Shown: one piece after another, positions 1-64,000 of the stretch
Numbering within the stretch: position 1 is the stretch's first letter
How the letters are laid out: each line of letters starts with the position of its first letter
Source: Lacinutrix sp. WUR7
Lineage (GTDB): Bacteria; Bacteroidota; Bacteroidia; Flavobacteriales; Flavobacteriaceae
Assembly (NCBI RefSeq): GCF_016864015.1
Contig: NZ_CP045067.1
Span: 2,490,001-2,554,000 of the forward strand
Reading direction: 5' to 3'
Length of the DNA stretch: 64,000 nt
Made by a program: the position numbers and the translations under genes
Notes under the pieces: model-generated
Seen by the model: the letters and a program-made list of their open reading frames with translations, nothing else
What the model was told of the DNA's origin: nothing
The model's database searches: none

Positions 1-997
1 GCAGTGTAAATGTCATAGCGCTTAATAAGAAAAAAGCGCCAATTTGATGTGCAACACCTAATACTAATGGTACTTGATATATAATGGTTAGTACACCTAG
101 TAAAAATTGAAATCCGACCAATATTAATAAGGAATGGATTGCTATTTTTTGATATCTAGTAGTTGTTTTCTTTTTTGCTTGAAACCATATAATGAAAATG
201 AAAATAACGACTATATAGGCAACTGTTCGATGTATAAACTGAATACCACTTGGGTTTTCAATAAGATTTTTATAAAACGGATGAAGGATATAGACGGTTT
301 CGTGCATAAATTTACCTTCGTTCATTAAAGGCCAATGGTTATGTAGTAACCCGGCTTTTAAACCAGCTACAAAAGCGCCGTAAATAATTTGAAAAATTAA
401 TAGGATGTAACCAATACCAATAAGATTTCTAAACTTTTTGTCAACAGCTTTTTTCTCTGGAAATATTAAATCAAGAGCAACCCATAATGTTGCGGCAAAA
501 GTTAAAAAGGCAGTGGTTAAATGTGCTGCCAATCTAAAATGACTTACATCTGGTTTATCTACTAATCCGCTTTTTACCATATACCAACCTAAAAAACCTT
601 GAAAGCCTCCAAGAACAAGAAGTACGATGCATTTTTTTATTGTTTTTTTGCTAAGCTGTTTGGTTGCTAAAAAGTATAAAAATGGAATGATAAAAACCAT
701 GCCTATTAAACGACCAATGACGCGGTGTAGCCATTCCCAGAAATAAATACTTTTAAAATCTTCTAATGTAAAATGGGAATGTAGTTTTTGAAATTCTGGA
801 TATTGCTGGTATAACGCAAAAGCTTCTTGCCATGCAGCTTCGCCAATAGGAGGAATAGTTCCTGTTATTAATTTATAATTAGAGATGGATAAACCAGAAT
901 CTGTTAATCTAGTAATACCTCCAACTACTACCATAACGAAGATTAATAAACAGCCAGTAAACAGCCAGTAGATTACTTTTTTATTGTCCTTTTTCAT
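1..997 (-). CDS. ctaA: Heme A synthase, COX15/CtaA family (3' end outside window)
   Basis: Converts heme O to heme A in the cytoplasmic membrane for cytochrome oxidase. The reading frame stays open to base 1, giving 332 codons, so only a short C-terminal tail should be missing compared with the usual length of about 340. Several hydrophobic helices are visible. The four histidines expected to ligate hemes are present: H91 in EWLHRVIGR, H159 in RLAAHLTTA, H256 in FIHRT and H317 in VAHQIG. The ATG overlaps the TGA stop of the upstream acetyltransferase gene (ATGA), so the two are probably translationally coupled. Family identity is firm; the C-terminus cannot be seen. Confidence 0.93.
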   Translation of the reverse strand, partial: MKKDNKKVIYWLFTGCLLIFVMVVVGGITRLTDSGLSISNYKLITGTIPPIGEAAWQEAFALYQQYPEFQKLHSHFTLEDFKSIYFWEWLHRVIGRLIGMVFIIPFLYFLATKQLSKKTIKKCIVLLVLGGFQGFLGWYMVKSGLVDKPDVSHFRLAAHLTTAFLTFAATLWVALDLIFPEKKAVDKKFRNLIGIGYILLIFQIIYGAFVAGLKAGLLHNHWPLMNEGKFMHETVYILHPFYKNLIENPSGIQFIHRTVAYIVVIFIFIIWFQAKKKTTTRYQKIAIHSLLILVGFQFLLGVLTIIYQVPLVLGVAHQIGAFFLLSAMTFTL

Positions 998-1449
998 TGT
1001 TGAATTAATTCTTTTTCAAAACATAAGCTATTTTCCATAGCAACGTATTGACCGTAATTAGAAATGATTTTATACTTACTCTTTTTATAAAAGGAAACTG
1101 CTTCCACTTGTCTAATTCCTGTTTCTAAAATGCAGGTTTTATACTGTAACTCTTTAGCCCAATTTTCTAGTTCCTGTAGTATTTTACCAGCAATGCCATT
1201 TCCTCTTGCATCCGGTTTTGTAAACATGCGTTTTATTTCTACGCTACTTGTATGAAATTCTTTAAAAGCACCACAACCAACAGGCTTATTATCTATGTAT
1301 GCTACAATAACATGTTGTAAAACATCAATATTATTGTATTGGTTATAGAAGTCGTGTTCTTCTCCGTCAGTTATTTTTAAATAGGAATCTAGTTGTTTTA
1401 CTAAGTAAACAAAGTCGTTATTTTCAGAATTCGTTCTAACTAAATCCAT
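994..1449 (-). CDS. GNAT family N-acetyltransferase
   Basis: A 151-residue single-domain acetyl-CoA-dependent N-acetyltransferase of unknown substrate. The acetyl-CoA pyrophosphate loop is RGNGIAGKI (residues 82-90), followed by the helix LQELENWAKEL. A late FYKKSKYK segment (about 120-127) is typical of the family, and the stretch VGCGAFKEF before it fits the central strand. Its TGA stop overlaps the heme A synthase ATG by four bases. It lies 33 bases downstream of the CCA-adding enzyme gene and could be in the same transcription unit. Nothing in the context reveals the substrate; amino acids, small metabolites or protein N-termini are all possible. Confidence 0.9.
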   Translation of the reverse strand: MDLVRTNSENNDFVYLVKQLDSYLKITDGEEHDFYNQYNNIDVLQHVIVAYIDNKPVGCGAFKEFHTSSVEIKRMFTKPDARGNGIAGKILQELENWAKELQYKTCILETGIRQVEAVSFYKKSKYKIISNYGQYVAMENSLCFEKELIQQ

Positions 1450-1482
1450 TTTTTTGTTTTTTTACTTACGGAACACTGCCAA

Positions 1483-2898
1483 CTACTCGCTTTTTGTTAG
1501 TCCTAAACGTGCTCCTTCTTTTAGCATTAATTGAAAAGCGGCATCAAATTCATTCGGGATTTCTCCTTCTAAAATAGCTTCTTTTATCACTTCTTTAATA
1601 AGTCCGATTTCTTTGGAAGGCTTCAAATTAAAAGCTTTCATAATTTCTTCACCAGATATTGGGGGTTGAAAATTACGAACACTATCTCTTTCTTCTACTT
1701 CTACAATTTTTTCACGAACAATCTTAAAATTGTTATGATATTTCTTAAATTTATGTGGATTTTTAGTAGTAATATCTGCTTCGCAAAGTGTCATTAAATC
1801 ATCTACATATTCACCAGCATCAAAAACCAAACGACGTACTGCAGAATCGGTAACATCTTGTGCTAATACAATAGGTCTGGAACTCATAAAAACCATTTTT
1901 TGGACAAACTTCATTTTGTCATTCAATGGCATTTTTAGTCTTTTAAATAAGCGATACACCATTTTTGATCCTTCAAATTCATGCGAATGAAAGGTCCAAC
2001 CTACTTTTTTACTAAATCTTTTTGTAGGCGCTTTACCAATATCATGTAAAAGTGCAGCCCAACGTAACCAAAGATTATCTGTGTTTGGAGCAATATTATC
2101 TACCACCTCTAAGGTGTGGTAAAAATTGTCTTTATGTTTTTGACCATCTACTTCGTCAATTCCTTTTAAAGCAGATAATTCAGGAAGTATGTGTTTTAAT
2201 AATCCGGTTTCTTCTAATAACAAGAATCCGATAGAAGGTTTTTTAGATTCTAAAATTTTATTTAGTTCCACAACAATACGCTCTTTGGTAATTATATGTA
2301 TCCGTTCGTTATTTCTTTTAATAGCGTCAAGAGAATCTTTTTCAATAATAAAATCCAACTGTGTCGCAAAACGAATAGCTCGCATCATACGCAATGGATC
2401 GTCACTATACGTAATATCTGGATTTAATGGCGTTTTAATGATTTTTGCATCCAAATCTTCTATGCCTTGAAAAGGATCTAGAAGGTCCCCAAAATTTTCT
2501 TCCGATAAATCTAAAGCCAATGCATTTATAGTAAAATCTCTTCGGTTTTGGTCGTCTTGCAAGCTGCCATTTTCTACAACGGGATTTCTGCTGTCTTCGT
2601 TATAGGATTCTTTTCTTGCACCAACAAATTCAATTTCAATGTCTTCATAGCGAAGCATTGCAGTACCATAGGTTTTAAATACTTGTACTTTTGGTTGGTT
2701 GGGTAAGTTTTTTGCTACTTGTTTTGCTAATGCAATGCCGCTACCAATAGCAACAACATCTATATCTTTTGCAGTACCTCGTTTTAAAATAAAATCGCGT
2801 ACAAAGCCACCAATAACATAACTGTCTAGCTGTAGTTCTTTTGCAGATTGCGAAATGATTTTGAATATTTTATTTTGTAATGCGTGTTTGTAATTCAT
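1483..2898 (-). CDS. cca: CCA tRNA nucleotidyltransferase / poly(A) polymerase family with HD domain
   Basis: Class II nucleotidyltransferase that adds or repairs the CCA end of tRNAs in the cytoplasm. The catalytic head has GGFVRD (about 30-35) and the metal-binding DID (D45, D47). [11 protein letters not shown] (119-129) is the conserved head/neck motif and [13 protein letters not shown] (167-179) the neck. A C-terminal HD domain follows with LLHDIGK (283-289), giving possible phosphohydrolase activity as in other HD-bearing forms. The 471-residue length is normal for Bacteroidota. The ATG is preceded by an AT-rich leader. A poly(A) polymerase role cannot be excluded from sequence alone. 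Confidence 0.93.
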
Positions 2899-2971
2899 AA
2901 AAAAAATTCCAAAAAACTAAATTTCAAATAACAAATTCATTAATTGGAATTGGATACTTGAAGTTTGAATT

Positions 2972-3532
2972 TTATTTTCGTATAACTTTAACAATACCAT
3001 TGCTGCCTAATTTAATAATAGACGAAGGTTTTGTTGTTTTTTTTTCGTGGTGCAAATTTACAACATAGTCTACACCTTTTATAATCTCTTGAGGTATTTC
3101 TTTAAAGGATTTTGGAGTAGGAGCACCACTAATATTTGCTGAGGTAGACACAATTGCACCATTAAGTTTTCTGCAAATTTGGTAGCAAAATTCATCATCC
3201 GGAATTCTAATCGCAATGGTTTTGTCTTTTGCTATTAAATTAGGTGCTAGGTTTTGTGCATCATCATAAATGATGGTAATCGGGTTTTCGGCAACATCAA
3301 AAATACTTTGTGCAGCGTCGGGTATTTTTTTTATATACTTAGTTAGCATTCTTTCATCTGCAACTAAGCAAATCATAGCTTTGGTTTCTATACGTTTTTT
3401 AAGCTTATAAATTTTTGTAACTGCTTCGGCATTAGTAGCATCACAGCCAATTCCCCAAACTGTATCTGTAGGATATAAGATTATTCCGCCATTTTTTAGA
3501 ATTTCAATGGTGTTTTTAATTTCTTTGTGCAT
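2972..3532 (-). CDS. tsaC: L-threonylcarbamoyladenylate synthase (TsaC/Sua5/YrdC family)
   Basis: Makes threonylcarbamoyl-AMP from threonine, bicarbonate and ATP, the first step of the t6A37 modification of ANN-decoding tRNAs. The 186-residue protein is the short TsaC form without the extra Sua5 domain. Visible signatures are YPTDTVWGIGCD (20-31), the basic LKKR stretch shortly after it, and STSANISG near residue 130. Ends in a basic VIRK tail. It lies 73 bases upstream of cca on the same strand, so two tRNA-maturation enzymes are neighbours, which fits a shared unit. Confidence 0.93.
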   Translation of the reverse strand: MHKEIKNTIEILKNGGIILYPTDTVWGIGCDATNAEAVTKIYKLKKRIETKAMICLVADERMLTKYIKKIPDAAQSIFDVAENPITIIYDDAQNLAPNLIAKDKTIAIRIPDDEFCYQICRKLNGAIVSTSANISGAPTPKSFKEIPQEIIKGVDYVVNLHHEKKTTKPSSIIKLGSNGIVKVIRK

Positions 3533-3596
3533 ATATAACTATAAAAGTGTAACTAATTTTATTAAATGAATAGAATAGAATCCATAAAACTAATTG

Positions 3597-3604
3597 TAAT
3601 TTTG
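3597..3604 (+). promoter_or_regulatory. -7 promoter box TAATTTTG
   Basis: Matches the Bacteroidota -7 consensus TAnnTTTG. Only four bases separate it from the ATG at 3609, so transcription should begin at or next to the start codon, giving a leaderless or nearly leaderless mRNA. No clear -33 TTG is seen at the expected distance. Confidence 0.45.
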
Positions 3605-3608
3605 CGAT

Positions 3609-4367
3609 ATGAACTACGAAATTAAAAGTAATTTTTCAGAATTCGAAGCTGTATTAAAAGATTATATTCAAAATTTTGATACTAAAGGCGATGATTATGG
3701 TAATCAGAAACGAAATTCGTTAAAACTATTTAAGTTAAATGAATTAACCATTAATGTAAAATCATTTCGAATTCCTAATGTTGTTAATCAGGTAGTTTAT
3801 AAATATTTCAGAAAAAGTAAAGCCGAACGTTCTTATATTTACGCTAATAAATTATTGGAATTACAAATTGGTACGCCAAAACCTATTGCTTATTTTGAAT
3901 TACCTTCTCCTTTTTTATTTAAGAAAAGTTATTATGTGAGTGAGCAATTGGATTGTGATTTAACGTATAGAGAGCTTTCTAGAGATTTGAATTATCCAGA
4001 TCACGAAGTTATTTTACGAGCTTTTACAAGGTTTACTTATAAGTTACATCAAAATAATATTAACTTTTTAGACCATTCACCTGGTAATACTTTAATTAAA
4101 AAAGTAGGAGAGGAGTATCAATTTTATTTGGTAGACTTAAATAGAATGGAGTTTAAACCGATGCCTTTAGAAACAAGAATTAAAAATTTTGCTCGATTAA
4201 CTGTTCAAAAATCTATGGTGAAAACCATGAGCGATGAATATGCTAAAATTTCTAATGAAGATTTTGATACTATTTATAAACTTATGTGGAAGGAAACCGA
4301 AGATTTTCAAAATAGCCACAATAGGAGAAGAGACTTAAAAAAGAAATTGAAATTCTGGAAAAAATAA
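3609..4367 (+). CDS. Lipopolysaccharide kinase-like protein (InaA/KdkA/WaaP-type kinase fold)
   Basis: A 252-residue protein with the small-kinase layout of LPS core and Kdo kinases. K51 in NVKSFR could be the ATP-anchoring lysine. The catalytic loop is FLDHSPGNTL, with D155 and N160, and VDLNR (D176) replaces the DFG metal site. Known relatives phosphorylate Kdo or heptose of LPS at the inner membrane; the substrate here is inferred. It is transcribed away from tsaC and converges on the glycosyltransferase at 4378-5133, 10 bases apart, which supports a lipid A/core role. Other small-molecule kinases with this fold remain possible. Confidence 0.8.
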   Translation: MNYEIKSNFSEFEAVLKDYIQNFDTKGDDYGNQKRNSLKLFKLNELTINVKSFRIPNVVNQVVYKYFRKSKAERSYIYANKLLELQIGTPKPIAYFELPSPFLFKKSYYVSEQLDCDLTYRELSRDLNYPDHEVILRAFTRFTYKLHQNNINFLDHSPGNTLIKKVGEEYQFYLVDLNRMEFKPMPLETRIKNFARLTVQKSMVKTMSDEYAKISNEDFDTIYKLMWKETEDFQNSHNRRRDLKKKLKFWKK

Positions 4368-4377
4368 TATTAAAAAA

Positions 4378-5133
4378 TTAATTCCTTTCCCTACGAAGTA
4401 ACCAGATTTTTACATAACGCATAAAAACCACATACGCTTGTATAGTACCAATGGTAAGGCCTACAATGCCATCTTTAAAACCTTTTTGCATAATATAGTG
4501 TTTAAAAAAGCCATAAAAAGGTTTTATAACAAAGTGATAAGGTGTTAGTTTTCCTGTTTTTTTATCATAATCTCTAGCTTGCCACCAAGCGTAACGATTC
4601 ATTTTTTCTAAATACTTATCAAAAGTAATATACGTGTTGTGGTAAAACTTGCTTTCTAACTTACCAATAGTACCATTTACTATAATTTCGGCATGTACAT
4701 GTTTATCTTCATACGTACATAAATCACGTTTAAAAAGTCGAATTACTTTGTCGTTTCTCCAACCACTATAATTTACGCGTTCTCCCATGAAATGATTCAT
4801 TCTGCCAATCCAATATGCAACATGTTCTATTTCTGGTTGTTTTAATATAGCTTGTATTTCTTCTTTTAATTCTGGTGTGACACGCTCATCTGCATCTACT
4901 AATAAAACCCATTCGTATTTAGCTTGTGGAATAGCCCAATTTTTTTGTGAAGCAGAATATTGGTACTCTCTACGTATTACTTTGGTTTCTAATTCTTGTG
5001 CTTTTTCAAAAGTACCATCTGTACTAAAACTATCTACAACTAGTACTTCATCGGCAAAACTTACAGATGCAATAACAGCTTCTATATTGTGTATTTCATT
5101 TCCTGTAGGAATAATTGCTGTTAGTTTATTCAT
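4378..5133 (-). CDS. Family 2 glycosyltransferase, WaaE/KdtX-like
   Basis: Inverting GT-A glycosyltransferase of 251 residues, resembling the LPS-core WaaE/KdtX branch. The nucleotide-binding start is LTAIIPTGNE, then VLVVDSFSTDGT (31-41 region), and the metal-binding acidic motif is VDADER (79-84). A C-terminal hydrophobic stretch with basic residues probably docks to the membrane. Its start overlaps the end of the gene at 5126-6208 by eight bases, so the two are co-translated. With the LPS-kinase-like gene beside it, a role in LPS core assembly is likely; the sugar donor is unknown. Confidence 0.88.
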   Translation of the reverse strand: MNKLTAIIPTGNEIHNIEAVIASVSFADEVLVVDSFSTDGTFEKAQELETKVIRREYQYSASQKNWAIPQAKYEWVLLVDADERVTPELKEEIQAILKQPEIEHVAYWIGRMNHFMGERVNYSGWRNDKVIRLFKRDLCTYEDKHVHAEIIVNGTIGKLESKFYHNTYITFDKYLEKMNRYAWWQARDYDKKTGKLTPYHFVIKPFYGFFKHYIMQKGFKDGIVGLTIGTIQAYVVFMRYVKIWLLRRERN

Positions 5134-6208
5134 TGTTTTTTTTGAGAGTATATGCTTTATTATAGCTTTTAAAAGTAAAGTAGTTTAAGCGTTTTCTTAT
5201 TTTATACTTTCGCACCAAATTTAAGGGTTTTTGTTTTAAATAGCTTTTATCTTTATGTAAAAATGAAATGGAAGCACTTATTACTCGCTCACTAGATTTT
5301 CCATCAAAATAAGGATGTAAATCTTGTATGAAATTCTCAATATTTTTAATCAAGTTTTCTGGATACACTAAAGCTTCTTGAAACGTTTTTTCTAAATCTA
5401 TAGCTTGTTGCACATGTAATAAGTAATCGTGATTAAAGGTATGTTTAAAGGTAACTACTGGTTTTTTTTGAAGTAAAAATTCTTGAATTGCAGAAGTTGT
5501 ATCAGCAAACATAATATCTGCTTGTTTATATAAAGGCGTAAGATCTGTTGTGTTGAAAAAAGTAAAATGCTCATTATTTATAGATTTCCATTTGCTAACT
5601 ATAGCTTCTGGAAGTTTAGGATGCAAAACCATAATAAAATTAAAAGTGCCAGCGCTAGATAGCCTTTTAATTTCTTGGTACACGGAATCGTTATATGCTA
5701 GACTTAAACTTTCGGTGAAAGTTGAAGCAATCATAATAGTATTATTACTTTCTCTTTTTTCTATTGGAAATAAAGGATCTACTTTGCTCCAGCCTGTTTC
5801 AACAACTTCAAAATAGGGATGCTTTTTTTGTTGCGCTTTAAAACCTTTTGTGGTAGACGGACCTTGTGTACAATACAAATCGAAAAAACCACGAAGTCTA
5901 AAATGACTAAACGTGTTTTTCTTAGAAGGTCTTTTTTGTGCATTAAAACCATGAAACACTTGCACTTTTAATCCTGTAATAAAATCGGCAACACTATCTG
6001 TAGCTGTTAATACAATGTCTGGTTTATAATCTAGAACTTCTTGTATTGTTTGTAAAGCATTGTTTTTTTGTTGTATTGCTTTTTTACCATCTTCAATGTC
6101 TGCAAACCATTTTACAGTATAACCACGTTTTGTGATTTCAGTTTCTAGAGGCATGCCAATTGGTAGTGCATAGCTGTAAGATATATAAATTAAAAAGTGG
6201 TATTGCAT
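5126..6208 (-). CDS. CDP-glycerol glycerophosphotransferase family protein
   Basis: A 360-residue GT-B-like protein of the TagB/TagF type family, whose known members transfer glycerol-phosphate (or ribitol-phosphate) from a CDP donor to an acceptor glycan. Visible motifs are VFHGFNAQKR (H86), VLHPKL (H196) and FADTTSAIQEFLLQKKP (234-250), the expected donor-site signature. No signal peptide or membrane segment is evident. It overlaps the downstream glycosyltransferase gene by eight bases. Gram-negative members act in phosphodiester-containing surface polymers; that role is inferred here, and a sugar-nucleotide donor is also possible. Confidence 0.8.
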   Translation of the reverse strand: MQYHFLIYISYSYALPIGMPLETEITKRGYTVKWFADIEDGKKAIQQKNNALQTIQEVLDYKPDIVLTATDSVADFITGLKVQVFHGFNAQKRPSKKNTFSHFRLRGFFDLYCTQGPSTTKGFKAQQKKHPYFEVVETGWSKVDPLFPIEKRESNNTIMIASTFTESLSLAYNDSVYQEIKRLSSAGTFNFIMVLHPKLPEAIVSKWKSINNEHFTFFNTTDLTPLYKQADIMFADTTSAIQEFLLQKKPVVTFKHTFNHDYLLHVQQAIDLEKTFQEALVYPENLIKNIENFIQDLHPYFDGKSSERVISASISFLHKDKSYLKQKPLNLVRKYKIRKRLNYFTFKSYNKAYTLKKNNE

Positions 6209-6263
6209 TTTCTTTTTTAAGAATAAAAACTAATTTAAATATTTTTAAGATAACTATAAGTTT

Positions 6264-7220
6264 TTAACTCATTCGTTTTTCCATCCATTGCAATATGTAC
6301 TTTAAAATATTTGGAGGACATAAGTCTAGACTTTGTAAACCTAGGAATAGTTTGTTTTTTCCTTTATTATTTAATTTGTATTTGTACCATAGCAAATTTT
6401 TCTTGTACGATCTAAAATATATTAATTGTAAATCTTTTTTAAAGAAACAAGATTTGTTTTTAATTTCTATATGATTTGCTAAACCTTGTGGTGTAAATTG
6501 AGTTTTAACTCTAAACTTATGTTTAATATTGTTAATAAGAACCTCTTTGTTTGCTTCAAAATAATTTTCGAAAGTAGATTTTCTTAATGGATGTGGTGTG
6601 TGTTTAAAATTGTAATATTTTTTAAAGCCTAAAAGTTTTGCAGCATTTTGCTGTATGGTTTTATGACCAAACTTTGCTTTTTTAAATTTTTTATAAAATA
6701 TATCTTTATCAAATTTCAACCATTTCCCTCTTAAAATTGGCAAGCCATCTTTAAAAAAATCTGTTGGTTTTGTTTTATTAATTAAAAAGAAATCATCGTT
6801 AAAGTAAATAAAATGTTCTGCTAAATTTGGTATTTTATATAAAAGACTTTCAATGGGTCTACAATTAAATGTTGGTAAATATTCTCCATGTTCAGCGAAA
6901 ATAACACTATGGTCTACAATAGAAACTTTAGTATATTTATCTTCTGTATTTCTATTTTTTAAAAAACTTGGAGTTTGGTTATCTGTAACTATATATATGT
7001 TTCTAACATACGAAGCATATTTTATAATGGAGTCTATTGTGAACTTGATTTCATTTACCTGATCATATCTCGTTCTAAATTTTTTAGTCTTTAATTTTTC
7101 AGAATCTTTTATATAAGGACGTATTTTTTCTTTATGTTTTTCGTCATTTCCATCCACCCAAAGTATTACAACATCAATAGGTCCTGTGTTTTTATTTTCT
7201 TCAATCATAGTTAATTGCAT
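6264..7220 (-). CDS. Stealth family capsule/polysaccharide phosphotransferase
   Basis: About 318 residues with the Stealth conserved regions in order: CR1 PIDVVILWVDGND near residue 14, then CR2 running from RYDQVNEIKFTIDSI through NIYIVTDNQTPSF to HFIYFNDDFF near residue 145. Known Stealth enzymes move sugar-1-phosphates from nucleotide sugars, making phosphodiester-linked glycans. The ATG at 7220 is preferred over a TTG immediately before it; an internal ATG at 7208 is possible. It lies eight bases from the TupA-like gene. With the CDP-glycerol-type neighbour it suggests a phosphate-containing surface polymer. Confidence 0.88.
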   Translation of the reverse strand: MQLTMIEENKNTGPIDVVILWVDGNDEKHKEKIRPYIKDSEKLKTKKFRTRYDQVNEIKFTIDSIIKYASYVRNIYIVTDNQTPSFLKNRNTEDKYTKVSIVDHSVIFAEHGEYLPTFNCRPIESLLYKIPNLAEHFIYFNDDFFLINKTKPTDFFKDGLPILRGKWLKFDKDIFYKKFKKAKFGHKTIQQNAAKLLGFKKYYNFKHTPHPLRKSTFENYFEANKEVLINNIKHKFRVKTQFTPQGLANHIEIKNKSCFFKKDLQLIYFRSYKKNLLWYKYKLNNKGKNKLFLGLQSLDLCPPNILKYILQWMEKRMS

Positions 7221-7228
7221 CAAACAAA

Positions 7229-8143
7229 TTAATTTATTTTAGTAATAACTTTTTGCCCTTTTTCTAGCGTTGGAAGCTTAAAGTAATCGCCAATAATAGT
7301 ATTGTATTCATCAGGAAAGAAATCTTTTCTACCATCTGAAGGGTAAAATGTCATTTCTCCAAAAATAGCATTTCCATTAATTGAATAAAAATCTACACGA
7401 ACAAATGGAAAATTAGCAGCTAAAGTTTCAGATAATTTAATCATTTCATCATAGTTGCTAGGTTTTTTTATTTCTGTAGAAATGTTTTTGTTTTTAGATT
7501 TTTTTCTAAAAGGTAATAAGTTAAAATTTAAATCATAACAGCCTTGTTGGTGATTTTCTTCTCTATCTAAATGAACATCTGCAAATTTAGCGACACCATT
7601 AAAACAATAAAATTTATAATCTGTAAGTGAGCTTTTACCTTCTTCTTTTAAAATTTTCTCAATTATTAATCTAGGCTGTACATCTTTATAAGCCCATTCT
7701 TGACCCATTCTATAATATTGATTTTTGCAAAGCCATTTATTAAACAATTTGGTTGTTTTAATTAGATTTAAGTCATTTTTATTTGTTACAATTAAGTTGT
7801 AACTACTTGCATGAGTAGCTTTTATTACAAATTTATTTGGTAGATTTTTATAATTTATATCTTCAGCTTTTTCAAAAACGCCATATACTTCATTAAGATA
7901 TTTGTTTCCGATTTTTTCTTCAACATACTTTCTTACTGCATATTTATCTACTAATTGATTTAATATTTTTGGATGATAAAATACTTTATACCATTGAATT
8001 TTTTCGTTAAATTCTATTGGTTTGTTTAAGTTTAATTTTTTGCCAGTATGATATTCATAATAAAACTTCGCAAAAATTGGTGGAGGTAAAAACCTCATTT
8101 TTCGCAACTGTCTTAAAAATATTCTACGTATATTTTTTAGCAT
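7229..8143 (-). CDS. TupA-like ATP-grasp protein
   Basis: A 304-residue member of the TupA-like ATP-grasp family, found in bacterial polysaccharide loci and named after the teichuronopeptide gene tupA. The family signature is clear: KPIEFNEKIQWYK near residue 43, VDKYAVRKYV near 66, and KFVIKATHASSYN near 104. The C-terminal VRVDFYSINGNAIFGEMTF matches the ATP-grasp metal-site end. Family members are thought to ligate amino acids or peptides to glycans, but some are annotated as glycosyltransferases; the reaction here is not established. It follows the PP-loop gene by about 100 bases on the same strand. Confidence 0.83.
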   Translation of the reverse strand: MLKNIRRIFLRQLRKMRFLPPPIFAKFYYEYHTGKKLNLNKPIEFNEKIQWYKVFYHPKILNQLVDKYAVRKYVEEKIGNKYLNEVYGVFEKAEDINYKNLPNKFVIKATHASSYNLIVTNKNDLNLIKTTKLFNKWLCKNQYYRMGQEWAYKDVQPRLIIEKILKEEGKSSLTDYKFYCFNGVAKFADVHLDREENHQQGCYDLNFNLLPFRKKSKNKNISTEIKKPSNYDEMIKLSETLAANFPFVRVDFYSINGNAIFGEMTFYPSDGRKDFFPDEYNTIIGDYFKLPTLEKGQKVITKIN

Positions 8144-8245
8144 TATTTAATTGTTTAGGTAAATATAAAACAAAAATCTAGGGCTTTTAAGAGTTGTACT
8201 TTATTTAGTCTATAAATTATAGATTTTTATAATGACATTGTTAGA

Positions 8246-8908
8246 TTATTGTAGTCTAAAACCAAATCCATCAATTACATATTGTTTGCAAGGAGCACAT
8301 TCTCCACAAGGTTTTTTATTAGAACTATGACAAAACCAAGTGTTATTCATTATATCTATAAAATCATACTCTTCAGCATATTGTTTCATTTCTAATTTAG
8401 AGATGTCAGCCAAAGGAAATCGATAGTTTTTAAAAATTTGTTTTCTTAAAAAATCCATGTTTTTTGGACTTGCAACCCAATTTCTACCATTTGTTTCGTC
8501 AATAATTTCTTCTAGCTCATTAAAATAGATCAAGCTGTCTCTGTCTTCTCTATGAAAACCTTGTTCTAAGCCTTTATATTCTTTAGCTAAACAGGCAAGC
8601 CAATAATATTGCTTTCCTATTCTACGTTTATGCTTTATAAGTTTATAGACTAATTTTAAGTATAAATTAGACGGAATATCTTTTCTTGGAATTAGTTTAA
8701 CGGGAAGAATTTCACCTTTAGAATTGCTGAATCTTTCATGGATTTGTTTAGTTAACAAATGTATAGTCTCTATTTCTTTAAATCTTGAAGGTCTTCCAGA
8801 ATCGATTACATATAAAGGTTGTATTGTTAATCCTCGATTAAATAATTGAATAACTCTAAAGGTTGAATCCCATCCACCAGTCCATAATACATTTTTTGTT
8901 TTATTCAT
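8246..8908 (-). CDS. PP-loop ATPase, QueC-like, in glycan locus
   Basis: A 220-residue N-type ATP pyrophosphatase. The PP-loop is TGGWDST (10-16), a variant of SGGxDS. The C-terminus has C193, C201, C204 and C207 in CxxxxxxxCGECAPC spacing, the same zinc-site layout as the end of QueC (7-cyano-7-deazaguanine synthase). No other queuosine gene is nearby. Its ATG is one base after the dapD stop, so it is coupled to dapD, and TupA-like and Stealth genes follow. I infer that it activates a carboxylate or amide for glycan decoration rather than making preQ0, but genuine QueC activity is not excluded. Confidence 0.7.
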   Translation of the reverse strand: MNKTKNVLWTGGWDSTFRVIQLFNRGLTIQPLYVIDSGRPSRFKEIETIHLLTKQIHERFSNSKGEILPVKLIPRKDIPSNLYLKLVYKLIKHKRRIGKQYYWLACLAKEYKGLEQGFHREDRDSLIYFNELEEIIDETNGRNWVASPKNMDFLRKQIFKNYRFPLADISKLEMKQYAEEYDFIDIMNNTWFCHSSNKKPCGECAPCKQYVIDGFGFRLQ

Positions 8909-8909
8909 A

Positions 8910-9725
8910 TTAAACTGCTACATTATATTCACGTAAAGCATCATTTAAAGATGTTTTCTTGTTTGTGCTTTCTTTACGTTTACCAATAATTAAAGCACAA
9001 GGTACTTGAAATTCACCAGCTTTAAATTTTTTGGTGTAACTGCCAGGGATTACAACAGAACGTGCAGGTACAACACCTTTAGTTTCTACTGGTGTATCTC
9101 CTGTAACGTCAATAATTTTTGTACTCATAGTTAAGACTACATTAGCACCTAAAACAGCTTCTTTTTCTACACGAACGCCTTCAACAACTATACAACGAGA
9201 GCCAATAAATGCACCATCTTCAATAATAACAGGAGCTGCTTGTAAAGGTTCTAAAACACCACCAATACCAACACCACCAGAGAGGTGTACATTTTTACCA
9301 ATTTGTGCACAACTACCAACAGTTGCCCAGGTATCTACCATGGTTCCTTCATCTACAAAAGCACCAATATTTACATAACTTGGCATTAAAATAGTACCAG
9401 GAGCAATATATGCACCATGTCTTGCTACTGCATGCGGTACTACACGAATCCCTTTTTCTGCATAACCCGTTTTTAACGGAATTTTATCATGATACTCAAA
9501 AATACCAACTTCAAAAGTTTCCATTTTCTGAATAGGGAAATATAAAACTACGGCCTTTTTTACCCATTCATTTACTTGCCAACCTTCTGTAGTAGGTTCT
9601 GCAACACGAAGTTTTCCTAAGTCTAGTAAGTTTACAACTTCTCTAATTGCTGATGTAGTTTGTGGTTCTTTTAATAGTTCTCTATCGTTCCAAGCTGCTT
9701 CAATAAGCTGTTGTAATGCCTTCAT
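8910..9725 (-). CDS. dapD: 2,3,4,5-tetrahydropyridine-2,6-dicarboxylate N-succinyltransferase
   Basis: Cytoplasmic enzyme of the succinylase branch of lysine and diaminopimelate synthesis, using succinyl-CoA. At 271 residues it has the normal length. An N-terminal helical part precedes a left-handed beta-helix of hexapeptide repeats (about 100-225) that includes FVDEGTMVDTWATVGSCA and GGVGIGGVLEP. dapB of the same pathway is at 58464-59162, in another operon. A small palindrome sits 17 bases before the ATG. The downstream PP-loop gene starts one base after its stop. Confidence 0.97.
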   Translation of the reverse strand: MKALQQLIEAAWNDRELLKEPQTTSAIREVVNLLDLGKLRVAEPTTEGWQVNEWVKKAVVLYFPIQKMETFEVGIFEYHDKIPLKTGYAEKGIRVVPHAVARHGAYIAPGTILMPSYVNIGAFVDEGTMVDTWATVGSCAQIGKNVHLSGGVGIGGVLEPLQAAPVIIEDGAFIGSRCIVVEGVRVEKEAVLGANVVLTMSTKIIDVTGDTPVETKGVVPARSVVIPGSYTKKFKAGEFQVPCALIIGKRKESTNKKTSLNDALREYNVAV

Positions 9726-9742
9726 TTAAAATTATATTATCA

Positions 9743-9760
9743 TTTCCGTTAAAGCGGAAA
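9743..9760 (-). repeat. Leader hairpin upstream of dapD
   Basis: Palindrome TTTCCG/CGGAAA with a six-base loop, read TTTCCGCTTTAACGGAAA toward dapD. It ends 17 bases before the dapD ATG. There is no T-run after it, so it is not a terminator for this strand. It belongs to a set of similar hairpins seen upstream of DUF721, ribH, a rhomboid gene and dapB in this window. Confidence 0.6.
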
Positions 9761-9846
9761 CCTCTTTTGTTTAAAAATATACTTGTGCAAAGATAAATCT
9801 ATAATTGATAAAAGTAAATGGTTACATTAAAAATATGGTATCGCTA

Positions 9847-9875
9847 TTGAAGCTTAAAAATTAAGTTTAAATTTG
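9847..9875 (+). promoter_or_regulatory. ruvX promoter (TTG-N18-TAAATTTG)
   Basis: -33 TTG at 9847-9849 and -7 TAAATTTG at 9868-9875, spaced by 18 bases, close to the Bacteroidota consensus. The ruvX ATG at 9883 begins seven bases after the box, so the transcript is expected to be leaderless or nearly so. Confidence 0.6.
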
Positions 9876-9882
9876 CAGTACT

Positions 9883-10293
9883 ATGAAAAGAATAATAGCC
9901 TTAGATTTTGGTACGAAAAGAACGGGAATAGCTGTAACCGATGAATTACAGATTATAGCTTCTGGTTTAACTACAGTGCATACTAAAGAACTAATTTCTT
10001 TTCTAAAAGAATATTTTGCTTCCGAAAAAGTAGAATTGGTTGTTATTGGGGAACCAAAACAAATGAATAATGAGGTTTCAGAAAGTGAAGTAGCTATTCA
10101 GGGTTTTATTAAAAAATTCACTAATGCTTTTCCAGATATGCCAATGCAACGTGTAGACGAGCGTTTTACTTCTAAAATGGCATTTCAAACGATGATAGAT
10201 TCTGGTCTATCTAAAAAGAAGCGAAAAAATAAAGCTTTGGTAGATGAGATTAGTGCTACCATTATTTTACAGAGTTATTTGTATTCTATGTAA
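9883..10293 (+). CDS. ruvX: Putative pre-16S rRNA nuclease / Holliday junction resolvase homologue RuvX (YqgF)
   Basis: A 136-residue RNase H-fold nuclease of the YqgF family, required in E. coli for 16S rRNA 5' processing and also proposed as a resolvase. The start IALDFGTKRTGIAV (5-18) carries the first catalytic aspartate (D8). VVIGEPKQMNNEVSE holds the central glutamate, VDERFTS follows, and VDEISATIILQSYL near the C-terminus supplies the last acidic residue. It is divergent from dapD and has its own promoter. A short T9SS gene separates it from def. Confidence 0.93.
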   Translation: MKRIIALDFGTKRTGIAVTDELQIIASGLTTVHTKELISFLKEYFASEKVELVVIGEPKQMNNEVSESEVAIQGFIKKFTNAFPDMPMQRVDERFTSKMAFQTMIDSGLSKKKRKNKALVDEISATIILQSYLYSM

Positions 10294-10415
10294 GGTTTTA
10301 CATTGTATTTTACAAAATAACAAGTAGTTCATCGGTGAAATTTGCAATAAAAAACCGAACAACGAAAATTTTATTGCAGTCGTCTAAAAATTAACTGGTT
10401 ATATATTTTCAAGTA

Positions 10416-10423
10416 TATATTTG
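10416..10423 (+). promoter_or_regulatory. -7 box TATATTTG upstream of small T9SS gene
   Basis: TATATTTG fits the TAnnTTTG consensus, 23 bases before the ATG at 10447. No clear -33 TTG is present at the expected position; CTG occurs there instead. Confidence 0.4.
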
Positions 10424-10446
10424 CTACAACCCAAATTATTATACAC

Positions 10447-11025
10447 ATGAAAAATTACTACTTAACAATGCTAGTATTAGCATTATTCTCGGCAACTCAA
10501 ATTCAAGCTCAATTTTGTGCTCCAACGGGATTCGCAACAGCATCAAATCTTTATTTTATTTATGATACAGGAACATCAGACTGTATGGATAGACCAACCA
10601 CAGTAAGTGTTGGTGCATCCACGTTTACGCAAACTTCTTGTGGAGATGAATTGTCTGTTTATGAATTAACTTCAGGTGCTGCTTTAGCAGATACTAGTAA
10701 TATTGCTGTAGATTTCGGATTTTCTATTTGTGAATATTCAGGAGGTACTTTATCTGCAGAAGAATTCGAAATGATTTTTAAAACAATGATGAAAGTATAT
10801 CCTAATCCTGTTACTAGTGGAGATAACTTAAATATTAAATTAGGTATTAACACTTCTGTTAAAGTAGAGATATATAACGTTACTGGAAAGAAAATGTTAA
10901 GCACCGATACATCCGATTTAAGTAGTGTAAGCATCAATGTTTCTAATTTAGAAAATGGGATTTACATTGCTCAAATTATTACAGATATCACTACAATTAC
11001 TAGAAAGGTAATTATAATGAATTAA
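10447..11025 (+). CDS. Small secreted protein with T9SS type A sorting domain
   Basis: A 192-residue exported protein. Residues 1-21 are a signal peptide ending near QIQAQ. The short mature N-terminal region (about 22-115) is rich in small residues and has five cysteines, with no recognisable domain. From about residue 118 (VYPNPVTSGDNLNIKL) to the end is a type A C-terminal sorting domain, with the usual GIYIAQI and VIIMN strands, which directs export through the T9SS and surface attachment. It has its own -7 box and a terminator, and sits inside a run of housekeeping genes, so it looks like an independent insertion. Function unknown. Confidence 0.85.
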   Translation: MKNYYLTMLVLALFSATQIQAQFCAPTGFATASNLYFIYDTGTSDCMDRPTTVSVGASTFTQTSCGDELSVYELTSGAALADTSNIAVDFGFSICEYSGGTLSAEEFEMIFKTMMKVYPNPVTSGDNLNIKLGINTSVKVEIYNVTGKKMLSTDTSDLSSVSINVSNLENGIYIAQIITDITTITRKVIIMN

Positions 11026-11049
11026 GAATAAACGACTATTATATAAAGG

Positions 11050-11077
11050 ACTCCTTAAAATTTAAGGAGTTTTTTTA
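11050..11077 (+). terminator. Rho-independent terminator after small T9SS gene
   Basis: Stem ACTCCTTAA/TTAAGGAGT with a short A/T loop, followed by a run of seven T, 25 bases after the stop codon at 11025. Confidence 0.8.
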
Positions 11078-11109
11078 TGCTTTTTAGCGAAGTAGTTCCG
11101 TAAGTATTG

Positions 11110-11117
11110 TATTTTTG
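11110..11117 (+). promoter_or_regulatory. -7 box TATTTTTG upstream of def
   Basis: Matches TAnnTTTG, 23 bases before the def ATG and after the preceding terminator, so def probably starts its own transcript. The -33 element is not convincing. Confidence 0.4.
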
Positions 11118-11140
11118 TATGAAATTATTTAAAAAACCTC

Positions 11141-11731
11141 ATGATATTACCTATTGTAGCTTATGGAGATCCTGTTTTAAAAAAAGTAGGAAAAGACATT
11201 TCTAAAGATTACCCGAAACTAGACGACTTAATTGCTAATATGTACGAAACTATGTATGGCGCTTTTGGTCTTGGTTTAGCAGCTCCGCAAATTGGATTGC
11301 CAATACGTTTGTTTATCGTAGACGCAGAACCTTTTGCAGAAGATGATTCTTTTACCAAAGAAGAACAAGAAGCTTTTAAAGGATTTAAAAAAACCTTTAT
11401 TAATCCAAAGATTTTAGAAGAAAAAGGTGACGAATGGCCTTTTAATGAAGGTTGTTTAAGTATTCCAGATGTAAGAGAAGATGTTTTTAGAAAACCAGAA
11501 ATTACTATTGAGTATTTTGATGAAGACTTTAACAAATATACCGAAACGTATGATGGTTTAATAGCTCGAGTGATACAACATGAGTATGACCATATTGAAG
11601 GTGTTTTGTTTACAGATAAACTATCTTCATTAAAAAAGCGTTTAATTAAAGGTAAACTGGCAAACATATCTAAAGGGAAAATAGGTATAGATTATAAAAT
11701 GAAATTTCCTAATCAAAAAAAGAAACGATAA
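11141..11731 (+). CDS. def: Peptide deformylase
   Basis: Removes the formyl group from the N-terminal methionine of new proteins at the ribosome. All three family motifs are present in the 196-residue protein: GLGLAAPQIG (43-52), EGCLSIP with the metal-binding Cys107 (103-109), and HEYDH with both His ligands and the catalytic Glu (147-151). An insertion of acidic residues around 66-82 is usual in Bacteroidota forms. It has a -7 box upstream and is followed 56 bases later by the DUF5606 gene, with mazG beyond. Confidence 0.97.
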   Translation: MILPIVAYGDPVLKKVGKDISKDYPKLDDLIANMYETMYGAFGLGLAAPQIGLPIRLFIVDAEPFAEDDSFTKEEQEAFKGFKKTFINPKILEEKGDEWPFNEGCLSIPDVREDVFRKPEITIEYFDEDFNKYTETYDGLIARVIQHEYDHIEGVLFTDKLSSLKKRLIKGKLANISKGKIGIDYKMKFPNQKKKR

Positions 11732-11745
11732 AATTTGTTTTGCAT

Positions 11746-11768
11746 TGGCAAACACTTGATATTTGCCA
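11746..11768. repeat. Inverted repeat TGGCAAA/TTTGCCA in the def-DUF5606 gap
   Basis: Seven-base arms at 11746-11752 and 11762-11768 with a nine-base loop. There is no T-run on either strand, so a terminator is unlikely. It could be an operator or an mRNA hairpin 20 bases before the DUF5606 ATG. Low-information observation. Confidence 0.35.
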
Positions 11769-11787
11769 TCGTTAAAAAAATAAGTAT

Positions 11788-12207
11788 ATGAGTTTAGATA
11801 AAGTATTATCCATTTCTGGAAGACCAGGATTATATAAATTAATAGCACAAACACGTGGTGGTTTTATTGCAGAATCTTTATTAGACAAAAAAAAGATTTC
11901 TGTTAATATGCAACATAATGTCAGCATTTTGAGTGAAATTGCTGTGTACACATTACAAGAAGAATTACCTTTAAGAGAAGTTTTAAGTAAAATTAAAACA
12001 AAAGAAAATGGTAAAGCAACTTCTATAAGTCATAAAGAAAGTAAAGACAAATTAGAGGAATACTTTTTTGAAGTGTTACCAGATTATGATGAAGATAGAG
12101 TATATGCTAGTGATATTAAAAAAATTATTCAATGGTATAATTTATTAGAAAAACATAATATGTTAGACTTTGATAAAAAGGAAGCATCTTCAGACGAAGA
12201 AGAATAA
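11788..12207 (+). CDS. DUF5606 domain-containing protein
   Basis: A 139-residue cytoplasmic protein of the Bacteroidota family DUF5606. The start SLDKVLSISGRPGLYKL and the following QTRGGFIAESL strand are the family core (about 1-70). The middle is lysine-rich and a second segment, EYFFEVLPDYDEDRVYASDI, forms the C-terminal half before an acidic tail. Its function is not known. Its position between def and mazG is one I recall as common in the phylum. A strong terminator follows its stop codon. Confidence 0.88.
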   Translation: MSLDKVLSISGRPGLYKLIAQTRGGFIAESLLDKKKISVNMQHNVSILSEIAVYTLQEELPLREVLSKIKTKENGKATSISHKESKDKLEEYFFEVLPDYDEDRVYASDIKKIIQWYNLLEKHNMLDFDKKEASSDEEE

Positions 12208-12230
12208 GCTTTTCAACTATAATATTTTAA

Positions 12231-12258
12231 AAATCCAACTCATGTAGTTGGATTTTTT
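12231..12258 (+). terminator. Rho-independent terminator after DUF5606 gene
   Basis: Ten-base stem AAATCCAACT/AGTTGGATTT with loop CATGT and a T-tract to 12258. Because it lies across an upstream in-frame TTG (12248), it argues that mazG starts at the ATG at 12287. Confidence 0.8.
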
Positions 12259-12286
12259 GTTTGTAAATTTACCAAAATACCAAATT

Positions 12287-13060
12287 ATGAATGCTAGAGA
12301 AAATCAACTAAAAGCCTTTGATAGATTGTTAACTATCATGGATGAATTACGGGAGCAATGTCCTTGGGATAAAAAGCAAACCATGGAAACCTTACGTCAT
12401 TTAACCATAGAAGAGACCTATGAACTTGGTGATGCTATTTTAGATAAGGATTTAGAAGAAGTAAAAAAAGAACTTGGTGATGTATTGCTGCATATTGTGT
12501 TTTATGCAAAAATTGGAAGCGAAACAAAAGACTTTGATATAGCAGATGTATGCAATAGTATTTGTGATAAATTGATACATAGACATCCGCATATTTACAG
12601 CGATGTGGTAGTAGAAAATGAAGAAGATGTTAAACGAAATTGGGAAAACTTAAAACTTAAAGAAGGAAAAAATAGTGTTTTGGAAGGTGTCCCAAAAAGT
12701 TTACCCGCTTTAGTAAAAGCAAATAGAATACAAGATAAGGTTGCTGGTGTTGGTTTTGATTGGGAAGAACGACAACAGGTTTGGGAAAAAGTAGAAGAGG
12801 AGCTTAAAGAGTTTCAAGATGAAGTAAAAGCAGAAAACCAAGAAGCCATGGAAAGCGAATTTGGGGATGTTTTGTTTTCTATGATTAACTATGCTAGATT
12901 TTTAAATATAAATCCAGAGAATGCATTAGAACGCACGAATAAGAAGTTTATAAAACGTTTTCAATATTTAGAAGAAAAAGCGAAGTCTTTAAATAAAAAC
13001 TTAAAAGATATGACGCTAGAAGAGATGGATGTTTTCTGGGAAGAAGCGAAAAAAATGTAA
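12287..13060 (+). CDS. mazG: Nucleoside triphosphate pyrophosphohydrolase MazG
   Basis: Hydrolyses (d)NTPs to monophosphates and pyrophosphate, cleaning the nucleotide pool. The 257-residue protein has the two-domain MazG layout. Domain 1 shows CPWDKKQTMETLRHL, EETYELGDAI and KELGDVLLHIVFYA; domain 2 shows EKVEEELKEFQDEV and EFGDVLFSMINYARFL, both with the ExxE...ExxD metal ligands. It ends in the family tail LEEMDVFWEEAKK. The ATG at 12287 is chosen over the TTG at 12248, which lies inside the preceding terminator. Confidence 0.95.
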   Translation: MNARENQLKAFDRLLTIMDELREQCPWDKKQTMETLRHLTIEETYELGDAILDKDLEEVKKELGDVLLHIVFYAKIGSETKDFDIADVCNSICDKLIHRHPHIYSDVVVENEEDVKRNWENLKLKEGKNSVLEGVPKSLPALVKANRIQDKVAGVGFDWEERQQVWEKVEEELKEFQDEVKAENQEAMESEFGDVLFSMINYARFLNINPENALERTNKKFIKRFQYLEEKAKSLNKNLKDMTLEEMDVFWEEAKKM

Positions 13061-13067
13061 TTTTTTT

Positions 13068-13171
13068 TAACTCTCGTAATCCAAAATTAAGTTTCCTCCG
13101 TATATATTATTAAATGGCACTACTTTCATGAGTAGATTAATAGCAGAATCAAATTCTTTTAAAGTGTCATC
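13068..13171 (-). pseudogene. Possible C-terminal remnant of a lost gene
   Basis: Reading the minus strand from 13171 gives 34 sense codons, including LMKVVPFNNIYGGNLILDYE, then a TAA at 13070-13068. The composition looks like a real globular protein end. The frame is closed directly upstream by TAA at 13174-13172, and there is no start codon in a suitable place. I do not recognise the family. It lies between mazG and the DUF349 gene, next to a nine-base tandem repeat. It may be chance coding of AT-rich DNA. Confidence 0.3.
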
Positions 13172-13206
13172 TTATATCAAAGTTGTTTTTTATCTTAAAA
13201 AATAAC

Positions 13207-13233
13207 AGTTTAGTTAGTTTAGTTAGTTTAGTT
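13207..13233. repeat. Tandem repeat, three copies of AGTTTAGTT
   Basis: Three perfect consecutive copies of the nine-base unit AGTTTAGTT, directly beside the large inverted repeat at 13239-13280. No function is evident. Confidence 0.7.
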
Positions 13234-13238
13234 AGGAA

Positions 13239-13280
13239 CTAATCCTATTTGAATAATTTATTTATTCAAATAGGATTTAG
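13239..13280. terminator. Bidirectional terminator between mazG and DUF349 gene
   Basis: A 16-base perfect stem (AATCCTATTTGAATAA at 13241-13256 with its complement at 13262-13277) and a five-base loop, with ACT/AGT pairs adding a bulged extension. It lies between two converging genes. T-runs are short on both sides, so efficiency is uncertain. Confidence 0.6.
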
Positions 13281-13303
13281 TCTTTTATAGAAGGAGATTT
13301 GTA

Positions 13304-15226
13304 CTAATACAGCTCTTTAATCTTACTCAGTTTTGTTTTCCAAAGTGCTAAAGTACTTTTATGTTTTTCAATGTTTTTGTATACTTCTTTCACAAGAGGA
13401 TTATCGTCTTTTACGTGTTTGAAGAAAAGTAAATTATTTTCTAACTGATTTATTTCACCTTTTACTTCATCAATTTTCTTTCTAATAAAAGAACGTTCAT
13501 TATCTAAGAATCTACTGTCATTAGCATTGCTTAAGTTTTCTAATTTGTTTTCAAACTTAATCATTTCAGCTTCCTCTTTATCCATTTTTAGACCGTCAAA
13601 TAAAGCATCTAAAGCTTTACTATATTTCCCCTCTATATAACGTTTATTTTGGGGTACAGCACCTAAAGCCTTCCATTGTGCAATATGATCTTTAATAAGT
13701 TGTAAGTCTTGTTTATTGTCACCACTCATCTCTAGTGTTTTCATGGTGTCTAATAACTCTTTCTTTTTGTTGTATATTTCTAAGCTTTCTTTGTTTTCGG
13801 CATCTTTTGTAGCATGAAACTTGTTAAAATAGTGATTGCAGGCACCTTTAAATTGTTTCCAAATTTTGTCACTATCTCTTCTTGGAACATGACCAATATT
13901 TTTCCACTCATTTTGAATCTTCTTCATTAATGGTGTAGTGGTTTCAAAATCTTCACTATTCTTATTTTCTTCAGCAATTTTAATTAAAGCTAATTTTTTA
14001 TCTAGGTTATTGTGTTGTTCTTTTTTTAAGTCTTTATAAAAAGTATTTTTATTTCTGTTAAAATCTCTAACAACATCTTTAAATTTAGACCAAGTAGCTT
14101 CGTTAACTTTTACAGGAACTTTACCCGCACTAAAAAACTCTTTTCGTAAAGTTTCAATTTCTTTTATTTTGTTTTGCCAAGCACTATGAGATTTTACAGG
14201 TTGTTTAGAAATGGCTTCAATTTTAGAAATTATAGCGTGTTTTGTTTCTAGATTTAGTTCGTAAATCTTATCTAAGTCTTTAAAATAATCTTGACGTTTG
14301 TCATGAATAATTTTGGTGGCAGCTTTAAAACGATTCCAAATTTCGTCTCTATTTTCTTTTGCAACAGGACCAAGGTCTTCTTTCCACAGTTTATGTAAAA
14401 CTTGAAGTTCTCTAAAAGCACGATTTAAATTATCGTCTTGTGCTAATTCTTCAGCTCTTTCAATTATTTTTAGTTTTTGATCTAGATTGTGTTTAAAATC
14501 TAAATCACGAAGGTCTCTGTTTAAATGAAGAAAGTCATAAAAGATTTCTACGTGATGATGGTAGGTGTTCCAAGCATTATTGTATTTATCTCTTGGTATT
14601 GCACCAGCATTTCGCCATTGTTCTTGCAACTCCTTAAAATACTTGTAGGTTGTATTTATGTTTTCTTCTACATTAATTAAACCTTTTATTTCTTCAATAA
14701 TACGTAAACGTTCTGCAAGATTATCTTTATGGTTTTTTTCAATGCTTTGGTAGTGTGTTTTTAATTTATCACGATACACAAAATACGTTTCTTTAAACTG
14801 TTTGTGTATTGGGCTAGAGTAATGGAAATCGATTTCATTACCTCCTTCGTTTAAAAACTCCTCTTTTTTATCTTCTAAAAGCACATTGAATTTTGTTTTA
14901 AATTCTGCTCTTATTTCTTCAACGTGGGTTTTAATGGCTTGCGCTTTTTCGTCTTTTACCAACCTTTCAAGTTCTGCAACTAATTCTTCTAGTTCCATAG
15001 CGTGATAGTCTTTCACTTCTATTTCGTGCCTTCCTTTTGTGTCTTCATCTTCAGCATCTTCCGCATTTACTGCTTCAATTTCATTTAATACTTCATCTTG
15101 ACTTTCTGGTATCTCCTGATTTTCTGTTGGTTCAGTTACTTTTTTTTCTTCTGTTTTAGCAGAATTTTCTGTAGACTGATTTTCTAATTTTCCGTCTGCT
15201 TGCAGCAGGTTATCTTTCTCTGACAT
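13304..15226 (-). CDS. DUF349 domain-containing protein
   Basis: A 640-residue, highly charged, mostly helical cytoplasmic protein. The first 75 residues are acidic and low-complexity. Five DUF349 repeats follow, recognisable by the W..x..G.VP....W..F pattern: RNAGAIPRDKYNNAWN, KEDLGPVAKENRDEIW, SAGKVPVKVNEATW, KNIGHVPRRDSDKIW and KALGAVPQNKRYIEGKY. The C-terminus is a coiled coil. The family is widespread in Bacteroidota and its function is not established; the repeats suggest a nucleic-acid or protein scaffold. It stands alone, 113 bases from aroE on the same strand. Confidence 0.9.
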   Translation of the reverse strand: MSEKDNLLQADGKLENQSTENSAKTEEKKVTEPTENQEIPESQDEVLNEIEAVNAEDAEDEDTKGRHEIEVKDYHAMELEELVAELERLVKDEKAQAIKTHVEEIRAEFKTKFNVLLEDKKEEFLNEGGNEIDFHYSSPIHKQFKETYFVYRDKLKTHYQSIEKNHKDNLAERLRIIEEIKGLINVEENINTTYKYFKELQEQWRNAGAIPRDKYNNAWNTYHHHVEIFYDFLHLNRDLRDLDFKHNLDQKLKIIERAEELAQDDNLNRAFRELQVLHKLWKEDLGPVAKENRDEIWNRFKAATKIIHDKRQDYFKDLDKIYELNLETKHAIISKIEAISKQPVKSHSAWQNKIKEIETLRKEFFSAGKVPVKVNEATWSKFKDVVRDFNRNKNTFYKDLKKEQHNNLDKKLALIKIAEENKNSEDFETTTPLMKKIQNEWKNIGHVPRRDSDKIWKQFKGACNHYFNKFHATKDAENKESLEIYNKKKELLDTMKTLEMSGDNKQDLQLIKDHIAQWKALGAVPQNKRYIEGKYSKALDALFDGLKMDKEEAEMIKFENKLENLSNANDSRFLDNERSFIRKKIDEVKGEINQLENNLLFFKHVKDDNPLVKEVYKNIEKHKSTLALWKTKLSKIKELY

Positions 15227-15339
15227 TATAAAAATAATTGGTTCGTAAAAGTACTATAGGGTTAAAGATACTAAACAAGGCTTATACTTTCAAAAAAGTA
15301 GCTAGTATTAACTAAATCAATTTTTAGGTTTGCTAGTAT

Positions 15340-16077
15340 TTATTGTTTATTCCAGATTTTCCAAGATTTTTCTGCTTGTAATTGTAGCATCTGGTAACCA
15401 TTAATTATGGTTGCATTTTTTTGCTTGCCATACTTTAAAAAAGTAGTTTCTTCTGGATTGTAAATAAGATCAAAAAGTAAGTGTTTTTCTGTAATTGCTT
15501 CATATGGAATATCCGGACAAGCCATAATGTCTGGATAGGTGCCTAAAGGTGTACAGTTTACTATTATGGTGTTGTTTTTTACAATTTGTTCTGTTAGTTG
15601 TTGGTACGTAATTTGATTTTCTTTTGTAGCGCTTCTAGAAACATAGGTATATGTAATATTAAGCTTCTTTAATGCGTAAGCAATGGCTTTGCTTGCGCCT
15701 CCGGTTCCTAGAATTAGTGCAGCCGTATGCTGTGGTTTTAGGTGTGGTAGTATGGAGTTTTTGAATCCGTAGTAATCGGTATTGTATCCTTTTAGTTTTC
15801 CTTTTTTTGTAAACTTTATAGTGTTTATTGCACCTATTTTTTTCGCGTTTTTATCTAGTTTGTCTACATACGGAATGATAAGTTCTTTATACGGAATAGT
15901 AATGTTGAAACCTTTAATATTGGTGTCTTCTAAAAGGCTAGGGAAGTCTGTGATGTTTTCTAAATCGAAATTTTTATAGGTTGCATCTGAAATTTCTTCC
16001 GCTTTAAATTTTGAAGCAAAATAGGTTTGCGAGAATGAGTAATCTATGTTTTTTCCTATTAATCCGAATTTACGCAT
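15340..16077 (-). CDS. aroE: Shikimate dehydrogenase (NADP+)
   Basis: Reduces 3-dehydroshikimate to shikimate in aromatic amino-acid synthesis. The 245-residue protein has the substrate-binding serines in IDYSFSQ (S14, S16), the catalytic lysine K64 in NITIPYKE, D101 in NTDYYGF, and the NADP loop ILGTGGASK (122-130). The C-terminal NGYQMLQLQA is the usual substrate-binding end. It is shorter than the E. coli enzyme (272) but typical for Bacteroidota. The start overlaps the end of the DUF368 gene by eight bases, so it is co-translated with it. Confidence 0.95.
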   Translation of the reverse strand: MRKFGLIGKNIDYSFSQTYFASKFKAEEISDATYKNFDLENITDFPSLLEDTNIKGFNITIPYKELIIPYVDKLDKNAKKIGAINTIKFTKKGKLKGYNTDYYGFKNSILPHLKPQHTAALILGTGGASKAIAYALKKLNITYTYVSRSATKENQITYQQLTEQIVKNNTIIVNCTPLGTYPDIMACPDIPYEAITEKHLLFDLIYNPEETTFLKYGKQKNATIINGYQMLQLQAEKSWKIWNKQ

Positions 16078-17089
16078 TTGTTTTTTTTGTTTTTCGTCCG
16101 TAGAACTCTAAAGCTAAAACTACTGCAATACCAATAATAGTATATAGTATAGCAAGGTAGGTTTCTGAGTTAAGTTCTGGTATAAAACGTTTGTAGTTTT
16201 CTATAATTTTTCTTCCAGCGGAATCTATTAAAAAGCCACCATCTTCATTTAGTTTATAAACCGTTTTTTTAAATGGCCAAACGACACCTAAAGATCCAAC
16301 TATAAAACCAATAATGGAAGCAGTTGTAATGCTTTTGTAATTTTTTAAAATATAACTTAATACATGAGAAAAGGTTACCAAACCAGCAAAAGAGCCTAGT
16401 GTAAATACGACGAGTACCTTTAGCATTCTTAAACGTTCTGTGTTTTTTAAAAAGGAAAAATCACCTTTAATCATGTCTGCAAAACTATCATACAAAGCAT
16501 TTACCGAATCTACTAATAGCAGTACATAATTACCTAAAAGAATTAAAATAAAAGAACCAGAAAAACCTGGAAGTGTCATCCCAGAAACACTAATAATACC
16601 ACAAAAGAATACAAACCAAAGGTTATCATTTTCTTTGGCAGGATCTAAAAAACTAATACTTACGCCAATAGTAATACCTATAAAAAGCGCTAGATAGGTT
16701 TTAAAATTCCAGTCTTCAAAATCTTTACTAATGTAGTATATGGAACCTATAATCATTCCGAAGAAAACACTCCAAACATAAAGCTCAAAGTGCATTATTA
16801 AGTAATCTAATATTTTGGAAACACTAAAATAGCTAATAATCATTCCGAAGAACAATAAGCTTAAAAAACGACCATTAATATAAGTGAAGAAACTTTTAAA
16901 TCTTCCGTTAATTAAAAGTTTGAAAGCTTTACCATTTATTTTTTGAAGTGAATAGATAAACTCTTCATAAAAACCGGCAACAAAGGCAACTACACCACCA
17001 GAAACACCAGGAACTTTGTTAGCAGCTCCCATTCCTAATCCTTTTAAGACTAGAAATATTTTGTCTGTAAATGTTCTGGTTTGTTCCAT
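16070..17089 (-). CDS. DUF368 membrane protein, undecaprenyl-phosphate translocase family (copy 2)
   Basis: A 339-residue multi-span membrane protein. The family hallmarks are GMGAANKVPGVSGGVVAF near residue 15 and the related MTLPGFSGSFILILLGNY near 170, an internal inverted-repeat-like pair. DUF368 proteins (PopT) have been shown in other bacteria to recycle undecaprenyl phosphate across the cytoplasmic membrane; that role is inferred here. It follows its paralogue with no intervening base (stop at 17090, start at 17089), pointing to tandem duplication and co-expression with aroE. Confidence 0.88.
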   Translation of the reverse strand: MEQTRTFTDKIFLVLKGLGMGAANKVPGVSGGVVAFVAGFYEEFIYSLQKINGKAFKLLINGRFKSFFTYINGRFLSLLFFGMIISYFSVSKILDYLIMHFELYVWSVFFGMIIGSIYYISKDFEDWNFKTYLALFIGITIGVSISFLDPAKENDNLWFVFFCGIISVSGMTLPGFSGSFILILLGNYVLLLVDSVNALYDSFADMIKGDFSFLKNTERLRMLKVLVVFTLGSFAGLVTFSHVLSYILKNYKSITTASIIGFIVGSLGVVWPFKKTVYKLNEDGGFLIDSAGRKIIENYKRFIPELNSETYLAILYTIIGIAVVLALEFYGRKTKKTNA

Positions 17090-18097
17090 TTATTTTACTT
17101 TGTTTCCTATTTTTTCTAGTATAAAAATGGTTAAAAACCCAACCACCATTAAGGACATTGCTACAAGTACTTGTGCGTCTATTTGATTTACATCGGAATA
17201 ATTAGAGGGTAAAATACTCTTCTCTACAATCGTTTTATAGCTTTCAAAATCTTGAGTTACTTTTTGATAAACAGAGAGTGTTCCTAAATCACTAACAGTA
17301 GAAAATGGAACCACTTCTTTTGTGGTATCGTGCATCACAGAAATAGTCTTTTTCCAAGGCCAAATTTTGTTTAGGGATCCAAAAATGAAACCTGTTAGCA
17401 CAGCTAATGTTATATTGTGATAGTGTTTAAATAACCATTTTAAAACTCGTGAAAAACTGAGTAGACCTACAATTGCACCTAAAGCAAAAATGGCTATTTT
17501 TTTAAAATCTAAACTGTCTATTGCAACACTTAATGTTTTATAGGCACCAAGAATTACTAAAATAAAAGAGCCTGAAATTCCGGGTAAAATCATTGCGCAA
17601 ATTGCAATTGCTCCAGCGAAAAATAAGAAAAACGGATTATCATTACTAGCCATTGAAGGCAATGAAGTTATGTAGTATGCAAGAATGGCACCTACAATTA
17701 CCGCTAAAATAGTTGCTAAGTTCCACTTTGTGATTTGCTTACCAATAAAAAGAATACTTGCTATAATTAGTCCGAAAAAGAAGGACCAAATTAAAATGGG
17801 ATGTTGCTCGATAAGGTATTTGGCAAGCTTCATAAAAGAAGCAAAACTGATTACCATTCCTGTTAAAAGAGCTAATAAGAAATTACCGTTTACTTTTTCC
17901 CAAAAAGCTTTAATTCCTTCGGTTTTTAAAACTTTTAGCGTATTTAAATTTACATTGCTAATAGTATTTATAAGTTCTTCGTAAATACCGGAAATAAATG
18001 CGATGGTTCCACCTGAAACACCTGGAACAGCATCTGCTGCTCCCATTGCCATTCCTTTAAAAGATATGATTAAGTAATCTATAAAACGTCTTTGCAT
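17090..18097 (-). CDS. DUF368 membrane protein, undecaprenyl-phosphate translocase family (copy 1)
   Basis: Tandem paralogue of the gene downstream, 335 residues from the ATG at 18097 (an in-frame TTG at 18121 is less likely). It has GMAMGAADAVPGVSGGTIAF near the N-terminus and ICAMILPGISGSFILVILG in the middle, the two DUF368 half-site motifs, and about ten hydrophobic segments. This copy keeps the canonical AADAVPGVSGG, while copy 2 has AANKVPGVSGG. Expected role: returning the carrier lipid for peptidoglycan and LPS glycan synthesis. Two copies may serve different carrier pools. Confidence 0.88.
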   Translation of the reverse strand: MQRRFIDYLIISFKGMAMGAADAVPGVSGGTIAFISGIYEELINTISNVNLNTLKVLKTEGIKAFWEKVNGNFLLALLTGMVISFASFMKLAKYLIEQHPILIWSFFFGLIIASILFIGKQITKWNLATILAVIVGAILAYYITSLPSMASNDNPFFLFFAGAIAICAMILPGISGSFILVILGAYKTLSVAIDSLDFKKIAIFALGAIVGLLSFSRVLKWLFKHYHNITLAVLTGFIFGSLNKIWPWKKTISVMHDTTKEVVPFSTVSDLGTLSVYQKVTQDFESYKTIVEKSILPSNYSDVNQIDAQVLVAMSLMVVGFLTIFILEKIGNKVK

Positions 18098-18151
18098 ACT
18101 TTGATTTTTTGCTAAAACCAAAGGTAATATTTTAAGCAGACAATTTTTGTA

Positions 18152-19537
18152 TTATTTTACTTTTAGTAGCTTTTTCACCATTGGTTTATCAAAAACTTGA
18201 GGAAATAGTTCTTCAATAATAAAAGCATATTCTTGATTATTACGAACTGCATTTTTTAAATGAAATGTACCTTTTTCCGTTTCATGTTGTAGAAAGTATA
18301 AACCACCAAGTCGGTATTCTAATTCTGCATTTTCTGGGTGAAATTCTGCAGCTTGCAAAAAGTTATAAATAGCAGCTTCTTGCTCACCAAGTTTTAAAAG
18401 GATATCTCCACGAGCAATCCAAGTATCGACTTCGTAATTACCTAATTTTAAAGCTTTTTTATAACCGCGTTCTGCTTCTTCTAAAAAGTTTAAACGATGG
18501 TTAATTTTTGCATAAAGCTTCCAATAAACAACATTTTCTGTGTCAATATTTATCGCTTTATTGATATAATATAAGGCTTTATTGTAGTTTTTCTTTTTGT
18601 TATAAAACTTAGTAATAGCAATCCAACCTTTGTCTAATAAAGGATCTTCATGTACTGTTTTATAAAAATATTGTACTGCTAAATCGTCCTTTCCTAGTTT
18701 TTCATAGCATTGTGCAATACGTAAAAGAGCAAAGGAAGTAGGATCGTCTAATTGTAAAGATAAGGTGTAGCTTTCTATGGCTTCTTCAAACCTTTTTAAT
18801 TTTTCTAGAACTTTTCCTTTTTCCAAATATGCACCAACAAAAGTATCATCAGATATAATTGCAAAGTCATAAGCAGCAAGTGCTTTTGTGTAATCTTTAA
18901 TCGTATAATATTGCTTTCCTAGTTGATGCCATGCAACCTCGCAATAAGGATTCGTGTTTAAATATTCAATTAAATATTCTATAGCTTCTTCATTCTGATC
19001 TAGAAAATCGAAACAATAAATCATATTATATAGTGCAGAGTAATCTTCAAGATCTTGATCTAAACACTTCATGAAGTTTTGTTTCGCCTCTTCAAATTTA
19101 TCTAAAAACAGATATTCCATACCTATTAAAGAGTATAAATCTGTGGTGTCATCTGCAAATTCTAATGCACTTATTAATACATCCACTGCTTTTGCGTGGT
19201 TGTCTTGTTTAGAAAAGATGTTTGCTTTCTGAATATAAATTTCTTCGTTTTGTGGTTCTAGATTGTGAAGCTCATTTAAGAGCTTATCTGCTTTGGTAAG
19301 TTCATTTTCAAATATATATACTTCTACTTTAAACAATCTTAAATTTACAGAAGTAGGATGCTGCTCTAAACCTAATTTGATGGCTTTTTTTGCTAATGCA
19401 ACCTTACCTTGATTAAGATAATGATGTATAATATTCTCGAACTCCTCTGAATCGAAAAACAACACGTTGTTTGTTTTTAACATCGATTCAAATTTTGTAA
19501 GCGGTAAATTGTTGTTGTCGTTTTGACTAAACTCCAT
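18152..19537 (-). CDS. Tetratricopeptide repeat protein
   Basis: A 461-residue protein consisting almost entirely of TPR units (about ten), each with the W/A..G/A..Y..A....P pattern, for example AWHQLGKQYYTIKDYTKALA and VYWKLYAKINHRLNFLEEAE. No signal peptide or membrane segment is seen, so a cytoplasmic scaffold is likely. The ATG at 19537 is preferred over a TTG six bases upstream. It lies just upstream of the DUF368 pair on the same strand. No partner can be named from the sequence. Confidence 0.88.
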   Translation of the reverse strand: MEFSQNDNNNLPLTKFESMLKTNNVLFFDSEEFENIIHHYLNQGKVALAKKAIKLGLEQHPTSVNLRLFKVEVYIFENELTKADKLLNELHNLEPQNEEIYIQKANIFSKQDNHAKAVDVLISALEFADDTTDLYSLIGMEYLFLDKFEEAKQNFMKCLDQDLEDYSALYNMIYCFDFLDQNEEAIEYLIEYLNTNPYCEVAWHQLGKQYYTIKDYTKALAAYDFAIISDDTFVGAYLEKGKVLEKLKRFEEAIESYTLSLQLDDPTSFALLRIAQCYEKLGKDDLAVQYFYKTVHEDPLLDKGWIAITKFYNKKKNYNKALYYINKAINIDTENVVYWKLYAKINHRLNFLEEAERGYKKALKLGNYEVDTWIARGDILLKLGEQEAAIYNFLQAAEFHPENAELEYRLGGLYFLQHETEKGTFHLKNAVRNNQEYAFIIEELFPQVFDKPMVKKLLKVK

Positions 19538-19676
19538 AGGCAATTGTATAGTTCTACTATAATAAATGTACTATTCTAAACAGTTAATACGTGGTAATCC
19601 TTTAAATGTTTTTAACAAAGTAATGAACAGCAATGATTTTGTTGTTTAGAGTTGAATAATAGTAGGTTATAAGGTG

Positions 19677-20807
19677 TTATTTCGGTTTTATACTATCTAA
19701 AATAGCAATAATAATGCCACATCCTTCTATTATTTCTTGGTTAGAAATGGTTAATGGAGGTGTAATTCGGATTGCCTTTTGCTCAAAAAGCAACCAAAAT
19801 AATATTAAACCAGCGTCTTGAGAACGTAAAATAACTTGATTTGTTATTTCTGCGGAAGGAGTTAGTACAGCAAGCATTAAGCCTTTTCCTCTAATTTCTG
19901 TAATTAACGGATGTACTAAATGCTTTCTAAAAAGGGCTTCTTTTTCTAAGGTTTGGTCAATTAAATTACTTTCTGTCACTTCTTTTAAAGTTGCTAAAGC
20001 AGCAGCAGCAATAACAGGATGCCCACCAAAAGTAGTAATGTGGCCAAGTTTCGGATTGTCTTGTAGTAAATCCATAAGCGCTGATGAAGTGGTAAATGCA
20101 CCTATTGGCATGCCACCACCAAGACCTTTTCCGGTAACTAAAATATCTGGAGTACAGTTGTAGTTTTGAAAACCGAAAAGCTTTCCTGTACGCCCAATTC
20201 CTGGTTGTATTTCGTCTAAAATTAAAAGTGCACCAACTTCTTTACAACGTGTTTCAACCTTTTGTAAGTAATTGTTTGTTGGTTCTATAAAACCTGCACC
20301 ACCTTGAATGGTTTCTAAAATAACACAGGCCGTTTTTGTGGTAATTTGTTGTAAATCTTTTTCGTTATTAAAACCAATAAAAGAAACATCTGGAAGTAAC
20401 GGTCTGAATGCTTGTTTGCGTTCTTCAAAACCCATAACACTCATAGAACCCATGGTGTTACCGTGGTATGCTTTTTTTGCAGCAATAATTTGACTTCTTC
20501 CTGTAGCTCGTTTTGCCAATTTTAAAGCACCTTCAATGGCTTCCGTTCCAGAATTTGTTAAATATGTTTTTTCTAAAGATTTTGGTAAATGCTTTGCTAT
20601 TAACTTGGTAAGCTCTACTGCAGGTTTCTGAATGTATTCCCCATAAACCATGACATGCAAATAACTATCTATTTGTTCTTTTAGTGCAGCAACTACTTTT
20701 GGATGTCTATGTCCAAGTGTACAAGCAGAAACTCCTGCTACAAAATCTAAATATGCTTTTTGGTTTGCGTCATAAATGTACGATCCTTCTGCATGAGAAA
20801 TTTCCAT
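19677..20807 (-). CDS. Class III (ornithine/acetylornithine-type) aminotransferase
   Basis: PLP-dependent transaminase related to acetylornithine and ornithine aminotransferases. Conserved features are TYLTNSGTEAIEGALKLA (81-98), the PLP-ring aspartate in LLILDEIQPGIGRTG (D198), and the Schiff-base lysine K227 in VTGKGLGGG. The first ATG gives 376 residues, but the same frame continues upstream for 18 codons (KEDFLTYQAQTSTHPLA) that look like a genuine family N-terminus. This would start at an ATT at 20861, two bases after the OstA stop. No ATG, GTG or TTG exists in that extension. The amino-acid substrate is not certain. Confidence 0.88.
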   Translation of the reverse strand: MEISHAEGSYIYDANQKAYLDFVAGVSACTLGHRHPKVVAALKEQIDSYLHVMVYGEYIQKPAVELTKLIAKHLPKSLEKTYLTNSGTEAIEGALKLAKRATGRSQIIAAKKAYHGNTMGSMSVMGFEERKQAFRPLLPDVSFIGFNNEKDLQQITTKTACVILETIQGGAGFIEPTNNYLQKVETRCKEVGALLILDEIQPGIGRTGKLFGFQNYNCTPDILVTGKGLGGGMPIGAFTTSSALMDLLQDNPKLGHITTFGGHPVIAAAALATLKEVTESNLIDQTLEKEALFRKHLVHPLITEIRGKGLMLAVLTPSAEITNQVILRSQDAGLILFWLLFEQKAIRITPPLTISNQEIIEGCGIIIAILDSIKPK

Positions 20808-20863
20808 GGCTAAAGGATGCGTAGAAGTTTGCGCTTGATATGTTAAAAAATCTTCTTTAATGA

Positions 20864-22675
20864 CTAATCTTTTTTAGGTTCTATTAACTGTGGTTTTGCT
20901 TTTTGTACAGCAGGAGCAGGAGCCATAGCTCTTTTTGCTATGTTCTTTTTAGGTAGATTTCTAGATGCTTTTGGACTAGTAACCGGTGTCTTAGATTTTT
21001 TTGCTTCCGACTGATCTGCTTTTTCCATTCGTTCTAACATGGCATCGTCAAAGAAATCTTCTTGAGGCACATAGTCTTCTAATCCTTTAATTATTGGTAG
21101 GTTTAATGGAGGGTCGTCGCTAAAGAGATCTTCCACATTTTTAGGTCTTTCTTCTTCTCTCCAATTAAAACCTCTAAGTTTTCTTACGTTTTTGGGAAAT
21201 TCAGATTCCGGATAAGTTTTTCCGTCTACTTGTCTGATTTTTCGGAGTTCATCAATGTCTCCATTAGAAAATAGCATCATAATACTTCCCGATTTAGACT
21301 TGTCAATTCCTACTAATTCGTTTTTTTCATTTCTAGCAAAATAAATAGACTCCGCATTTTTGTTAATGTCTACCTGTTTTAGAGTGTTGTCTTCATCAAA
21401 AAGGCCAATAAGTATTTTTCCAACAATTTGATTATAACCTGCACCAAGTGTGTCTTTACTAATAATGAAAGCATTATCAAAAACTATAAGAGAATCTAAT
21501 TTTTCCGTTTTCGGATTCGATTTTATTTGAATAGTATCACCAGTCATTTGGTTACCAAGATTCCATAGAATAGGTTGTCTTTTGGTTACAAATGCTTCGT
21601 TTAATTTTACATTAGTTAAGTTGATAAGCTGTGTTAATCCTGTTTGATGATTTACATGAATAGAATCTGCTTTTCCGCTCATGTCTGTTTTAAAAAACTT
21701 AGCATTTTTATACGCTCTTGTAATTCTTTTTTCCGCCTTACCTGTAACCATTAAAGTGTCTGCATGCATGTAGACAGAATCATTTTCTTGTACCGAAATA
21801 GCTAAAGCGTGTTTGGTTATAAAAACGGAATCTTTGAGTTTGTAAATTTCTGCATAATGCCCTTTTACAATACTATTGTTTATGGTGTCTGTAACTTTTA
21901 TGTTATTGGTTGCAGAAGCAAAACTTCGGTTGTTATCAAAGTACATGCTATCTCCTTCAAAAATACGATTTTCATAATCTATTCTTGATTTTTTCACAGC
22001 GTAACCTTGTTTGGTTTCGGTATTGAAAAAACCTTTTTCGCAGTAGATTTTACTCTCTTCAGTAACAATAGTGGAAGGTCCATAAAGAAATGCATGACCA
22101 GTTTCGGTGAAAAAATCCAAGCGTTCGGTATCAATAGTGTAATCCGGATTTACCAGTTTTACATTTTTTACAAATTGGTACTTTTTTGCATTCATATAAT
22201 AACGACCAATTTGACTGGTAATCGTTCCTGAAGAATCTCGCACTACTTTTCCGCCACTTTTATAAAACGATTGTTGTTTTGCGCGATCAAAATACAAGGT
22301 GTCTGTGGTTAAGGTAGAAGCTGGTTCTTTTAATATAACATCGCCACTCGCAAATGCAAGCTTGGTTTTTCCGCTGTATTCTACATATTTAGAAGTCATA
22401 TTAATACTGTCTCCTTGTATCATTTTTACGTTTCCGTAGGCTTCCACAAAATTATCGTTGGAGTAGAGTAGTGCTTGGTCGCACCACATATCTACACCTT
22501 CATGTATAATATGAATTTGACTAGAATCGTCACGTGTCATAATTTTTAAACCAGGAGTGTCTTCTTCTTTAAATTCAAGAAATCCAGAGTATTTAATTTC
22601 TATCTGCTGTTGTTGCGCTTGTGCGAAAGCAAAAGAGAAAAATAGTAATAATGTATATATGTGTTTTACCTTCAA
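20864..22675 (-). CDS. OstA-like protein, LPS transport periplasmic family (LptA/LptD N-domain type)
   Basis: A 603-residue exported protein. The signal peptide MKVKHIYTLLLFFSFAFAQA starts at a TTG codon; the only alternative before an in-frame TAG is ATT. Residues about 25-300 hold repeated OstA/LptA-type beta-jellyroll strands (ALLYSNDNFVEAYGNVKM, KLAFASGDVILKEP and others), which in LptA bind lipid A in the periplasm. The C-terminal 70 residues are basic and Pro/Ala/Lys-rich. It is followed immediately by the aminotransferase. The LPS-transport role is inferred from the family. Confidence 0.85.
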   Translation of the reverse strand: MKVKHIYTLLLFFSFAFAQAQQQQIEIKYSGFLEFKEEDTPGLKIMTRDDSSQIHIIHEGVDMWCDQALLYSNDNFVEAYGNVKMIQGDSINMTSKYVEYSGKTKLAFASGDVILKEPASTLTTDTLYFDRAKQQSFYKSGGKVVRDSSGTITSQIGRYYMNAKKYQFVKNVKLVNPDYTIDTERLDFFTETGHAFLYGPSTIVTEESKIYCEKGFFNTETKQGYAVKKSRIDYENRIFEGDSMYFDNNRSFASATNNIKVTDTINNSIVKGHYAEIYKLKDSVFITKHALAISVQENDSVYMHADTLMVTGKAEKRITRAYKNAKFFKTDMSGKADSIHVNHQTGLTQLINLTNVKLNEAFVTKRQPILWNLGNQMTGDTIQIKSNPKTEKLDSLIVFDNAFIISKDTLGAGYNQIVGKILIGLFDEDNTLKQVDINKNAESIYFARNEKNELVGIDKSKSGSIMMLFSNGDIDELRKIRQVDGKTYPESEFPKNVRKLRGFNWREEERPKNVEDLFSDDPPLNLPIIKGLEDYVPQEDFFDDAMLERMEKADQSEAKKSKTPVTSPKASRNLPKKNIAKRAMAPAPAVQKAKPQLIEPKKD

Positions 22676-22746
22676 AATCTATAATTTGTGGTAAAAATAA
22701 CTATTATTATGATGTGTTATTGCAGATTAAGATATTTTTAATACTA

Positions 22747-22782
22747 AAAAAACCTGTCAGAAGAATTTCTTGACAGGTTTTT
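22747..22782 (-). terminator. Rho-independent terminator after purA
   Basis: Stem AACCTGTCA/TGACAGGTT (22751-22779) with a bulged AGAA/TTCT extension. On the minus strand it is followed by seven T. It lies 35 bases after the purA stop and before the OstA gene. Confidence 0.8.
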
Positions 22783-22816
22783 GTTTGTTATAAGAGATTG
22801 CTTCGCAATGATGTTA

Positions 22817-24088
22817 CTACATATAAATTGTCTGCACTCTATCTGGCCCAACAGAAACCACATGAATAGGGATTTCTAATTCTTTTTCAAGAAAAGCGAT
22901 ATAGTCATTCAATTCTTTTGGGAATTGTGCTTTATCTGTCATTTTTGTTAAATCTTCCTTCCAACCTTTAAAATCGGTATAAATTGGTTGTAGATTTTCT
23001 GGTTCTATATTATAAGGTAAATGTGTAATCGTTTCTCCTTTGTATTTATATGCTGTACAAATTTTAAGGGTTTTAAAACCAGAAAGTACATCACCTTTCA
23101 TCATCATTAATTTGGTAACACCATTAACTTGACAAGCATATTTAAGAGCAACTAAATCTAACCAACCACAACGTCTTGCTCTTCCTGTAACTGCTCCAAA
23201 TTCATGACCAATTCTTGCCATGTCTTCTCCAACGGTATCAAAAAGTTCGGTTGGGAAAGGACCAGAACCAACTCTGGTTGTATATGCTTTAAAAATACCA
23301 TATACATCACCAATTTGATTTGGTGCAACACCTAAACCTGTACAAGCTCCAGCTGCTGTAGTATTACTTGAAGTAACAAAAGGATACGTACCAAAATCAA
23401 TATCTAAAAGAGAACCTTGTGCTCCTTCTGCAAGAATGGTTTTTCCTGCTTTTTGTGCTTGGTATAAATATTCTTCCGAATCTATAAATTGTAATTCTTT
23501 TAAAACTTTAACAGATTCAAAGAATTCTGCTTCCATTTCTTCTAAATCGTATTGCACATCTACATTGTAAAAGGCAATCATTGCTTCATGCTTATTCGCT
23601 AAAGCTCTGTATTTTTCTTTCCAATCACTAAGTTCTAAATCCCCAACACGAATTCCGTTTCTACCGGTTTTATCCATATATGTTGGACCAATTCCTTTTA
23701 AGGTAGAACCAATTTTTGCTTTTCCTTTAGATGCTTCACTTGCTGCATCTAATAATCTGTGCGTTGGTAAAATGACGTGTGCTTTTCTAGAAATAATAAG
23801 TTTGGTTTTGTAGTCTAGATTAAATTGATCTAAACCTTCAAGTTCTTTAGCAAAAACTACAGGGTCTATTACAACTCCGTTACCAATTACATTGATAGAT
23901 TCGTCGTGAAAAATTCCGGAAGGAATCGTTCTTAAAACGTGTTTAATGCCATCAAATTCTAAAGTATGTCCTGCGTTTGGACCACCTTGAAAACGTGCAA
24001 TAATATTGTAGTTAGCGGTTAAAACATCGACAATTTTTCCTTTGCCTTCATCTCCCCATTGTAAACCTAGTAGTAAATCTACTGCCAT
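22817..24088 (-). CDS. purA: Adenylosuccinate synthase
   Basis: Forms adenylosuccinate from IMP, aspartate and GTP, the first committed step to AMP. The GTP-binding loop GLQWGDEGKGK (8-18) includes the catalytic D13, and GGPNAGHTLE contains the catalytic His. VGSGPFPTEL and GRARRCGWLDLVAL are the IMP- and aspartate-loop signatures. Length 423 residues is normal. It lies ten bases downstream of the Fur-family gene and ends with a terminator, so relA/spoT, fur and purA probably form one unit. Confidence 0.97.
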   Translation of the reverse strand: MAVDLLLGLQWGDEGKGKIVDVLTANYNIIARFQGGPNAGHTLEFDGIKHVLRTIPSGIFHDESINVIGNGVVIDPVVFAKELEGLDQFNLDYKTKLIISRKAHVILPTHRLLDAASEASKGKAKIGSTLKGIGPTYMDKTGRNGIRVGDLELSDWKEKYRALANKHEAMIAFYNVDVQYDLEEMEAEFFESVKVLKELQFIDSEEYLYQAQKAGKTILAEGAQGSLLDIDFGTYPFVTSSNTTAAGACTGLGVAPNQIGDVYGIFKAYTTRVGSGPFPTELFDTVGEDMARIGHEFGAVTGRARRCGWLDLVALKYACQVNGVTKLMMMKGDVLSGFKTLKICTAYKYKGETITHLPYNIEPENLQPIYTDFKGWKEDLTKMTDKAQFPKELNDYIAFLEKELEIPIHVVSVGPDRVQTIYM

Positions 24089-24098
24089 TATAATTTAG

Positions 24099-24566
<468 letters not shown>

Positions 24567-24575
24567 TTACACTTT

Positions 24576-26789
24576 TTATACTCTTTTAACCTTATCAATT
24601 CCATTAATTTTTTTAAGGTTATCCATAAGTTTTGTTAATAAGTTTTTGTTTTTCACTACGACATTTATTTTTCCTGAAAAGATGCCGTCATCACTTTGAA
24701 AACTTATGCTTTTCATATTAACGTGCATATTAGAAGATATCATTTTAGTTATGTTATTTACTAAACCTAAATTATCGATACCTGAAAGTATGATTTGTGC
24801 TGAAAAATCTTGTTGGCTAGAATCTATCCATTTGGCAGGTAAAATTCTATATGCATAGTTGGATTGCATGCTTACCGCATTAGGACAATTCTTTTTATGT
24901 ACTTTAATTCCTTCGTTTATAGTCAAGAATCCAAAAACAGAATCTCCAGGAATTGGGTTACAGCAAACCGCTAATTTATAGTCTAGCTTTTCTTCCTCTT
25001 TACCAAAAACAAGTAAATCGTATTTGTTTGTAATTTCGTCTTTTTCAATCTCTTCTTTAGTTAACGGAACTTTTCTAGAAATTTTATTCTTTATATAACT
25101 AACAAAAGCATTACTTCTAGACGAAGCGTATTCCTTTAGCATGATGTTATCTATAGCGCCAGAACCAACACGATAAAATAAGTCTAAACTTGTTTTCAGT
25201 TTAAAATGACTTACCATTTCGTTTATAGAATTTTCATTTAAAGTGATTTTGAGCTGTTTTAGTTTTCGTCTTAAAATCTCTTTTCCCTCTTCGGCAACAA
25301 GTTTTGTGCTTTCTTTTAGGGCGGTTTTTATTTTACTTCTAGCTCTTGCTGTGGTGGCGTAGTCTAACCAGTTCGGATTCGGTTTCGCACTTTCCGAAGT
25401 TAATATATCTACTTGATCCCCACTTTTTAATTCGTGGCTTAATGGAACCAGTTTCCCATTTACCTTGGCACCTCTCGTTTTCATACCAACTTCGGTATGA
25501 ATACTAAAGGCAAAATCTAAAGGAGTTGCACCTTTTGGTAAGGATTTTAAGTCTCCTTGTGGCGTAAAGACAAAAATTTCTTTTGAGTATAAGTTGAGTT
25601 TAAATTGCTCTACAAAATCTACTGCATTTGCGCCATGATTTTCTAGTGCCTCTTGTAGTCTGTTTATCCAAGTTTCTAAGCTATCTTCTTTTTCTTCTTT
25701 GTTTTTATATTTATAATGTGCAGCATATCCTTTTTCTGCAATTTCATTCATGCGTTCACTACGGATTTGCACTTCTACCCAGCGTCCTTTTGGTCCCATT
25801 ACCGTAATGTGTAATGCTTCGTAACCAGTAGATTTGGGAGAGGAAATCCAATCGCGAAGTCGTGTAGGGTTTGGTCTAAAATGATCGGTTACTATGGAAT
25901 AGATTTTCCAAGCTAGAAATTTTTCGTTTTCCGGATCACTTTTATAAATAATACGAACTGCAAACTTATCGTACACTTCATCAAAAGAAACACCTTGATT
26001 CACTATTTTTCTTCGAATGGAAAAAATAGATTTTGGCCTTCCTTTGATATCGTAATTGAGGTTTTCTTTATCTAGAGAATTTTTTATAACATCATTAAAT
26101 TCTTTGATATAGATATCTTGATCTTCTTTGCTTTCTTTCATTTTAAGCAAAATATCATTATACACTTCCGGTTCGGTGTATTTTAAACCAAGATCTTCCA
26201 GTTCGGTTTTAATATTATATAGTCCGATTCTATGTGCTAAAGGAGCGTAAATATAAAGGGTTTCGCTAGCAATTTTCACCTGTTTGTCTGGTCGCATAGA
26301 CTCCATAGTCTGCATATTATGCAACCTATCTGCTATTTTGATAATGATAACACGAACATCATCATTAAGTGTGAGTAGCATTTTTCTAAAGTTCTCTGCT
26401 TGCATAGAAACATCCATGTCTTTATTAAGCGAAGAAATTTTTGTGAGTCCGTCTACAATTTTTGCTACCGTTTCACCAAAAAGCTGTTCGATATCTTGAA
26501 TAGAATAGTCTTCGTTATCTTCAACCACGTCATGAAGCAGCGCTGCAGCAATAGATGTTGCATCTAATCCAATTTCTTGTGCTACAATTTTAGCAACAGC
26601 AATGGGATGGAAAATATAAGCTTCACCAGATTTTCTGCGCTGATCTTTGTGTGCGTCTACAGCAACTTCAAAGGCCTTTCGGATTAGTTTTTTATCTTCA
26701 GTACTAAGCGTTCTGTAGCTTACCTTAAGCAGTTCTTTATATGCTTTGGTAATGGCTGCGTTTTCTTTTTCTATTTCTACATCTGTCAT
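24576..26789 (-). CDS. RelA/SpoT family bifunctional (p)ppGpp synthetase/hydrolase
   Basis: Stringent-response enzyme of 737 residues. The hydrolase HD domain shows LLHDVVED (84-91) and ADRLHN (153-158), so it should be active. The synthetase domain has GRPKSIFSIRRK (250-261) and TGYEALHITV (321-330). A TGS domain follows from about 404 (IFVFTPQGDLKSLP), then a conserved Cys-containing linker, and a C-terminal ACT domain (about 665-737). Bacteroidota usually carry one or two such long enzymes. It heads the unit with fur and purA, which links alarmone and purine metabolism. Confidence 0.95.
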   Translation of the reverse strand: MTDVEIEKENAAITKAYKELLKVSYRTLSTEDKKLIRKAFEVAVDAHKDQRRKSGEAYIFHPIAVAKIVAQEIGLDATSIAAALLHDVVEDNEDYSIQDIEQLFGETVAKIVDGLTKISSLNKDMDVSMQAENFRKMLLTLNDDVRVIIIKIADRLHNMQTMESMRPDKQVKIASETLYIYAPLAHRIGLYNIKTELEDLGLKYTEPEVYNDILLKMKESKEDQDIYIKEFNDVIKNSLDKENLNYDIKGRPKSIFSIRRKIVNQGVSFDEVYDKFAVRIIYKSDPENEKFLAWKIYSIVTDHFRPNPTRLRDWISSPKSTGYEALHITVMGPKGRWVEVQIRSERMNEIAEKGYAAHYKYKNKEEKEDSLETWINRLQEALENHGANAVDFVEQFKLNLYSKEIFVFTPQGDLKSLPKGATPLDFAFSIHTEVGMKTRGAKVNGKLVPLSHELKSGDQVDILTSESAKPNPNWLDYATTARARSKIKTALKESTKLVAEEGKEILRRKLKQLKITLNENSINEMVSHFKLKTSLDLFYRVGSGAIDNIMLKEYASSRSNAFVSYIKNKISRKVPLTKEEIEKDEITNKYDLLVFGKEEEKLDYKLAVCCNPIPGDSVFGFLTINEGIKVHKKNCPNAVSMQSNYAYRILPAKWIDSSQQDFSAQIILSGIDNLGLVNNITKMISSNMHVNMKSISFQSDDGIFSGKINVVVKNKNLLTKLMDNLKKINGIDKVKRV

Positions 26790-26868
26790 AAGTATTAAAA
26801 ATAGTACAAAGAAAATTAATGCACAACCCTTTTTTGTTTAAAGTTGCATGAAATGTAATAAGAAGAAA

Positions 26869-28101
26869 TTATTTTCTCAAATTCTGAATTCTCTTTAATA
26901 AAGAAGGATGGGAATAATGCATAAATTCATATGCTTTATGTGGCGTTAAATTACTTAAGCTATTTTTAGATAGTTTTTTAAGGGAAGTAATTAATGGTTC
27001 GGCTTTGTAGGTGTTTTTTGCATAATCATCTGCTTGGTATTCAAACTTTCGGGAAAACCAATTCATTAATAAACCTGTGATTTCGGAAAGCGGACTATAT
27101 AAAATTCCGAAAGCAATTAATCCAATATGAAAACTAGGAGTAGCTACGCCTAAAGCTTGTGATAGTATTGGTTTTGAAATAAATAAGGAAAGTATAAAAA
27201 GGGTAAAACCGGTTAGTAAAACGGAAGCAACCAAATTAAATATTATATGTTTCTTTTTGTAATGACCAACCTCATGCGCAAGCACAGCAACTATTTCTTC
27301 TTCGTCTAAATCGTTAATAAGTGTGTCATATAAAGTGACGCGTTTTTCGCTACCAAATCCGGAGAAATATGCATTTGCTTTGGTGCTTCGTTTGGAGCCG
27401 TCAATAACAAAAATTTTGTCTAGTGTAAATCCTACCGTTTTTGCATAGGCTGAGATTTTATCGCGAAGACTTCCATCTTCTAATGGCGTTTGTTTGTTGA
27501 AAAGTGGTACAATGAGTTTGGCGTAGAACATATTCATAAAAACTGTGAAAGCAGTAACTAAAGCCCAAGCATACAGCCAAAAGTGGTTGCCTGTGGTTTC
27601 ATAAAACCAAATTATTGCAGATAGAATAAGGCTGCCAACAATCGCCATCATGAACCATCCTTTTATTTTGTCGAACCAAAAGGTCTTTTTTGTGGTTTTG
27701 TTGAATCCGAATTTCTCCTCAATAACAAAAGTCTGGTAATAACTAAAAGGGGTGGTGAGTATATCGCTTCCTATCATAATTATTCCGAAGAAAATTAATG
27801 CAACTACAATTGGGTTTTCAGAATAACTTCTAGCAATATTATCGATAGCTTCAAAACCATCAAAAATTAAAAAACCTAGTGTTAATATTATAGAGAACGT
27901 AGAAGTTAAAATTCCGAATGTATAATTCGTTTTCTTGTAATCCTGCGATTTATTGTATTCAGAGGCATCATAAACATCTTGTAGCTCTTCTGGAACTTTA
28001 TCCTTATAATGTTTAGCGTTTAATGCGTCTAGCGTTTTATCGATAATAAAATCGATAATTAAAATAGCAAGGATAATATAGAAAAGTGTAGTAGGTGTCA
28101 T
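26869..28101 (-). CDS. M48 family metallopeptidase (Ste24/CAAX protease-like)
   Basis: A 410-residue polytopic membrane zinc protease. The catalytic motif is HEVGH (276-280), preceded by LDEEEIVAVLA; the third zinc ligand is probably the Glu in SRKFEYQADDYA, near residue 355. N-terminal hydrophobic segments and a helix pair after the HEVGH motif match the Ste24 barrel. Bacteria lack CAAX prenylation, so a role in membrane protein quality control is more likely. It is downstream of the GIY-YIG gene but separated from it by the inverted-repeat element. Confidence 0.93.
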   Translation of the reverse strand: MTPTTLFYIILAILIIDFIIDKTLDALNAKHYKDKVPEELQDVYDASEYNKSQDYKKTNYTFGILTSTFSIILTLGFLIFDGFEAIDNIARSYSENPIVVALIFFGIIMIGSDILTTPFSYYQTFVIEEKFGFNKTTKKTFWFDKIKGWFMMAIVGSLILSAIIWFYETTGNHFWLYAWALVTAFTVFMNMFYAKLIVPLFNKQTPLEDGSLRDKISAYAKTVGFTLDKIFVIDGSKRSTKANAYFSGFGSEKRVTLYDTLINDLDEEEIVAVLAHEVGHYKKKHIIFNLVASVLLTGFTLFILSLFISKPILSQALGVATPSFHIGLIAFGILYSPLSEITGLLMNWFSRKFEYQADDYAKNTYKAEPLITSLKKLSKNSLSNLTPHKAYEFMHYSHPSLLKRIQNLRK

Positions 28102-28136
28102 GATTAATTTATGAAAGTGTTAAAATAGAAACTATT

Positions 28137-28163
28137 TGTCATACTGAGCGCAGTCGAAGTACT
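28137..28163. repeat. REP-like hairpin, left copy, at the 3' end of the GIY-YIG gene
   Basis: Unit TGTCATACTGAGCGCAGTCG followed by AAGTAC. The 4-bp stem TACT/AGTA closes around GAGCGCAGTCGA. The sister copy at 28490-28514 has GCCT/AGGC at exactly these positions, so both sides of the stem changed together. It abuts the TAA stop of the GIY-YIG gene and is inverted relative to the other copy. Confidence 0.8.
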
Positions 28164-28474
28164 TATTTGTCTTTATATTTATAATGCGTAGCATTTCTGC
28201 ATTCCGATAAAATTTGAAGTCTGTTAAAATCGCTAGCTATTAAAGCTTCTTTTTTAGCACGAGTCCATTTTTTAATTTTCTTTTCGAAATAAATAGGGTG
28301 TAAAACATCACCAAACGCTTCATTGAATTTTATTTCTAAAGGCCTTCTTTTAAACGTATAGCAATCGCGGTATTTTCCATAAGAATGTTCTTTTAAGCGT
28401 TTATCTAAATTACTAGTAATTCCGGTATAATAGGAATTGTCAGCACATTTTAGAATGTAAACATAGTAGAACAT
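28163..28474 (-). CDS. GIY-YIG nuclease family protein (single domain)
   Basis: A 103-residue one-domain GIY-YIG nuclease of the UPF0213/YhbQ type. The two signature strands are YVY (4-6) and YTG (16-18). The catalytic arginine R26 lies in DKRLKEH and the metal-binding E64 in YFEKKIKKW. All catalytic residues are present, so it should be active. The gene is bracketed by inverted copies of a 26-base hairpin repeat, one ending 15 bases before its ATG and the other touching its stop codon. This looks like a mobile or self-associated unit rather than a housekeeping repair gene. The DNA target is unknown. Confidence 0.9.
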   Translation of the reverse strand: MFYYVYILKCADNSYYTGITSNLDKRLKEHSYGKYRDCYTFKRRPLEIKFNEAFGDVLHPIYFEKKIKKWTRAKKEALIASDFNRLQILSECRNATHYKYKDK

Positions 28475-28489
28475 AATGATGTATTAATG

Positions 28490-28514
28490 GCCTTCGACTG
28501 CGCTCAGGCTGACA
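28490..28514. repeat. REP-like hairpin, right copy, before the GIY-YIG gene
   Basis: On the minus strand it reads TGTCAGCCTGAGCGCAGTCG then AAGGC. The stem GCCT/AGGC covaries with TACT/AGTA of the left copy, while GAGCGCAGTCGA is identical. It ends 15 bases before the GIY-YIG ATG. Confidence 0.8.
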
Positions 28515-28532
28515 TTTAGGAGCATTTACATT

Positions 28533-29333
28533 TTATTTAAAATTCCGCTGTCTTTTCGCTTCAAAAATCAATATTCCAGCAGCAACCGAAACATTCATAG
28601 AATCTATTTCTCCTTGCATAGGGATTTTAATATTTTGTTTGGAGGCTTTTCGCCAAGCATCGCTTAATCCATCTGCTTCTGTACCAACCACAATTGCTGA
28701 TGCATTGGTGTAATTTTGTTCGTGATAATTTACTGCCTCTTGCAAAATAGCACTATAAATGGCTATGTTGTTTTGGTTTAAAAAAGTAATGATTTCATCG
28801 GTAGATCCTGTCGCAATTTGGTTTGTAAATAAACAACCAACACTAGAGCGAATGATATTTGGATTGTATAAATCGGTTTTCGGATTTGCAATAATTACAG
28901 CATCTACATTTGCAGCATCTGCAGTACGTAAAATAGCGCCAATATTCCCTGGTTTTTCTGGCGCTTCCGCAATTAGAAGTAAAGGGTTTGGGGTGTTAAA
29001 TTGTAGACTTTCAATACTGTGTAGTTTGTTTTTGGCAATAGCAATAATACCTTCCGTAGTACTTCTATGCGCTAATTTTTGGTATACCTCTTTAGATACT
29101 TCTATAACTTCTGCAGCACCAATTTTTAACGTATCTAAGGCTACTTCAGAAAACAACTCGGGATAGAACAAAATAGTTGTTATTTCATACTTTCCTTTAA
29201 TCGCTAATGAAATTTCCCGTTCGCCTTCAATTAAAAACAACCTAGATTGTTTTCTGTTTTTAGACTTATCTTTTAAAAGGACAAGTTCTTTTATGTAAGA
29301 ATTTTGTGTACTTGTTATTTGTTTGAAATCCAT
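28533..29333 (-). CDS. TrmH/SpoU family RNA 2'-O-methyltransferase
   Basis: A 266-residue SPOUT methyltransferase acting on rRNA or tRNA. The N-terminal substrate-binding part (about 1-95) contains SRLFLIEGEREISLA. The knotted catalytic domain shows the three SPOUT motifs: PGNIGAILRTADAANVDAVI, VVGTEADGLSDAW and IPMQGEIDSMNVSVAAGI. The RNA target (23S rRNA Gm sites are common) cannot be told from sequence. It is divergent from the large T9SS gene; a -7 box lies 23 bases before its ATG. Confidence 0.93.
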   Translation of the reverse strand: MDFKQITSTQNSYIKELVLLKDKSKNRKQSRLFLIEGEREISLAIKGKYEITTILFYPELFSEVALDTLKIGAAEVIEVSKEVYQKLAHRSTTEGIIAIAKNKLHSIESLQFNTPNPLLLIAEAPEKPGNIGAILRTADAANVDAVIIANPKTDLYNPNIIRSSVGCLFTNQIATGSTDEIITFLNQNNIAIYSAILQEAVNYHEQNYTNASAIVVGTEADGLSDAWRKASKQNIKIPMQGEIDSMNVSVAAGILIFEAKRQRNFK

Positions 29334-29355
29334 TAATTTGCCTATATTGTAAGCA

Positions 29356-29363
29356 CAAATTTA
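29356..29363 (-). promoter_or_regulatory. -7 box TAAATTTG upstream of TrmH-type gene
   Basis: Minus-strand TAAATTTG, 22 bases before the methyltransferase ATG at 29333, within the 37-base divergent gap shared with the 1559-codon T9SS gene. Confidence 0.4.
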
Positions 29364-29370
29364 CACTATT

Positions 29371-32300
29371 ATGAATAAAAAATTACTTTTATTACTACTT
29401 ACCGTTTTATTTAGTTTCAATCATTATTCGCAATCTTCTTATATTTCACAAGAGTTGGATTGTAGTACAGGTTGTTCTGACCTTACGGTTGATTTTCCGC
29501 TAATTCAGGAAACTTCAAATTATACGGTAGATATTATTCCTTTTAATCCGCCATCCAGTTTTAATGGTTTAGATTTCGGAACTGCTTTATATTTAGATGA
29601 TTCATGGAGTGGTATTCTTAATCTTCCATTTGATTTTTCATTTTATGGGGATACGTATAGTGACCTAATAGTTGGAGGTAATGGTGTTGTTTCATTTGAT
29701 ACTTCTAAGGCTAATGGTTTTAATGGTTGGTTGTTTTCTGAGACTTTACCAAATAATACGAATACGGCATTGAGTGATGCTAATATTTTTGGTGCAGCAC
29801 ATGATATGGATGCTAGTGTTAATGGCGAAATTGCTTACGAGGTTAAAGGTACGGCTCCTTTTAGAGTCTTTGTAGTTAGTTTTTTGGATATGGCACATTA
29901 TTCTTGTAATGATTTAAGAACAACGCAAATGATTGTGCTGCATGAAACCACAAATGTTGTTGAAGTATTCCTTTTAAACAAACCATTTTGTGGTGCTTGG
30001 AATAATGGAAATGCAGTTGTAGGGATTCAAAACCCTGCAGGTACACAAGCGGTGGTTCCTCCAGGAAGAAATACAGGAATTTGGGAGGCGAATATTGAGG
30101 CTTGGCGTTTTAGCCCTACCGGAGGAAATAATACAGGAAATGTATATACATGGTATGATAATTCTAATCAGTTTGTAAGTAATGATGCTAGTATTAATGT
30201 TTGTCCTACAGAGGATGAAGTGTACACTGCTGAAATAACCTATTACGATCCAAATGGTTTTGAATCGAATACCATACTAGAAGATGTTATGCTGACTAAC
30301 AGTTTGATAGGACAAGATCCAGAAAACATGGAGGTTTGTAGACCTTATGAGTTTGATGTAGATTTTAATTTAACAACGCAAACAAATGTAATTACTGGAG
30401 GATCTACTTGTAGTATTGTTACGTATTATGAAAGTTTAGTAGATGCAGAAAATGCAACAAATGCTATTGCATATACAAGCAATTATAATAGCTATACTAG
30501 TAATCCATTTACTATATATGCTAGAGTGGAAAATAATATTTCTGGAAACTTTGAAATTACTGATTTTGATTTAATAGTAAATGCTAAACCAGATTTAGGT
30601 GATGCAGATCTTATAGAATGTGGAACGAACGGAGGATTTGCAACATTTAATTTAACAGAAATGAATAATGAAGTAGCCTGGGAAAATCCAGATTATATGG
30701 TTGCTTACTATGCATCTTTGAATGATGCGGAATATGAGATAAATCAGCTACCAGATGTTTATGAGAATATAGTTGAAAACTTACAATATGTTTATGCTAG
30801 AGTAAATGGTTTAACAGATGAATGTTATAGTATAGTGCAATGCTATTTATTTGTAGATAATGGTTTAGATTTAAGCGGTATTGGTGATGCAGTACAATGT
30901 GGATATAACGACGTTGCATCCTTTGATTTAGTGGCACATATAGACCAACAAATAAATGGAGGTTCGGACGTAGAGTTAACTTTTTACCTAACTCCAGAAG
31001 ATGCAGAAAATAATACAAATAGTATTGTGACTGCAGATAATTATACCAACATTAGCAACCCGCAAACTGTTTTTGTAAGAGGAACAAATCTTATTACAGG
31101 TTGCAATTCCATAGCACCTTTCCAATTAGTAGTGACTACAACACCTACAAGTCTTAATCCTTTGGTGTCCTGTGAAACAGATGGTGATGGTATTAACGTT
31201 TTTGATTTAACAGTAATTGAATCTCAATTTATAAATGAATCAATTACCTATTATGAATCCTTAACAGATGCTGAGGACCAAGTAAATGAAATTGCAGATC
31301 CTACCAGTTATACTAATATTACAAATGCACAAACAATATATGTGAGTGTAAATTATGAGAATTCTTCCTGTTCCAGTATTTTATACTTAACCATTTTGGT
31401 AAGTGAAGCTGTTATAGCAACACAACCAACACCTTTAGTAGCCTGTGGTATAAATGATGAAGCAACCTTTAATCTAGATTTAAAAACGAACGAGATCTTG
31501 GGAGGATTAGATCCCAACAACACTTCGGTATCTTATTACACAACTTTAGAACAAGCACAAGATGGAGCAGGAATTATCTATCCTACAAGTGACTATGTGA
31601 ATACAACAAATCCACAAACCATTTATGTTAGAGTGGAATCAAATGTGCCGGAATGTGCAGATATTGTAGAACTAGAATTACTTGTAGAAAGCTGTCCTTC
31701 TACAGTAGATATAGCTGTAGATTGTGCTTCTGGAGAAGTAGTAAACCAAACCTATTGTTATATCAATGAAGATACTACACAGTTTGTTTTCACTAGTACT
31801 GATGGATTGCCACTAGTTGTTGTTTTCAATTCTGGAACGACAGAGAACAACTATGATGCCGTGGTAATTACAGATACCGATGGTACTATTTTATATGAAG
31901 GTTATGGTGATAATGGGGATTTAACAGGTTTAGTCTTCACGTCTTCGGGTGATTCTATAACGGTAGGCGTGACTTCAGATGGTTCTGTTATTAGTTGTAC
32001 TAATGATCCGTGGGATTTTGACGTAACTTGTCTAGATACATCTGCGCTTCCAAATTGTGATGCTTCACTTATAGAACCTTTAAATGAAGCTATTGCTGTA
32101 GATTTAGATACAGACTTAAGTTGGAACGCTGCAACAATAGTGGTAACTGGATATACCTTATATGTGGGAACAACTCCAGGAGCAACAAACGTTTTAGATG
32201 GTGTGGATGTTGGGAATGTATTAACCTTCGAACCTGGAATGTTAACGTATGAAACCACATATTATGTTACTATTGTACCTTATAATGATAATGGTCCAGC

Positions 32301-34050
32301 AACAGATTGTACGGAAGAAAGTTTTACAACCAAGAATGATCCTAATCAAATTATAGATTGTGCTTCAGGAGAAACCATAAATCAAACCTATTGCTATACG
32401 AATAATGACACTTCACAGTTTCTTTTTTCTAGTACAGATGGGTCGCAAGTAGTTATTGTTTTTAATTCTGGAACGACAGAGAATTCCTATGATGAACTAG
32501 TAATAACAGATTCCGATGGCACTATTTTATATGAAGGTTATGGAAATGTTGGTGATTTATCAGGTTTAATATTTACGTCTTCGGGCGACTCTATAACGGT
32601 AGGTGTGACTTCAGATGGTTCTGTTACTAGTTGTGCTAATAATCCTTGGGATTTTACCGCGTCTTGTGCTGGAACACTAGGGTTAATAGAAGTTAATGCT
32701 TTTATGGATGAAAATTCTAATGCTATTTTTGATGCTTCCGAATTTAACTTTACCGAAGGGGAGTTTTCTTATGAAGTTAATAATGATGGTGTTTTAAATT
32801 ATGTACATGCTTCCACAGGACATTTTACAATTCCGAATTTTGCAGATACAAATACCTATGATATTAGCTTTACAATCTATGAAGGTTATGGCGGTTGTTT
32901 AAGTCAGACTTTTACTTTAATGGAAGATGTTTCCGTAACAGGAGGTGAAACGCTTCAAATCGATTTTCCTATAACCGCAATTCAAAACTGTGATGATGTA
33001 GGTGTTTATTTAATATCTAATGTGCCACCAAGACCTGGAATAGTATACAATAACACTTTAATTATTGAAAACTTAGGAAGTACAACAACTTCTGGTACTG
33101 TAGCGTTTACATACGATGCAACAGTTACACTAAATAATGTGTATAATGTAGATTCAGGAAACACAATAACAAATACAGCTACAGGGTTTATTTTAAACTT
33201 TAATAATTTAATGCCTGGTAATAACGAGCTGGTAAATATTGAAATGAACATTCCTACAAACTTGAATATTGGAGATTTTGTTACAAATATGGCTGTATAT
33301 ACTGTAGAGGATATCGATATTAGTAATAACGAATCTGTACTAACCCAAGAAGTGGTGAACTCCTATGATCCTAATAATAAATTTGAATCACACGGACCAG
33401 AAATTAAGTTGGAAGATTTTACAAATGAAGACTATTTGTATTACACGATTAATTTTCAAAACCTAGGTACTGCCGAAGCTTTAGATATTAGAGTAGAAGA
33501 TGTTTTAGATGCACAGTTAGATGCTAGTACTTTTAAAATGTTATATGCAAGTCATGATTATATGGTAACGCGAGTAGACAACAATTTAACTTGGCAATTT
33601 GAGGACATTAATTTACCTAGCGAAAGTATGGATGAGCCAAACAGTCATGGTTTTGTGTACTTTAGAATAAAACCATTAGCTGGTTACCAAGACGGAGATA
33701 TAATTCCTAATGTTGCAGATATCTATTTCGATTTTAATCCTGCAATTACGACAAATACTTTTGAGAGTGAATTTGTTACCACGCTTTCTGTAGGCGAATT
33801 TTCTGCAATTAGTTATTCTATGTACCCTAATCCAGCAAATAACATGGTTAATATTCAATTTAATAACGCTGTAGCGGAAGATGTTTTAGTTAGCATCTAT
33901 AATGTGCAAGGTAAATTAGTAAGTAAACCAAGTACTGTTTCTCAGGAAAATAAGATTACTTTTAATGTGTCTAGTTTATCACAAGGAATGTATTTTGTAG
34001 AGCTGAAAAGTAAAACTTTTAAAATGGTAGAAAAACTAATTATTGATTAA
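29371..34050 (+). CDS. Large modular surface protein with T9SS type A sorting domain
   Basis: A 1559-residue exported protein. A signal peptide (about 1-21) is followed by a secreted N-terminal domain and then several repeated modules of about 90 residues (about 300-780), each with a cysteine pair, YY.SL.DAE-type strands and a YVRV/IYARV strand. Two near-identical modules of about 100 residues (DCASGE...NQTYCY) lie at about 784-888 and 995-1097, separated by a fibronectin III-like domain. A conserved DUF7619 region begins near 1331 (YDPNNKFESHG), and the type A sorting domain (YPNPANNMVNIQF) runs from about 1484 to the end. Expected on the cell surface or released; an adhesin is likely. Confidence 0.9.
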   Translation: MNKKLLLLLLTVLFSFNHYSQSSYISQELDCSTGCSDLTVDFPLIQETSNYTVDIIPFNPPSSFNGLDFGTALYLDDSWSGILNLPFDFSFYGDTYSDLIVGGNGVVSFDTSKANGFNGWLFSETLPNNTNTALSDANIFGAAHDMDASVNGEIAYEVKGTAPFRVFVVSFLDMAHYSCNDLRTTQMIVLHETTNVVEVFLLNKPFCGAWNNGNAVVGIQNPAGTQAVVPPGRNTGIWEANIEAWRFSPTGGNNTGNVYTWYDNSNQFVSNDASINVCPTEDEVYTAEITYYDPNGFESNTILEDVMLTNSLIGQDPENMEVCRPYEFDVDFNLTTQTNVITGGSTCSIVTYYESLVDAENATNAIAYTSNYNSYTSNPFTIYARVENNISGNFEITDFDLIVNAKPDLGDADLIECGTNGGFATFNLTEMNNEVAWENPDYMVAYYASLNDAEYEINQLPDVYENIVENLQYVYARVNGLTDECYSIVQCYLFVDNGLDLSGIGDAVQCGYNDVASFDLVAHIDQQINGGSDVELTFYLTPEDAENNTNSIVTADNYTNISNPQTVFVRGTNLITGCNSIAPFQLVVTTTPTSLNPLVSCETDGDGINVFDLTVIESQFINESITYYESLTDAEDQVNEIADPTSYTNITNAQTIYVSVNYENSSCSSILYLTILVSEAVIATQPTPLVACGINDEATFNLDLKTNEILGGLDPNNTSVSYYTTLEQAQDGAGIIYPTSDYVNTTNPQTIYVRVESNVPECADIVELELLVESCPSTVDIAVDCASGEVVNQTYCYINEDTTQFVFTSTDGLPLVVVFNSGTTENNYDAVVITDTDGTILYEGYGDNGDLTGLVFTSSGDSITVGVTSDGSVISCTNDPWDFDVTCLDTSALPNCDASLIEPLNEAIAVDLDTDLSWNAATIVVTGYTLYVGTTPGATNVLDGVDVGNVLTFEPGMLTYETTYYVTIVPYNDNGPATDCTEESFTTKNDPNQIIDCASGETINQTYCYTNNDTSQFLFSSTDGSQVVIVFNSGTTENSYDELVITDSDGTILYEGYGNVGDLSGLIFTSSGDSITVGVTSDGSVTSCANNPWDFTASCAGTLGLIEVNAFMDENSNAIFDASEFNFTEGEFSYEVNNDGVLNYVHASTGHFTIPNFADTNTYDISFTIYEGYGGCLSQTFTLMEDVSVTGGETLQIDFPITAIQNCDDVGVYLISNVPPRPGIVYNNTLIIENLGSTTTSGTVAFTYDATVTLNNVYNVDSGNTITNTATGFILNFNNLMPGNNELVNIEMNIPTNLNIGDFVTNMAVYTVEDIDISNNESVLTQEVVNSYDPNNKFESHGPEIKLEDFTNEDYLYYTINFQNLGTAEALDIRVEDVLDAQLDASTFKMLYASHDYMVTRVDNNLTWQFEDINLPSESMDEPNSHGFVYFRIKPLAGYQDGDIIPNVADIYFDFNPAITTNTFESEFVTTLSVGEFSAISYSMYPNPANNMVNIQFNNAVAEDVLVSIYNVQGKLVSKPSTVSQENKITFNVSSLSQGMYFVELKSKTFKMVEKLIID

Positions 34051-34074
34051 GTATATACGTTAAATTTAAGTTAT

Positions 34075-34104
34075 AAAAGCTTCCGTTAAACGGAAGCTTT
34101 TTTT
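34075..34104 (+). terminator. Rho-independent terminator after the large T9SS gene
   Basis: Eleven-base stem AAAAGCTTCCG/CGGAAGCTTTT with loop TTAAA and a T-run to 34104, 24 bases after the stop. The TTCCG/CGGAA core resembles the leader hairpins elsewhere in the window. Confidence 0.85.
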
Positions 34105-34156
34105 GTAATGTTTATTTTCGCTTTTCGACATAGTTACCAACTAAAAAATCTATTTG

Positions 34157-34960
34157 ATGAAAAACTACATTTTTGCAATTGCCTTACTAATTACATTTTT
34201 GGCATGTAAGCAAAACACAAAGACAGAAGAAGCTACAGAGAGTGTAGAAGAAGTAATAGAAGAAACTCCAGCAGTTACCTATCCAGAAAACCTGACTAAA
34301 GTATTTGATGCCCATGGCGGAATGGATACATGGAAATCTATGAAATCCTTAGCTTTCACTATGGAAAAGCCTGACGGAAAAGAAGTGATAACTACGAACT
34401 TAATTTCAAGAGAAGGATTAGTAGATAACCCAAAAGAAAGTATTGGTTTTGATGGTGAAAAAGCGTGGTTTGTAAATAAAACCGAAGGAGAGTACAACGG
34501 GAAAATGGCGAAATATAAATATAACTTAATGTTCTATTTCTATGCGATGCCTTTTATTCTTGGGGATGAGGGAATTAACTATGCAGATACAGAGCCTTTA
34601 GTTTTTGAAGGGGTAACATATCCAGGAATACAAATAACCTATAACGCAGGAGTTGGTGAAACTCCAGAAGATCGTTACGTGTTATATTACAACCCTACAA
34701 CCTACCAAATGGAATGGTTAGGCTATACCGTTTCTTTTGTACCAGGAATAGATAAAAAAGAATTACACTTTAGAAGATATAATAACTGGCAAAAAGTGAA
34801 TGGCGTATTATTACCTAAAACAATTGTAGGTTACGGTTTTAAAGATGATAAACCAACCGAAGCTAAGCATAGTACAGAATTTACAGAGGTTCAAATTACG
34901 AATACAGCGATGCCATCTAGTACATTTGCTAAACCTGAAAAGGGAGAATTCGCAAACTAA
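34157..34960 (+). CDS. DUF6503 family lipoprotein
   Basis: A 267-residue lipoprotein. The signal peptide ends in the lipobox FLAC with C17 as the lipidated residue, followed by a short Thr/Glu-rich linker. The body, beginning YPENLTKVFDAHGGMDTW, is the Bacteroidota DUF6503 family, which resembles the LolA/LolB-like half-barrel seen in lipoprotein carriers. Function is not established. The ATG at 34157 is chosen over a TTG one codon earlier. It is a single gene between two terminators. Confidence 0.8.
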   Translation: MKNYIFAIALLITFLACKQNTKTEEATESVEEVIEETPAVTYPENLTKVFDAHGGMDTWKSMKSLAFTMEKPDGKEVITTNLISREGLVDNPKESIGFDGEKAWFVNKTEGEYNGKMAKYKYNLMFYFYAMPFILGDEGINYADTEPLVFEGVTYPGIQITYNAGVGETPEDRYVLYYNPTTYQMEWLGYTVSFVPGIDKKELHFRRYNNWQKVNGVLLPKTIVGYGFKDDKPTEAKHSTEFTEVQITNTAMPSSTFAKPEKGEFAN

Positions 34961-34980
34961 GAGTTCTTTTAAATCACATA

Positions 34981-35014
34981 AAAAAAGCGAACATTACATA
35001 ATGTTCGCTTTTTT
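34981..35014. terminator. Bidirectional terminator between converging genes
   Basis: Stem GCGAACATT (34987-34995) pairs with AATGTTCGC (35000-35008). It is flanked by A-runs on one side and T-runs on the other, so it works for the DUF6503 gene and for the opposite secreted-protein gene. Confidence 0.85.
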
Positions 35015-35039
35015 TTATATGCTATTTTTAAGTTTAAAA

Positions 35040-35372
35040 TTAAAAAGAATCTGGATTAATAGGTCTGTATTGTCCTGGGATTTCTAACATCACTTTTCGT
35101 AATTCATTTTTTAATGTATAACTAGTGAAATCTGGATACGCAGTAAGTCTATTAAAATTTTGTGGCGTAAAAACTAAGTTATCTGTAGGTATCGCTTCAA
35201 ATTTTTTATAAGGTGCTGTTGTTTTTAAATTTTTTTCTAAAACCAGAATTTTTTCAAAAGTATAGCTGTCAAAAAAAGAATAACTTTCCTTTTCTATTTT
35301 CTTTAGCTCTAAGGTTTGTGCAAAAGAAAAAGAGCTTATAAAAAGAGTAACTAGTATTTGTGTCGTTTTCAT
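35040..35372 (-). CDS. Small secreted protein of unknown family
   Basis: A 110-residue protein with a clear signal peptide, MKTTQILVTLFISSFSFAQ, cut near residue 19. The mature part of about 91 residues is charged, with aromatic residues (YSFFDSYTFEKILVLEK) and a KLPYKKFEAIP-like basic patch near the centre (TTAPYKKFEAIP). There is no cysteine in the mature part and no recognisable domain. It lies 43 bases downstream of the DUF3810 gene on the same strand and shares a terminator with the converging lipoprotein gene. I do not recognise the family. Confidence 0.7.
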   Translation of the reverse strand: MKTTQILVTLFISSFSFAQTLELKKIEKESYSFFDSYTFEKILVLEKNLKTTAPYKKFEAIPTDNLVFTPQNFNRLTAYPDFTSYTLKNELRKVMLEIPGQYRPINPDSF

Positions 35373-35415
35373 AAGATATGGTTTAATACTACTAATTTAT
35401 GAAAAATTCATCTAA

Positions 35416-36483
35416 TTATAACGTTTCACTTTGATAATAATTCACCAAAAGTGCCACCACATAACTGTAACTCTTCATGCCACCTTGTTGGTTGTTAGCC
35501 TTTAAAAAGTTGGTGTAGAATAGTTTAAAAATAGGCTCTGTGATATTTTGATAGCTATTCCAAAAATCTTGTGTTTCTTGGTAATTCTTGATGATACCAA
35601 GATGTATACTGTCTAATAATGCTTCATAAGCAACTGGATCTCTTCGGTAGACTTCCAATAAACAATGTTTTAATCCGAAAGTAAAACCAGAGTAATTAAA
35701 GTAGATATCCGGATTGTTTGTTGCTGCTAAAAATCCAATAAAATTAGCTTCATTTTCTTTAGCATAGCCTAATTGATGCGCAACTTCATGCGAAGCAGTG
35801 GTGGGAAATTTATATTTAGGTATTAAAGCATCTACTTGGGCTTCATTGGTAAGCGGATTTAAATAACCAGAAAACCCCATAAAAGTTAAGGGTAAACTAA
35901 ATAATGATTTTTTAATGCTTTTTCTTTTATAGGAAAGGTGCGGGAAATCTTTCTCTAAAACGTCATAACCCTTTGGGACTTGTTGTAATAATTCGGTTTT
36001 ACTATAAGGCATTACCACTTTTACGGTATCGTTATTGGTGATTTGAAGATGTAGGGCATTCGATTTTTCAATCAGCTGTTTGGTAACTGTAATTAATTGC
36101 TCTGTGGTATAATCTGCTTCTAAATTTAAATTTTGGTGTAAAGGCTGTCTGTAATAATTCATAGCCCAAAAAAGATGAAAGGCGAAATAGATAATGGAAA
36201 CTGCAGCAAAAACATCAATCAACCAGTTTTTGGTGTCTTTTATAATTCGCTTTCTATTCAGAATAAACCATCGAATCATGTAAATAATAGAAAAAGCATA
36301 TACTAAATCGCCAAACGAAAACGGAATCCATCCCAAGGTAAATCTAAAAAGATTCGAAATTACTGGATATAAACCGTTACTATAATAAGTTTCTATAAAT
36401 TCTGGATACCTAGAAAGCAACTTCACTATAAAGTAAAGCGGCACTATAGAAAAAGCAATATAGGTTTTTGGGTTTTTCAGCAT
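35416..36483 (-). CDS. DUF3810 membrane-anchored putative zinc peptidase
   Basis: A 355-residue protein. The first 130 residues contain three hydrophobic segments (near 8-26, 50-70 and 88-110). The remaining extracytoplasmic domain carries a zincin motif HEVAH (232-236), followed by GYAKENEANFIGFLA, whose glutamates could provide the third zinc ligand. The family DUF3810 is annotated as zinc-dependent peptidase-like; activity has not been shown to my knowledge. It may be co-transcribed with the downstream small secreted protein. Confidence 0.85.
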   Translation of the reverse strand: MLKNPKTYIAFSIVPLYFIVKLLSRYPEFIETYYSNGLYPVISNLFRFTLGWIPFSFGDLVYAFSIIYMIRWFILNRKRIIKDTKNWLIDVFAAVSIIYFAFHLFWAMNYYRQPLHQNLNLEADYTTEQLITVTKQLIEKSNALHLQITNNDTVKVVMPYSKTELLQQVPKGYDVLEKDFPHLSYKRKSIKKSLFSLPLTFMGFSGYLNPLTNEAQVDALIPKYKFPTTASHEVAHQLGYAKENEANFIGFLAATNNPDIYFNYSGFTFGLKHCLLEVYRRDPVAYEALLDSIHLGIIKNYQETQDFWNSYQNITEPIFKLFYTNFLKANNQQGGMKSYSYVVALLVNYYQSETL

Positions 36484-36746
36484 CTTTCAAAAGTAAGCAA
36501 ATGTAGCAAATACTTTGCTTGTAGTCTTTGAAAAAAATATGGTGATAGAAAGAGTTTCTATGGCAATTGTTATCCTGTTTTTTATCACTAACTTCCTGTA
36601 CAGAGGACGATTTACTTCCTTTAATCCAAGCATTGCCCTTTAGAGGTGGCTTTAGGGAGTTTTTTTATTGGAAAGCAAATTCCAATAACTTGTCTTCCTT
36701 AAGCTGAGGTTTTAAAAACCAGCAAGGTTAGTTAGTAGACTATTCG
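36484..36746. other. Intergenic region with hairpin, no gene found
   Basis: A gap between divergent DUF3810 and pepD. It holds a nine-base inverted repeat TTATTGGAA/TTCCAATAA (36665-36673 and 36680-36688), preceded by a T-run, and a CCCTTTAGAGG...CTTTAGGG stretch. A 34-codon frame from 36539 shows no protein-like pattern. It resembles decayed intergenic repeat DNA. Confidence 0.4.
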
Positions 36747-36754
36747 TATCTTCG
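36747..36754 (+). promoter_or_regulatory. -7-like box TATCTTCG upstream of pepD
   Basis: Differs from TAnnTTTG by one base and lies 21 bases before the pepD ATG. The same octamer occurs before nrnA, which supports a real variant box. Confidence 0.35.
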
Positions 36755-36775
36755 CACTTTCAAAAATATATACAA

Positions 36776-38236
36776 ATGAATTCAGAAATAAGACAACTAG
36801 AACCGCAACAACTTTGGAATAAGTTTGCAGACCTTAATGCAGTGCCAAGAGCATCTAAAAAAGAAGAACGTGTTATTGCGTTTATGAAAGATTTTGGAAA
36901 CAAGCTTGGTTTAGAAGTTATTGAAGATGAAGTAGGAAACGTAATTATAAAAAAACCTGCTACTTCAGGAATGGAAGATAGAGTTACTATTGTAATGCAA
37001 TCGCATTTAGATATGGTACACCAAAAAAATAACGATACAGAATTCGATTTCGATACACAAGGAATTGAAATGTATGTAGATGGTGATTGGGTACGTGCAA
37101 AAGGAACTACTCTTGGTGCAGACAACGGTTTAGGTGTTGCAACAATCATGGCAATTTTAGAAAGCACAGACATTGCACATCCTGCAATAGAAGCTTTGTT
37201 TACTATTGACGAAGAAACGGGTATGACAGGAGCAATGGGTTTAAAAGGAGGTTTGCTGGAAGGCGGAATCTTATTAAACTTAGATACCGAAGAAGACGAT
37301 GAAATAGGAGTAGGTTGTGCTGGTGGAATCGATGTTACAGCAACTAGAGAATATAATGTAGAAGAAACGCCAGAATTTAAAACAGGGTTTGCTATTACGG
37401 TAAACGGTTTACAAGGCGGACACTCAGGAATGCAAATTCACGAAGGTTTAGGGAATGCAAACAAAATTATGAATCGTGTTTTATTTGACGGATTTGAAAA
37501 CTTTGGTTTGCGTATTTCTGAAATTGATGGAGGAAGTTTACGTAATGCAATTCCAAGAGAAAGTAACGCTATAGTTGCTATCGATGCGGTACATGAAGTT
37601 GCTTTTATAGCAGAAACGGAAGAAATGGCAAATACCATTAAAACTGAATTAAGAACTATGGAACCGGATTTAGAAATTACAGTTTCTAAAACCGAAACAC
37701 CAGAAACTATTATGGATCTTGGTGTACAAGAAGGAATAACCAGAGCTATTTATGCCGCTTGTAATGGGGTGTATAGAATGAGTGCAGAGATTCCTGGTTT
37801 GGTAGAAACATCGAATAATATTGCAAGAGTAATTATTAAAGATGGCGCTATTAAAATAGGATGTTTAACACGTTCTTCTGTAGAAAGTGCTAAAGACGAT
37901 TTAGCAAATACACTTCGTGCAACTTTTGAACTTACAGGTTGTGAGGTAGAACTATCTGGAGATTATCCTGGTTGGGCGCCAAATATGGATTCTTCTATAC
38001 TAAAAGTATTAGATGGTTTATATGAAAAAATGAATGGAGAAAAAGCGCATGTTGCTGCTTGTCACGCAGGATTAGAATGTGGTATTCTTGGAACGCATTA
38101 TCCAGAAATGGAAATGATTAGTTTTGGACCAACCATCAAAGGAGCGCACTCTCCTGATGAAAGAGCAAGTATTTCTTCTGCTCAAAAATACTGGAAGTTT
38201 GTTTTAGAGATTTTGAAAGAGATTCCGAAGAAATAA
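36776..38236 (+). CDS. pepD: Aminoacyl-histidine dipeptidase (peptidase D, M20 family)
   Basis: Cytosolic zinc dipeptidase of 486 residues that cleaves Xaa-His dipeptides such as carnosine. The metal ligands are in VMQSHLDMVHQK and LGADNGLGVATI. The catalytic glutamate pair is in TIDEETGMTGA, a later ligand in LDTEEDDEIGVG, and the final histidine is in ISFGPTIKGAHSPDER. The lid domain contains GLQGGHSGMQIH. Length matches E. coli PepD (485). It is a single gene with its own promoter and terminator. Confidence 0.95.
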   Translation: MNSEIRQLEPQQLWNKFADLNAVPRASKKEERVIAFMKDFGNKLGLEVIEDEVGNVIIKKPATSGMEDRVTIVMQSHLDMVHQKNNDTEFDFDTQGIEMYVDGDWVRAKGTTLGADNGLGVATIMAILESTDIAHPAIEALFTIDEETGMTGAMGLKGGLLEGGILLNLDTEEDDEIGVGCAGGIDVTATREYNVEETPEFKTGFAITVNGLQGGHSGMQIHEGLGNANKIMNRVLFDGFENFGLRISEIDGGSLRNAIPRESNAIVAIDAVHEVAFIAETEEMANTIKTELRTMEPDLEITVSKTETPETIMDLGVQEGITRAIYAACNGVYRMSAEIPGLVETSNNIARVIIKDGAIKIGCLTRSSVESAKDDLANTLRATFELTGCEVELSGDYPGWAPNMDSSILKVLDGLYEKMNGEKAHVAACHAGLECGILGTHYPEMEMISFGPTIKGAHSPDERASISSAQKYWKFVLEILKEIPKK

Positions 38237-38264
38237 AAACTATAAATACAACATAGTAGAAAAC

Positions 38265-38294
38265 AAAAAAGCAGCTCATCGAGCTGCTTTTTTT
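38265..38294. terminator. Bidirectional terminator between pepD and PPIase gene
   Basis: Stem GCAGCTC/GAGCTGC (38271-38277 and 38281-38287), loop ATC, flanked by an A-run before and a T-run after, so it serves both converging genes. Confidence 0.85.
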
Positions 38295-38312
38295 ATGATA
38301 TGTAATTAGAAA

Positions 38313-39515
38313 TTATTTTTCAATTCCCATTATTTCTAAGTCAAAAACTAAGTTTGTGTTTCCTGGAATTGGTCCCATTCCGTTTTCACCATATCCTAAA
38401 TAACTAGGAATAAAAACGTGCGCTTTATCACCAACGTTCATATTAAGCATTGCTTCTCTAAAACCAGGAACTAATCCTGCAGTTTCGTTATAAATCATAG
38501 CGAAAGGTTTGTAACCATTACCTTTGTCGCGTTGTTCGTTATATTGATCGTTATCTTTTGCTACTTGAACCCAACTGGTATCGAATAATCTTCCATCTTC
38601 AAAGAATCCAGCATAATTAATTAATACTTTATCTGTAGAACTTGGTTTAACACCATTTTTAGCTTCATCAATAATCATAACCAAACCAGTAGGAAGTACT
38701 TTAATAGTTCCTTTTAAGTTTTCGTTCTTTTTTAAGAAGTTATCTGTAGCTAGTTTTGCTTGTTCTTTAAGTTTAGCTTCCGATTCTTCTTTCAGCTTTT
38801 TAATGTTTTCTTCAATTTTTGGTAACTCTTCTGTGTATACTTTAGGAGCATCAAAAGCTTTAGCTAATTTTCCTTTTCTAATAATGTTTACTTCATTAAT
38901 AACAACATCATTTAAAGGTTTGTTATTTGGTTTTTGTGTTTTTACGTTAGAAATGCTGTCTTGTACATCCATTCCTAAAACGATTTCTCCAAAAACAGCA
39001 TGACAACTTACTCTTGGGTTATCACATTGTTTTAAATTTCCCTGTGCATCAAATGCATCTAGGTTTGGTGTAGGACCTTCGGTTATAAAAAACTGACTTC
39101 CATTAGTGTTTGCTCCAGAATTTGCCATGGATAATATTCCAGGTTTGTTGTGTCTTAAATCTGGATTAAATTCATCGGTAAATTTATATCCTGGATTTCC
39201 AGATCCTGTTCCTGTAGGATCTCCTCCTTGAATCATAAAATTGTCGATAATTCTGTGAAAAATAATACCGTTATAAAATCTTTTTCCTTTTAAAGAATCT
39301 GTAACATTTGGATGCGTTCCTTCTGCAAGAGCAACAAAGTTTGCAACAGTAACAGGTGCTTGCTCAAAATATAATTTAGCAACCATAGTTCCTTTATTTG
39401 TTACAAATTCGGCGTAAAGACCATCATCAAGATCAGGGTATTTATCTTGGCAAGAGGTAGCACTTAGCAAAAGCGCTAGAATAAAAATTTTCATAGTTTG
39501 TTTTAAAAAATTCAT
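38313..39515 (-). CDS. Peptidylprolyl isomerase lipoprotein: cyclophilin-FKBP fusion
   Basis: A 400-residue protein with two different prolyl-isomerase folds. A lipobox with C22 ends the signal peptide, placing it in the periplasm or outer membrane. Residues about 32-212 are a cyclophilin domain (FYNGIIFHRIIDNFMIQGGD, NGSQFFIT). A charged coiled linker (about 225-262) leads to an FKBP domain (about 275-400) with VLINYAGFFEDGRLFD and YGENGMGPIPGNTNLVFD. The start is one base after the gldI stop, so they form one unit. It probably helps fold secreted or gliding components. Confidence 0.93.
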   Translation of the reverse strand: MNFLKQTMKIFILALLLSATSCQDKYPDLDDGLYAEFVTNKGTMVAKLYFEQAPVTVANFVALAEGTHPNVTDSLKGKRFYNGIIFHRIIDNFMIQGGDPTGTGSGNPGYKFTDEFNPDLRHNKPGILSMANSGANTNGSQFFITEGPTPNLDAFDAQGNLKQCDNPRVSCHAVFGEIVLGMDVQDSISNVKTQKPNNKPLNDVVINEVNIIRKGKLAKAFDAPKVYTEELPKIEENIKKLKEESEAKLKEQAKLATDNFLKKNENLKGTIKVLPTGLVMIIDEAKNGVKPSSTDKVLINYAGFFEDGRLFDTSWVQVAKDNDQYNEQRDKGNGYKPFAMIYNETAGLVPGFREAMLNMNVGDKAHVFIPSYLGYGENGMGPIPGNTNLVFDLEIMGIEK

Positions 39516-39516
39516 G

Positions 39517-40062
39517 TTAATTAGATTGATTTAGAGTTATTGAATTTACTGTTACTTCGCATATTAATGGGATGCTAGTACCAATTCTATTATTGTCGCC
39601 ATAATAACCATACGCTTTTGGTGAAGGGAAAAGAAAAGTAACGGTTTCGCCAGATTTCATAAGTTTTAAACCTTCACGTAAACCTGTAAAAAGTTCTTGC
39701 TTATCCATTGCATAGTTTTGGGTTTTTAATTCCTCTTTAGAATAAATCAGATCTCCGTTTAAAGATTTAACATTATAATTAAAATTTACAATGTCACCAA
39801 AACTTGGTTTAATTAAGCTGTCTTCTATTTTAGTGTTATAGTAATACCAAAACCCACTTTGTGAAGCTATATAGTTGTTTTCAGGGTTTTTATCCATAAT
39901 AGCCTCAATACGAACCTGTTCTTTAGCATAGAGTTTTTTGTTTCTTGCAACAGATTCTTCAATAAAAGAACCAGAAGTTGCAGATACAGGTCTTCTTGCT
40001 TCTGGTGATTTACAAGAAGCAAATAGTAGGAATATAAATGGTATTATTAAAAACTTATTCAT
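39517..40062 (-). CDS. gldI: Gliding motility-associated peptidyl-prolyl isomerase GldI
   Basis: A 181-residue FKBP-type lipoprotein needed for gliding in Flavobacterium. The lipobox is LFASC, with C17 lipidated. The N-terminal 55 residues (KSPEARRPVSA... ) are the GldI-specific extension. The FKBP core runs from about 85 to 178, with FGDIVNFNYNVKSLNGDLIY, LREGLKLMKSGETVTFLFP and IPLICEVTV. It overlaps the nrnA stop by eight bases and is followed by the cyclophilin-FKBP gene, so two periplasmic isomerase genes are co-expressed. Confidence 0.92.
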   Translation of the reverse strand: MNKFLIIPFIFLLFASCKSPEARRPVSATSGSFIEESVARNKKLYAKEQVRIEAIMDKNPENNYIASQSGFWYYYNTKIEDSLIKPSFGDIVNFNYNVKSLNGDLIYSKEELKTQNYAMDKQELFTGLREGLKLMKSGETVTFLFPSPKAYGYYGDNNRIGTSIPLICEVTVNSITLNQSN

Positions 40063-41074
40063 TGTTTAAAGCCTTTTTATAGCTTGGTAATATACTAATA
40101 AATTTTTCAACGGTTTCATTTAAGTCGGTATCACTTTTACCTCCAGCGGCATTAGTATGTCCTCCTCCAGAAAAATGTGCTCTTGAAAATTCGTTTACAG
40201 AAAAATCACCTTTAGAACGAAAGGATATTTTAATAATGTTTTGCTTTTGATCCTCTATAAAAATAGCTGCAAATACTATGTTCGCTAATGAAAGGGCATA
40301 GTTTACAAAGCCTTCCGTGTCTCCTTTTTTATAATCAAATTTGTTTAACTCTTGTTGCGAAAGTGTTATGTATGCCGTTCTATATTCTGGTAATACCTTT
40401 AAATTACTCAACGTACAACCTAATAATTGTAATCTGTTGTAGCTATTGGTATCGTAAATAGCATTGTGTATTTGAGAGTTTTCAGCTCCTTTATCTATTA
40501 AGTCGGCAATCACTTTATGCGTTGTAGATGTAGTTGAAGAAAATCGGAATGACCCAGTATCTGTCATGATTCCTGTATATAAACATGTAGCAATATCTGC
40601 GTCAATCTTATTTAGATCGTTTAACATGTCTATAAAATGATATACCATTTCACAGGTAGAGCTCATCGTTACATCACTATACGTATATAATGCATAATCA
40701 TCTGGTTGTTGGTGATGGTCTATCATTATTTTTATAGCTTCACTTTTAGCAAGAACAGACTCCATATCTCCAGTTCTATTTAATGCGTTAAAATCTAAAG
40801 TAAAAATAATTTCGGCTTGATTTATTAAGGTATTGCTAGCTTCTGTTTCCGCATCGTATTTTAAAACAGTGTCTTCACTAGGCATCCATTTTAAAAACTC
40901 TGGGTAATCATTTGGTGCAATAACACGAACTTCATGATTATATTTTAAAAGATATAAGTATAAGCCTAATGTAGCCCCTATAGCATCTCCATCAGGGTTT
41001 TTATGAGGAACAATTACAATTTTTTTAGGAGATTGTAAAAGTGTCTTTATGTTGGTAATGTCTAATTTTTTCAT
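40055..41074 (-). CDS. DHH/DHHA1 phosphoesterase, NrnA-like (oligoribonuclease/pAp phosphatase)
   Basis: A 339-residue DHH-family phosphoesterase. Expected role: degrading short RNA oligomers and 3'-phosphoadenosine 5'-phosphate, as NrnA does in Bacillus. Metal-site motifs are PHKNPDGDAIGA (23-34), TLDFN, IDHHQQPDDY and MTDTGSFRFSST. The DHHA1 end contains the substrate-binding GGGHTNAAGG. It is divergent from ndk. The -7-like TATCTTCG ends only six bases before its ATG, so the mRNA may be leaderless. It leads a unit with gldI and the fused isomerase. Confidence 0.92.
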   Translation of the reverse strand: MKKLDITNIKTLLQSPKKIVIVPHKNPDGDAIGATLGLYLYLLKYNHEVRVIAPNDYPEFLKWMPSEDTVLKYDAETEASNTLINQAEIIFTLDFNALNRTGDMESVLAKSEAIKIMIDHHQQPDDYALYTYSDVTMSSTCEMVYHFIDMLNDLNKIDADIATCLYTGIMTDTGSFRFSSTTSTTHKVIADLIDKGAENSQIHNAIYDTNSYNRLQLLGCTLSNLKVLPEYRTAYITLSQQELNKFDYKKGDTEGFVNYALSLANIVFAAIFIEDQKQNIIKISFRSKGDFSVNEFSRAHFSGGGHTNAAGGKSDTDLNETVEKFISILPSYKKALNNE

Positions 41075-41080
41075 AAGTAG

Positions 41081-41088
41081 CGAAGATA
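41081..41088 (-). promoter_or_regulatory. -7-like box TATCTTCG upstream of nrnA-type gene
   Basis: Minus-strand TATCTTCG, six bases before the ATG at 41074. It is identical to the box before pepD and implies a leaderless or very short 5' end. Confidence 0.4.
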
Positions 41089-41111
41089 CAATTTTTTAAT
41101 AATGGATTATA

Positions 41112-41141
41112 TTGTTTTTATGAAGAAATACATTACTTTTG
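41112..41141 (+). promoter_or_regulatory. ndk promoter (TTG-N19-TACTTTTG)
   Basis: -33 TTG at 41112-41114, a 19-base spacer and -7 TACTTTTG at 41134-41141: an exact match to the Bacteroidota consensus. It supports the ndk start at 41163 rather than an in-frame TTG at 41139, which overlaps the box. Confidence 0.7.
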
Positions 41142-41162
41142 CAAAAAATTAAATTTAAAGAA

Positions 41163-41582
41163 ATGGCAACAAATAGAACATTTACAATGCTTAAACCAGA
41201 TTCTGTTGAAAAAGGGAATATTGGTGCAATTTTAGAAAAAATTACTGCTTCTGGTTTTAGAATCGTAGCTTTAAAGTTAACACAAATGACATCAGCAGAT
41301 GCGCAAGCATTTTATGCAGTACACAGCGAACGTCCTTTCTTTGGGGAATTAGTAGAGTACATGACACGTGGACCAATTGTAGCAGCAGTTTTAGAAAAAG
41401 ACAATGCAGTGGAAGATTTTAGAACTTTAATTGGAGCAACTAATCCGGCAGACGCAGCAGAAGGTACTATTCGTAAACTTTATGCAGCATCTATTGGTGA
41501 AAACGCTGTTCACGGAAGTGATAGTGATGAAAACGCAGCTATTGAAAGCGCTTTCCATTTTTCTGGTAGAGAAATGTTCTAG
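41163..41582 (+). CDS. ndk: Nucleoside diphosphate kinase
   Basis: Transfers the gamma phosphate between nucleoside triphosphates and diphosphates through a phosphohistidine. The 139-residue protein begins [34 protein letters not shown] is the substrate-binding helix and the active-site histidine lies in [12 protein letters not shown]. The length equals the usual 139-143. The ATG at 41163 is downstream of the promoter box; the longer frame from 41139 would start inside the box. A terminator follows. Confidence 0.97.
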
Positions 41583-41603
41583 TACATAAATATAACAAGT
41601 ATA

Positions 41604-41632
41604 AAAAAGCCTGCAATTTGCAGGCTTTTTTT
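41604..41632 (+). terminator. Rho-independent terminator after ndk
   Basis: Stem AAGCCTGCAA/TTGCAGGCTT, essentially without a loop, followed by a run of seven T, 22 bases after the ndk stop. Confidence 0.85.
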
Positions 41633-41698
41633 GTTTCTGTAAGCCAGCTAACAATAAAATTAAAATAACTGTGGTATATTTAGAAAAAAAAAGACATA

Positions 41699-44248
41699 AT
41701 GAAAAATTCTACTAAACTTTTATTTGTTTTATTCTTGTTTACAATTGCTAGTTATGGACAGGAAACACAAAGAAGTATCTCTTCTTTTGTAAAAGAAACA
41801 AATGCAACTGTCTCCATTAATGAGAATACAAAAATTGCAAGTTTTATTACCTTTCAGTATAATAATCCTTTAGCAGTAGACGGAGCAACGATAGAAGAAA
41901 AAGCATTTACTTTCTTAGAAAAATATAAAGCTATTTTTAATATAAAAACGGTTAATGATTCGTTTGTTGTTGAAGAGTATAAAACAGATACATACGGATT
42001 TAAACACTTAACGCTAAATCAAGTGTATAATGGCGTTGCTGTGTACGATGGTAAATTAAAGTTTCATTTTGATATAGAAAGTAAATTAACTTCTATTAAT
42101 GGAAACTTTATTCCTAATATAAAACTTAATGCTGTACCAAGTATATCTGCTTCAAAAGCTAATAGCTTGGCAATTCAAACGGTTGAAAATCAAAAAATAA
42201 ATGCTTCAGGAACTCCTTTAAAAGTAAATAAAAACACATTATATGTTTTTCAAAAAGGATTAGCGCAAGGGAATTTCACATCCAAACACCTTGTATATGA
42301 AGTGGAAGTACGTAATGATAATGATGTTAGAGAATTTATTTTTATAGATGCTATTACTGGTGAAATTGTAGAGCAATTTACAGGAATGGCAAATGTTTTA
42401 CATAGAGTTGTTTACGAAAGTAATGCTGGTTTTGTTGTTTGGGAAGAAGGAGATCCTTTACCAGGAGCATTAACTATTTGGCAAAGAAATGAGGTAGAAA
42501 CTGCGGGACACATGTATAACCTATTTAATCATACTTTTGGTTTTGATTCTTATGATGGAGCAGGTGCACAAATGAGAACAATTAATAATGATCCTAATGT
42601 TGCAAATGCAAGTTGGAATGGTTCTACCACTAATTATCGTGATGGTACTGCTGCAGATGATGTTATTGCGCATGAATGGGGACATGCATATACAGAATAT
42701 ACAAGTGGTTTAATTTATGCTTGGCAATCTGGAGCTATTAATGAGTCGTATTCTGATATTTGGGGAGAAACTGTAGATTTAATAAATAATTATGAAGATG
42801 AAGGAGAAGATGTTTCCTTAAGAACGGGTTGTCAAAGTTCTGTGCGATGGAGAATGGGAGAAGATGCATCTTTTTTTAGTGCTCCAATACGGGATCTTTG
42901 GGATCCTACTTGTAATGGAAACCCAGGGAAACTTACAGATAATGATTACCATTGTGAGAATTCGGATTCTGGTGGAGTTCATATTAATTCAGGTGTATCC
43001 AATCATGCCTATGCTTTATTAGTTGATGGAGGTACATATAATGGACAAACCATTAACGGAATTGGTTTTACAAAAGCAGCACATATTTTTTGGAGAGCAC
43101 AGAGCACCTATCTTACTGCAACAAGTAATTTTTATGTGTTAGCAGATGCTTTAGAAGCTTCTTGCTTAGATTTAATAGGAATTAATTTAGAAGGACTTAC
43201 AACTACAAGTACGCCGGCAGGAGCATCTGGAGAAATAATAACAACTGCAGATTATGATAATTTGGTTAAAGCTATTTTAGCTGTCGAAATGCGCATAAAT
43301 CCAGAACAATGTGGTTTTGAAGCGATTTTAAAAGAGGCTCCAGAATTATGTGATTTAGCAGAAAATAACCCCGTATTTTTTGAAAATTGGGAGTCTGGTT
43401 TAGGAAGTTGGCAAGTTTCAGAGTTTGTTGTCAATTCTGCTACTTGGGAGTCAAGATCTTGGAATATTCAGACGGATTTACCAAATGGAAGAGAAGGACA
43501 AGCGGTTTTTGGTGCAGATCCTATTAATGGAGATTGTGGAGCAAATTTGCAAAACGGAATTCTAAGACTAGATAGTCCTTTAATTACTTTGCCAGATTTT
43601 ACAGAAGGAGTTTATGAATTGGCTTTTGATCATTACGTTGCTACAGAATTTCAATGGGATGGTGGTAATATTAAATATAGTATAAATAATGGGGTTACTT
43701 GGGATATGGTGCCAAGTACAGCATTTACACATAATGCATACAACAGCATATTAAATACGAACGGAAATGATAATCCAATGCAAGGTCAAGATGCCTTCAC
43801 AGGTTCTGATGGAGGTTCTATAACCGGTAGTTGGGGAAAAAGTATTATAGATTTATCTGTAATTGGTCTTGGAGCGAATAGTACTTTTAATCTTAGATTT
43901 GAAATTGGTACAGACGGTTGTAATGGTTTAATAGGTTGGTATCTGGATGATCTTGTAATTTATAATTGTAATATGCCATTGTCTGTTTCAGAATATGAGG
44001 CTTTACATAGCAGTATTGTAGTATATCCAAATCCTTCAAAAGGGATGTTTACATTAAAGAAAACACAGAATATAGATTTAAGTTCCGCTAGTATTCATGA
44101 TATTAATGGACGATTCATTAAGCAAATAGATTTAAGTACCATGCAGGTTGAAAGACAAATGAATATTACAGATCTTGCTTCTGGTATTTATTTTATGACG
44201 GTTACTTCACTAGATAGTAAAACGGTTATAAAACTTGTAAAAGAATAA
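41699..44248 (+). CDS. Secreted M4 family (thermolysin-like) metalloprotease with T9SS sorting domain
   Basis: An 849-residue secreted zinc protease. Signal peptide about 1-20; an FTP-type inhibitory propeptide (about 25-220) follows. The catalytic domain has HEWGHAYTEY (HExxH near 325-329) and the third ligand in GAINESYSDIWGE. VHINSGVSNHAYALL carries the late active-site His. A jellyroll, MAM-like domain occupies about 560-755. A type A sorting domain (YPNPSKGMFTLKK) runs from about 775 to the end for T9SS export. Likely a secreted or surface digestive protease. It ends with a terminator. Confidence 0.94.
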   Translation: MKNSTKLLFVLFLFTIASYGQETQRSISSFVKETNATVSINENTKIASFITFQYNNPLAVDGATIEEKAFTFLEKYKAIFNIKTVNDSFVVEEYKTDTYGFKHLTLNQVYNGVAVYDGKLKFHFDIESKLTSINGNFIPNIKLNAVPSISASKANSLAIQTVENQKINASGTPLKVNKNTLYVFQKGLAQGNFTSKHLVYEVEVRNDNDVREFIFIDAITGEIVEQFTGMANVLHRVVYESNAGFVVWEEGDPLPGALTIWQRNEVETAGHMYNLFNHTFGFDSYDGAGAQMRTINNDPNVANASWNGSTTNYRDGTAADDVIAHEWGHAYTEYTSGLIYAWQSGAINESYSDIWGETVDLINNYEDEGEDVSLRTGCQSSVRWRMGEDASFFSAPIRDLWDPTCNGNPGKLTDNDYHCENSDSGGVHINSGVSNHAYALLVDGGTYNGQTINGIGFTKAAHIFWRAQSTYLTATSNFYVLADALEASCLDLIGINLEGLTTTSTPAGASGEIITTADYDNLVKAILAVEMRINPEQCGFEAILKEAPELCDLAENNPVFFENWESGLGSWQVSEFVVNSATWESRSWNIQTDLPNGREGQAVFGADPINGDCGANLQNGILRLDSPLITLPDFTEGVYELAFDHYVATEFQWDGGNIKYSINNGVTWDMVPSTAFTHNAYNSILNTNGNDNPMQGQDAFTGSDGGSITGSWGKSIIDLSVIGLGANSTFNLRFEIGTDGCNGLIGWYLDDLVIYNCNMPLSVSEYEALHSSIVVYPNPSKGMFTLKKTQNIDLSSASIHDINGRFIKQIDLSTMQVERQMNITDLASGIYFMTVTSLDSKTVIKLVKE

Positions 44249-44269
44249 GTAGATTATAATAATTTAATA

Positions 44270-44303
44270 AAAAGCACAGCTAGTAATAGTTGTGCTTTTA
44301 TTG
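44270..44303 (+). terminator. Rho-independent terminator after M4 protease gene
   Basis: Stem AAAAGCACAGCT/AGTTGTGCTTTT (one G-T pair) with a six-base loop, followed by a T-rich stretch, 22 bases after the stop. Confidence 0.75.
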
Positions 44304-44322
44304 GTTATTTACATAAGATAGA

Positions 44323-45207
44323 ATGAAAACGAAACTACATATATTTAAAGTTGTTGCAAAACATTTGAGCTTTACCAAAGCTGCAGAGCAATTATTTATT
44401 TCGCAACCAGCGGTATCTAAATCCATTAAAAATTTAGAAGAAGAATATAAAACAACGTTTTTTACTAGAAAGAGAAACTCTATAGAACTTACGCCAGAAG
44501 GGAAGTCTTTTCTTTTATATGTCAATAGAATACTCGCTGTTTTTTCTGAAATGGAGGAACAGTTTCTCCACAAAAAGGATGTTTTTCCAGAGGTTATTGA
44601 ATTAGGCGTTAGTACGACATTGTCTAATTATATAATTCCTAAAATAATAGCAAAGTTTAGAGTCCAGTTTCCGCAAACAAAATTTAAAATAATAAGTGAT
44701 AATTCAGCCCATATTGAAGATTTTATTCTGAATGAAGAAATAGATTTTGGTATTACCGAAGGTAGTATATCTAATACCAAACTGCATTTTGAAAAATTTA
44801 TTAAAGACGAAATTGTATTGGTCACTAATGTGAATAACAATCTTTTTAAAAAAGGGAGTATCACTATGGAGACGTTACAGGAAATCCCTATTATTGAACG
44901 CGAAAAAGGTTCTGGAACAAGAACTATTATTGATGCGTTTCTATTACAAAACAATATAAAAAAGCTAAATAGTGTTGTGTCTTTAAATAGTACCGAAGCG
45001 ATTAAAAACTACTTGTATCATTCCGATCATTATGCGCTTTTATCTATTAATGCTATTCATAACGATCTTGTCCATAATAAATTAAAAATAATAGATATTA
45101 AAGATTTAAGTATCGAAAGATGGTTTTACTTTATCAAAAGAACCGGTTTTCAATCGAAGACTGTAGATTATCTAGAAAATTTCATCCGACAAAACTATAA
45201 CTTTTAG
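44323..45207 (+). CDS. LysR family transcriptional regulator
   Basis: A 294-residue regulator. The winged helix-turn-helix (about 3-62) shows FTKAAEQLFISQPAVSKSIK and LEEEYKTTFFTRKRN. The rest is the periplasmic-binding-like effector domain, starting at VIELGVSTTLSNYIIP, with IIEREKGSGTRTIID in the cofactor pocket. The next gene is a YeiH-type transporter. In E. coli the LysR regulator YeiE acts on yeiH under sulfite stress, so regulation of the neighbouring exporter is likely but inferred. No close promoter is evident between the terminator and the ATG. Confidence 0.93.
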   Translation: MKTKLHIFKVVAKHLSFTKAAEQLFISQPAVSKSIKNLEEEYKTTFFTRKRNSIELTPEGKSFLLYVNRILAVFSEMEEQFLHKKDVFPEVIELGVSTTLSNYIIPKIIAKFRVQFPQTKFKIISDNSAHIEDFILNEEIDFGITEGSISNTKLHFEKFIKDEIVLVTNVNNNLFKKGSITMETLQEIPIIEREKGSGTRTIIDAFLLQNNIKKLNSVVSLNSTEAIKNYLYHSDHYALLSINAIHNDLVHNKLKIIDIKDLSIERWFYFIKRTGFQSKTVDYLENFIRQNYNF

Positions 45208-45229
45208 TTATGCTTAATAACTAATTAAT

Positions 45230-45262
45230 TTGCTTAAAGGTTATTTCTTAGGTTTACTTTTG
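45230..45262 (+). promoter_or_regulatory. yeiH-type gene promoter (TTG-N22-TACTTTTG)
   Basis: TTG at 45230-45232 and TACTTTTG at 45255-45262, spaced by 22 bases (upper end of the normal range), between the LysR stop and the exporter ATG at 45285. A LysR binding site would be expected around here, but I see no clear dyad. Confidence 0.5.
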
Positions 45263-45284
45263 TATGGTAATAATCTAAAATTAG

Positions 45285-46205
45285 ATGAAAGATTTGTTTA
45301 CCAAAGCAGCCTACCTCCTTATAATTAGTATCGCTTTTTTAGGCGGAATAAATAGTCCGACAGCATTAATGCTTGGCTTTGTGTTTACACTTGTATTTCA
45401 TAATCCCTTTCCAGTATACAGTCAGAAGGGGTTTCATCTTTTTTTGAAGATCTCTGTAGTTGGTTTAGGTTTTGGAATGTTTATTAATGAAACATTAGAA
45501 ATTGGTAAGCAAGGTTTAGAATTAACTATGTTTTCAATTTTTTTAACGATTGGTTTCGGATACATCTTAGGAAGAATTTTGAAGTTAGATGTAAAATTAT
45601 CACATCTTATTAGTTCGGGAACTGCTATTTGTGGCGGAAGTGCCATTGCAGCAATTGCACCAGTTATTAAAGCGAAAAGTAAAACCATAAGTGTGGCAAT
45701 AGGTATTGTGTTTTTTTTAAACGCTATTGCGCTGTTTATTTTTCCTGCGGTAGGTCATTTTTTTAACTTAACACAAGAACAGTTTGGTTTATGGTGTGCT
45801 ATTGCTATTCATGACACAAGCTCTGTAGTTGGAGCTGCCTTAGGTTATGGGGATAAAGCTTTACGAATAGCAACAACAGTGAAGCTAACACGAACCCTGT
45901 GGATTATTCCTTTATCTATTTTATCTATGTTTCTATTTAAAACGAAAGGAGAGAAAATAAAGATTCCCTATTTTATTATTCTATTTATAATTGCAATTTT
46001 TATAAACAGTTGCCATGTTTTACCAGAACCAGCAACTAGTTTTATTGTGCTTATGGCAAAACGATTGCTTGTTGTAACACTTTTTCTTGTAGGATCTAAT
46101 ATCTCTATTAATGATTTAAAAGCATCTGGTGTTAAACCAGTCGTGTTTGCATGTATATTGTGGTTATTTATTTCCGTTTTCTCGTTAGTTTACATTCTAA
46201 ACTAA
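45285..46205 (+). CDS. YeiH family (UPF0324) putative sulfate/sulfite exporter
   Basis: A 306-residue inner-membrane protein with about ten hydrophobic helices. The family core ISSGTAICGGSAIAAIAP is near residue 110, followed by a second-half counterpart with AIAIHDTSSVVGAALGYGD. Related E. coli YeiH is linked to sulfite export; the substrate here is inferred. It has its own promoter 23 bases upstream of the ATG and follows a LysR gene, a conserved regulator-transporter arrangement. A strong bidirectional terminator follows. Confidence 0.92.
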   Translation: MKDLFTKAAYLLIISIAFLGGINSPTALMLGFVFTLVFHNPFPVYSQKGFHLFLKISVVGLGFGMFINETLEIGKQGLELTMFSIFLTIGFGYILGRILKLDVKLSHLISSGTAICGGSAIAAIAPVIKAKSKTISVAIGIVFFLNAIALFIFPAVGHFFNLTQEQFGLWCAIAIHDTSSVVGAALGYGDKALRIATTVKLTRTLWIIPLSILSMFLFKTKGEKIKIPYFIILFIIAIFINSCHVLPEPATSFIVLMAKRLLVVTLFLVGSNISINDLKASGVKPVVFACILWLFISVFSLVYILN

Positions 46206-46254
46206 AAAAGAAATGTAGTGTAACGCAGAGAATTAAAACATGACTATTACAAAC

Positions 46255-46284
46255 AAAAAAACGCAACCAATAGGTTGCGTTTTT
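46255..46284. terminator. Bidirectional terminator between exporter and cold-shock genes
   Basis: Stem ACGCAACC/GGTTGCGT (46261-46268 and 46273-46280), loop AATA, with an A-run before and a T-run after. Serves both converging genes. Confidence 0.85.
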
Positions 46285-46306
46285 GTTTTAAAAAGATAAG
46301 TATAAA

Positions 46307-46498
46307 TTATATAACTTTTACGTTTATTGCGTTTAATCCTTTTTTTCCTTCTGTTAATTCGAACTCAACTTCATCGCCTTCACGAATCTCATCGATTAAT
46401 CCCGAAATGTGTACAAAATGTTCTTTGTTTGAACCTTCTTCTGTGATAAAACCAAATCCTTTGGTATCGTTGAAGAACTTTACTGTTCCTTTACTCAT
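46307..46498 (-). CDS. Cold shock domain protein (CspA family)
   Basis: A 63-residue single cold-shock domain that binds single-stranded RNA and DNA. RNP1 is KGFGFI (13-18) and RNP2 is HFVHIS (27-32). The start MSKGTVKFFNDTKGFGF is typical. It acts as an RNA chaperone in the cytoplasm. It has a -7 box 37 bases upstream of its ATG, leaving a short leader that lacks the long cold-shock leader seen in E. coli cspA. It ends at the bidirectional terminator. Confidence 0.96.
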   Translation of the reverse strand: MSKGTVKFFNDTKGFGFITEEGSNKEHFVHISGLIDEIREGDEVEFELTEGKKGLNAINVKVI

Positions 46499-46535
46499 TG
46501 TAATGTAATTTAATTTGTTAATATGTAATAGTTTA

Positions 46536-46543
46536 CAAATATA
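46536..46543 (-). promoter_or_regulatory. -7 box TATATTTG upstream of csp
   Basis: Minus-strand TATATTTG matches TAnnTTTG and lies 37 bases before the csp ATG. No convincing -33 TTG at the expected spacing. Confidence 0.45.
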
Positions 46544-46578
46544 ATGCCAATAAATTAAATAAAAAAAAATTCACTAAA

Positions 46579-46875
46579 TTATCTTAATACTAGTTTCTTT
46601 ATAATCTCTTTACCTAGGCTTTCATTAAGCATCTTAACTATTTTTTCTTTGCCATAACTCAATTCTTCGCGTAAAACACTAGAGCTTAATTGTATATATA
46701 AAGTTTCGCGTTCTAATTGTACTGCTGTAGTGTAATTATTTACACCATTTCCCATTAGGTTTGCCCAAGCTTCAGCCACATTGACTTTATCTAAGCCACG
46801 TTCTAATTTATTGGTTTCTACAAATTCTTTTAAAGCATCCGAAATGCTTAGATTTTCATTATTACGTTTTGCCAT
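46579..46875 (-). CDS. DUF721 domain-containing protein (DciA-related)
   Basis: A 98-residue protein of the DUF721 family, which includes the replicative helicase operator DciA. Recognisable parts are SISDALKEFVETNKLERGLDKVNVAEAWANLMG-type spacing (an amphipathic helix then WANLMG) and VLREELSYGKEKIV, with LGKEIIKKLVLR at the end. The ATG at 46875 is preferred over a TTG at 46890 lying inside the hairpin region. It follows recF and a lipoprotein gene on the same strand; the recF-DUF721 link supports a replication role. Confidence 0.88.
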   Translation of the reverse strand: MAKRNNENLSISDALKEFVETNKLERGLDKVNVAEAWANLMGNGVNNYTTAVQLERETLYIQLSSSVLREELSYGKEKIVKMLNESLGKEIIKKLVLR

Positions 46876-46881
46876 ATTCCT

Positions 46882-46899
46882 TTTCCGCAAAAGCGGAAA
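46882..46899 (-). repeat. Leader hairpin upstream of DUF721 gene
   Basis: Perfect seven-base stem TTTCCGC/GCGGAAA with loop TTTT (minus strand). It ends six bases before the ATG at 46875, and the intervening AAGGAAT may serve as a ribosome binding site. Member of the leader-hairpin set. Confidence 0.7.
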
Positions 46900-46904
46900 T
46901 CTTT

Positions 46905-47336
46905 TTAATTTTTATTTATCCCTTCTAAATCTAAAGGTTGATAGCGTTTGTATAAATATACGTCCTTATTCTGGTTTATTATTTTTAATTGCGATGTACT
47001 TGCTAATAATATAGTTTCTTTCCATGTAGCAAAAGGGGTCTTATAATATACATTTAAACTGTCGTTTTCTATTATAAGTTGCATCGTTTCGGCATCTTTA
47101 GACGTTTCGTAAGTGCCTAAAAAATTAGGTTTCATTTTTTTTCTAAACCCAGTTAAACTATCGTTTATTTCAAAATAATCTATAGTATCATTATAGTTGT
47201 AGTCTTTTATACTGCCATCATGTAAGGTTACTTCGTCAATTTCCCAATATCCATTTATATGTGGTATAAAGGTTTCCGGATTTGGCGAACAACTAAAAAT
47301 AGTTAGGGCTAATAAAAGGATTGCATATTTTTTCAT
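46905..47336 (-). CDS. Lipocalin-like lipoprotein, unknown function
   Basis: A 143-residue lipoprotein. The lipobox TIFSC places C16 at the mature N-terminus. The body looks like a lipocalin-like small beta-barrel: [17 protein letters not shown] begins with the GYW strand, followed by alternating short strands such as [17 protein letters not shown]-type segments ([14 protein letters not shown]) and [11 protein letters not shown] at the end. No specific family can be named. Its ATG overlaps the recF TGA by four bases (ATGA). It is followed by the DUF721 gene. Confidence 0.75.
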
Positions 47337-48412
47337 AGCTTAAAAATTTCAAAAGATTGGTGTACTTGTTTTACGGCATTTTCAGTTCGTTCGGCGTGTG
47401 TATCACTAATAAAAAGTTGTCCGAAGTTTTCATCATCTACCAATTTAATAATTTGTGCAACGCGTTGTTCATCTAACTTATCAAAAATATCATCTAAAAG
47501 TAGAATCGGGTTTACGCCACTTTGTTTCTTTATAAAATCGAATTGTGCCAATTTTAATGCAATTAAGAAGGACTTTTGCTGTCCTTGACTTCCAAATTTT
47601 TTAATAGGATGTTCTGCAATATTAAAAACCAAATCGTCTTTATGAATACCTGTACTAGTATATTGTAGCGCTTTGTCTTTATTAATAACGCGCATTAAAA
47701 GCGTGTTGAGGTCTGCTTCAAATAAATCACTTTTATATACCAGATCTACACTTTCGTTATTATTGCTAATAGCTTCGTAACGCGATTTGAAAATAGGAAT
47801 AAACTCTTGTAAAAAAGCATCACGAGATTTAAAAATTCGGGTTCCATAATCGGTTAACTGATTGTTATAAATCTCAATAGTATCTTGGTTATACGTGTTG
47901 TTAAGTGCAAAATATTTCAATAACGAGTTTCGTTGTGCTAAAATCTTATTGTACTTAATTAAATCGTCTAAATAGGTTTTATCACTTTGCGAAATCACAC
48001 TATCAATAAATTTACGTCTGGTGTCACTTCCTTCGGTAATTAAATCTCGATCTGCTGGTGAAATAATAACCAAAGGCAAGAATCCAATATGGGCACTAAA
48101 TTTTTCATAAGCCTTATTATTTCGCTTAATAACCTTTTTCTGACCTTTTTTTAAGCTAATTGCAACTTTCTCTATGTTATTTTCTTTTTCATAATCGCCA
48201 TTAATGACAAAAAACTCTTCGTTGTGTTTTATATTTTGTGATGCAACCGGATTAAAATAGCTTTTACCAAATGAAAGATGATAAATAGCATCTAGAATAT
48301 TGGTCTTACCCACGCCGTTGTTACCAACAATGCAGTTTATTTTTTCATTAAAGGTGAAAGAAATGCTGTCAAAATTCTTATAATTAAGTAAAGAAAGTGA
48401 TTTTAAAATCAT
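47333..48412 (-). CDS. recF: DNA replication and repair protein RecF
   Basis: SMC-like ATPase that loads RecA at gaps with RecO and RecR. The 359-residue protein starts [14 protein letters not shown]; a longer frame to 48484 is rejected because the family begins here and the extension is unrelated. The Walker A is GNNGVGKTN (30-38), the ABC signature lies in [18 protein letters not shown], and the Walker B is [12 protein letters not shown]. Divergent from the TPR membrane gene. The following lipoprotein gene overlaps its stop by four bases. Confidence 0.96.
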
Positions 48413-48515
48413 AAAAAAGTGTGATAATCGGAATTCTAGAAGTTGTTTTCTTGAAATGTCTTGCAAAATATTGAAAAATAACAAATAAATAAACCTTATT
48501 TGTGAAGAAAAATTT

Positions 48516-48523
48516 TATTTTTG
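48516..48523 (+). promoter_or_regulatory. -7 box TATTTTTG upstream of TPR membrane gene
   Basis: TATTTTTG matches TAnnTTTG, 22 bases before the ATG at 48546. A TTG at 48500-48502 is only 13 bases upstream, shorter than normal. Confidence 0.45.
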
Positions 48524-48545
48524 CCACGCAATAATTAAGAAAATA

Positions 48546-49316
48546 ATGGCAACGTACAAGAAAAGAGGATATAAAGCAAATACGAAAGAAGAAGTAGAAC
48601 ATGTTGAAGAAGTAAATTCAACAACTGCTGAAGTATTTAATACACTAGATGAAACAGCTTCTAAAACGGAAGACTGGGTTATTAAAAACCAAAAGTACAT
48701 TTTTGTAATAATTGGTATTGTAGCTGTGGGTGTATTAGGTTATTTAGGTTATAAAGAATTTGTAGCTAAACCAGCGCAAACAGAAGCGATGAACGATATG
48801 TTTCAAGCGCAAAAATATTATAACGAAGCAGTAACAGGAACAGACAAAGATTCTTTATTTAATTTAGCATTAAATGGAGGAGAAGGTAAGTTTGGTATGT
48901 TAGATATTATATCAGAACATAGCGGAACGGAAGCTGCAAACCTTGCAAACTATTACGCAGGAATGGCTTACTTAAACCAAAAAGATTACAAAAATGCAGT
49001 TTCGTATTTAGGTAAATATACTGGTAAAGATGAAGCAACTGGACCTATTGCTAAAGGAGCAATTGGAGATGCATTTGTACAATTAAACCAAAAAGAAGAT
49101 GCTTTAGGTTATTATGTGCAAGCGGCAGAAATGCGCAACAATGAATTAACAACGCCAATGTACTTATACAAAGCAGGAATTACTGCTTTAGATTTAGGAA
49201 AAGCTAGTGAGGCGTTAAAATATTTTACTAAAATTAAAGAAGAATATCCTACTGCAACTGAAGCTACAAATATTGACGTATTTATAGGTAAAGCAGAAGT
49301 GTTGGCTACTAAATAA
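48546..49316 (+). CDS. Membrane-anchored tetratricopeptide protein (YfgM-like)
   Basis: A 256-residue protein with a charged cytoplasmic N-terminus (about 1-47), one transmembrane helix (FVIIGIVAVGVLGYLGY, about 53-69) and an extracytoplasmic domain. The C-terminal part has TPR units such as ANYYAGMAYLNQKDYKNAVS and LYKAGITALDLGKASEALKY. The layout resembles YfgM, an ancillary periplasmic chaperone of the Sec translocon in E. coli; that role is inferred. It is 24 bases from ribH, with a hairpin in the gap. Divergent from recF. Confidence 0.88.
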   Translation: MATYKKRGYKANTKEEVEHVEEVNSTTAEVFNTLDETASKTEDWVIKNQKYIFVIIGIVAVGVLGYLGYKEFVAKPAQTEAMNDMFQAQKYYNEAVTGTDKDSLFNLALNGGEGKFGMLDIISEHSGTEAANLANYYAGMAYLNQKDYKNAVSYLGKYTGKDEATGPIAKGAIGDAFVQLNQKEDALGYYVQAAEMRNNELTTPMYLYKAGITALDLGKASEALKYFTKIKEEYPTATEATNIDVFIGKAEVLATK

Positions 49317-49318
49317 AT

Positions 49319-49335
49319 TACCGCTTTCGCGGAAA
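49319..49335 (+). repeat. Leader hairpin upstream of ribH
   Basis: CCGC/GCGG stem with loop TTTC at 49321-49332; the outer TT/AA pairs are separated by one A-A mismatch. It starts three bases after the preceding stop and ends eight bases before the ribH ATG. Member of the leader-hairpin set. Confidence 0.65.
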
Positions 49336-49340
49336 GAAAC

Positions 49341-49823
49341 ATGGCAACAGTAAATAAAAATTTATCCGATTACGATAAAAACACAATCCCAAACGCGAAA
49401 GATTTTCGGTTTGGGATTGTTGTTTCAGAATGGAACGATAACATCACCGAAGGGCTATACAAAGGTGCTTTTGAAACACTAATTGAAAATGGTGTTTCAG
49501 AAGAAAACATACTACGCTGGAATGTTCCTGGTAGTTATGAACTTATATTTGGAGCAAAAAAAATGCAACAGTATAATGTAGATGCTGTAATTGCTATTGG
49601 TAGTGTCATTCAAGGCGAAACCAAACATTTCGATTTTGTTTGTGAAGCCGTTTCTCAAGGTATCAAAGACTTAAATGTGATACATGACGTTCCTGTAATT
49701 TTCTGTGTACTTACAGATATGAATATGCAACAGGGTATTGAACGTTCTGGTGGAATTCACGGGAATAAAGGTACAGAAGCTGCGGTTGCTGCAATTAAAA
49801 TGGCTGCTTTAAATAATTTATAG
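49341..49823 (+). CDS. ribH: 6,7-dimethyl-8-ribityllumazine synthase
   Basis: Condenses the ribityl-amino-uracil with dihydroxybutanone phosphate, the penultimate riboflavin step, as a capsid-like oligomer. The 160-residue protein shows FGIVVSEWNDNITEGL (23-38), NVPGSYELIFGAKKM, and GSVIQGETKHFDFVCEAVSQ with the catalytic His. The tail is GNKGTEAAVAAIKMA. No FMN riboswitch is visible upstream; the 24-base gap holds only a hairpin, so it is expressed with the TPR gene. A CAGT-type array follows its stop. Confidence 0.96.
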   Translation: MATVNKNLSDYDKNTIPNAKDFRFGIVVSEWNDNITEGLYKGAFETLIENGVSEENILRWNVPGSYELIFGAKKMQQYNVDAVIAIGSVIQGETKHFDFVCEAVSQGIKDLNVIHDVPVIFCVLTDMNMQQGIERSGGIHGNKGTEAAVAAIKMAALNNL

Positions 49824-49831
49824 TTACTTTA

Positions 49832-49905
49832 TCAGTCACAGTGTTCAGTCATAGTATTCAGTTGCAGTAGGCAGTCGCAGTATGCAATCGCAGTCGCAAT
49901 GTTCC
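49832..49905 (+). repeat. Degenerate CAGTNN array 1, after ribH
   Basis: Imperfect hexamer array beginning CAGTCACAGTGTTCAGTC, with many CAGT cores spaced mostly by six bases and interrupted by variants. It starts nine bases after the ribH stop. It looks like an older, decayed relative of the cleaner arrays at 54138 and 55268. Confidence 0.65.
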
Positions 49906-50094
49906 GTCTTTGTTTTAACAGGTCAAGAAAGCATTTCGTTTGTTTCAGTCTTCGTAATTTTGTGAGAAAATAGTGTATTCTATTATTTGTTGACTGTCAT
50001 TCTCCACATTTGTTAACAATTTTTAGCACTTACAAACCCATTTTTCCTTGTAAATTAAGTAAATTTGAAGGTAACGTATACTTTTAATTTTACA
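49906..50094. other. Intergenic region before the two small membrane protein genes
   Basis: No gene found. It contains a TTCTCCACA (50000-50008) and a TGTTAACAA (50011-50019), which look like single DnaA-box-type words but too few to suggest an origin, and the -7 box at 50060. Confidence 0.4.
50060..50067 (+). promoter_or_regulatory. -7 box TAAATTTG upstream of small membrane protein gene
   Basis: TAAATTTG, 27 bases before the GTG at 50095. It overlaps an in-frame TTG at 50065, which makes that codon an unlikely start. Confidence 0.45.
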
Positions 50095-50310
50095 GTGAAT
50101 TTATTTAATCAGCGCAGGAACAAATCGTTTAGTTATACACCTAAGCACCAAAGAGAGCAGGATAAAACCCAAAAAGAAGATCTAACTTCACAATGGGAAG
50201 GGATTCGTAGAACCTCTAAACGAAAAGGAAGTTTTCTTTCTAGTTTGACAGTTATGGTGTTATTTTTGATAGCTGTATTGGTGTTGTTATACATTTTAGG
50301 TAGTTACTAA
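50095..50310 (+). CDS. Small membrane protein, paralogue A
   Basis: A 71-residue protein from a GTG start at 50095; the frame extends to a TTG at 50065, but that lies inside a promoter box. The N-terminus NLFNQRRNKSFSYTP matches the neighbour (GIFKTRQNRKFDYTP) in the pattern FxxRxNRxFxYTP. A charged linker follows and a C-terminal transmembrane helix (SLTVMVLFLIAVLVLLYILG). Homologues in this family are, as I recall, often mislabelled riboflavin synthase subunit beta because they lie near ribH. Real function unknown. Confidence 0.7.
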   Translation: MNLFNQRRNKSFSYTPKHQREQDKTQKEDLTSQWEGIRRTSKRKGSFLSSLTVMVLFLIAVLVLLYILGSY

Positions 50311-50323
50311 TAAAGCAAAGATT

Positions 50324-50605
50324 ATGGGAATTTTTAAAACAAGACAAAACAGAAAATTTGATTACACGCCTCAATATTTCAAAGGAGAGGGAAATCCGTA
50401 TGAAATTAAACATAAATTTGATGACCAAAGACAAACGGTTGGCAGTCAAGGAGGAATAAAAACAAAACTAATTTCTGCGCTTAACGACTATAAAAACAAC
50501 GAAGATAAAACCGCAAATAAACGCGTTTTAATTATTCTTGCTATACTCATATTTGTATTTTTGTTTATTATAGATTTCGAATTATCTATATTCTTTTCAA
50601 AATAA
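50324..50605 (+). CDS. Small membrane protein, paralogue B
   Basis: A 93-residue protein, 13 bases after its sister gene and three bases before mutL, so all three are likely one unit. The N-terminal motif GIFKTRQNRKFDYTPQYF is shared with the sister. A basic middle (about 20-68) contains GNPYEIKHKFDD, and a C-terminal helix (VLIILAILIFVFLFIIDF) is a membrane anchor, putting most of the protein in the cytoplasm. No known domain. The pair may form a small complex; that is inference only. Confidence 0.75.
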   Translation: MGIFKTRQNRKFDYTPQYFKGEGNPYEIKHKFDDQRQTVGSQGGIKTKLISALNDYKNNEDKTANKRVLIILAILIFVFLFIIDFELSIFFSK

Positions 50606-50608
50606 TTT

Positions 50609-52462
50609 ATGGCAGACATTATTCAACTTTTACCAGACCATGTTGCTAACCAGATTGCAGCTGGTGAAGTAGTACAACGACCTGCTTCTGTAGTAAAAGA
50701 ATTACTAGAAAATGCGATTGATGCGCAAGCAACAAGCATTAAACTAATAGTAAAAGAAGCTGGTAAAACTTTAATTCAAGTAATAGACGATGGAAAAGGA
50801 ATGAGCACAACAGATGCTCGTTTAAGTTTTGAACGTCATGCAACTTCTAAAATAAGAACGGCAGATGATCTTTTTAAACTAAACACCAAAGGTTTTCGTG
50901 GTGAGGCTTTAGCAAGTATTGCTGCCATTGCTCATGTAGAATTAAAAACCAAACAAGAAGACGAAGAGGTTGGTACTAGCATTATTATTGAAGGTAGTGA
51001 AATTGTAGAACAAGAAGTAATTGTTACTCCAAAAGGAACTTCCATTGCTGTTAAAAATCTGTTTTTTAATATTCCTGCAAGACGCAATTTTTTAAAATCG
51101 AATACCGTAGAATTACGTCATATTATTGACGAATTTCATCGGGTTACCTTAGCACATCCAAATATTACATTCGCTATGTATCATAATGGTTCTGAGGTTT
51201 TTCAGCTTCCAGAAAGTAATTACAGACAGCGTATTGTAAACCTTTTCGGAACAAAAACCAACGAGAAATTAGTTCCTGTAGAAGAAGATACTGAAGTACT
51301 AAAGATTTCTGGATTTGTAGGAAAACCAGAATATGCTAAAAAATCTAGAGGAGAACAATTCTTTTTTGTGAACGATAGATTTATAAAAAGTGCCTATTTA
51401 AATCATGCAATAGGTTCGGCTTTCGAGGGTTTATTAAAAGATGGAGCACATGCAAGTTACTTTTTAAACTTGCAGGTAAATCCGCAAACCATTGATATTA
51501 ATATACATCCTACTAAAACCGAAATTAAGTTTGATGATGAACATACGCTTTATGCTATTTTGCGTTCTTCTGTAAAACATAGTTTAGGACAATTTAATAT
51601 TGCTCCTGTTTTAGACTTTGATCGGGATGCCAATTTAGATACGCCTTATGGCTTTAAAAATAAAGGAGCTAGTACACCAACAATTGAAGTAGATCGTAGT
51701 TTTAATCCTTTTCAAGAAGAAAGAACTCCTGTTGCCAAACAACAAGTTTCCTATAAAAAAGAAGTTGCAGGCAGTTGGGAAGGTTTATATGTTGGATTGG
51801 AATCTAAAAGTACCAAAACACAACAAGATTTTAGTGAAGTCCATTTTGAAAGTGACGAGGAAACAGCTTCCATGTTTACGAATGAAAACGAAGTAGAACA
51901 GCAACAATCTACCTACCAATTAAATAATAAATATATTATTAGTAAGGTGAAGTCGGGAATGCTACTTATTGATCAGCATAGAGCACACCAACGTGTTTTA
52001 TACGAAGATTTTCTTAAAAACCTAACCGTAAAGGAAGCGATGAGTCAGCAATTGCTGTTTCCCTTGCAGCTGCATTTTTCTACACAAGAAATTGCAATTA
52101 TTAATCAAGTAAAAGAAGATTTAGAGCATACCGGTTTTATGTTTGCTTCTGTAAATGAAGATAGCTTAGAAATCACAGGAGTTCCTGTAAGTGTTCCAGA
52201 AAGTGAGGTTTCTATTATTTTAGAACAACTTATTAGCGATGTAGAAAATGAAGTGCCAGATAGTAATTTTAGTGCAGCAGATTTACTAGCAAAATCCATG
52301 TCAAAAAGCTTGGCTATTAAAACTGGGCAAAGCTTAACAATTCAAGAACAAGAACATTTGGTAAACAAGCTATTTGCTTGTAAAGAACCTAATGTTTCTG
52401 CCATGAATAGGCCAACTTTTGTTACCATGACTATGGATGAGTTGGATAGAAAATTTTTATAA
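50609..52462 (+). CDS. mutL: DNA mismatch repair protein MutL
   Basis: A 617-residue mismatch repair ATPase. The N-terminal GHKL domain shows VKELLENAIDAQAT (motif I), VIDDGKGM (II) and TKGFRGEALASIAA (III). A variable linker spans about 330-430 and a C-terminal dimerisation domain follows. The endonuclease motif of nicking MutL, DQHA(X)2E(X)4E, appears here as D455-Q-H-R-A-H-Q461-RVLY-E466, so the first Glu is Gln and the Ala is Arg. The tail has FACKEPN instead of a CxH motif. Nicking activity is therefore uncertain. It starts three bases after the small membrane gene. Confidence 0.96.
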   Translation: MADIIQLLPDHVANQIAAGEVVQRPASVVKELLENAIDAQATSIKLIVKEAGKTLIQVIDDGKGMSTTDARLSFERHATSKIRTADDLFKLNTKGFRGEALASIAAIAHVELKTKQEDEEVGTSIIIEGSEIVEQEVIVTPKGTSIAVKNLFFNIPARRNFLKSNTVELRHIIDEFHRVTLAHPNITFAMYHNGSEVFQLPESNYRQRIVNLFGTKTNEKLVPVEEDTEVLKISGFVGKPEYAKKSRGEQFFFVNDRFIKSAYLNHAIGSAFEGLLKDGAHASYFLNLQVNPQTIDINIHPTKTEIKFDDEHTLYAILRSSVKHSLGQFNIAPVLDFDRDANLDTPYGFKNKGASTPTIEVDRSFNPFQEERTPVAKQQVSYKKEVAGSWEGLYVGLESKSTKTQQDFSEVHFESDEETASMFTNENEVEQQQSTYQLNNKYIISKVKSGMLLIDQHRAHQRVLYEDFLKNLTVKEAMSQQLLFPLQLHFSTQEIAIINQVKEDLEHTGFMFASVNEDSLEITGVPVSVPESEVSIILEQLISDVENEVPDSNFSAADLLAKSMSKSLAIKTGQSLTIQEQEHLVNKLFACKEPNVSAMNRPTFVTMTMDELDRKFL

Positions 52463-52480
52463 AGTATAATAAAATAAAAA

Positions 52481-52508
52481 GATTCCCTTTTTCAAGGGAA
52501 TGAAAAAA
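52481..52508 (+). repeat. Leader hairpin upstream of first rhomboid gene
   Basis: Stem ATTCCCTT/AAGGGAAT (52482-52489 and 52494-52501), loop TTTC, followed by TGAAAAAATA. No T-run follows on the plus strand, so it is not a terminator for mutL. It ends 12 bases before the ATG at 52514. It closely matches the hairpin before dapB. Confidence 0.65.
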
Positions 52509-52513
52509 TAAAT

Positions 52514-53263
52514 ATGAATAGAATAACAGATACAGTAAAACATTTAATCATTATAAATGTGATTATGTTTATTGGTACTTTAACCATAGGTGGCGGACAA
52601 TCATTTTATGAATGGTTTGCTCTGTATTTTCCAAAGAGTGAAGCGTTTCAGCCTTGGCAGTTAATCACACACATGTTTATGCATGGTGGCGTTACACATA
52701 TATTGTTTAATATGTTTGCCTTATGGATGTTTGGTTCACCAGTGGAACAAGCCTTAGGAAGTAAGAAGTTTTTATTCCTGTATATATCTGCAGGATTGGG
52801 AGCGGTATTGTTTCAATTAGGATATTATTACTTTAACTATATTCCGTTATATGATGATTTGATAAGCTCTGGCTTGACCAATGATCAATTGGTACACATG
52901 TTTACTTCTAACGAAACTATTTCAGGAATTACCGATGCACAATTAGTAAATCTAAAAGCAGCTTTCCCTATTTATAATGCTTCCATGGTTGGTGCTTCTG
53001 GTTGTATTATGGGGGTTTTAGCAGCGTTTGGTATGATGAATCCGGAAGCAAAGCTGATGATGATCTTTTTACCAATTCCTATAAAGGCAAAGTATTTTAT
53101 TCCAGGAATTATACTATTAGATGTCATCTCTGCCATTTCAGGACAATCTTTCTTTAGTCCAAGTAACACAGCGTATATGGCGCACGTTGGTGGAGCTATT
53201 ACAGGATTTTTAATCATGTGGTATTGGAAAAAAAATCAGTTTAATCAAAACCGTTGGGATTAA
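52514..53263 (+). CDS. Rhomboid family intramembrane serine protease 1
   Basis: A 249-residue six-helix membrane protease. The catalytic serine S162 is in MVGASGCIMG and the catalytic histidine H224 in YMAHVGGAITG. HMFMHGGVTHILFNM is the conserved L1/TM2 region. An insertion of about 45 residues (111-155, rich in Leu, Thr and Asn) lies between the third hydrophobic segment and the serine helix. Its TAA stop shares an A with the ATG of the second rhomboid (TAATG). Substrates unknown; membrane-anchored proteins are expected. Confidence 0.94.
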   Translation: MNRITDTVKHLIIINVIMFIGTLTIGGGQSFYEWFALYFPKSEAFQPWQLITHMFMHGGVTHILFNMFALWMFGSPVEQALGSKKFLFLYISAGLGAVLFQLGYYYFNYIPLYDDLISSGLTNDQLVHMFTSNETISGITDAQLVNLKAAFPIYNASMVGASGCIMGVLAAFGMMNPEAKLMMIFLPIPIKAKYFIPGIILLDVISAISGQSFFSPSNTAYMAHVGGAITGFLIMWYWKKNQFNQNRWD

Positions 53264-54126
53264 TGACAAATTTAAATCAAGATATTAAACAAAAACTGAC
53301 ACAGCTTAATGTGTTTGAAAAACTTATTGCTGTTAATGTTCTTGTTTTTATAGTAGCACAAATTTTAAGATTTGTTTTAAATACTAGCTCTAGTATGTCT
53401 TGGTTAGAGCTTCCTAGTGATTTCTTTGATTTTATTAAGCAACCTTGGAGTATTATTACCTATGCTTTTGTGCATTATGATTTTATACACATGCTATTTA
53501 ATATGATTGTATTGTATTTTATAGGTAGAATGTTTATAAATTTATTTAATACCAAACTTGCTTTAAACGTATATTTTCTTGGTGCTATTTCTGGTGCATT
53601 ATTGTTTTTATTGGCCTATGCATTATTACCAACTGTTTTTAGTTCTGGACACCGTTTAGTTGGTGCTTCTGGAGCAGTTAGAGCATTATTGATTTTTATG
53701 TGTGCGTATATGCCTAATATGGATTTACGTGTTTTTACTTTTAATATCAAACTGAAACATGTTGGTATTGTCATCGTTCTTCTTGATTTTATTGGTCTTT
53801 TTGGTGGTAATGCAGGAGGGAATCTTGCCCATTTTGGAGGAACCATTCTTGGTTATTTTTATGCTACACAATTAACCAAAGGAAAAGATATTGGTAAAGG
53901 ATTTGAAGGTTTTATGGATGGCATTACAAACTTCTTTAAAAAGAATCCATCTAGACTAAAAACCGTACATAAAAAGAAAGGTAAAGTTGCTGGTTATACT
54001 AAAGATGAGTTTAAAGAGTTTAACAACCAAAAGCAAATAGATATTATTCTAGATAAAATAAGTAAAAGTGGTTATGAAAGTTTAACCAAAGAAGAAAAAG
54101 AATTATTGTTTCGAGCAGGGAAGTAG
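53263..54126 (+). CDS. Rhomboid family intramembrane serine protease 2 with C-terminal DUF6576
   Basis: A 287-residue paralogue with catalytic S136 in RLVGASGAVRA and H190 in GNLAHFGGTILG. It lacks the insertion of rhomboid 1 but has a cytoplasmic tail of about 85 residues. The last 35 (QIDIILDKISKSGYESLTKE and on) match DUF6576, a short C-terminal helical hairpin seen in Bacteroidota rhomboids. The ATG at 53263 is chosen; a TTG nine bases upstream lies within the previous gene. The two genes are translationally coupled. A CAGTCA array starts 12 bases after its stop. Confidence 0.93.
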   Translation: MTNLNQDIKQKLTQLNVFEKLIAVNVLVFIVAQILRFVLNTSSSMSWLELPSDFFDFIKQPWSIITYAFVHYDFIHMLFNMIVLYFIGRMFINLFNTKLALNVYFLGAISGALLFLLAYALLPTVFSSGHRLVGASGAVRALLIFMCAYMPNMDLRVFTFNIKLKHVGIVIVLLDFIGLFGGNAGGNLAHFGGTILGYFYATQLTKGKDIGKGFEGFMDGITNFFKKNPSRLKTVHKKKGKVAGYTKDEFKEFNNQKQIDIILDKISKSGYESLTKEEKELLFRAGK

Positions 54127-54137
54127 TATTTAGTTCT

Positions 54138-54185
54138 CAGTCACAGTCACAGTCACAGTCACAGTCACAGTCGCAGTCGCAGTAA
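54138..54185 (+). repeat. CAGTNN array 2, after rhomboid 2
   Basis: Eight consecutive hexamers: five CAGTCA, two CAGTCG and one CAGTAA, with no interruption, between the rhomboid 2 stop and the EEP gene at 54224. Direct tandem repeats without spacers, so not a CRISPR array. Confidence 0.85.
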
Positions 54186-54223
54186 AAGTTACAACTAGTT
54201 GTTTCAGGCACTTAAAATAATAC

Positions 54224-55255
54224 ATGAAAAAATTAAATTTTTTAAATAAAATAGTCTTCTTCTTCAACTCTGTTGCAGCTACTTTTTTATTGCTTTCTTA
54301 TGTGTTGCCTTTTGTAGCGCCAAAAACATTTTCTATTTTATCTGTTTTAAGTTTAGGTGTTCCTTTTTTAATTATAGTAAACGTTTTGTTTTTTCTATAC
54401 TGGTTATTAAAAATTAAAAAACAGTTCTTTCTATCTTTTGTTGTTTTAGTAATAGGTTATTTGTCGTTTGGATCTTTGTATAAGTTTTCCAATACAAATG
54501 AAGTAAACAATGAAAACAGTCTTACGGTCATGAATTATAATGTTCGACTTTTTAATTTATATGATTGGATTGAAGAAGCAAATACAGATGTAAAACTGAT
54601 TGATTTTATTAAAGAAAAAGCGCCAGATGTAATTAATTTTCAAGAATACCATCCGAATGAAAATGTAGATTTATCTTTTTTTAAATATAAATTTGAAAAG
54701 CTAACTGGAAATAAAATTAAATTCGGACAAGCTATTTTTTCGCAATATCCCATAATAAATTCTGGTTCCGTTGGTTTCCCTAATACTTCTAATAATGCCA
54801 TTTTTGCTGATATAGTAAAGCATAACGATACGATTCGTATATATAATGTGCACTTGCAATCTTTAAAATTAGATACTAAGGTTAAAGTAGAAACGATTTC
54901 TCAAGAAGATTCCGAACGTTTGGTAAAACGTATTGGTAAATCTTTTGAAATGCAACAAACACAAACCGAATTGTTTTTAAAACACAAAAATGCATGTAAG
55001 TATAAGGTAGTTATTAGTGGCGATTTTAACAATACGGCGTTTTCATATGTGTATAAAGAAATGAAAGAAGGTTTGCAAGATGCTTTTAAAGTTGCAGGAA
55101 ATGGCTTTGGTAGAACTTATGATTTTAAATTCTTTCCTACGCGTATTGATTTTATTTTAATTGATAAAGCGTTGCACGTAGATGCTTTTAAAACTTATGA
55201 TGTGCATTATTCCGATCACTTTCCAGTAATGGCTCGATTGTCTATGATGGATTGA
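54224..55255 (+). CDS. Endonuclease/exonuclease/phosphatase (EEP) family protein with N-terminal membrane part
   Basis: A 343-residue protein. Three N-terminal hydrophobic segments (about 10-90) anchor it. The extracytoplasmic or membrane-associated EEP domain shows VMNYNVRLFN (strand 1), NFQEYHP with the metal-binding Glu, SGDFNN with the catalytic Asp-Asn pair, and YSDHFPVMA with the general-base His. These phosphodiesterases act on nucleic acids, sphingolipid-like or phosphoinositide substrates; none can be chosen here. It is downstream of mutL and the two rhomboids, separated by the CAGTCA array. Confidence 0.9.
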   Translation: MKKLNFLNKIVFFFNSVAATFLLLSYVLPFVAPKTFSILSVLSLGVPFLIIVNVLFFLYWLLKIKKQFFLSFVVLVIGYLSFGSLYKFSNTNEVNNENSLTVMNYNVRLFNLYDWIEEANTDVKLIDFIKEKAPDVINFQEYHPNENVDLSFFKYKFEKLTGNKIKFGQAIFSQYPIINSGSVGFPNTSNNAIFADIVKHNDTIRIYNVHLQSLKLDTKVKVETISQEDSERLVKRIGKSFEMQQTQTELFLKHKNACKYKVVISGDFNNTAFSYVYKEMKEGLQDAFKVAGNGFGRTYDFKFFPTRIDFILIDKALHVDAFKTYDVHYSDHFPVMARLSMMD

Positions 55256-55267
55256 TGTTTTAGTTTA

Positions 55268-55309
55268 CAATCTCAGTCTCAGTCTCAGTCTCAGTCTCAG
55301 TCGCAGTTT
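55268..55309 (+). repeat. CAGTNN array 3, after the EEP gene
   Basis: CAATCT, then four CAGTCT, one CAGTCG and one CAGTTT, starting 12 bases after the EEP stop and ending just before the converging lipoprotein gene. Same core and period as array 2, but the variable position is T instead of A. Confidence 0.85.
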
Positions 55310-55319
55310 TTAGTTATGG

Positions 55320-55745
55320 TTACCTTTCAAACGTAGTTAAAAAGCCATCAGCTGCAACGCCATCATCAATAGTTAACGTAGTATTGGAAATGCTAATAAC
55401 TCCTCTCGTATTTCCATCAATATAGAGTACTTCTGTATCTTCAATTTCTTGAATTTCATACGTATAATTACCTGTATTTAATCCAGAATATATTTGTTCA
55501 GGACCAGTAGTCATTATATTATTCTCTACAATTAATTGTTTATTGTTGTCGTTAAAAGTCCAAACAACTTCTCCCCGATTGTAATCGATATCTATTCCTA
55601 CAAATCCGCCACTTACATTAGATAAGTTCCAGGTGCCATGAATGGCATGTTCTTGTGTTTCGTTTTGGTTGTCATCATCATTATTACAGCATGCTAAAAA
55701 GCTTAAGCAAATAAAAACGAATACAAGTGTTTTTTTGAATTGCAT
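55320..55745 (-). CDS. Lipocalin-like lipoprotein of unknown function
   Basis: A 141-residue lipoprotein from the ATG at 55745; the frame is open further upstream, but that part lacks a signal peptide and is not protein-like. The signal peptide ends LSFLAC with C19 lipidated, then an NDDDNQNET linker. AIHGTWNLSNVSGGFVGID is a lipocalin-like first strand, with later strands VVWTFNDNNKQLIVENN and GNYTYEIQEIEDTEVLYI. A short secreted stress or binding protein is plausible. It ends at the CAGTCT array. Confidence 0.72.
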   Translation of the reverse strand: MQFKKTLVFVFICLSFLACCNNDDDNQNETQEHAIHGTWNLSNVSGGFVGIDIDYNRGEVVWTFNDNNKQLIVENNIMTTGPEQIYSGLNTGNYTYEIQEIEDTEVLYIDGNTRGVISISNTTLTIDDGVAADGFLTTFER

Positions 55746-55837
55746 AACGTAAAAGTTTAAGGTTATATCTGTTAGATGCGAAAAACAAGTATTGGTTGCG
55801 TAAAAACTTCCTGTTTTTTGGAAGAAGTGTTTTTGTG

Positions 55838-56146
55838 TTACATAAAAGAACAATCCACATAATCTGCAAGCATATGAATACATAAGCCTAATCCAATTAA
55901 TCTTGTTTTCTTTGGAAGTAATAATAGTACATAAACTACCATGGCATAATAAGTATGTAAAGGATGAAAGTTGATGCTGCATCTATTGGCTTCAAAAATA
56001 GGTGTTGCCAGTAAATGGTCTACGTCTATTAGTATTGCTGCTGCCATAATTAGATAGGCTACTTTCCAATTGCTTTTAAAGAAGAGTAAAGCAACTAGTA
56101 AAGGCAAACCAAAGTGAATGCCATAATGTAAAATGGATTGTAGCAT
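55838..56146 (-). CDS. DUF6122 family membrane protein
   Basis: A 102-residue protein with three hydrophobic helices: FGLPLLVALLFF (about 12-23), AYLIMAAAILIDVDHL (30-45) and VVYVLLLL (about 70-78), plus a final LGLCIHMLADYVDCSF. It carries His and Asp residues in DVDHLLATP, NFHPLHTYY and HMLADYVD, a pattern like metal-dependent LexA-unrelated membrane hydrolases such as YdjM. It matches the Bacteroidota family DUF6122. Its ATG overlaps the WbqC stop by one base (TAATG), so they are coupled. Confidence 0.85.
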   Translation of the reverse strand: MLQSILHYGIHFGLPLLVALLFFKSNWKVAYLIMAAAILIDVDHLLATPIFEANRCSINFHPLHTYYAMVVYVLLLLPKKTRLIGLGLCIHMLADYVDCSFM

Positions 56147-56766
56147 TATAGGTGTTTAAACTGATTTTCTAAATAATTCAGAGCATTCGGACCTTCATTA
56201 AACAGTAAGTCTAAGATGCTTAAATTACCAATAAAACCATGCTTTTCTCCAAATACTTGCGTGTATTGTTCAAAGTTGAAATGAGGTTCTTTTCTAGAGT
56301 TTACTAAATATCTAAAGTCTGTTTTGTCGGTTATTTCTTTTTGAAAGCTTTTGGTTTCCAATGTGTTTAAATCTAGTTGTAAGCATTCCAAAATAGTTTT
56401 AAAACACTTCAAATTAAAGTTTAAAAGGTTTTCTGCTTTCTCTGTAAATAGTGGTAAAAGCTCGTCTTCATAAAATTCAAAGAAAGGAGAAGTTTTGTAT
56501 GCAGATTCTAAAGATTTCCAATGTAGCATTTGCCATTTTTCGGTATTATGGATTTTTATATCTTGATACTGCTGTCTTTCCTTTTGCGAATATATTATAG
56601 GTACGCTTAATTGTAATTTACCATTTGCACCATAAATAAATGTTCTATTTCTATAGGTTTGCTTTTGGTAATTATCATGCATCTCCAACACAACCTCGCC
56701 TGCTTTAAGCATGGCAGTAAAGTGTGCTATGTTTGGGAAGTATGTTGGATGAAGGATAATGTTCAT
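56146..56766 (-). CDS. WbqC family protein
   Basis: A 206-residue member of the WbqC-like family found in O-antigen loci and next to lepB in Bacteroidota. Visible family parts are HPTYFPNIAHFTAMLKA near the N-terminus, NRTFIYGANGKLQLSVPI and WRQMLHWKSLESAYKTSPF-like residues (QMLHWKSLESAYKTSPFF). The reaction is not established; a glycan-related role is suggested by name-giving relatives. It follows lepB by eight bases and overlaps DUF6122 by one base. Confidence 0.88.
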   Translation of the reverse strand: MNIILHPTYFPNIAHFTAMLKAGEVVLEMHDNYQKQTYRNRTFIYGANGKLQLSVPIIYSQKERQQYQDIKIHNTEKWQMLHWKSLESAYKTSPFFEFYEDELLPLFTEKAENLLNFNLKCFKTILECLQLDLNTLETKSFQKEITDKTDFRYLVNSRKEPHFNFEQYTQVFGEKHGFIGNLSILDLLFNEGPNALNYLENQFKHL

Positions 56767-56774
56767 TTTAACAA

Positions 56775-58376
56775 TTAACTATTCGGTTCTTTTCTCTTTT
56801 TCCATTTACCATATCCAAACCATCCAAGTAGTAAAATGATAAAAGGAATTAAATAAGAAACGCGTTCTCCGCTTCCGCCAACAGTAGTGAATAAACGATC
56901 CCAACGGATTTTGTTTTTTAAGCCAATGCCGTCACTATCAAAACTAAACCATATAAATACTGGTTTACCAACAACGTGATCAAATGGTACAAATCCCCAA
57001 GTTCTAGAATCTTGAGAGTCATGTCTGTTGTCTCCCATTAACCAATAGTAGTCTTGCTTAAAGGTGTAGCTTGTTGCAAGAGCACCATTAACAAATATCT
57101 GATTTCCTTTTACTTGTAAAGTATTGTTTTCGTATTCTGTAATGATACGTTTATAAAGCGGTAAAACATTTAAATTTAAAGCTACAGTAGCTCCTTTTTT
57201 AGGAATATATAAGTTTCCGAAATAATCGTTATTCCAGTTATAGTTTGGATCATGAGGAAAAATACCAGGATTTCGTTTTCCTTCTTCTTCTTTTACAGGA
57301 ATAATTTGATCTACTTTAGGGTTGTTTTTAAACTTCTCTAAATCGCCTTTATAAATTCCCATAAATTTATAAACATCTTGATCTACTTTACCAACTCTAT
57401 TTGGGTTCATACCATATCTGTCATGAAGGTATTGCAAGTTAAAATCTTGATTGTTTTTTGTTTTTACTAAATACGAAAATTGCAATTTCGCTCTATCTGG
57501 TAATTCGTTTTGTTTTCCGTTTATAAATACATAACCATCGCGAACAGATAAAGAATCTCCAGGTAAACCAACACAACGTTTTACATAGTTTGTTTTCTTG
57601 TCAATTGGTTTGTTATAGTTTCTGTCTGGTCTTGGCACAGACATACTATATGAAGTATCTATTGGCCAGTTAAAGACTACAATATCATTACGCTTTATCT
57701 TTTGCAACCCAGGAAGTCGCATATAAGGCAAAGATAGTTTGTTGATCCATGAAGTATTTTTTTCTTCTAATCTATCATCATATAAATACGATTTCTTTTT
57801 TATGAAAGGAATCGTATCGTGAACCATTGGAGCAGCAATAGTTGTCATTGGTACTCTTGCTCCGTAATGAAATTTACTCACAAATAGAAAGTCACCAACT
57901 AATAAAGATTTCTCTAAAGAAGAAGTAGGAATGGTATACGGTTGCATTACATACGTGTGTACTATTGTAGCAGCTACAATAGCAAATAAAATAGAACTTA
58001 CCCAATCTCCAGATCCAGATTTAGGATGTAAACTTCTATCTTTTACATGTTCTACATCGGTAAAGTAATTCAGGTAATAATTGTAAAAACCTAATGTAAT
58101 AATTGCTAAAAAAGTATCTAAAGGTTGGTTTTTACCAAAGCTTCTAGCCGTTTCTACCCAGATTACAGGAAACATAATAAGATTAACAATAGGTAAAAAT
58201 AGTAAAATTGTATAATACCAAGGTCTGTTTATAATTTTCATTAAAACCACAGCATTGTAAACTGGTACAAATGCTTCCCAAGCTTGTCTTCCAGCTTTTA
58301 CATATAGTTTCCAAGTTCCTAATCCGTGAATTACTTGAATACTAAAGAAAAAGATAAATAATTGCGTAAATGTCAT
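56775..58376 (-). CDS. lepB: Signal peptidase I, Bacteroidota long form
   Basis: Cleaves signal peptides at the outer face of the cytoplasmic membrane. At 533 residues it is much longer than E. coli LepB (324). The first 110 residues are an added multi-helix membrane part (DUF5684-like). The catalytic serine S153 is in YTIPTSSLEKSLL after a helix (SSILFAIVAATIVHTYVM), and the catalytic lysine K266 in VKRCVGLPGDSL. The late box WLMGDNRHDSQDSRTWG follows. A large insert (about 285-420) separates the last motifs, and a final helix with a basic tail ends the protein. Confidence 0.95.
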   Translation of the reverse strand: MTFTQLFIFFFSIQVIHGLGTWKLYVKAGRQAWEAFVPVYNAVVLMKIINRPWYYTILLFLPIVNLIMFPVIWVETARSFGKNQPLDTFLAIITLGFYNYYLNYFTDVEHVKDRSLHPKSGSGDWVSSILFAIVAATIVHTYVMQPYTIPTSSLEKSLLVGDFLFVSKFHYGARVPMTTIAAPMVHDTIPFIKKKSYLYDDRLEEKNTSWINKLSLPYMRLPGLQKIKRNDIVVFNWPIDTSYSMSVPRPDRNYNKPIDKKTNYVKRCVGLPGDSLSVRDGYVFINGKQNELPDRAKLQFSYLVKTKNNQDFNLQYLHDRYGMNPNRVGKVDQDVYKFMGIYKGDLEKFKNNPKVDQIIPVKEEEGKRNPGIFPHDPNYNWNNDYFGNLYIPKKGATVALNLNVLPLYKRIITEYENNTLQVKGNQIFVNGALATSYTFKQDYYWLMGDNRHDSQDSRTWGFVPFDHVVGKPVFIWFSFDSDGIGLKNKIRWDRLFTTVGGSGERVSYLIPFIILLLGWFGYGKWKKRKEPNS

Positions 58377-58463
58377 AATTTGTATACTAATAATTGTCTA
58401 AAGACAATTGTTTAATTTATGTTAGTGATGTAAACGTTTTGTACGTTACAAATATATTGATAG

Positions 58464-59162
58464 TTAACTAATGTTTAACACATCTTTCATTGTAAATACA
58501 CCTGTTTTTCCATGAAGCCATTCTGCAGCTACAACAGCACCAAGCGCAAAACCTTGTCTGTTATGTGCGGTATGTGTAATATCTATAGTGTCTACATCAC
58601 TTTTATAGCTAATAGTATGTGTGCCAGGAACATCTTCTATTCTTTTAGCGGTAATAGGAATTGCTTTTTCTGTTTCGGTATCTAAACTCCAAGAAGTGTA
58701 CTTCGTATTTTCTTTAATAATTGCATTTGCAAGCGTAATTGCTGTTCCGCTTGGCGCATCTAATTTTTGGGTATGGTGAATTTCTTCCATAGATACTTTA
58801 TAATCTTTTAAAGTATTCATCATTTTTGCCAAATAACTATTCAGCTCAAAAAATATATTGACACCTAAACTAAAATTAGAAGCATAAATAAAAGCCCCCT
58901 TTTTTTCTTTGCATAAAGAAACCGCTTTCTCATAATCTTCTAGCCAACCAGTAGTTCCGGAGATAACAGGTACATTTTGATTAAAACAATTAGAGATGTT
59001 TTTAAAAGCAGCAGAAGGAATGCTAAAATCTATAGCTACATCGGCATCTGTAATATCATAATTGTCATCTATTGCTTTTGTAACAATAGTGTGACCACGT
59101 TGTAAGGCTATTTGTTCAATGGTTTTACCCATTTTTCCGTAGCCAAGAAGTGCAATTTTCAT
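58464..59162 (-). CDS. dapB: 4-hydroxy-tetrahydrodipicolinate reductase
   Basis: NAD(P)H-dependent step of lysine and diaminopimelate synthesis. The 232-residue protein is the short Bacteroidota form (E. coli 273). The cofactor loop is GYGKMGKTI (7-15). The active-site motif EIHHTQKLDAPSGTA includes the catalytic His pair and the lysine. NRQGFALGAVVAAEWL is the C-terminal family end. A hairpin lies about 20 bases upstream of its ATG. It is in a run with DUF5683, parB and parA upstream and lepB downstream. Confidence 0.96.
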   Translation of the reverse strand: MKIALLGYGKMGKTIEQIALQRGHTIVTKAIDDNYDITDADVAIDFSIPSAAFKNISNCFNQNVPVISGTTGWLEDYEKAVSLCKEKKGAFIYASNFSLGVNIFFELNSYLAKMMNTLKDYKVSMEEIHHTQKLDAPSGTAITLANAIIKENTKYTSWSLDTETEKAIPITAKRIEDVPGTHTISYKSDVDTIDITHTAHNRQGFALGAVVAAEWLHGKTGVFTMKDVLNIS

Positions 59163-59170
59163 TGAAAAAG

Positions 59171-59203
59171 TATTTTTTTTTCACTCCCTTGCAGAAGGGA
59201 ATC
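59171..59203 (-). repeat. Leader hairpin upstream of dapB
   Basis: On the minus strand GATTCCCTTCTGCAAGGGAG followed by TGAAAAAAAA: stem TCCCTT/AAGGGA (59085-type numbering: 59100 to 59095 region of the stem lies at 59185-59200). Sense direction of dapB; the same motif order, with A-rich tail, as the rhomboid hairpin at 52481. No T-run follows. Confidence 0.6.
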
Positions 59204-59250
59204 TGTATGATTTTTGTTTCCGAGTTATCGAAAATCTTATTAATATTTTT

Positions 59251-59868
59251 CTAAAATTTAAAATTTACCGAGAGTCCAACATCTCCTGTGTTATCAAATT
59301 CGTTAATTTTATAATGTGGCATAAAGGTCAGATTTTCATCTACATTAAATTGTAGTAAATGTGCATCTACATTGGCCCAAACAATATTCAATATATAAAT
59401 TCCAGCAGTTACTAAAAGCGATAATTCTTTGTTTCTTCGAAGTGTTTTTTGTGCTTCTTCTAATCCATCATCGGTTATAGAACCATAAAATTCATCATCT
59501 GTAAAGCCAGCTAATCTGCGTTTGTACGCATCGCGATATCGATTGTATTCCTTATGGTTGTCTAAATAAAAATACATTCCGGCACCAAGTCCGGCGTAAA
59601 TAACAGGAACCTTCCAGTATTGTTTCAAATGAATGTGTCCTAAACCCGGTAAAACAGCAGAGTAAAAAGCAGCTCGAGCAGGAGTTAAAGGGTCTATTGG
59701 TTCTCTAGTGCTAATTTCGCCATCGATAACAATACCTTGATCCGCGAGTTGTTTTTTTTCTTTTTTTAGCGCTTTGTTTTCTTCTTCTTTAGATTCCTTT
59801 TCTTGGGCTAAAGCCGAAAAACTAAAACAAATGCTAAATATTATTAATATGAAAAGTTTATTTTTCAC
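59251..59868 (-). CDS. DUF5683 domain-containing protein
   Basis: A 205-residue exported or membrane protein. The first 21 residues are a signal peptide (FILIIFSICFSFSALAQ) and the next 45 are Lys/Glu-rich. The body has FYSAVLPGLGHIHLKQYWKV, a family signature, and further hydrophobic parts (VPVIYAGLGAGMYFYL, LSLLVTAGIYILNIVWANVDAHL). The C-terminus is a beta-strand ending NVDE...VNFKF, as in outer-membrane-associated proteins. Function unknown; its place beside parAB is conserved in Bacteroidota as I recall. It overlaps parB by 11 bases. Confidence 0.88.
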   Translation of the reverse strand: MKNKLFILIIFSICFSFSALAQEKESKEEENKALKKEKKQLADQGIVIDGEISTREPIDPLTPARAAFYSAVLPGLGHIHLKQYWKVPVIYAGLGAGMYFYLDNHKEYNRYRDAYKRRLAGFTDDEFYGSITDDGLEEAQKTLRRNKELSLLVTAGIYILNIVWANVDAHLLQFNVDENLTFMPHYKINEFDNTGDVGLSVNFKF

Positions 59869-60763
59869 TTTGTACTAACTTTTTAATTCTATTAAAATCT
59901 TCTTCAGAATGAAATGGAATCGTAATTCTTCCTTTTCCATTACTAGAAACTTTAACGTCTATTTTATGACCAAAGTATTCTGAAAAATCTTTCATGCCTT
60001 TTTTAACAAACTTTGGCAATTCTTCTTTTAATTTTGGTGGTACACTTACTTCTTGTGTCTCGTTATAGGTTCTTACTAACGTTTCTGTATCTCTAACAGA
60101 AAGTTTGTTTTGTAGTATTTTTTCGTAGATATCTAACTGAATCGATTGGTCTTCAATATTAATAATTGCACGACCATGACCCATAGAAATAAAACCATCT
60201 CGCATTCCTGTTTGAATGATAGGATCTAGTTTTAACAATCGTAAATAGTTAGCAATAGTAGAACGTTTTTTTCCAACACGTTCACTCATTTGCTCTTGGG
60301 TTAATTGAATTTCATCAATTAAACGTTGATAGGATAATGCAATTTCTATAGGATCTAAATCTTGACGTTGAATGTTCTCCACCAAAGCCATTTCTAGACT
60401 TTCTTGGTCGTTTGCAATACGAATGTACGCAGGTACAGACGCTAAACCAATAAGTTTACTTGCGCGAAAACGACGCTCTCCAGAAACCAGTTGGTATTTG
60501 TTAAATGCTAATTTTCTAACCGTAATTGGTTGTATAACACCTAGTTCTTTAATAGAGGAAGCTAATTCGCGAAGCGATTCTTCATTAAAATTAGTACGTG
60601 GTTGAAACGGATTCATTTCTATTAAATCCAATTCTAACTCGACAATATTACCTATTACTTTATCTGCATTTTTGTCTTCTGCATTTTGTATATCGTTGCT
60701 TGGGTCTTTTAAAAGAGCAGAAAGTCCTCTACCTAAAGCTTGTTTTTTGGTTGCCTTCGCCAT
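59858..60763 (-). CDS. parB: ParB/Spo0J chromosome partition protein
   Basis: A 301-residue CTP-dependent DNA-sliding clamp that loads at parS. The N-terminal CTPase domain (about 45-130) has NPFQPRTNFNEESLRELA, GVIQPITVR and the GERRFRAS box. The DNA-binding helix-turn-helix (about 150-200) includes QLTQEQMSERVGKKRSTIAN and GHGRAIINI. The C-terminal dimerisation domain is short. It starts three bases after parA. No clear parS palindrome was found nearby. Confidence 0.95.
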   Translation of the reverse strand: MAKATKKQALGRGLSALLKDPSNDIQNAEDKNADKVIGNIVELELDLIEMNPFQPRTNFNEESLRELASSIKELGVIQPITVRKLAFNKYQLVSGERRFRASKLIGLASVPAYIRIANDQESLEMALVENIQRQDLDPIEIALSYQRLIDEIQLTQEQMSERVGKKRSTIANYLRLLKLDPIIQTGMRDGFISMGHGRAIINIEDQSIQLDIYEKILQNKLSVRDTETLVRTYNETQEVSVPPKLKEELPKFVKKGMKDFSEYFGHKIDVKVSSNGKGRITIPFHSEEDFNRIKKLVQSEK

Positions 60764-60766
60764 AAT

Positions 60767-61531
60767 CTAGGAGTTTTTTGTAATCACTTCTTTAGCCAAA
60801 CTTAAATAATTAGATGCACCTTTACTAGCCGCATCATAATTAATTATGCTTTCACCATAACTTGGTGCTTCACTTAAACGTACGTTACGTTGTATAATGG
60901 TTGTAAAAACCATATCGTTAAAATGTTTTTGTACTTCTTCTACCACTTGGTTAGATAAACGTAAACGCGAATCGTACATAGTAAGCAGTAAACCTTCAAT
61001 ATCTAATTCCGGATTGTGAATTTTTTGAACACTTTTTATGGTGTTTAATAATTTACCTAAACCTTCTAAAGCAAAATATTCACATTGTATAGGAATAATT
61101 ACCGCATCTGCTGCAGTTAATGCGTTTAGTGTTAATAAACCAAGAGAAGGAGCACAGTCAATGATAATAAAATCATAATCTTCTTTTACTTCTTGTAATG
61201 CTTTTTTAAGCATATACTCTCGTGCTTCTTTATCTACAAGCTCAATTTCAATGGCTACAAGATCAATATGCGCAGGAATAATATCTAGATTTGGTGTATC
61301 TGTTTTAACAATAGCTTGTTTAGCTGTGTTTGTGTGTTCTAAAAGTTGGTAGGTACCAATTTCTACTTCTTCTACATTAATACCTAAACCAGATGTTGCA
61401 TTGGCTTGTGGATCTGCATCAATTAAAAGTACTTTTTTTTCAAGTACACCAAGTGAAGCAGCTAAGTTTATTGAAGTTGTAGTTTTGCCAACACCACCTT
61501 TTTGATTAGCAATTGCTATAATTTTACCCAT
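60767..61531 (-). CDS. parA: ParA/Soj chromosome partition ATPase
   Basis: A 254-residue Walker-type ATPase that moves the chromosome origin with ParB. The deviant Walker A is KGGVGKTT, preceded by GKIIAIANQ. DADPQANAT (Walker A') and DYDFIIIDCAPSLGLLTLNA (Walker B) follow. The ATG at 61531 (MGKIIAIANQ) is preferred; another ATG lies three codons upstream at 61540. A -7 box sits 27 bases upstream of the shorter start. First gene of the parA-parB-DUF5683 run. Confidence 0.96.
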   Translation of the reverse strand: MGKIIAIANQKGGVGKTTTSINLAASLGVLEKKVLLIDADPQANATSGLGINVEEVEIGTYQLLEHTNTAKQAIVKTDTPNLDIIPAHIDLVAIEIELVDKEAREYMLKKALQEVKEDYDFIIIDCAPSLGLLTLNALTAADAVIIPIQCEYFALEGLGKLLNTIKSVQKIHNPELDIEGLLLTMYDSRLRLSNQVVEEVQKHFNDMVFTTIIQRNVRLSEAPSYGESIINYDAASKGASNYLSLAKEVITKNS

Positions 61532-61557
61532 TAATTTCATTTGATTTTAGGAACAAC

Positions 61558-61565
61558 CAAAAATA
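61558..61565 (-). promoter_or_regulatory. -7 box TATTTTTG upstream of parA
   Basis: Minus-strand TATTTTTG fits TAnnTTTG, 26 bases before the ATG at 61531. No clear -33 TTG is seen. Confidence 0.45.
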
Positions 61566-61809
61566 CGATTATTTATGGGTTTATAAAATGGAAGTTGTTA
61601 ACAGTTGGTTAAAAGAAGGTATTAATTTCTATACGTGGCATAAGTTTAGTGCTTTGAATGCTATTTTACTTCTTTTTTTTAAAATTTCGAACGATTAATC
61701 TTACGTGTTATTACTTTTTTATTCATTGAAAGATAAAATATAACAGCTGATTTACAGGGGGTTAAATACTTTTATTTATCTTTAATATCTATTAATCAAT
61801 TCTTTAATC
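61566..61809. other. Divergent intergenic region between parA and M16 peptidase gene
   Basis: AT-rich gap of about 240 bases holding the parA promoter. Near the M16 gene a TACTTTTA (close to a -7 box) occurs at about 61768. A single GTTAACAG-type word is present but no cluster of DnaA boxes. No gene found. Confidence 0.4.
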
Positions 61810-64000
61810 ATGAAAAAAAATAATATTATTTTTCAAAAGGTCCTAATTGTAATCCTACTATTCGCATTTTCTGTATCCGTGCATTCGCAAATAAAAAAGA
61901 CGGCAAGCGTGGAAGGTATTACAGAATATATGCTAGATAATGGTTTAAAAGTGCTATTATTTCCAGATAATTCAGCACAAACCATAACGGTAAATATTAC
62001 GTACAAAGTGGGTTCACGTCATGAAGGCTATGGTGAAAAAGGAATGGCGCATTTATTAGAACATATGGTGTTTAAAGGCACACCAAACCATCCAAATATA
62101 CCAGAAGAATTAACTTCACATGGTGCACGACCTAACGGAACTACTTGGTATGATCGTACCAATTATTTTGAAACGTTTAATGCAACCGAAGAAAATCTTG
62201 ATTGGGCTTTAGATTTGGAGTCGGATAGAATGTTAAATTCATTTATAGCAGAAGAAGACTTGAAGTCGGAATTTTCAGTAGTACGAAATGAATTTGAAAT
62301 GGGGGAAAATTCACCATCCAGAGTACTTTTAGACAATGTAAGTAATGCTGCATTTTTATGGCATAATTACGGTAAAACTACCATAGGAAATCGATCGGAT
62401 ATAGAACGTGTGCCAATTGAAAATTTAAAAGCATTTTATAAAAAATATTATCGTCCAGATAATGCCGTTTTAATGGTAACCGGAAAGTTTGAAGAAACAG
62501 ACATGTTAGCTAAAGTGATAAAGAAGTTTGGTGTTCTTAAAAACCCGGGAGCGCCTTTAAAAGACATACCAACCATAGAGCCTGCTCAAGATGGAGAAAA
62601 AAGAGTAACGCTTAGTCGCGTTGGCGATTTACAAATAGTTTCTGCATTGTATCATGTTCCAGCAGGATCACATGAAGATGCGGCTGCGATGGCAGTTGCA
62701 GAGTTAATACTTACCGATTCTCCTTCTGGAAGATTATATAAAGCATTAATAAATGAAAAAAAAGCATCTAGCATTTGGTCTTTTACTCCTTTTACAAAGG
62801 AACCAGGTTTTATGTATATCAATGTGGATGTACCTTCTGATAAATCCTTATCGGAAGCAGAATCTACCTTATTATCTTTATTAGATAATTTAGCAAACAA
62901 TCCGGTTACCGAAGAAGAAGTGAATCGTGGAAAAGGAAAATTTTTAAAGGAAGCTGATGCTATTTTTAGAAACTCTTCCCGATTAGGAACTTTTATGAGT
63001 GAATTTATTGGAGCAGGAGACTGGCGTTTAGCATTTATCTTTCGGGATCGTGTAGAAAATATGACAGCAGATAAAGTGAATGCTGCAATACAACGCTATA
63101 TAATTAAAACCAATAGAACGGTTGGTCTTTTTATTCCAGAGAAAAAACCAATGCGCATAGAAATTGAACATACCAAAGATGTTACCAATTTAGTAACCAA
63201 CTATAAAGGAAAAGAAGGAATGGGAGCAGGAGATGCTTTTGATGTGTCTTTTGAAAATATTCAAAATACATTGAATTCTGGAACGTTAAGTAAAAGTCCA
63301 ATAGAATATGGTTTTATTAAAAAGAATAATCGTGGTAAAACAGTAACCGTTTCCTTTACAAGTAGAACGGGAAATGAGTCTCAATTAATGAACAAAGGAC
63401 TTGCGGCGAGTTATACCGCAAAAATGTTGAATAAAGGAACTAAAAGTAAATCGAGACAAGATATTGAAGATAAGTTAAGCGCGATTAAATCTTCGGTTAG
63501 TTTTGGAGGTTCTAATGGTAGAATTACAGCAAATGTGAACAGTACTGAAGAACATCTTACCGAAGCTTTATCCTTAATGGCAGACATGCTTAAGAATCCG
63601 TTGTTTGATGCTACCGAATTGGATAAGCTAAAAACCGAAGCTTTGGCTGGTATTGAGCAAAATAAAACCGATCCTCAGTTTTTAGCGGTTAGAGAAATGG
63701 GATTATTAAATCAGCATTATCCAAAAGGACATCCGCTTTATAGTATGACTATAGACGAAGAAATTGCTGCAATTAATGCCGTTACCACTAAAGATCTTCA
63801 AGCATATCACGATGCGTTTTATGGTATTTCAGATAATGCAACCTTAGTCGCTATTGGTAATATTGACGAAGCAGGATTAAAAGATTATTTTGAAAAGGAG
63901 TTTGGAGATTTTAAATCCGATTTAGCGTATACCGCAATTAGTGACCCTTATCAAGATAATAAAGCGGTAAACCAAAAAATTAAAACCCCAGATAAAAAGA
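61810..64000 (+). CDS. Secreted M16 family (pitrilysin/PMPCB-like) zinc metallopeptidase, 3' end outside window
   Basis: The frame from the ATG stays open to the window end (730 codons); full M16 proteins of this type are near 940. Signal peptide about 1-27 (VLIVILLFAFSVSVHSQ). The inverted zinc motif HLLEH is at 81-85, after GMA and before MVFKGT. A second inactive M16 half with SGTLSKSPIEYG-type linking follows (from about residue 480). Expected periplasmic or outer-membrane peptidase. The gene points away from parA. Confidence 0.92.
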   Translation, partial: MKKNNIIFQKVLIVILLFAFSVSVHSQIKKTASVEGITEYMLDNGLKVLLFPDNSAQTITVNITYKVGSRHEGYGEKGMAHLLEHMVFKGTPNHPNIPEELTSHGARPNGTTWYDRTNYFETFNATEENLDWALDLESDRMLNSFIAEEDLKSEFSVVRNEFEMGENSPSRVLLDNVSNAAFLWHNYGKTTIGNRSDIERVPIENLKAFYKKYYRPDNAVLMVTGKFEETDMLAKVIKKFGVLKNPGAPLKDIPTIEPAQDGEKRVTLSRVGDLQIVSALYHVPAGSHEDAAAMAVAELILTDSPSGRLYKALINEKKASSIWSFTPFTKEPGFMYINVDVPSDKSLSEAESTLLSLLDNLANNPVTEEEVNRGKGKFLKEADAIFRNSSRLGTFMSEFIGAGDWRLAFIFRDRVENMTADKVNAAIQRYIIKTNRTVGLFIPEKKPMRIEIEHTKDVTNLVTNYKGKEGMGAGDAFDVSFENIQNTLNSGTLSKSPIEYGFIKKNNRGKTVTVSFTSRTGNESQLMNKGLAASYTAKMLNKGTKSKSRQDIEDKLSAIKSSVSFGGSNGRITANVNSTEEHLTEALSLMADMLKNPLFDATELDKLKTEALAGIEQNKTDPQFLAVREMGLLNQHYPKGHPLYSMTIDEEIAAINAVTTKDLQAYHDAFYGISDNATLVAIGNIDEAGLKDYFEKEFGDFKSDLAYTAISDPYQDNKAVNQKIKTPDKK

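Follow-up and report, generated by a model that had tools for sequence, protein, structure and literature searches.

Stand-alone GIY-YIG nuclease genes bracketed by YGTC-headed hairpin repeats: a candidate REP-nuclease partnership

In the genome of Lacinutrix sp. WUR7, a gene for a single-domain GIY-YIG nuclease is enclosed by two short hairpin repeats in inverted orientation. This arrangement raises the question whether nuclease and repeat belong together, as a first-pass annotation of the DNA had suggested, or whether they are neighbours for other reasons. The window considered here, i.e. the whole stretch of DNA that was analysed, comprises 64,000 nucleotides and contains the following features at this site:

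26869-28101, minus strand: left neighbour gene, presumably for an M48-type peptidase; marker in the empty-site test
28137-28514, no strand: whole unit of TGTC hairpin, gene, and inverted hairpin, 378 bp
28137-28162, plus strand: REP-like hairpin on the left, its TGTC head pointing outward; TACT/AGTA as outer stem
28163-28474, minus strand: single-domain GIY-YIG nuclease gene, 103 aa (ORF list, PF01541, AlphaFold2/Foldseek)
28489-28514, minus strand: REP-like hairpin on the right, in inverted orientation, its TGTC head pointing outward; GCCT/AGGC as outer stem
28533-29333, minus strand: right neighbour gene, which we take to encode a TrmH/SpoU-type RNA methyltransferase; marker in the empty-site test

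Coordinates and open reading frame agree with a complete GIY-YIG gene between two inverted 26-bp repeats, both starting with TGTC. The left repeat, TGTCATACTGAGCGCAGTCGAAGTAC, touches the stop codon of the minus-strand gene, and the right repeat, which reads TGTCAGCCTGAGCGCAGTCGAAGGCC on the minus strand, is separated from the ATG by 14 bases and not by 15 as annotated first. The four bases at which the repeats differ represent two paired changes in the stem, as had been noticed. A 15-mer core, allowing up to two mismatches, was detected twice in the window compared to 0.00 times in 100 shuffles. The window hairpins are thermodynamically weak, and taken singly, neither folds more stably than shuffled sequence (z of -0.48 and +0.63). 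An Rfam scan of positions 28050-28600 yielded no match up to an E value of 1.

The 103-aa protein matches PF01541 with 58.8 bits (cut-off 22.6) over nearly the full domain, and no other Pfam family was matched. The conserved Tyr, Arg, and Glu residues of GIY-YIG nucleases are catalytic. Y6, Y16, G18, R26, H30, and E64 are invariant among 20 aligned sequences, including the two residues annotated as intact catalytic positions, R26 and E64. The same six positions are also kept in 11 further proteins, among them proteins from Alphaproteobacteria and Neisseria. By domain match and conserved Tyr, Arg, and Glu, the protein is a member of the GIY-YIG nuclease superfamily (PF01541). No NCBIfam family was obtained at E 0.001, and of three pattern-matching stretches in viral contigs none was confirmed. 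AlphaFold2, with an input of 29 sequences, produced a model with a mean pLDDT of 91.2. Foldseek searches with this model revealed the UPF0213 structure 1zg2 as the sole match under E 0.001 (1.9e-6), followed by another UPF0213 structure, 1ywl (1.2e-3), and by Slx1, a branched-DNA nuclease (1.7e-2). The predicted UPF0213/Slx1-like fold fits an action on hairpins, without proving it. In the whole Lacinutrix genome (G000), 11 places match PF01541, eight in small frames of 84-144 aa, two of which carry one stop, and three in long frames of 458-603 aa.

A genome-wide count of the hairpin core, proposed in the first-pass annotation, revealed 55 copies of GAGCGCAGTCGA in the 3,987,475 bases of this genome and no copy of the reversed control. 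The annotation had also concluded from the paired changes that the hairpin itself is maintained. Two copies alone are insufficient as proof of this, but the conclusion is upheld by 282 distinct copies with the core GAGCGNAGTCGA, gathered from the loci sampled. Standard pairing was observed in 96, 97, 95, and 94% of them for the four outer pairs, compared to means of 72, 69, 40, and 43% in shuffles that ignore kinship among the copies. The two outermost stem positions use all four Watson-Crick pairs, and the G003 orthologue of the right repeat has GTCT/AGAC where G000 has GCCT/AGGC, again a paired change. The outer stem is kept through compensatory change. The repeat thus consists of a conserved core of 12 bases enclosed by four outer pairs that covary, and 238 of the 282 copies have YGTC among the bases on the 5' side of the core. 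Both window copies carry at one end a tetranucleotide of the series CGTC, TGTC, CCTC, which marks the CGTC-tagged REP superfamily. Among the 55 core copies of G000 nine close inverted pairs with no gene inside are present, six of them with outward heads as in the gene unit, and many inverted doublets of 43-44 bp were found in another genome, G032. Dispersed doublets in inverted orientation, the hallmark of REPINs, therefore occur in both genomes. A further array in G000 (G000:C1:1693316-1693872) contains six core copies in direct orientation with a period of 109 bp.

Bracketing of genes was quantified by a motif-free score, for which the 250 bp to the left were aligned to the reverse complement of the 250 bp to the right, with a threshold of at least 16. 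Controls were other genes of the same stretches at a distance of 700 bp or more. A strict YGTC-stem scanner, by which repeats on both sides were detected in 5 of 68 cases versus 1 of 286, was abandoned for this score; it missed most copies because many of them carry internal mismatches. The first set consisted of 68 of at least 80 small-frame places in G000 and related genomes, the 12 omitted places being mostly weak or on short contigs, and two of the 68 were dropped for short flanks. Inverted scores of at least 16 were obtained for 23 of the remaining 66 GIY-YIG genes versus 4 of 305 controls; the direct orientation gave 29/66 versus 7/305. Loci of the second set were picked by protein similarity alone and comprised 80 GTDB loci (the best 80 of 551, mostly Flavobacteriaceae) and 30 loci from among the best matches of the phylum search. 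Like the gene in the window, 55 of these 110 are bracketed by inverted repeats at this threshold, versus 2 of 291 controls (Fisher, 4.6e-34), and direct pairs were found for 58/110 versus 8/291. Four loci of the second set are questionable, since L195 and L196 repeat the first set, L116 resembles L115, and L208 is misplaced at a contig end; without them, 53 of 106 show the inverted pair. The association of hairpins with GIY-YIG genes, which the first-pass annotation had wished to see examined beyond this locus, is therefore strong in many genomes.

Within G000, inverted pairs scoring at least 16 flank four of the eight small GIY-YIG genes, and direct pairs at this threshold flank another two. 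Visual inspection shows most of the eight next to hairpin repeats of differing families (TCGAGCGCAGTCGA, ATTTCCGCGAAGGCGGAAAT, TTCGAGTG...TATCGAGAA, GCGAGG..CGAAGCAATC, and others). Five of the 55 core copies are located within 500 bp of these genes, while 0.13 are expected (binomial P 2.7e-7), and both bracket-sized core pairs of the genome (+/-, 250-600 bp) contain a GIY-YIG gene. From repeat positions alone, such a gene was predicted inside G132:C1:413713/414154 and then found at 413836-414129. A similar pair in G032 (1542526/1542871) contains no GIY-YIG gene. Among the matches listed, three of four bracket-sized pairs hold the gene, two in G000 and one in G132.

The position of the head was also conspicuous. 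Shared inverted repeats begin no more than one base from YGTC in 38 left and 35 right copies out of 77 each, at a background density of YGTC in these flanks of 0.0069 per base. Since the shared inverted ends stop at YGTC, the repeats behave like the ends of a unit. Outward YGTC heads on both sides within 150 bp were detected for 85 of 172 GIY-YIG genes versus 44 of 578 controls; heads facing the gene are enriched as well, to a smaller degree.

Seven repeat cores were defined by hand after inspection of flanks, and the core counts and the test of type against tree rest on them, while the comparisons 23/66 and 55/110 given above and 17/22 given below are motif-free. Any of the seven cores was present within 250 bp of 122 of 175 GIY-YIG genes versus 71 of 541 other genes, and an identical core on both sides in 70/175 versus 8/541. 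On a midpoint-rooted FastTree phylogeny of the 175 proteins, built from 106 columns and of weak resolution, 32 changes were required for the seven types and 'none' together, compared to a shuffled mean of 103, and none of 200 shuffles reached as few. Protein clade and type of repeat agree with each other. As a natural control, one clade contains 129 flanked genes among 148, and the opposite side of the midpoint root 6 among 27. Inverted pairs scoring at least 16 were obtained for 72 of these 148 genes, and for 19 no flank was detected by these tests. When the 175 proteins were collapsed by flanking gene family, the flanked clade was reduced to 73 clusters, and in 64 of them at least half of the members are flanked. 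Four repeat types occur in 17, 17, 17, and 8 neighbourhoods without a common flanking gene family, so that type and clade co-occur at different places. Linkage by itself would let gene and repeat be inherited together, and these unrelated sites make that less likely as the whole story.

Another arrangement was noticed among GIY-YIG genes outside the hairpin-flanked clade (L083, L087, L089, L101, L108, and L067 among them). Here, a gene or gene pair adjoins a complete tRNA, and in six of eight loci a partial tRNA copy of 31-73 bases lies on the opposite side; L012 has a copy of 22 bases and L098 none. These loci look like insertions beside a tRNA target in which part of the tRNA was duplicated.

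The site of the window itself was followed in related genomes. The right neighbour gene was matched in 23 of 31 genomes and is adjoined by the left neighbour in 18 of these 23 loci. The GIY-YIG gene is present at three of the 18 junctions (G000, G002, and G003, frameshifted in G003) and missing at 15. All three gene-bearing junctions carry the repeats; relatives with the gene but without repeats, which according to the first-pass annotation would have marked the bracketing as coincidental, were not seen here. Nine junctions were read base by base. The junctions of G001, G004, G006, and G011 contain neither gene nor repeats, and the absence of the whole 378-bp unit from sister strains, which had been proposed as a check, is thereby confirmed for some orthologous sites. 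In G005 and G012 a different TGTC-headed repeat is found and the gene is absent. Empty sites are not restricted to this locus. In Azospirillum lipoferum 4B the unit stands between sufB and sufC; the sufB-sufC gap of A. ramasamyi, A. oryzae, and strain B510 measures 91-130 bases and the unit is absent. At the gltA-lpxB site, which contains the gene in Sinorhizobium meliloti Ak57, CGTC-type hairpins without a gene were found in Sinorhizobium sp. C101. Terminal inverted repeats and empty orthologous sites, as known from insertion sequences and MITEs, are therefore both present. A target-site duplication was not made out by eye in comparisons of filled and empty sites, whose flanks are too diverged for the junctions to be placed. 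GIY-YIG gene copies with stops or frameshifts occur among relatives.

Repeats were also found apart from the gene. Of the 296 genomes in the phylum sample, 114 carry relatives of the protein, defined as A2 matches with E <= 1e-15; the first places per genome were considered, and counts of places are to be read as 'at least'. By hand count, 31 of 43 genomes with at least four copies of CTGAGCGNAGTCGAAG have such a relative versus 83 of 253 other genomes (Fisher P 2e-6, a value that ignores genome kinship), and the 12 repeat-bearing genomes without a relative at this level all have PF01541 matches. G032 harbors 162 copies of CTGAGCGNAGTCGAAG, and its GIY-YIG matches lie only in long frames (609 and 460 aa), as do those of G305 (12 copies) and G307 (14 copies). 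These three genomes are the main evidence against a one-to-one rule of gene and repeat; gene loss after the spread of the repeats would explain them. On G032:C1 the copies (e.g. L311-L322) form regular doublets of 43-44 bp, with neither a stand-alone GIY-YIG nor a Y1_Tnp match. Y1_Tnp (PF01797) is not detected in G000 either, and among ten other repeat-carrying genomes it was found in eight and not in G032 and G305. In G161, two sets (G161:C1:1733881-1734727 and 1384667-1385513) each contain a tandem of three equal-scoring GIY-YIG places about 320 bp apart.

Several explanations could account for such a pattern. Stand-alone homing endonucleases of the GIY-YIG type are well established, and the gene could behave in a homing-like manner, invading older and independent hairpin targets by break repair without spreading them. 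The tRNA-adjoining genes outside the flanked clade, with their partial copies at six of eight loci, resemble a gene next to its target, and orphan repeat populations exist. This history is nevertheless unlikely, as the empty sites in G001, G004, G006, and G011 are devoid of repeats as well, the inverted ends stop at YGTC and so act as ends of a unit, and six of the nine doublets in G000 share the outward-head layout of the gene unit.

Alternatively, the nuclease may have been domesticated for a host function, such as removal of cruciforms or control of its own transcript, and would process hairpins that are kept without being moved. From their positions at the stop codon and 14 bases upstream of the ATG, the repeats could influence the mRNA, and Slx1, which cuts branched DNA, is among the weaker fold matches. 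A host function is difficult to reconcile with the patchy presence of the protein (114/296 genomes of the phylum sample), with the absence of the gene from 15 of 18 orthologous junctions, and with copies containing stops or frameshifts, and we regard it as rather improbable.

That a RAYT or another transposase moves the repeats, with the GIY-YIG gene as passenger, is highly improbable. Y1_Tnp proteins are indeed present in eight of the ten other repeat-carrying genomes, and RAYTs go with other REPs, as stated in passages of Nunvar et al. (2010, PMC2817692). However, no Y1_Tnp is found in G000 with its 55 copies or in G032 with 162, agreement with repeat type is unexpected for a passenger, and the text on CGTC repeats in Di Nocera et al. 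(2013, PMC3733652) has them not found around transposase genes. Coincidence was rejected as practically incredible, for although chance neighbours are possible with 55 copies in a genome, the clustering of five copies near eight genes (P 2.7e-7), the occupancy of both bracket-sized pairs, and the control comparisons speak against it.

Bracketed GIY-YIG genes are not confined to one phylum. A tblastn search with L092, a relative from another subclade, yielded 34 records of a plasmid collection. The sample beyond the phylum, mostly proteobacterial, consisted of 22 loci, 17 of these 34 records, one further record, and four alphaproteobacterial loci. Scores of at least 16 were obtained for 17 of the 22, which include near relatives (Shinella L284/L294, Sphingobium L285/L295, and Sinorhizobium L278/L291), versus 1 of 31 controls; adding two unflanked loci from the search that had given the four alphaproteobacterial ones, Legionella L113 and Photobacterium L114, gives 17/24. 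In Novosphingobium aromaticivorans, Neorhizobium, Aeromonas, Sphingobium L285, and Shinella L292, the gene is enclosed by CGTC hairpins with outward heads. Groups of at least two hairpins in both orientations occur on each side of the gene in A. lipoferum 4B and N. gonorrhoeae, and in S. meliloti the right CGTC copy has a damaged head. Most proteobacterial GIY-YIG genes with CGTC hairpins have stems of 8-9 bp around them. The gonococcal hairpins presumably represent dRS3.

Two of the plasmid loci deserve mention on their own. In L279 (S. meliloti Ak57 pSymB), the GIY-YIG gene is located at 3010-3294, and upstream, among more CGTC hairpins, an apparent truncated second copy of its 3' end was recognized by eye, which would fit recombination between REPs or a duplication of the unit. 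In L281 (Planktothrix agardhii plasmid p1), the gene has a type IIL restriction-modification gene on one side and DISARM drmA on the other, and is surrounded by inverted repeats of another kind.

Taken together, bracketing, YGTC ends, a clade-specific repeat type, upkeep of the stem, empty sites, and recurrence beyond the phylum were observed. The unit is probably a REP-nuclease partnership, in which a stand-alone GIY-YIG nuclease is coupled to its own family of YGTC-headed hairpins. Support is thus gained for the initial idea that the hairpin is recognised, processed, or spread by the nuclease, as REPs are by RAYTs but with another fold; the association and its clade-specificity are facts, and from these we infer recognition, nicking, and mobilisation. 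The nuclease would bind its cognate hairpin, probably in single-stranded or branched DNA form, and would nick at or near the YGTC head. Nicking may lead to the bracketed unit being copied or moved to new sites in cis, and hairpin doublets without a gene may be copied or moved by the nuclease in trans. Such a cycle would parallel RAYT and REPIN, with GIY-YIG replacing HUH-tyrosine chemistry.

The 2013 survey of CGTC REPs states, in its passages on these repeats, that they 'apparently lack a dedicated transposase', and it names S. meliloti, A. lipoferum, N. aromaticivorans, and Neisseriae as carriers (Di Nocera 2013, PMC3733652). Among candidates for the enzyme missing for CGTC/TGTC REPs, the GIY-YIG nuclease is the best one available. 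We lean, if only slightly, to the wider reading that single-domain GIY-YIG nucleases are dedicated mobilisers of the whole CGTC/TGTC REP superfamily in several phyla, with dispersed REPs as non-autonomous offspring; as part of that reading, these elements would be a minimal mobile class whose sole protein applies GIY-YIG catalysis to a DNA hairpin. A literature search of open-licence papers revealed no published link between GIY-YIG proteins and REP-type repeats, which may have been reported elsewhere, and a text search with the letters of the repeat core gave no related paper by title. If the pairing is causal, a candidate cause is gained for many of the short palindromes repeated in Bacteroidota and Alphaproteobacteria, as well as for the CGTC repeats found in Neisseria, and it can be tested using a protein of 100 residues and an oligonucleotide of 26 bases. 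An independent case of a nuclease coupled to hairpins would also be provided, and comparison with RAYT-REP would show what such a partnership requires.

Among known systems, small UPF0213 GIY-YIG proteins are similar in size to the window protein and include its nearest solved structures by sequence and fold (1zg2 and 1ywl); we know of no report linking them to repeats. Mobile genes encoding a GIY-YIG nuclease are known in I-TevI, I-BmoI, and Penelope-like elements. In contrast to GIY-YIG homing endonucleases and Penelope-like elements, the window gene is single-domain, comes without intron or reverse transcriptase, and is bracketed by copies of a dispersed hairpin. CGTC-tagged REPs, including Neisseria dRS3, are alike in YGTC head, palindromic stem, and dimers, and taxa named for them have such hairpins on both sides of GIY-YIG genes; as far as described in the passages of PMC3733652, they have an 8-9 bp stem starting with A-T pairs, a 4-5-base loop, and a CCA-like tail. 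In place of this stem, the window's repeat has four covarying pairs and a 12-base core, and for the CGTC REPs no dedicated enzyme is reported there. The closest parallel in behaviour is RAYT-REP/REPIN, where, according to the parts of Nunvar et al. (2010, PMC2817692) and Bertels and Rainey (2011, PMC3116915) that describe them, RAYT transposases are associated with GTAG REPs, inverted doublets are spread through the genome, and palindromes are maintained by complementary changes. Unlike the HUH-tyrosine enzyme of RAYTs, the window protein is a GIY-YIG nuclease without the HUH motif and catalytic tyrosine of Y1_Tnp (IS200/IS605), and the repeat heads are TGTC or CGTC instead of GTAG/GTGG. On this reading the system works like RAYT-REP yet is not a RAYT; an unrelated enzyme fills the role of the dedicated partner of a REP, and if mobilisation can be shown, it would do so with a chemistry new to such elements.
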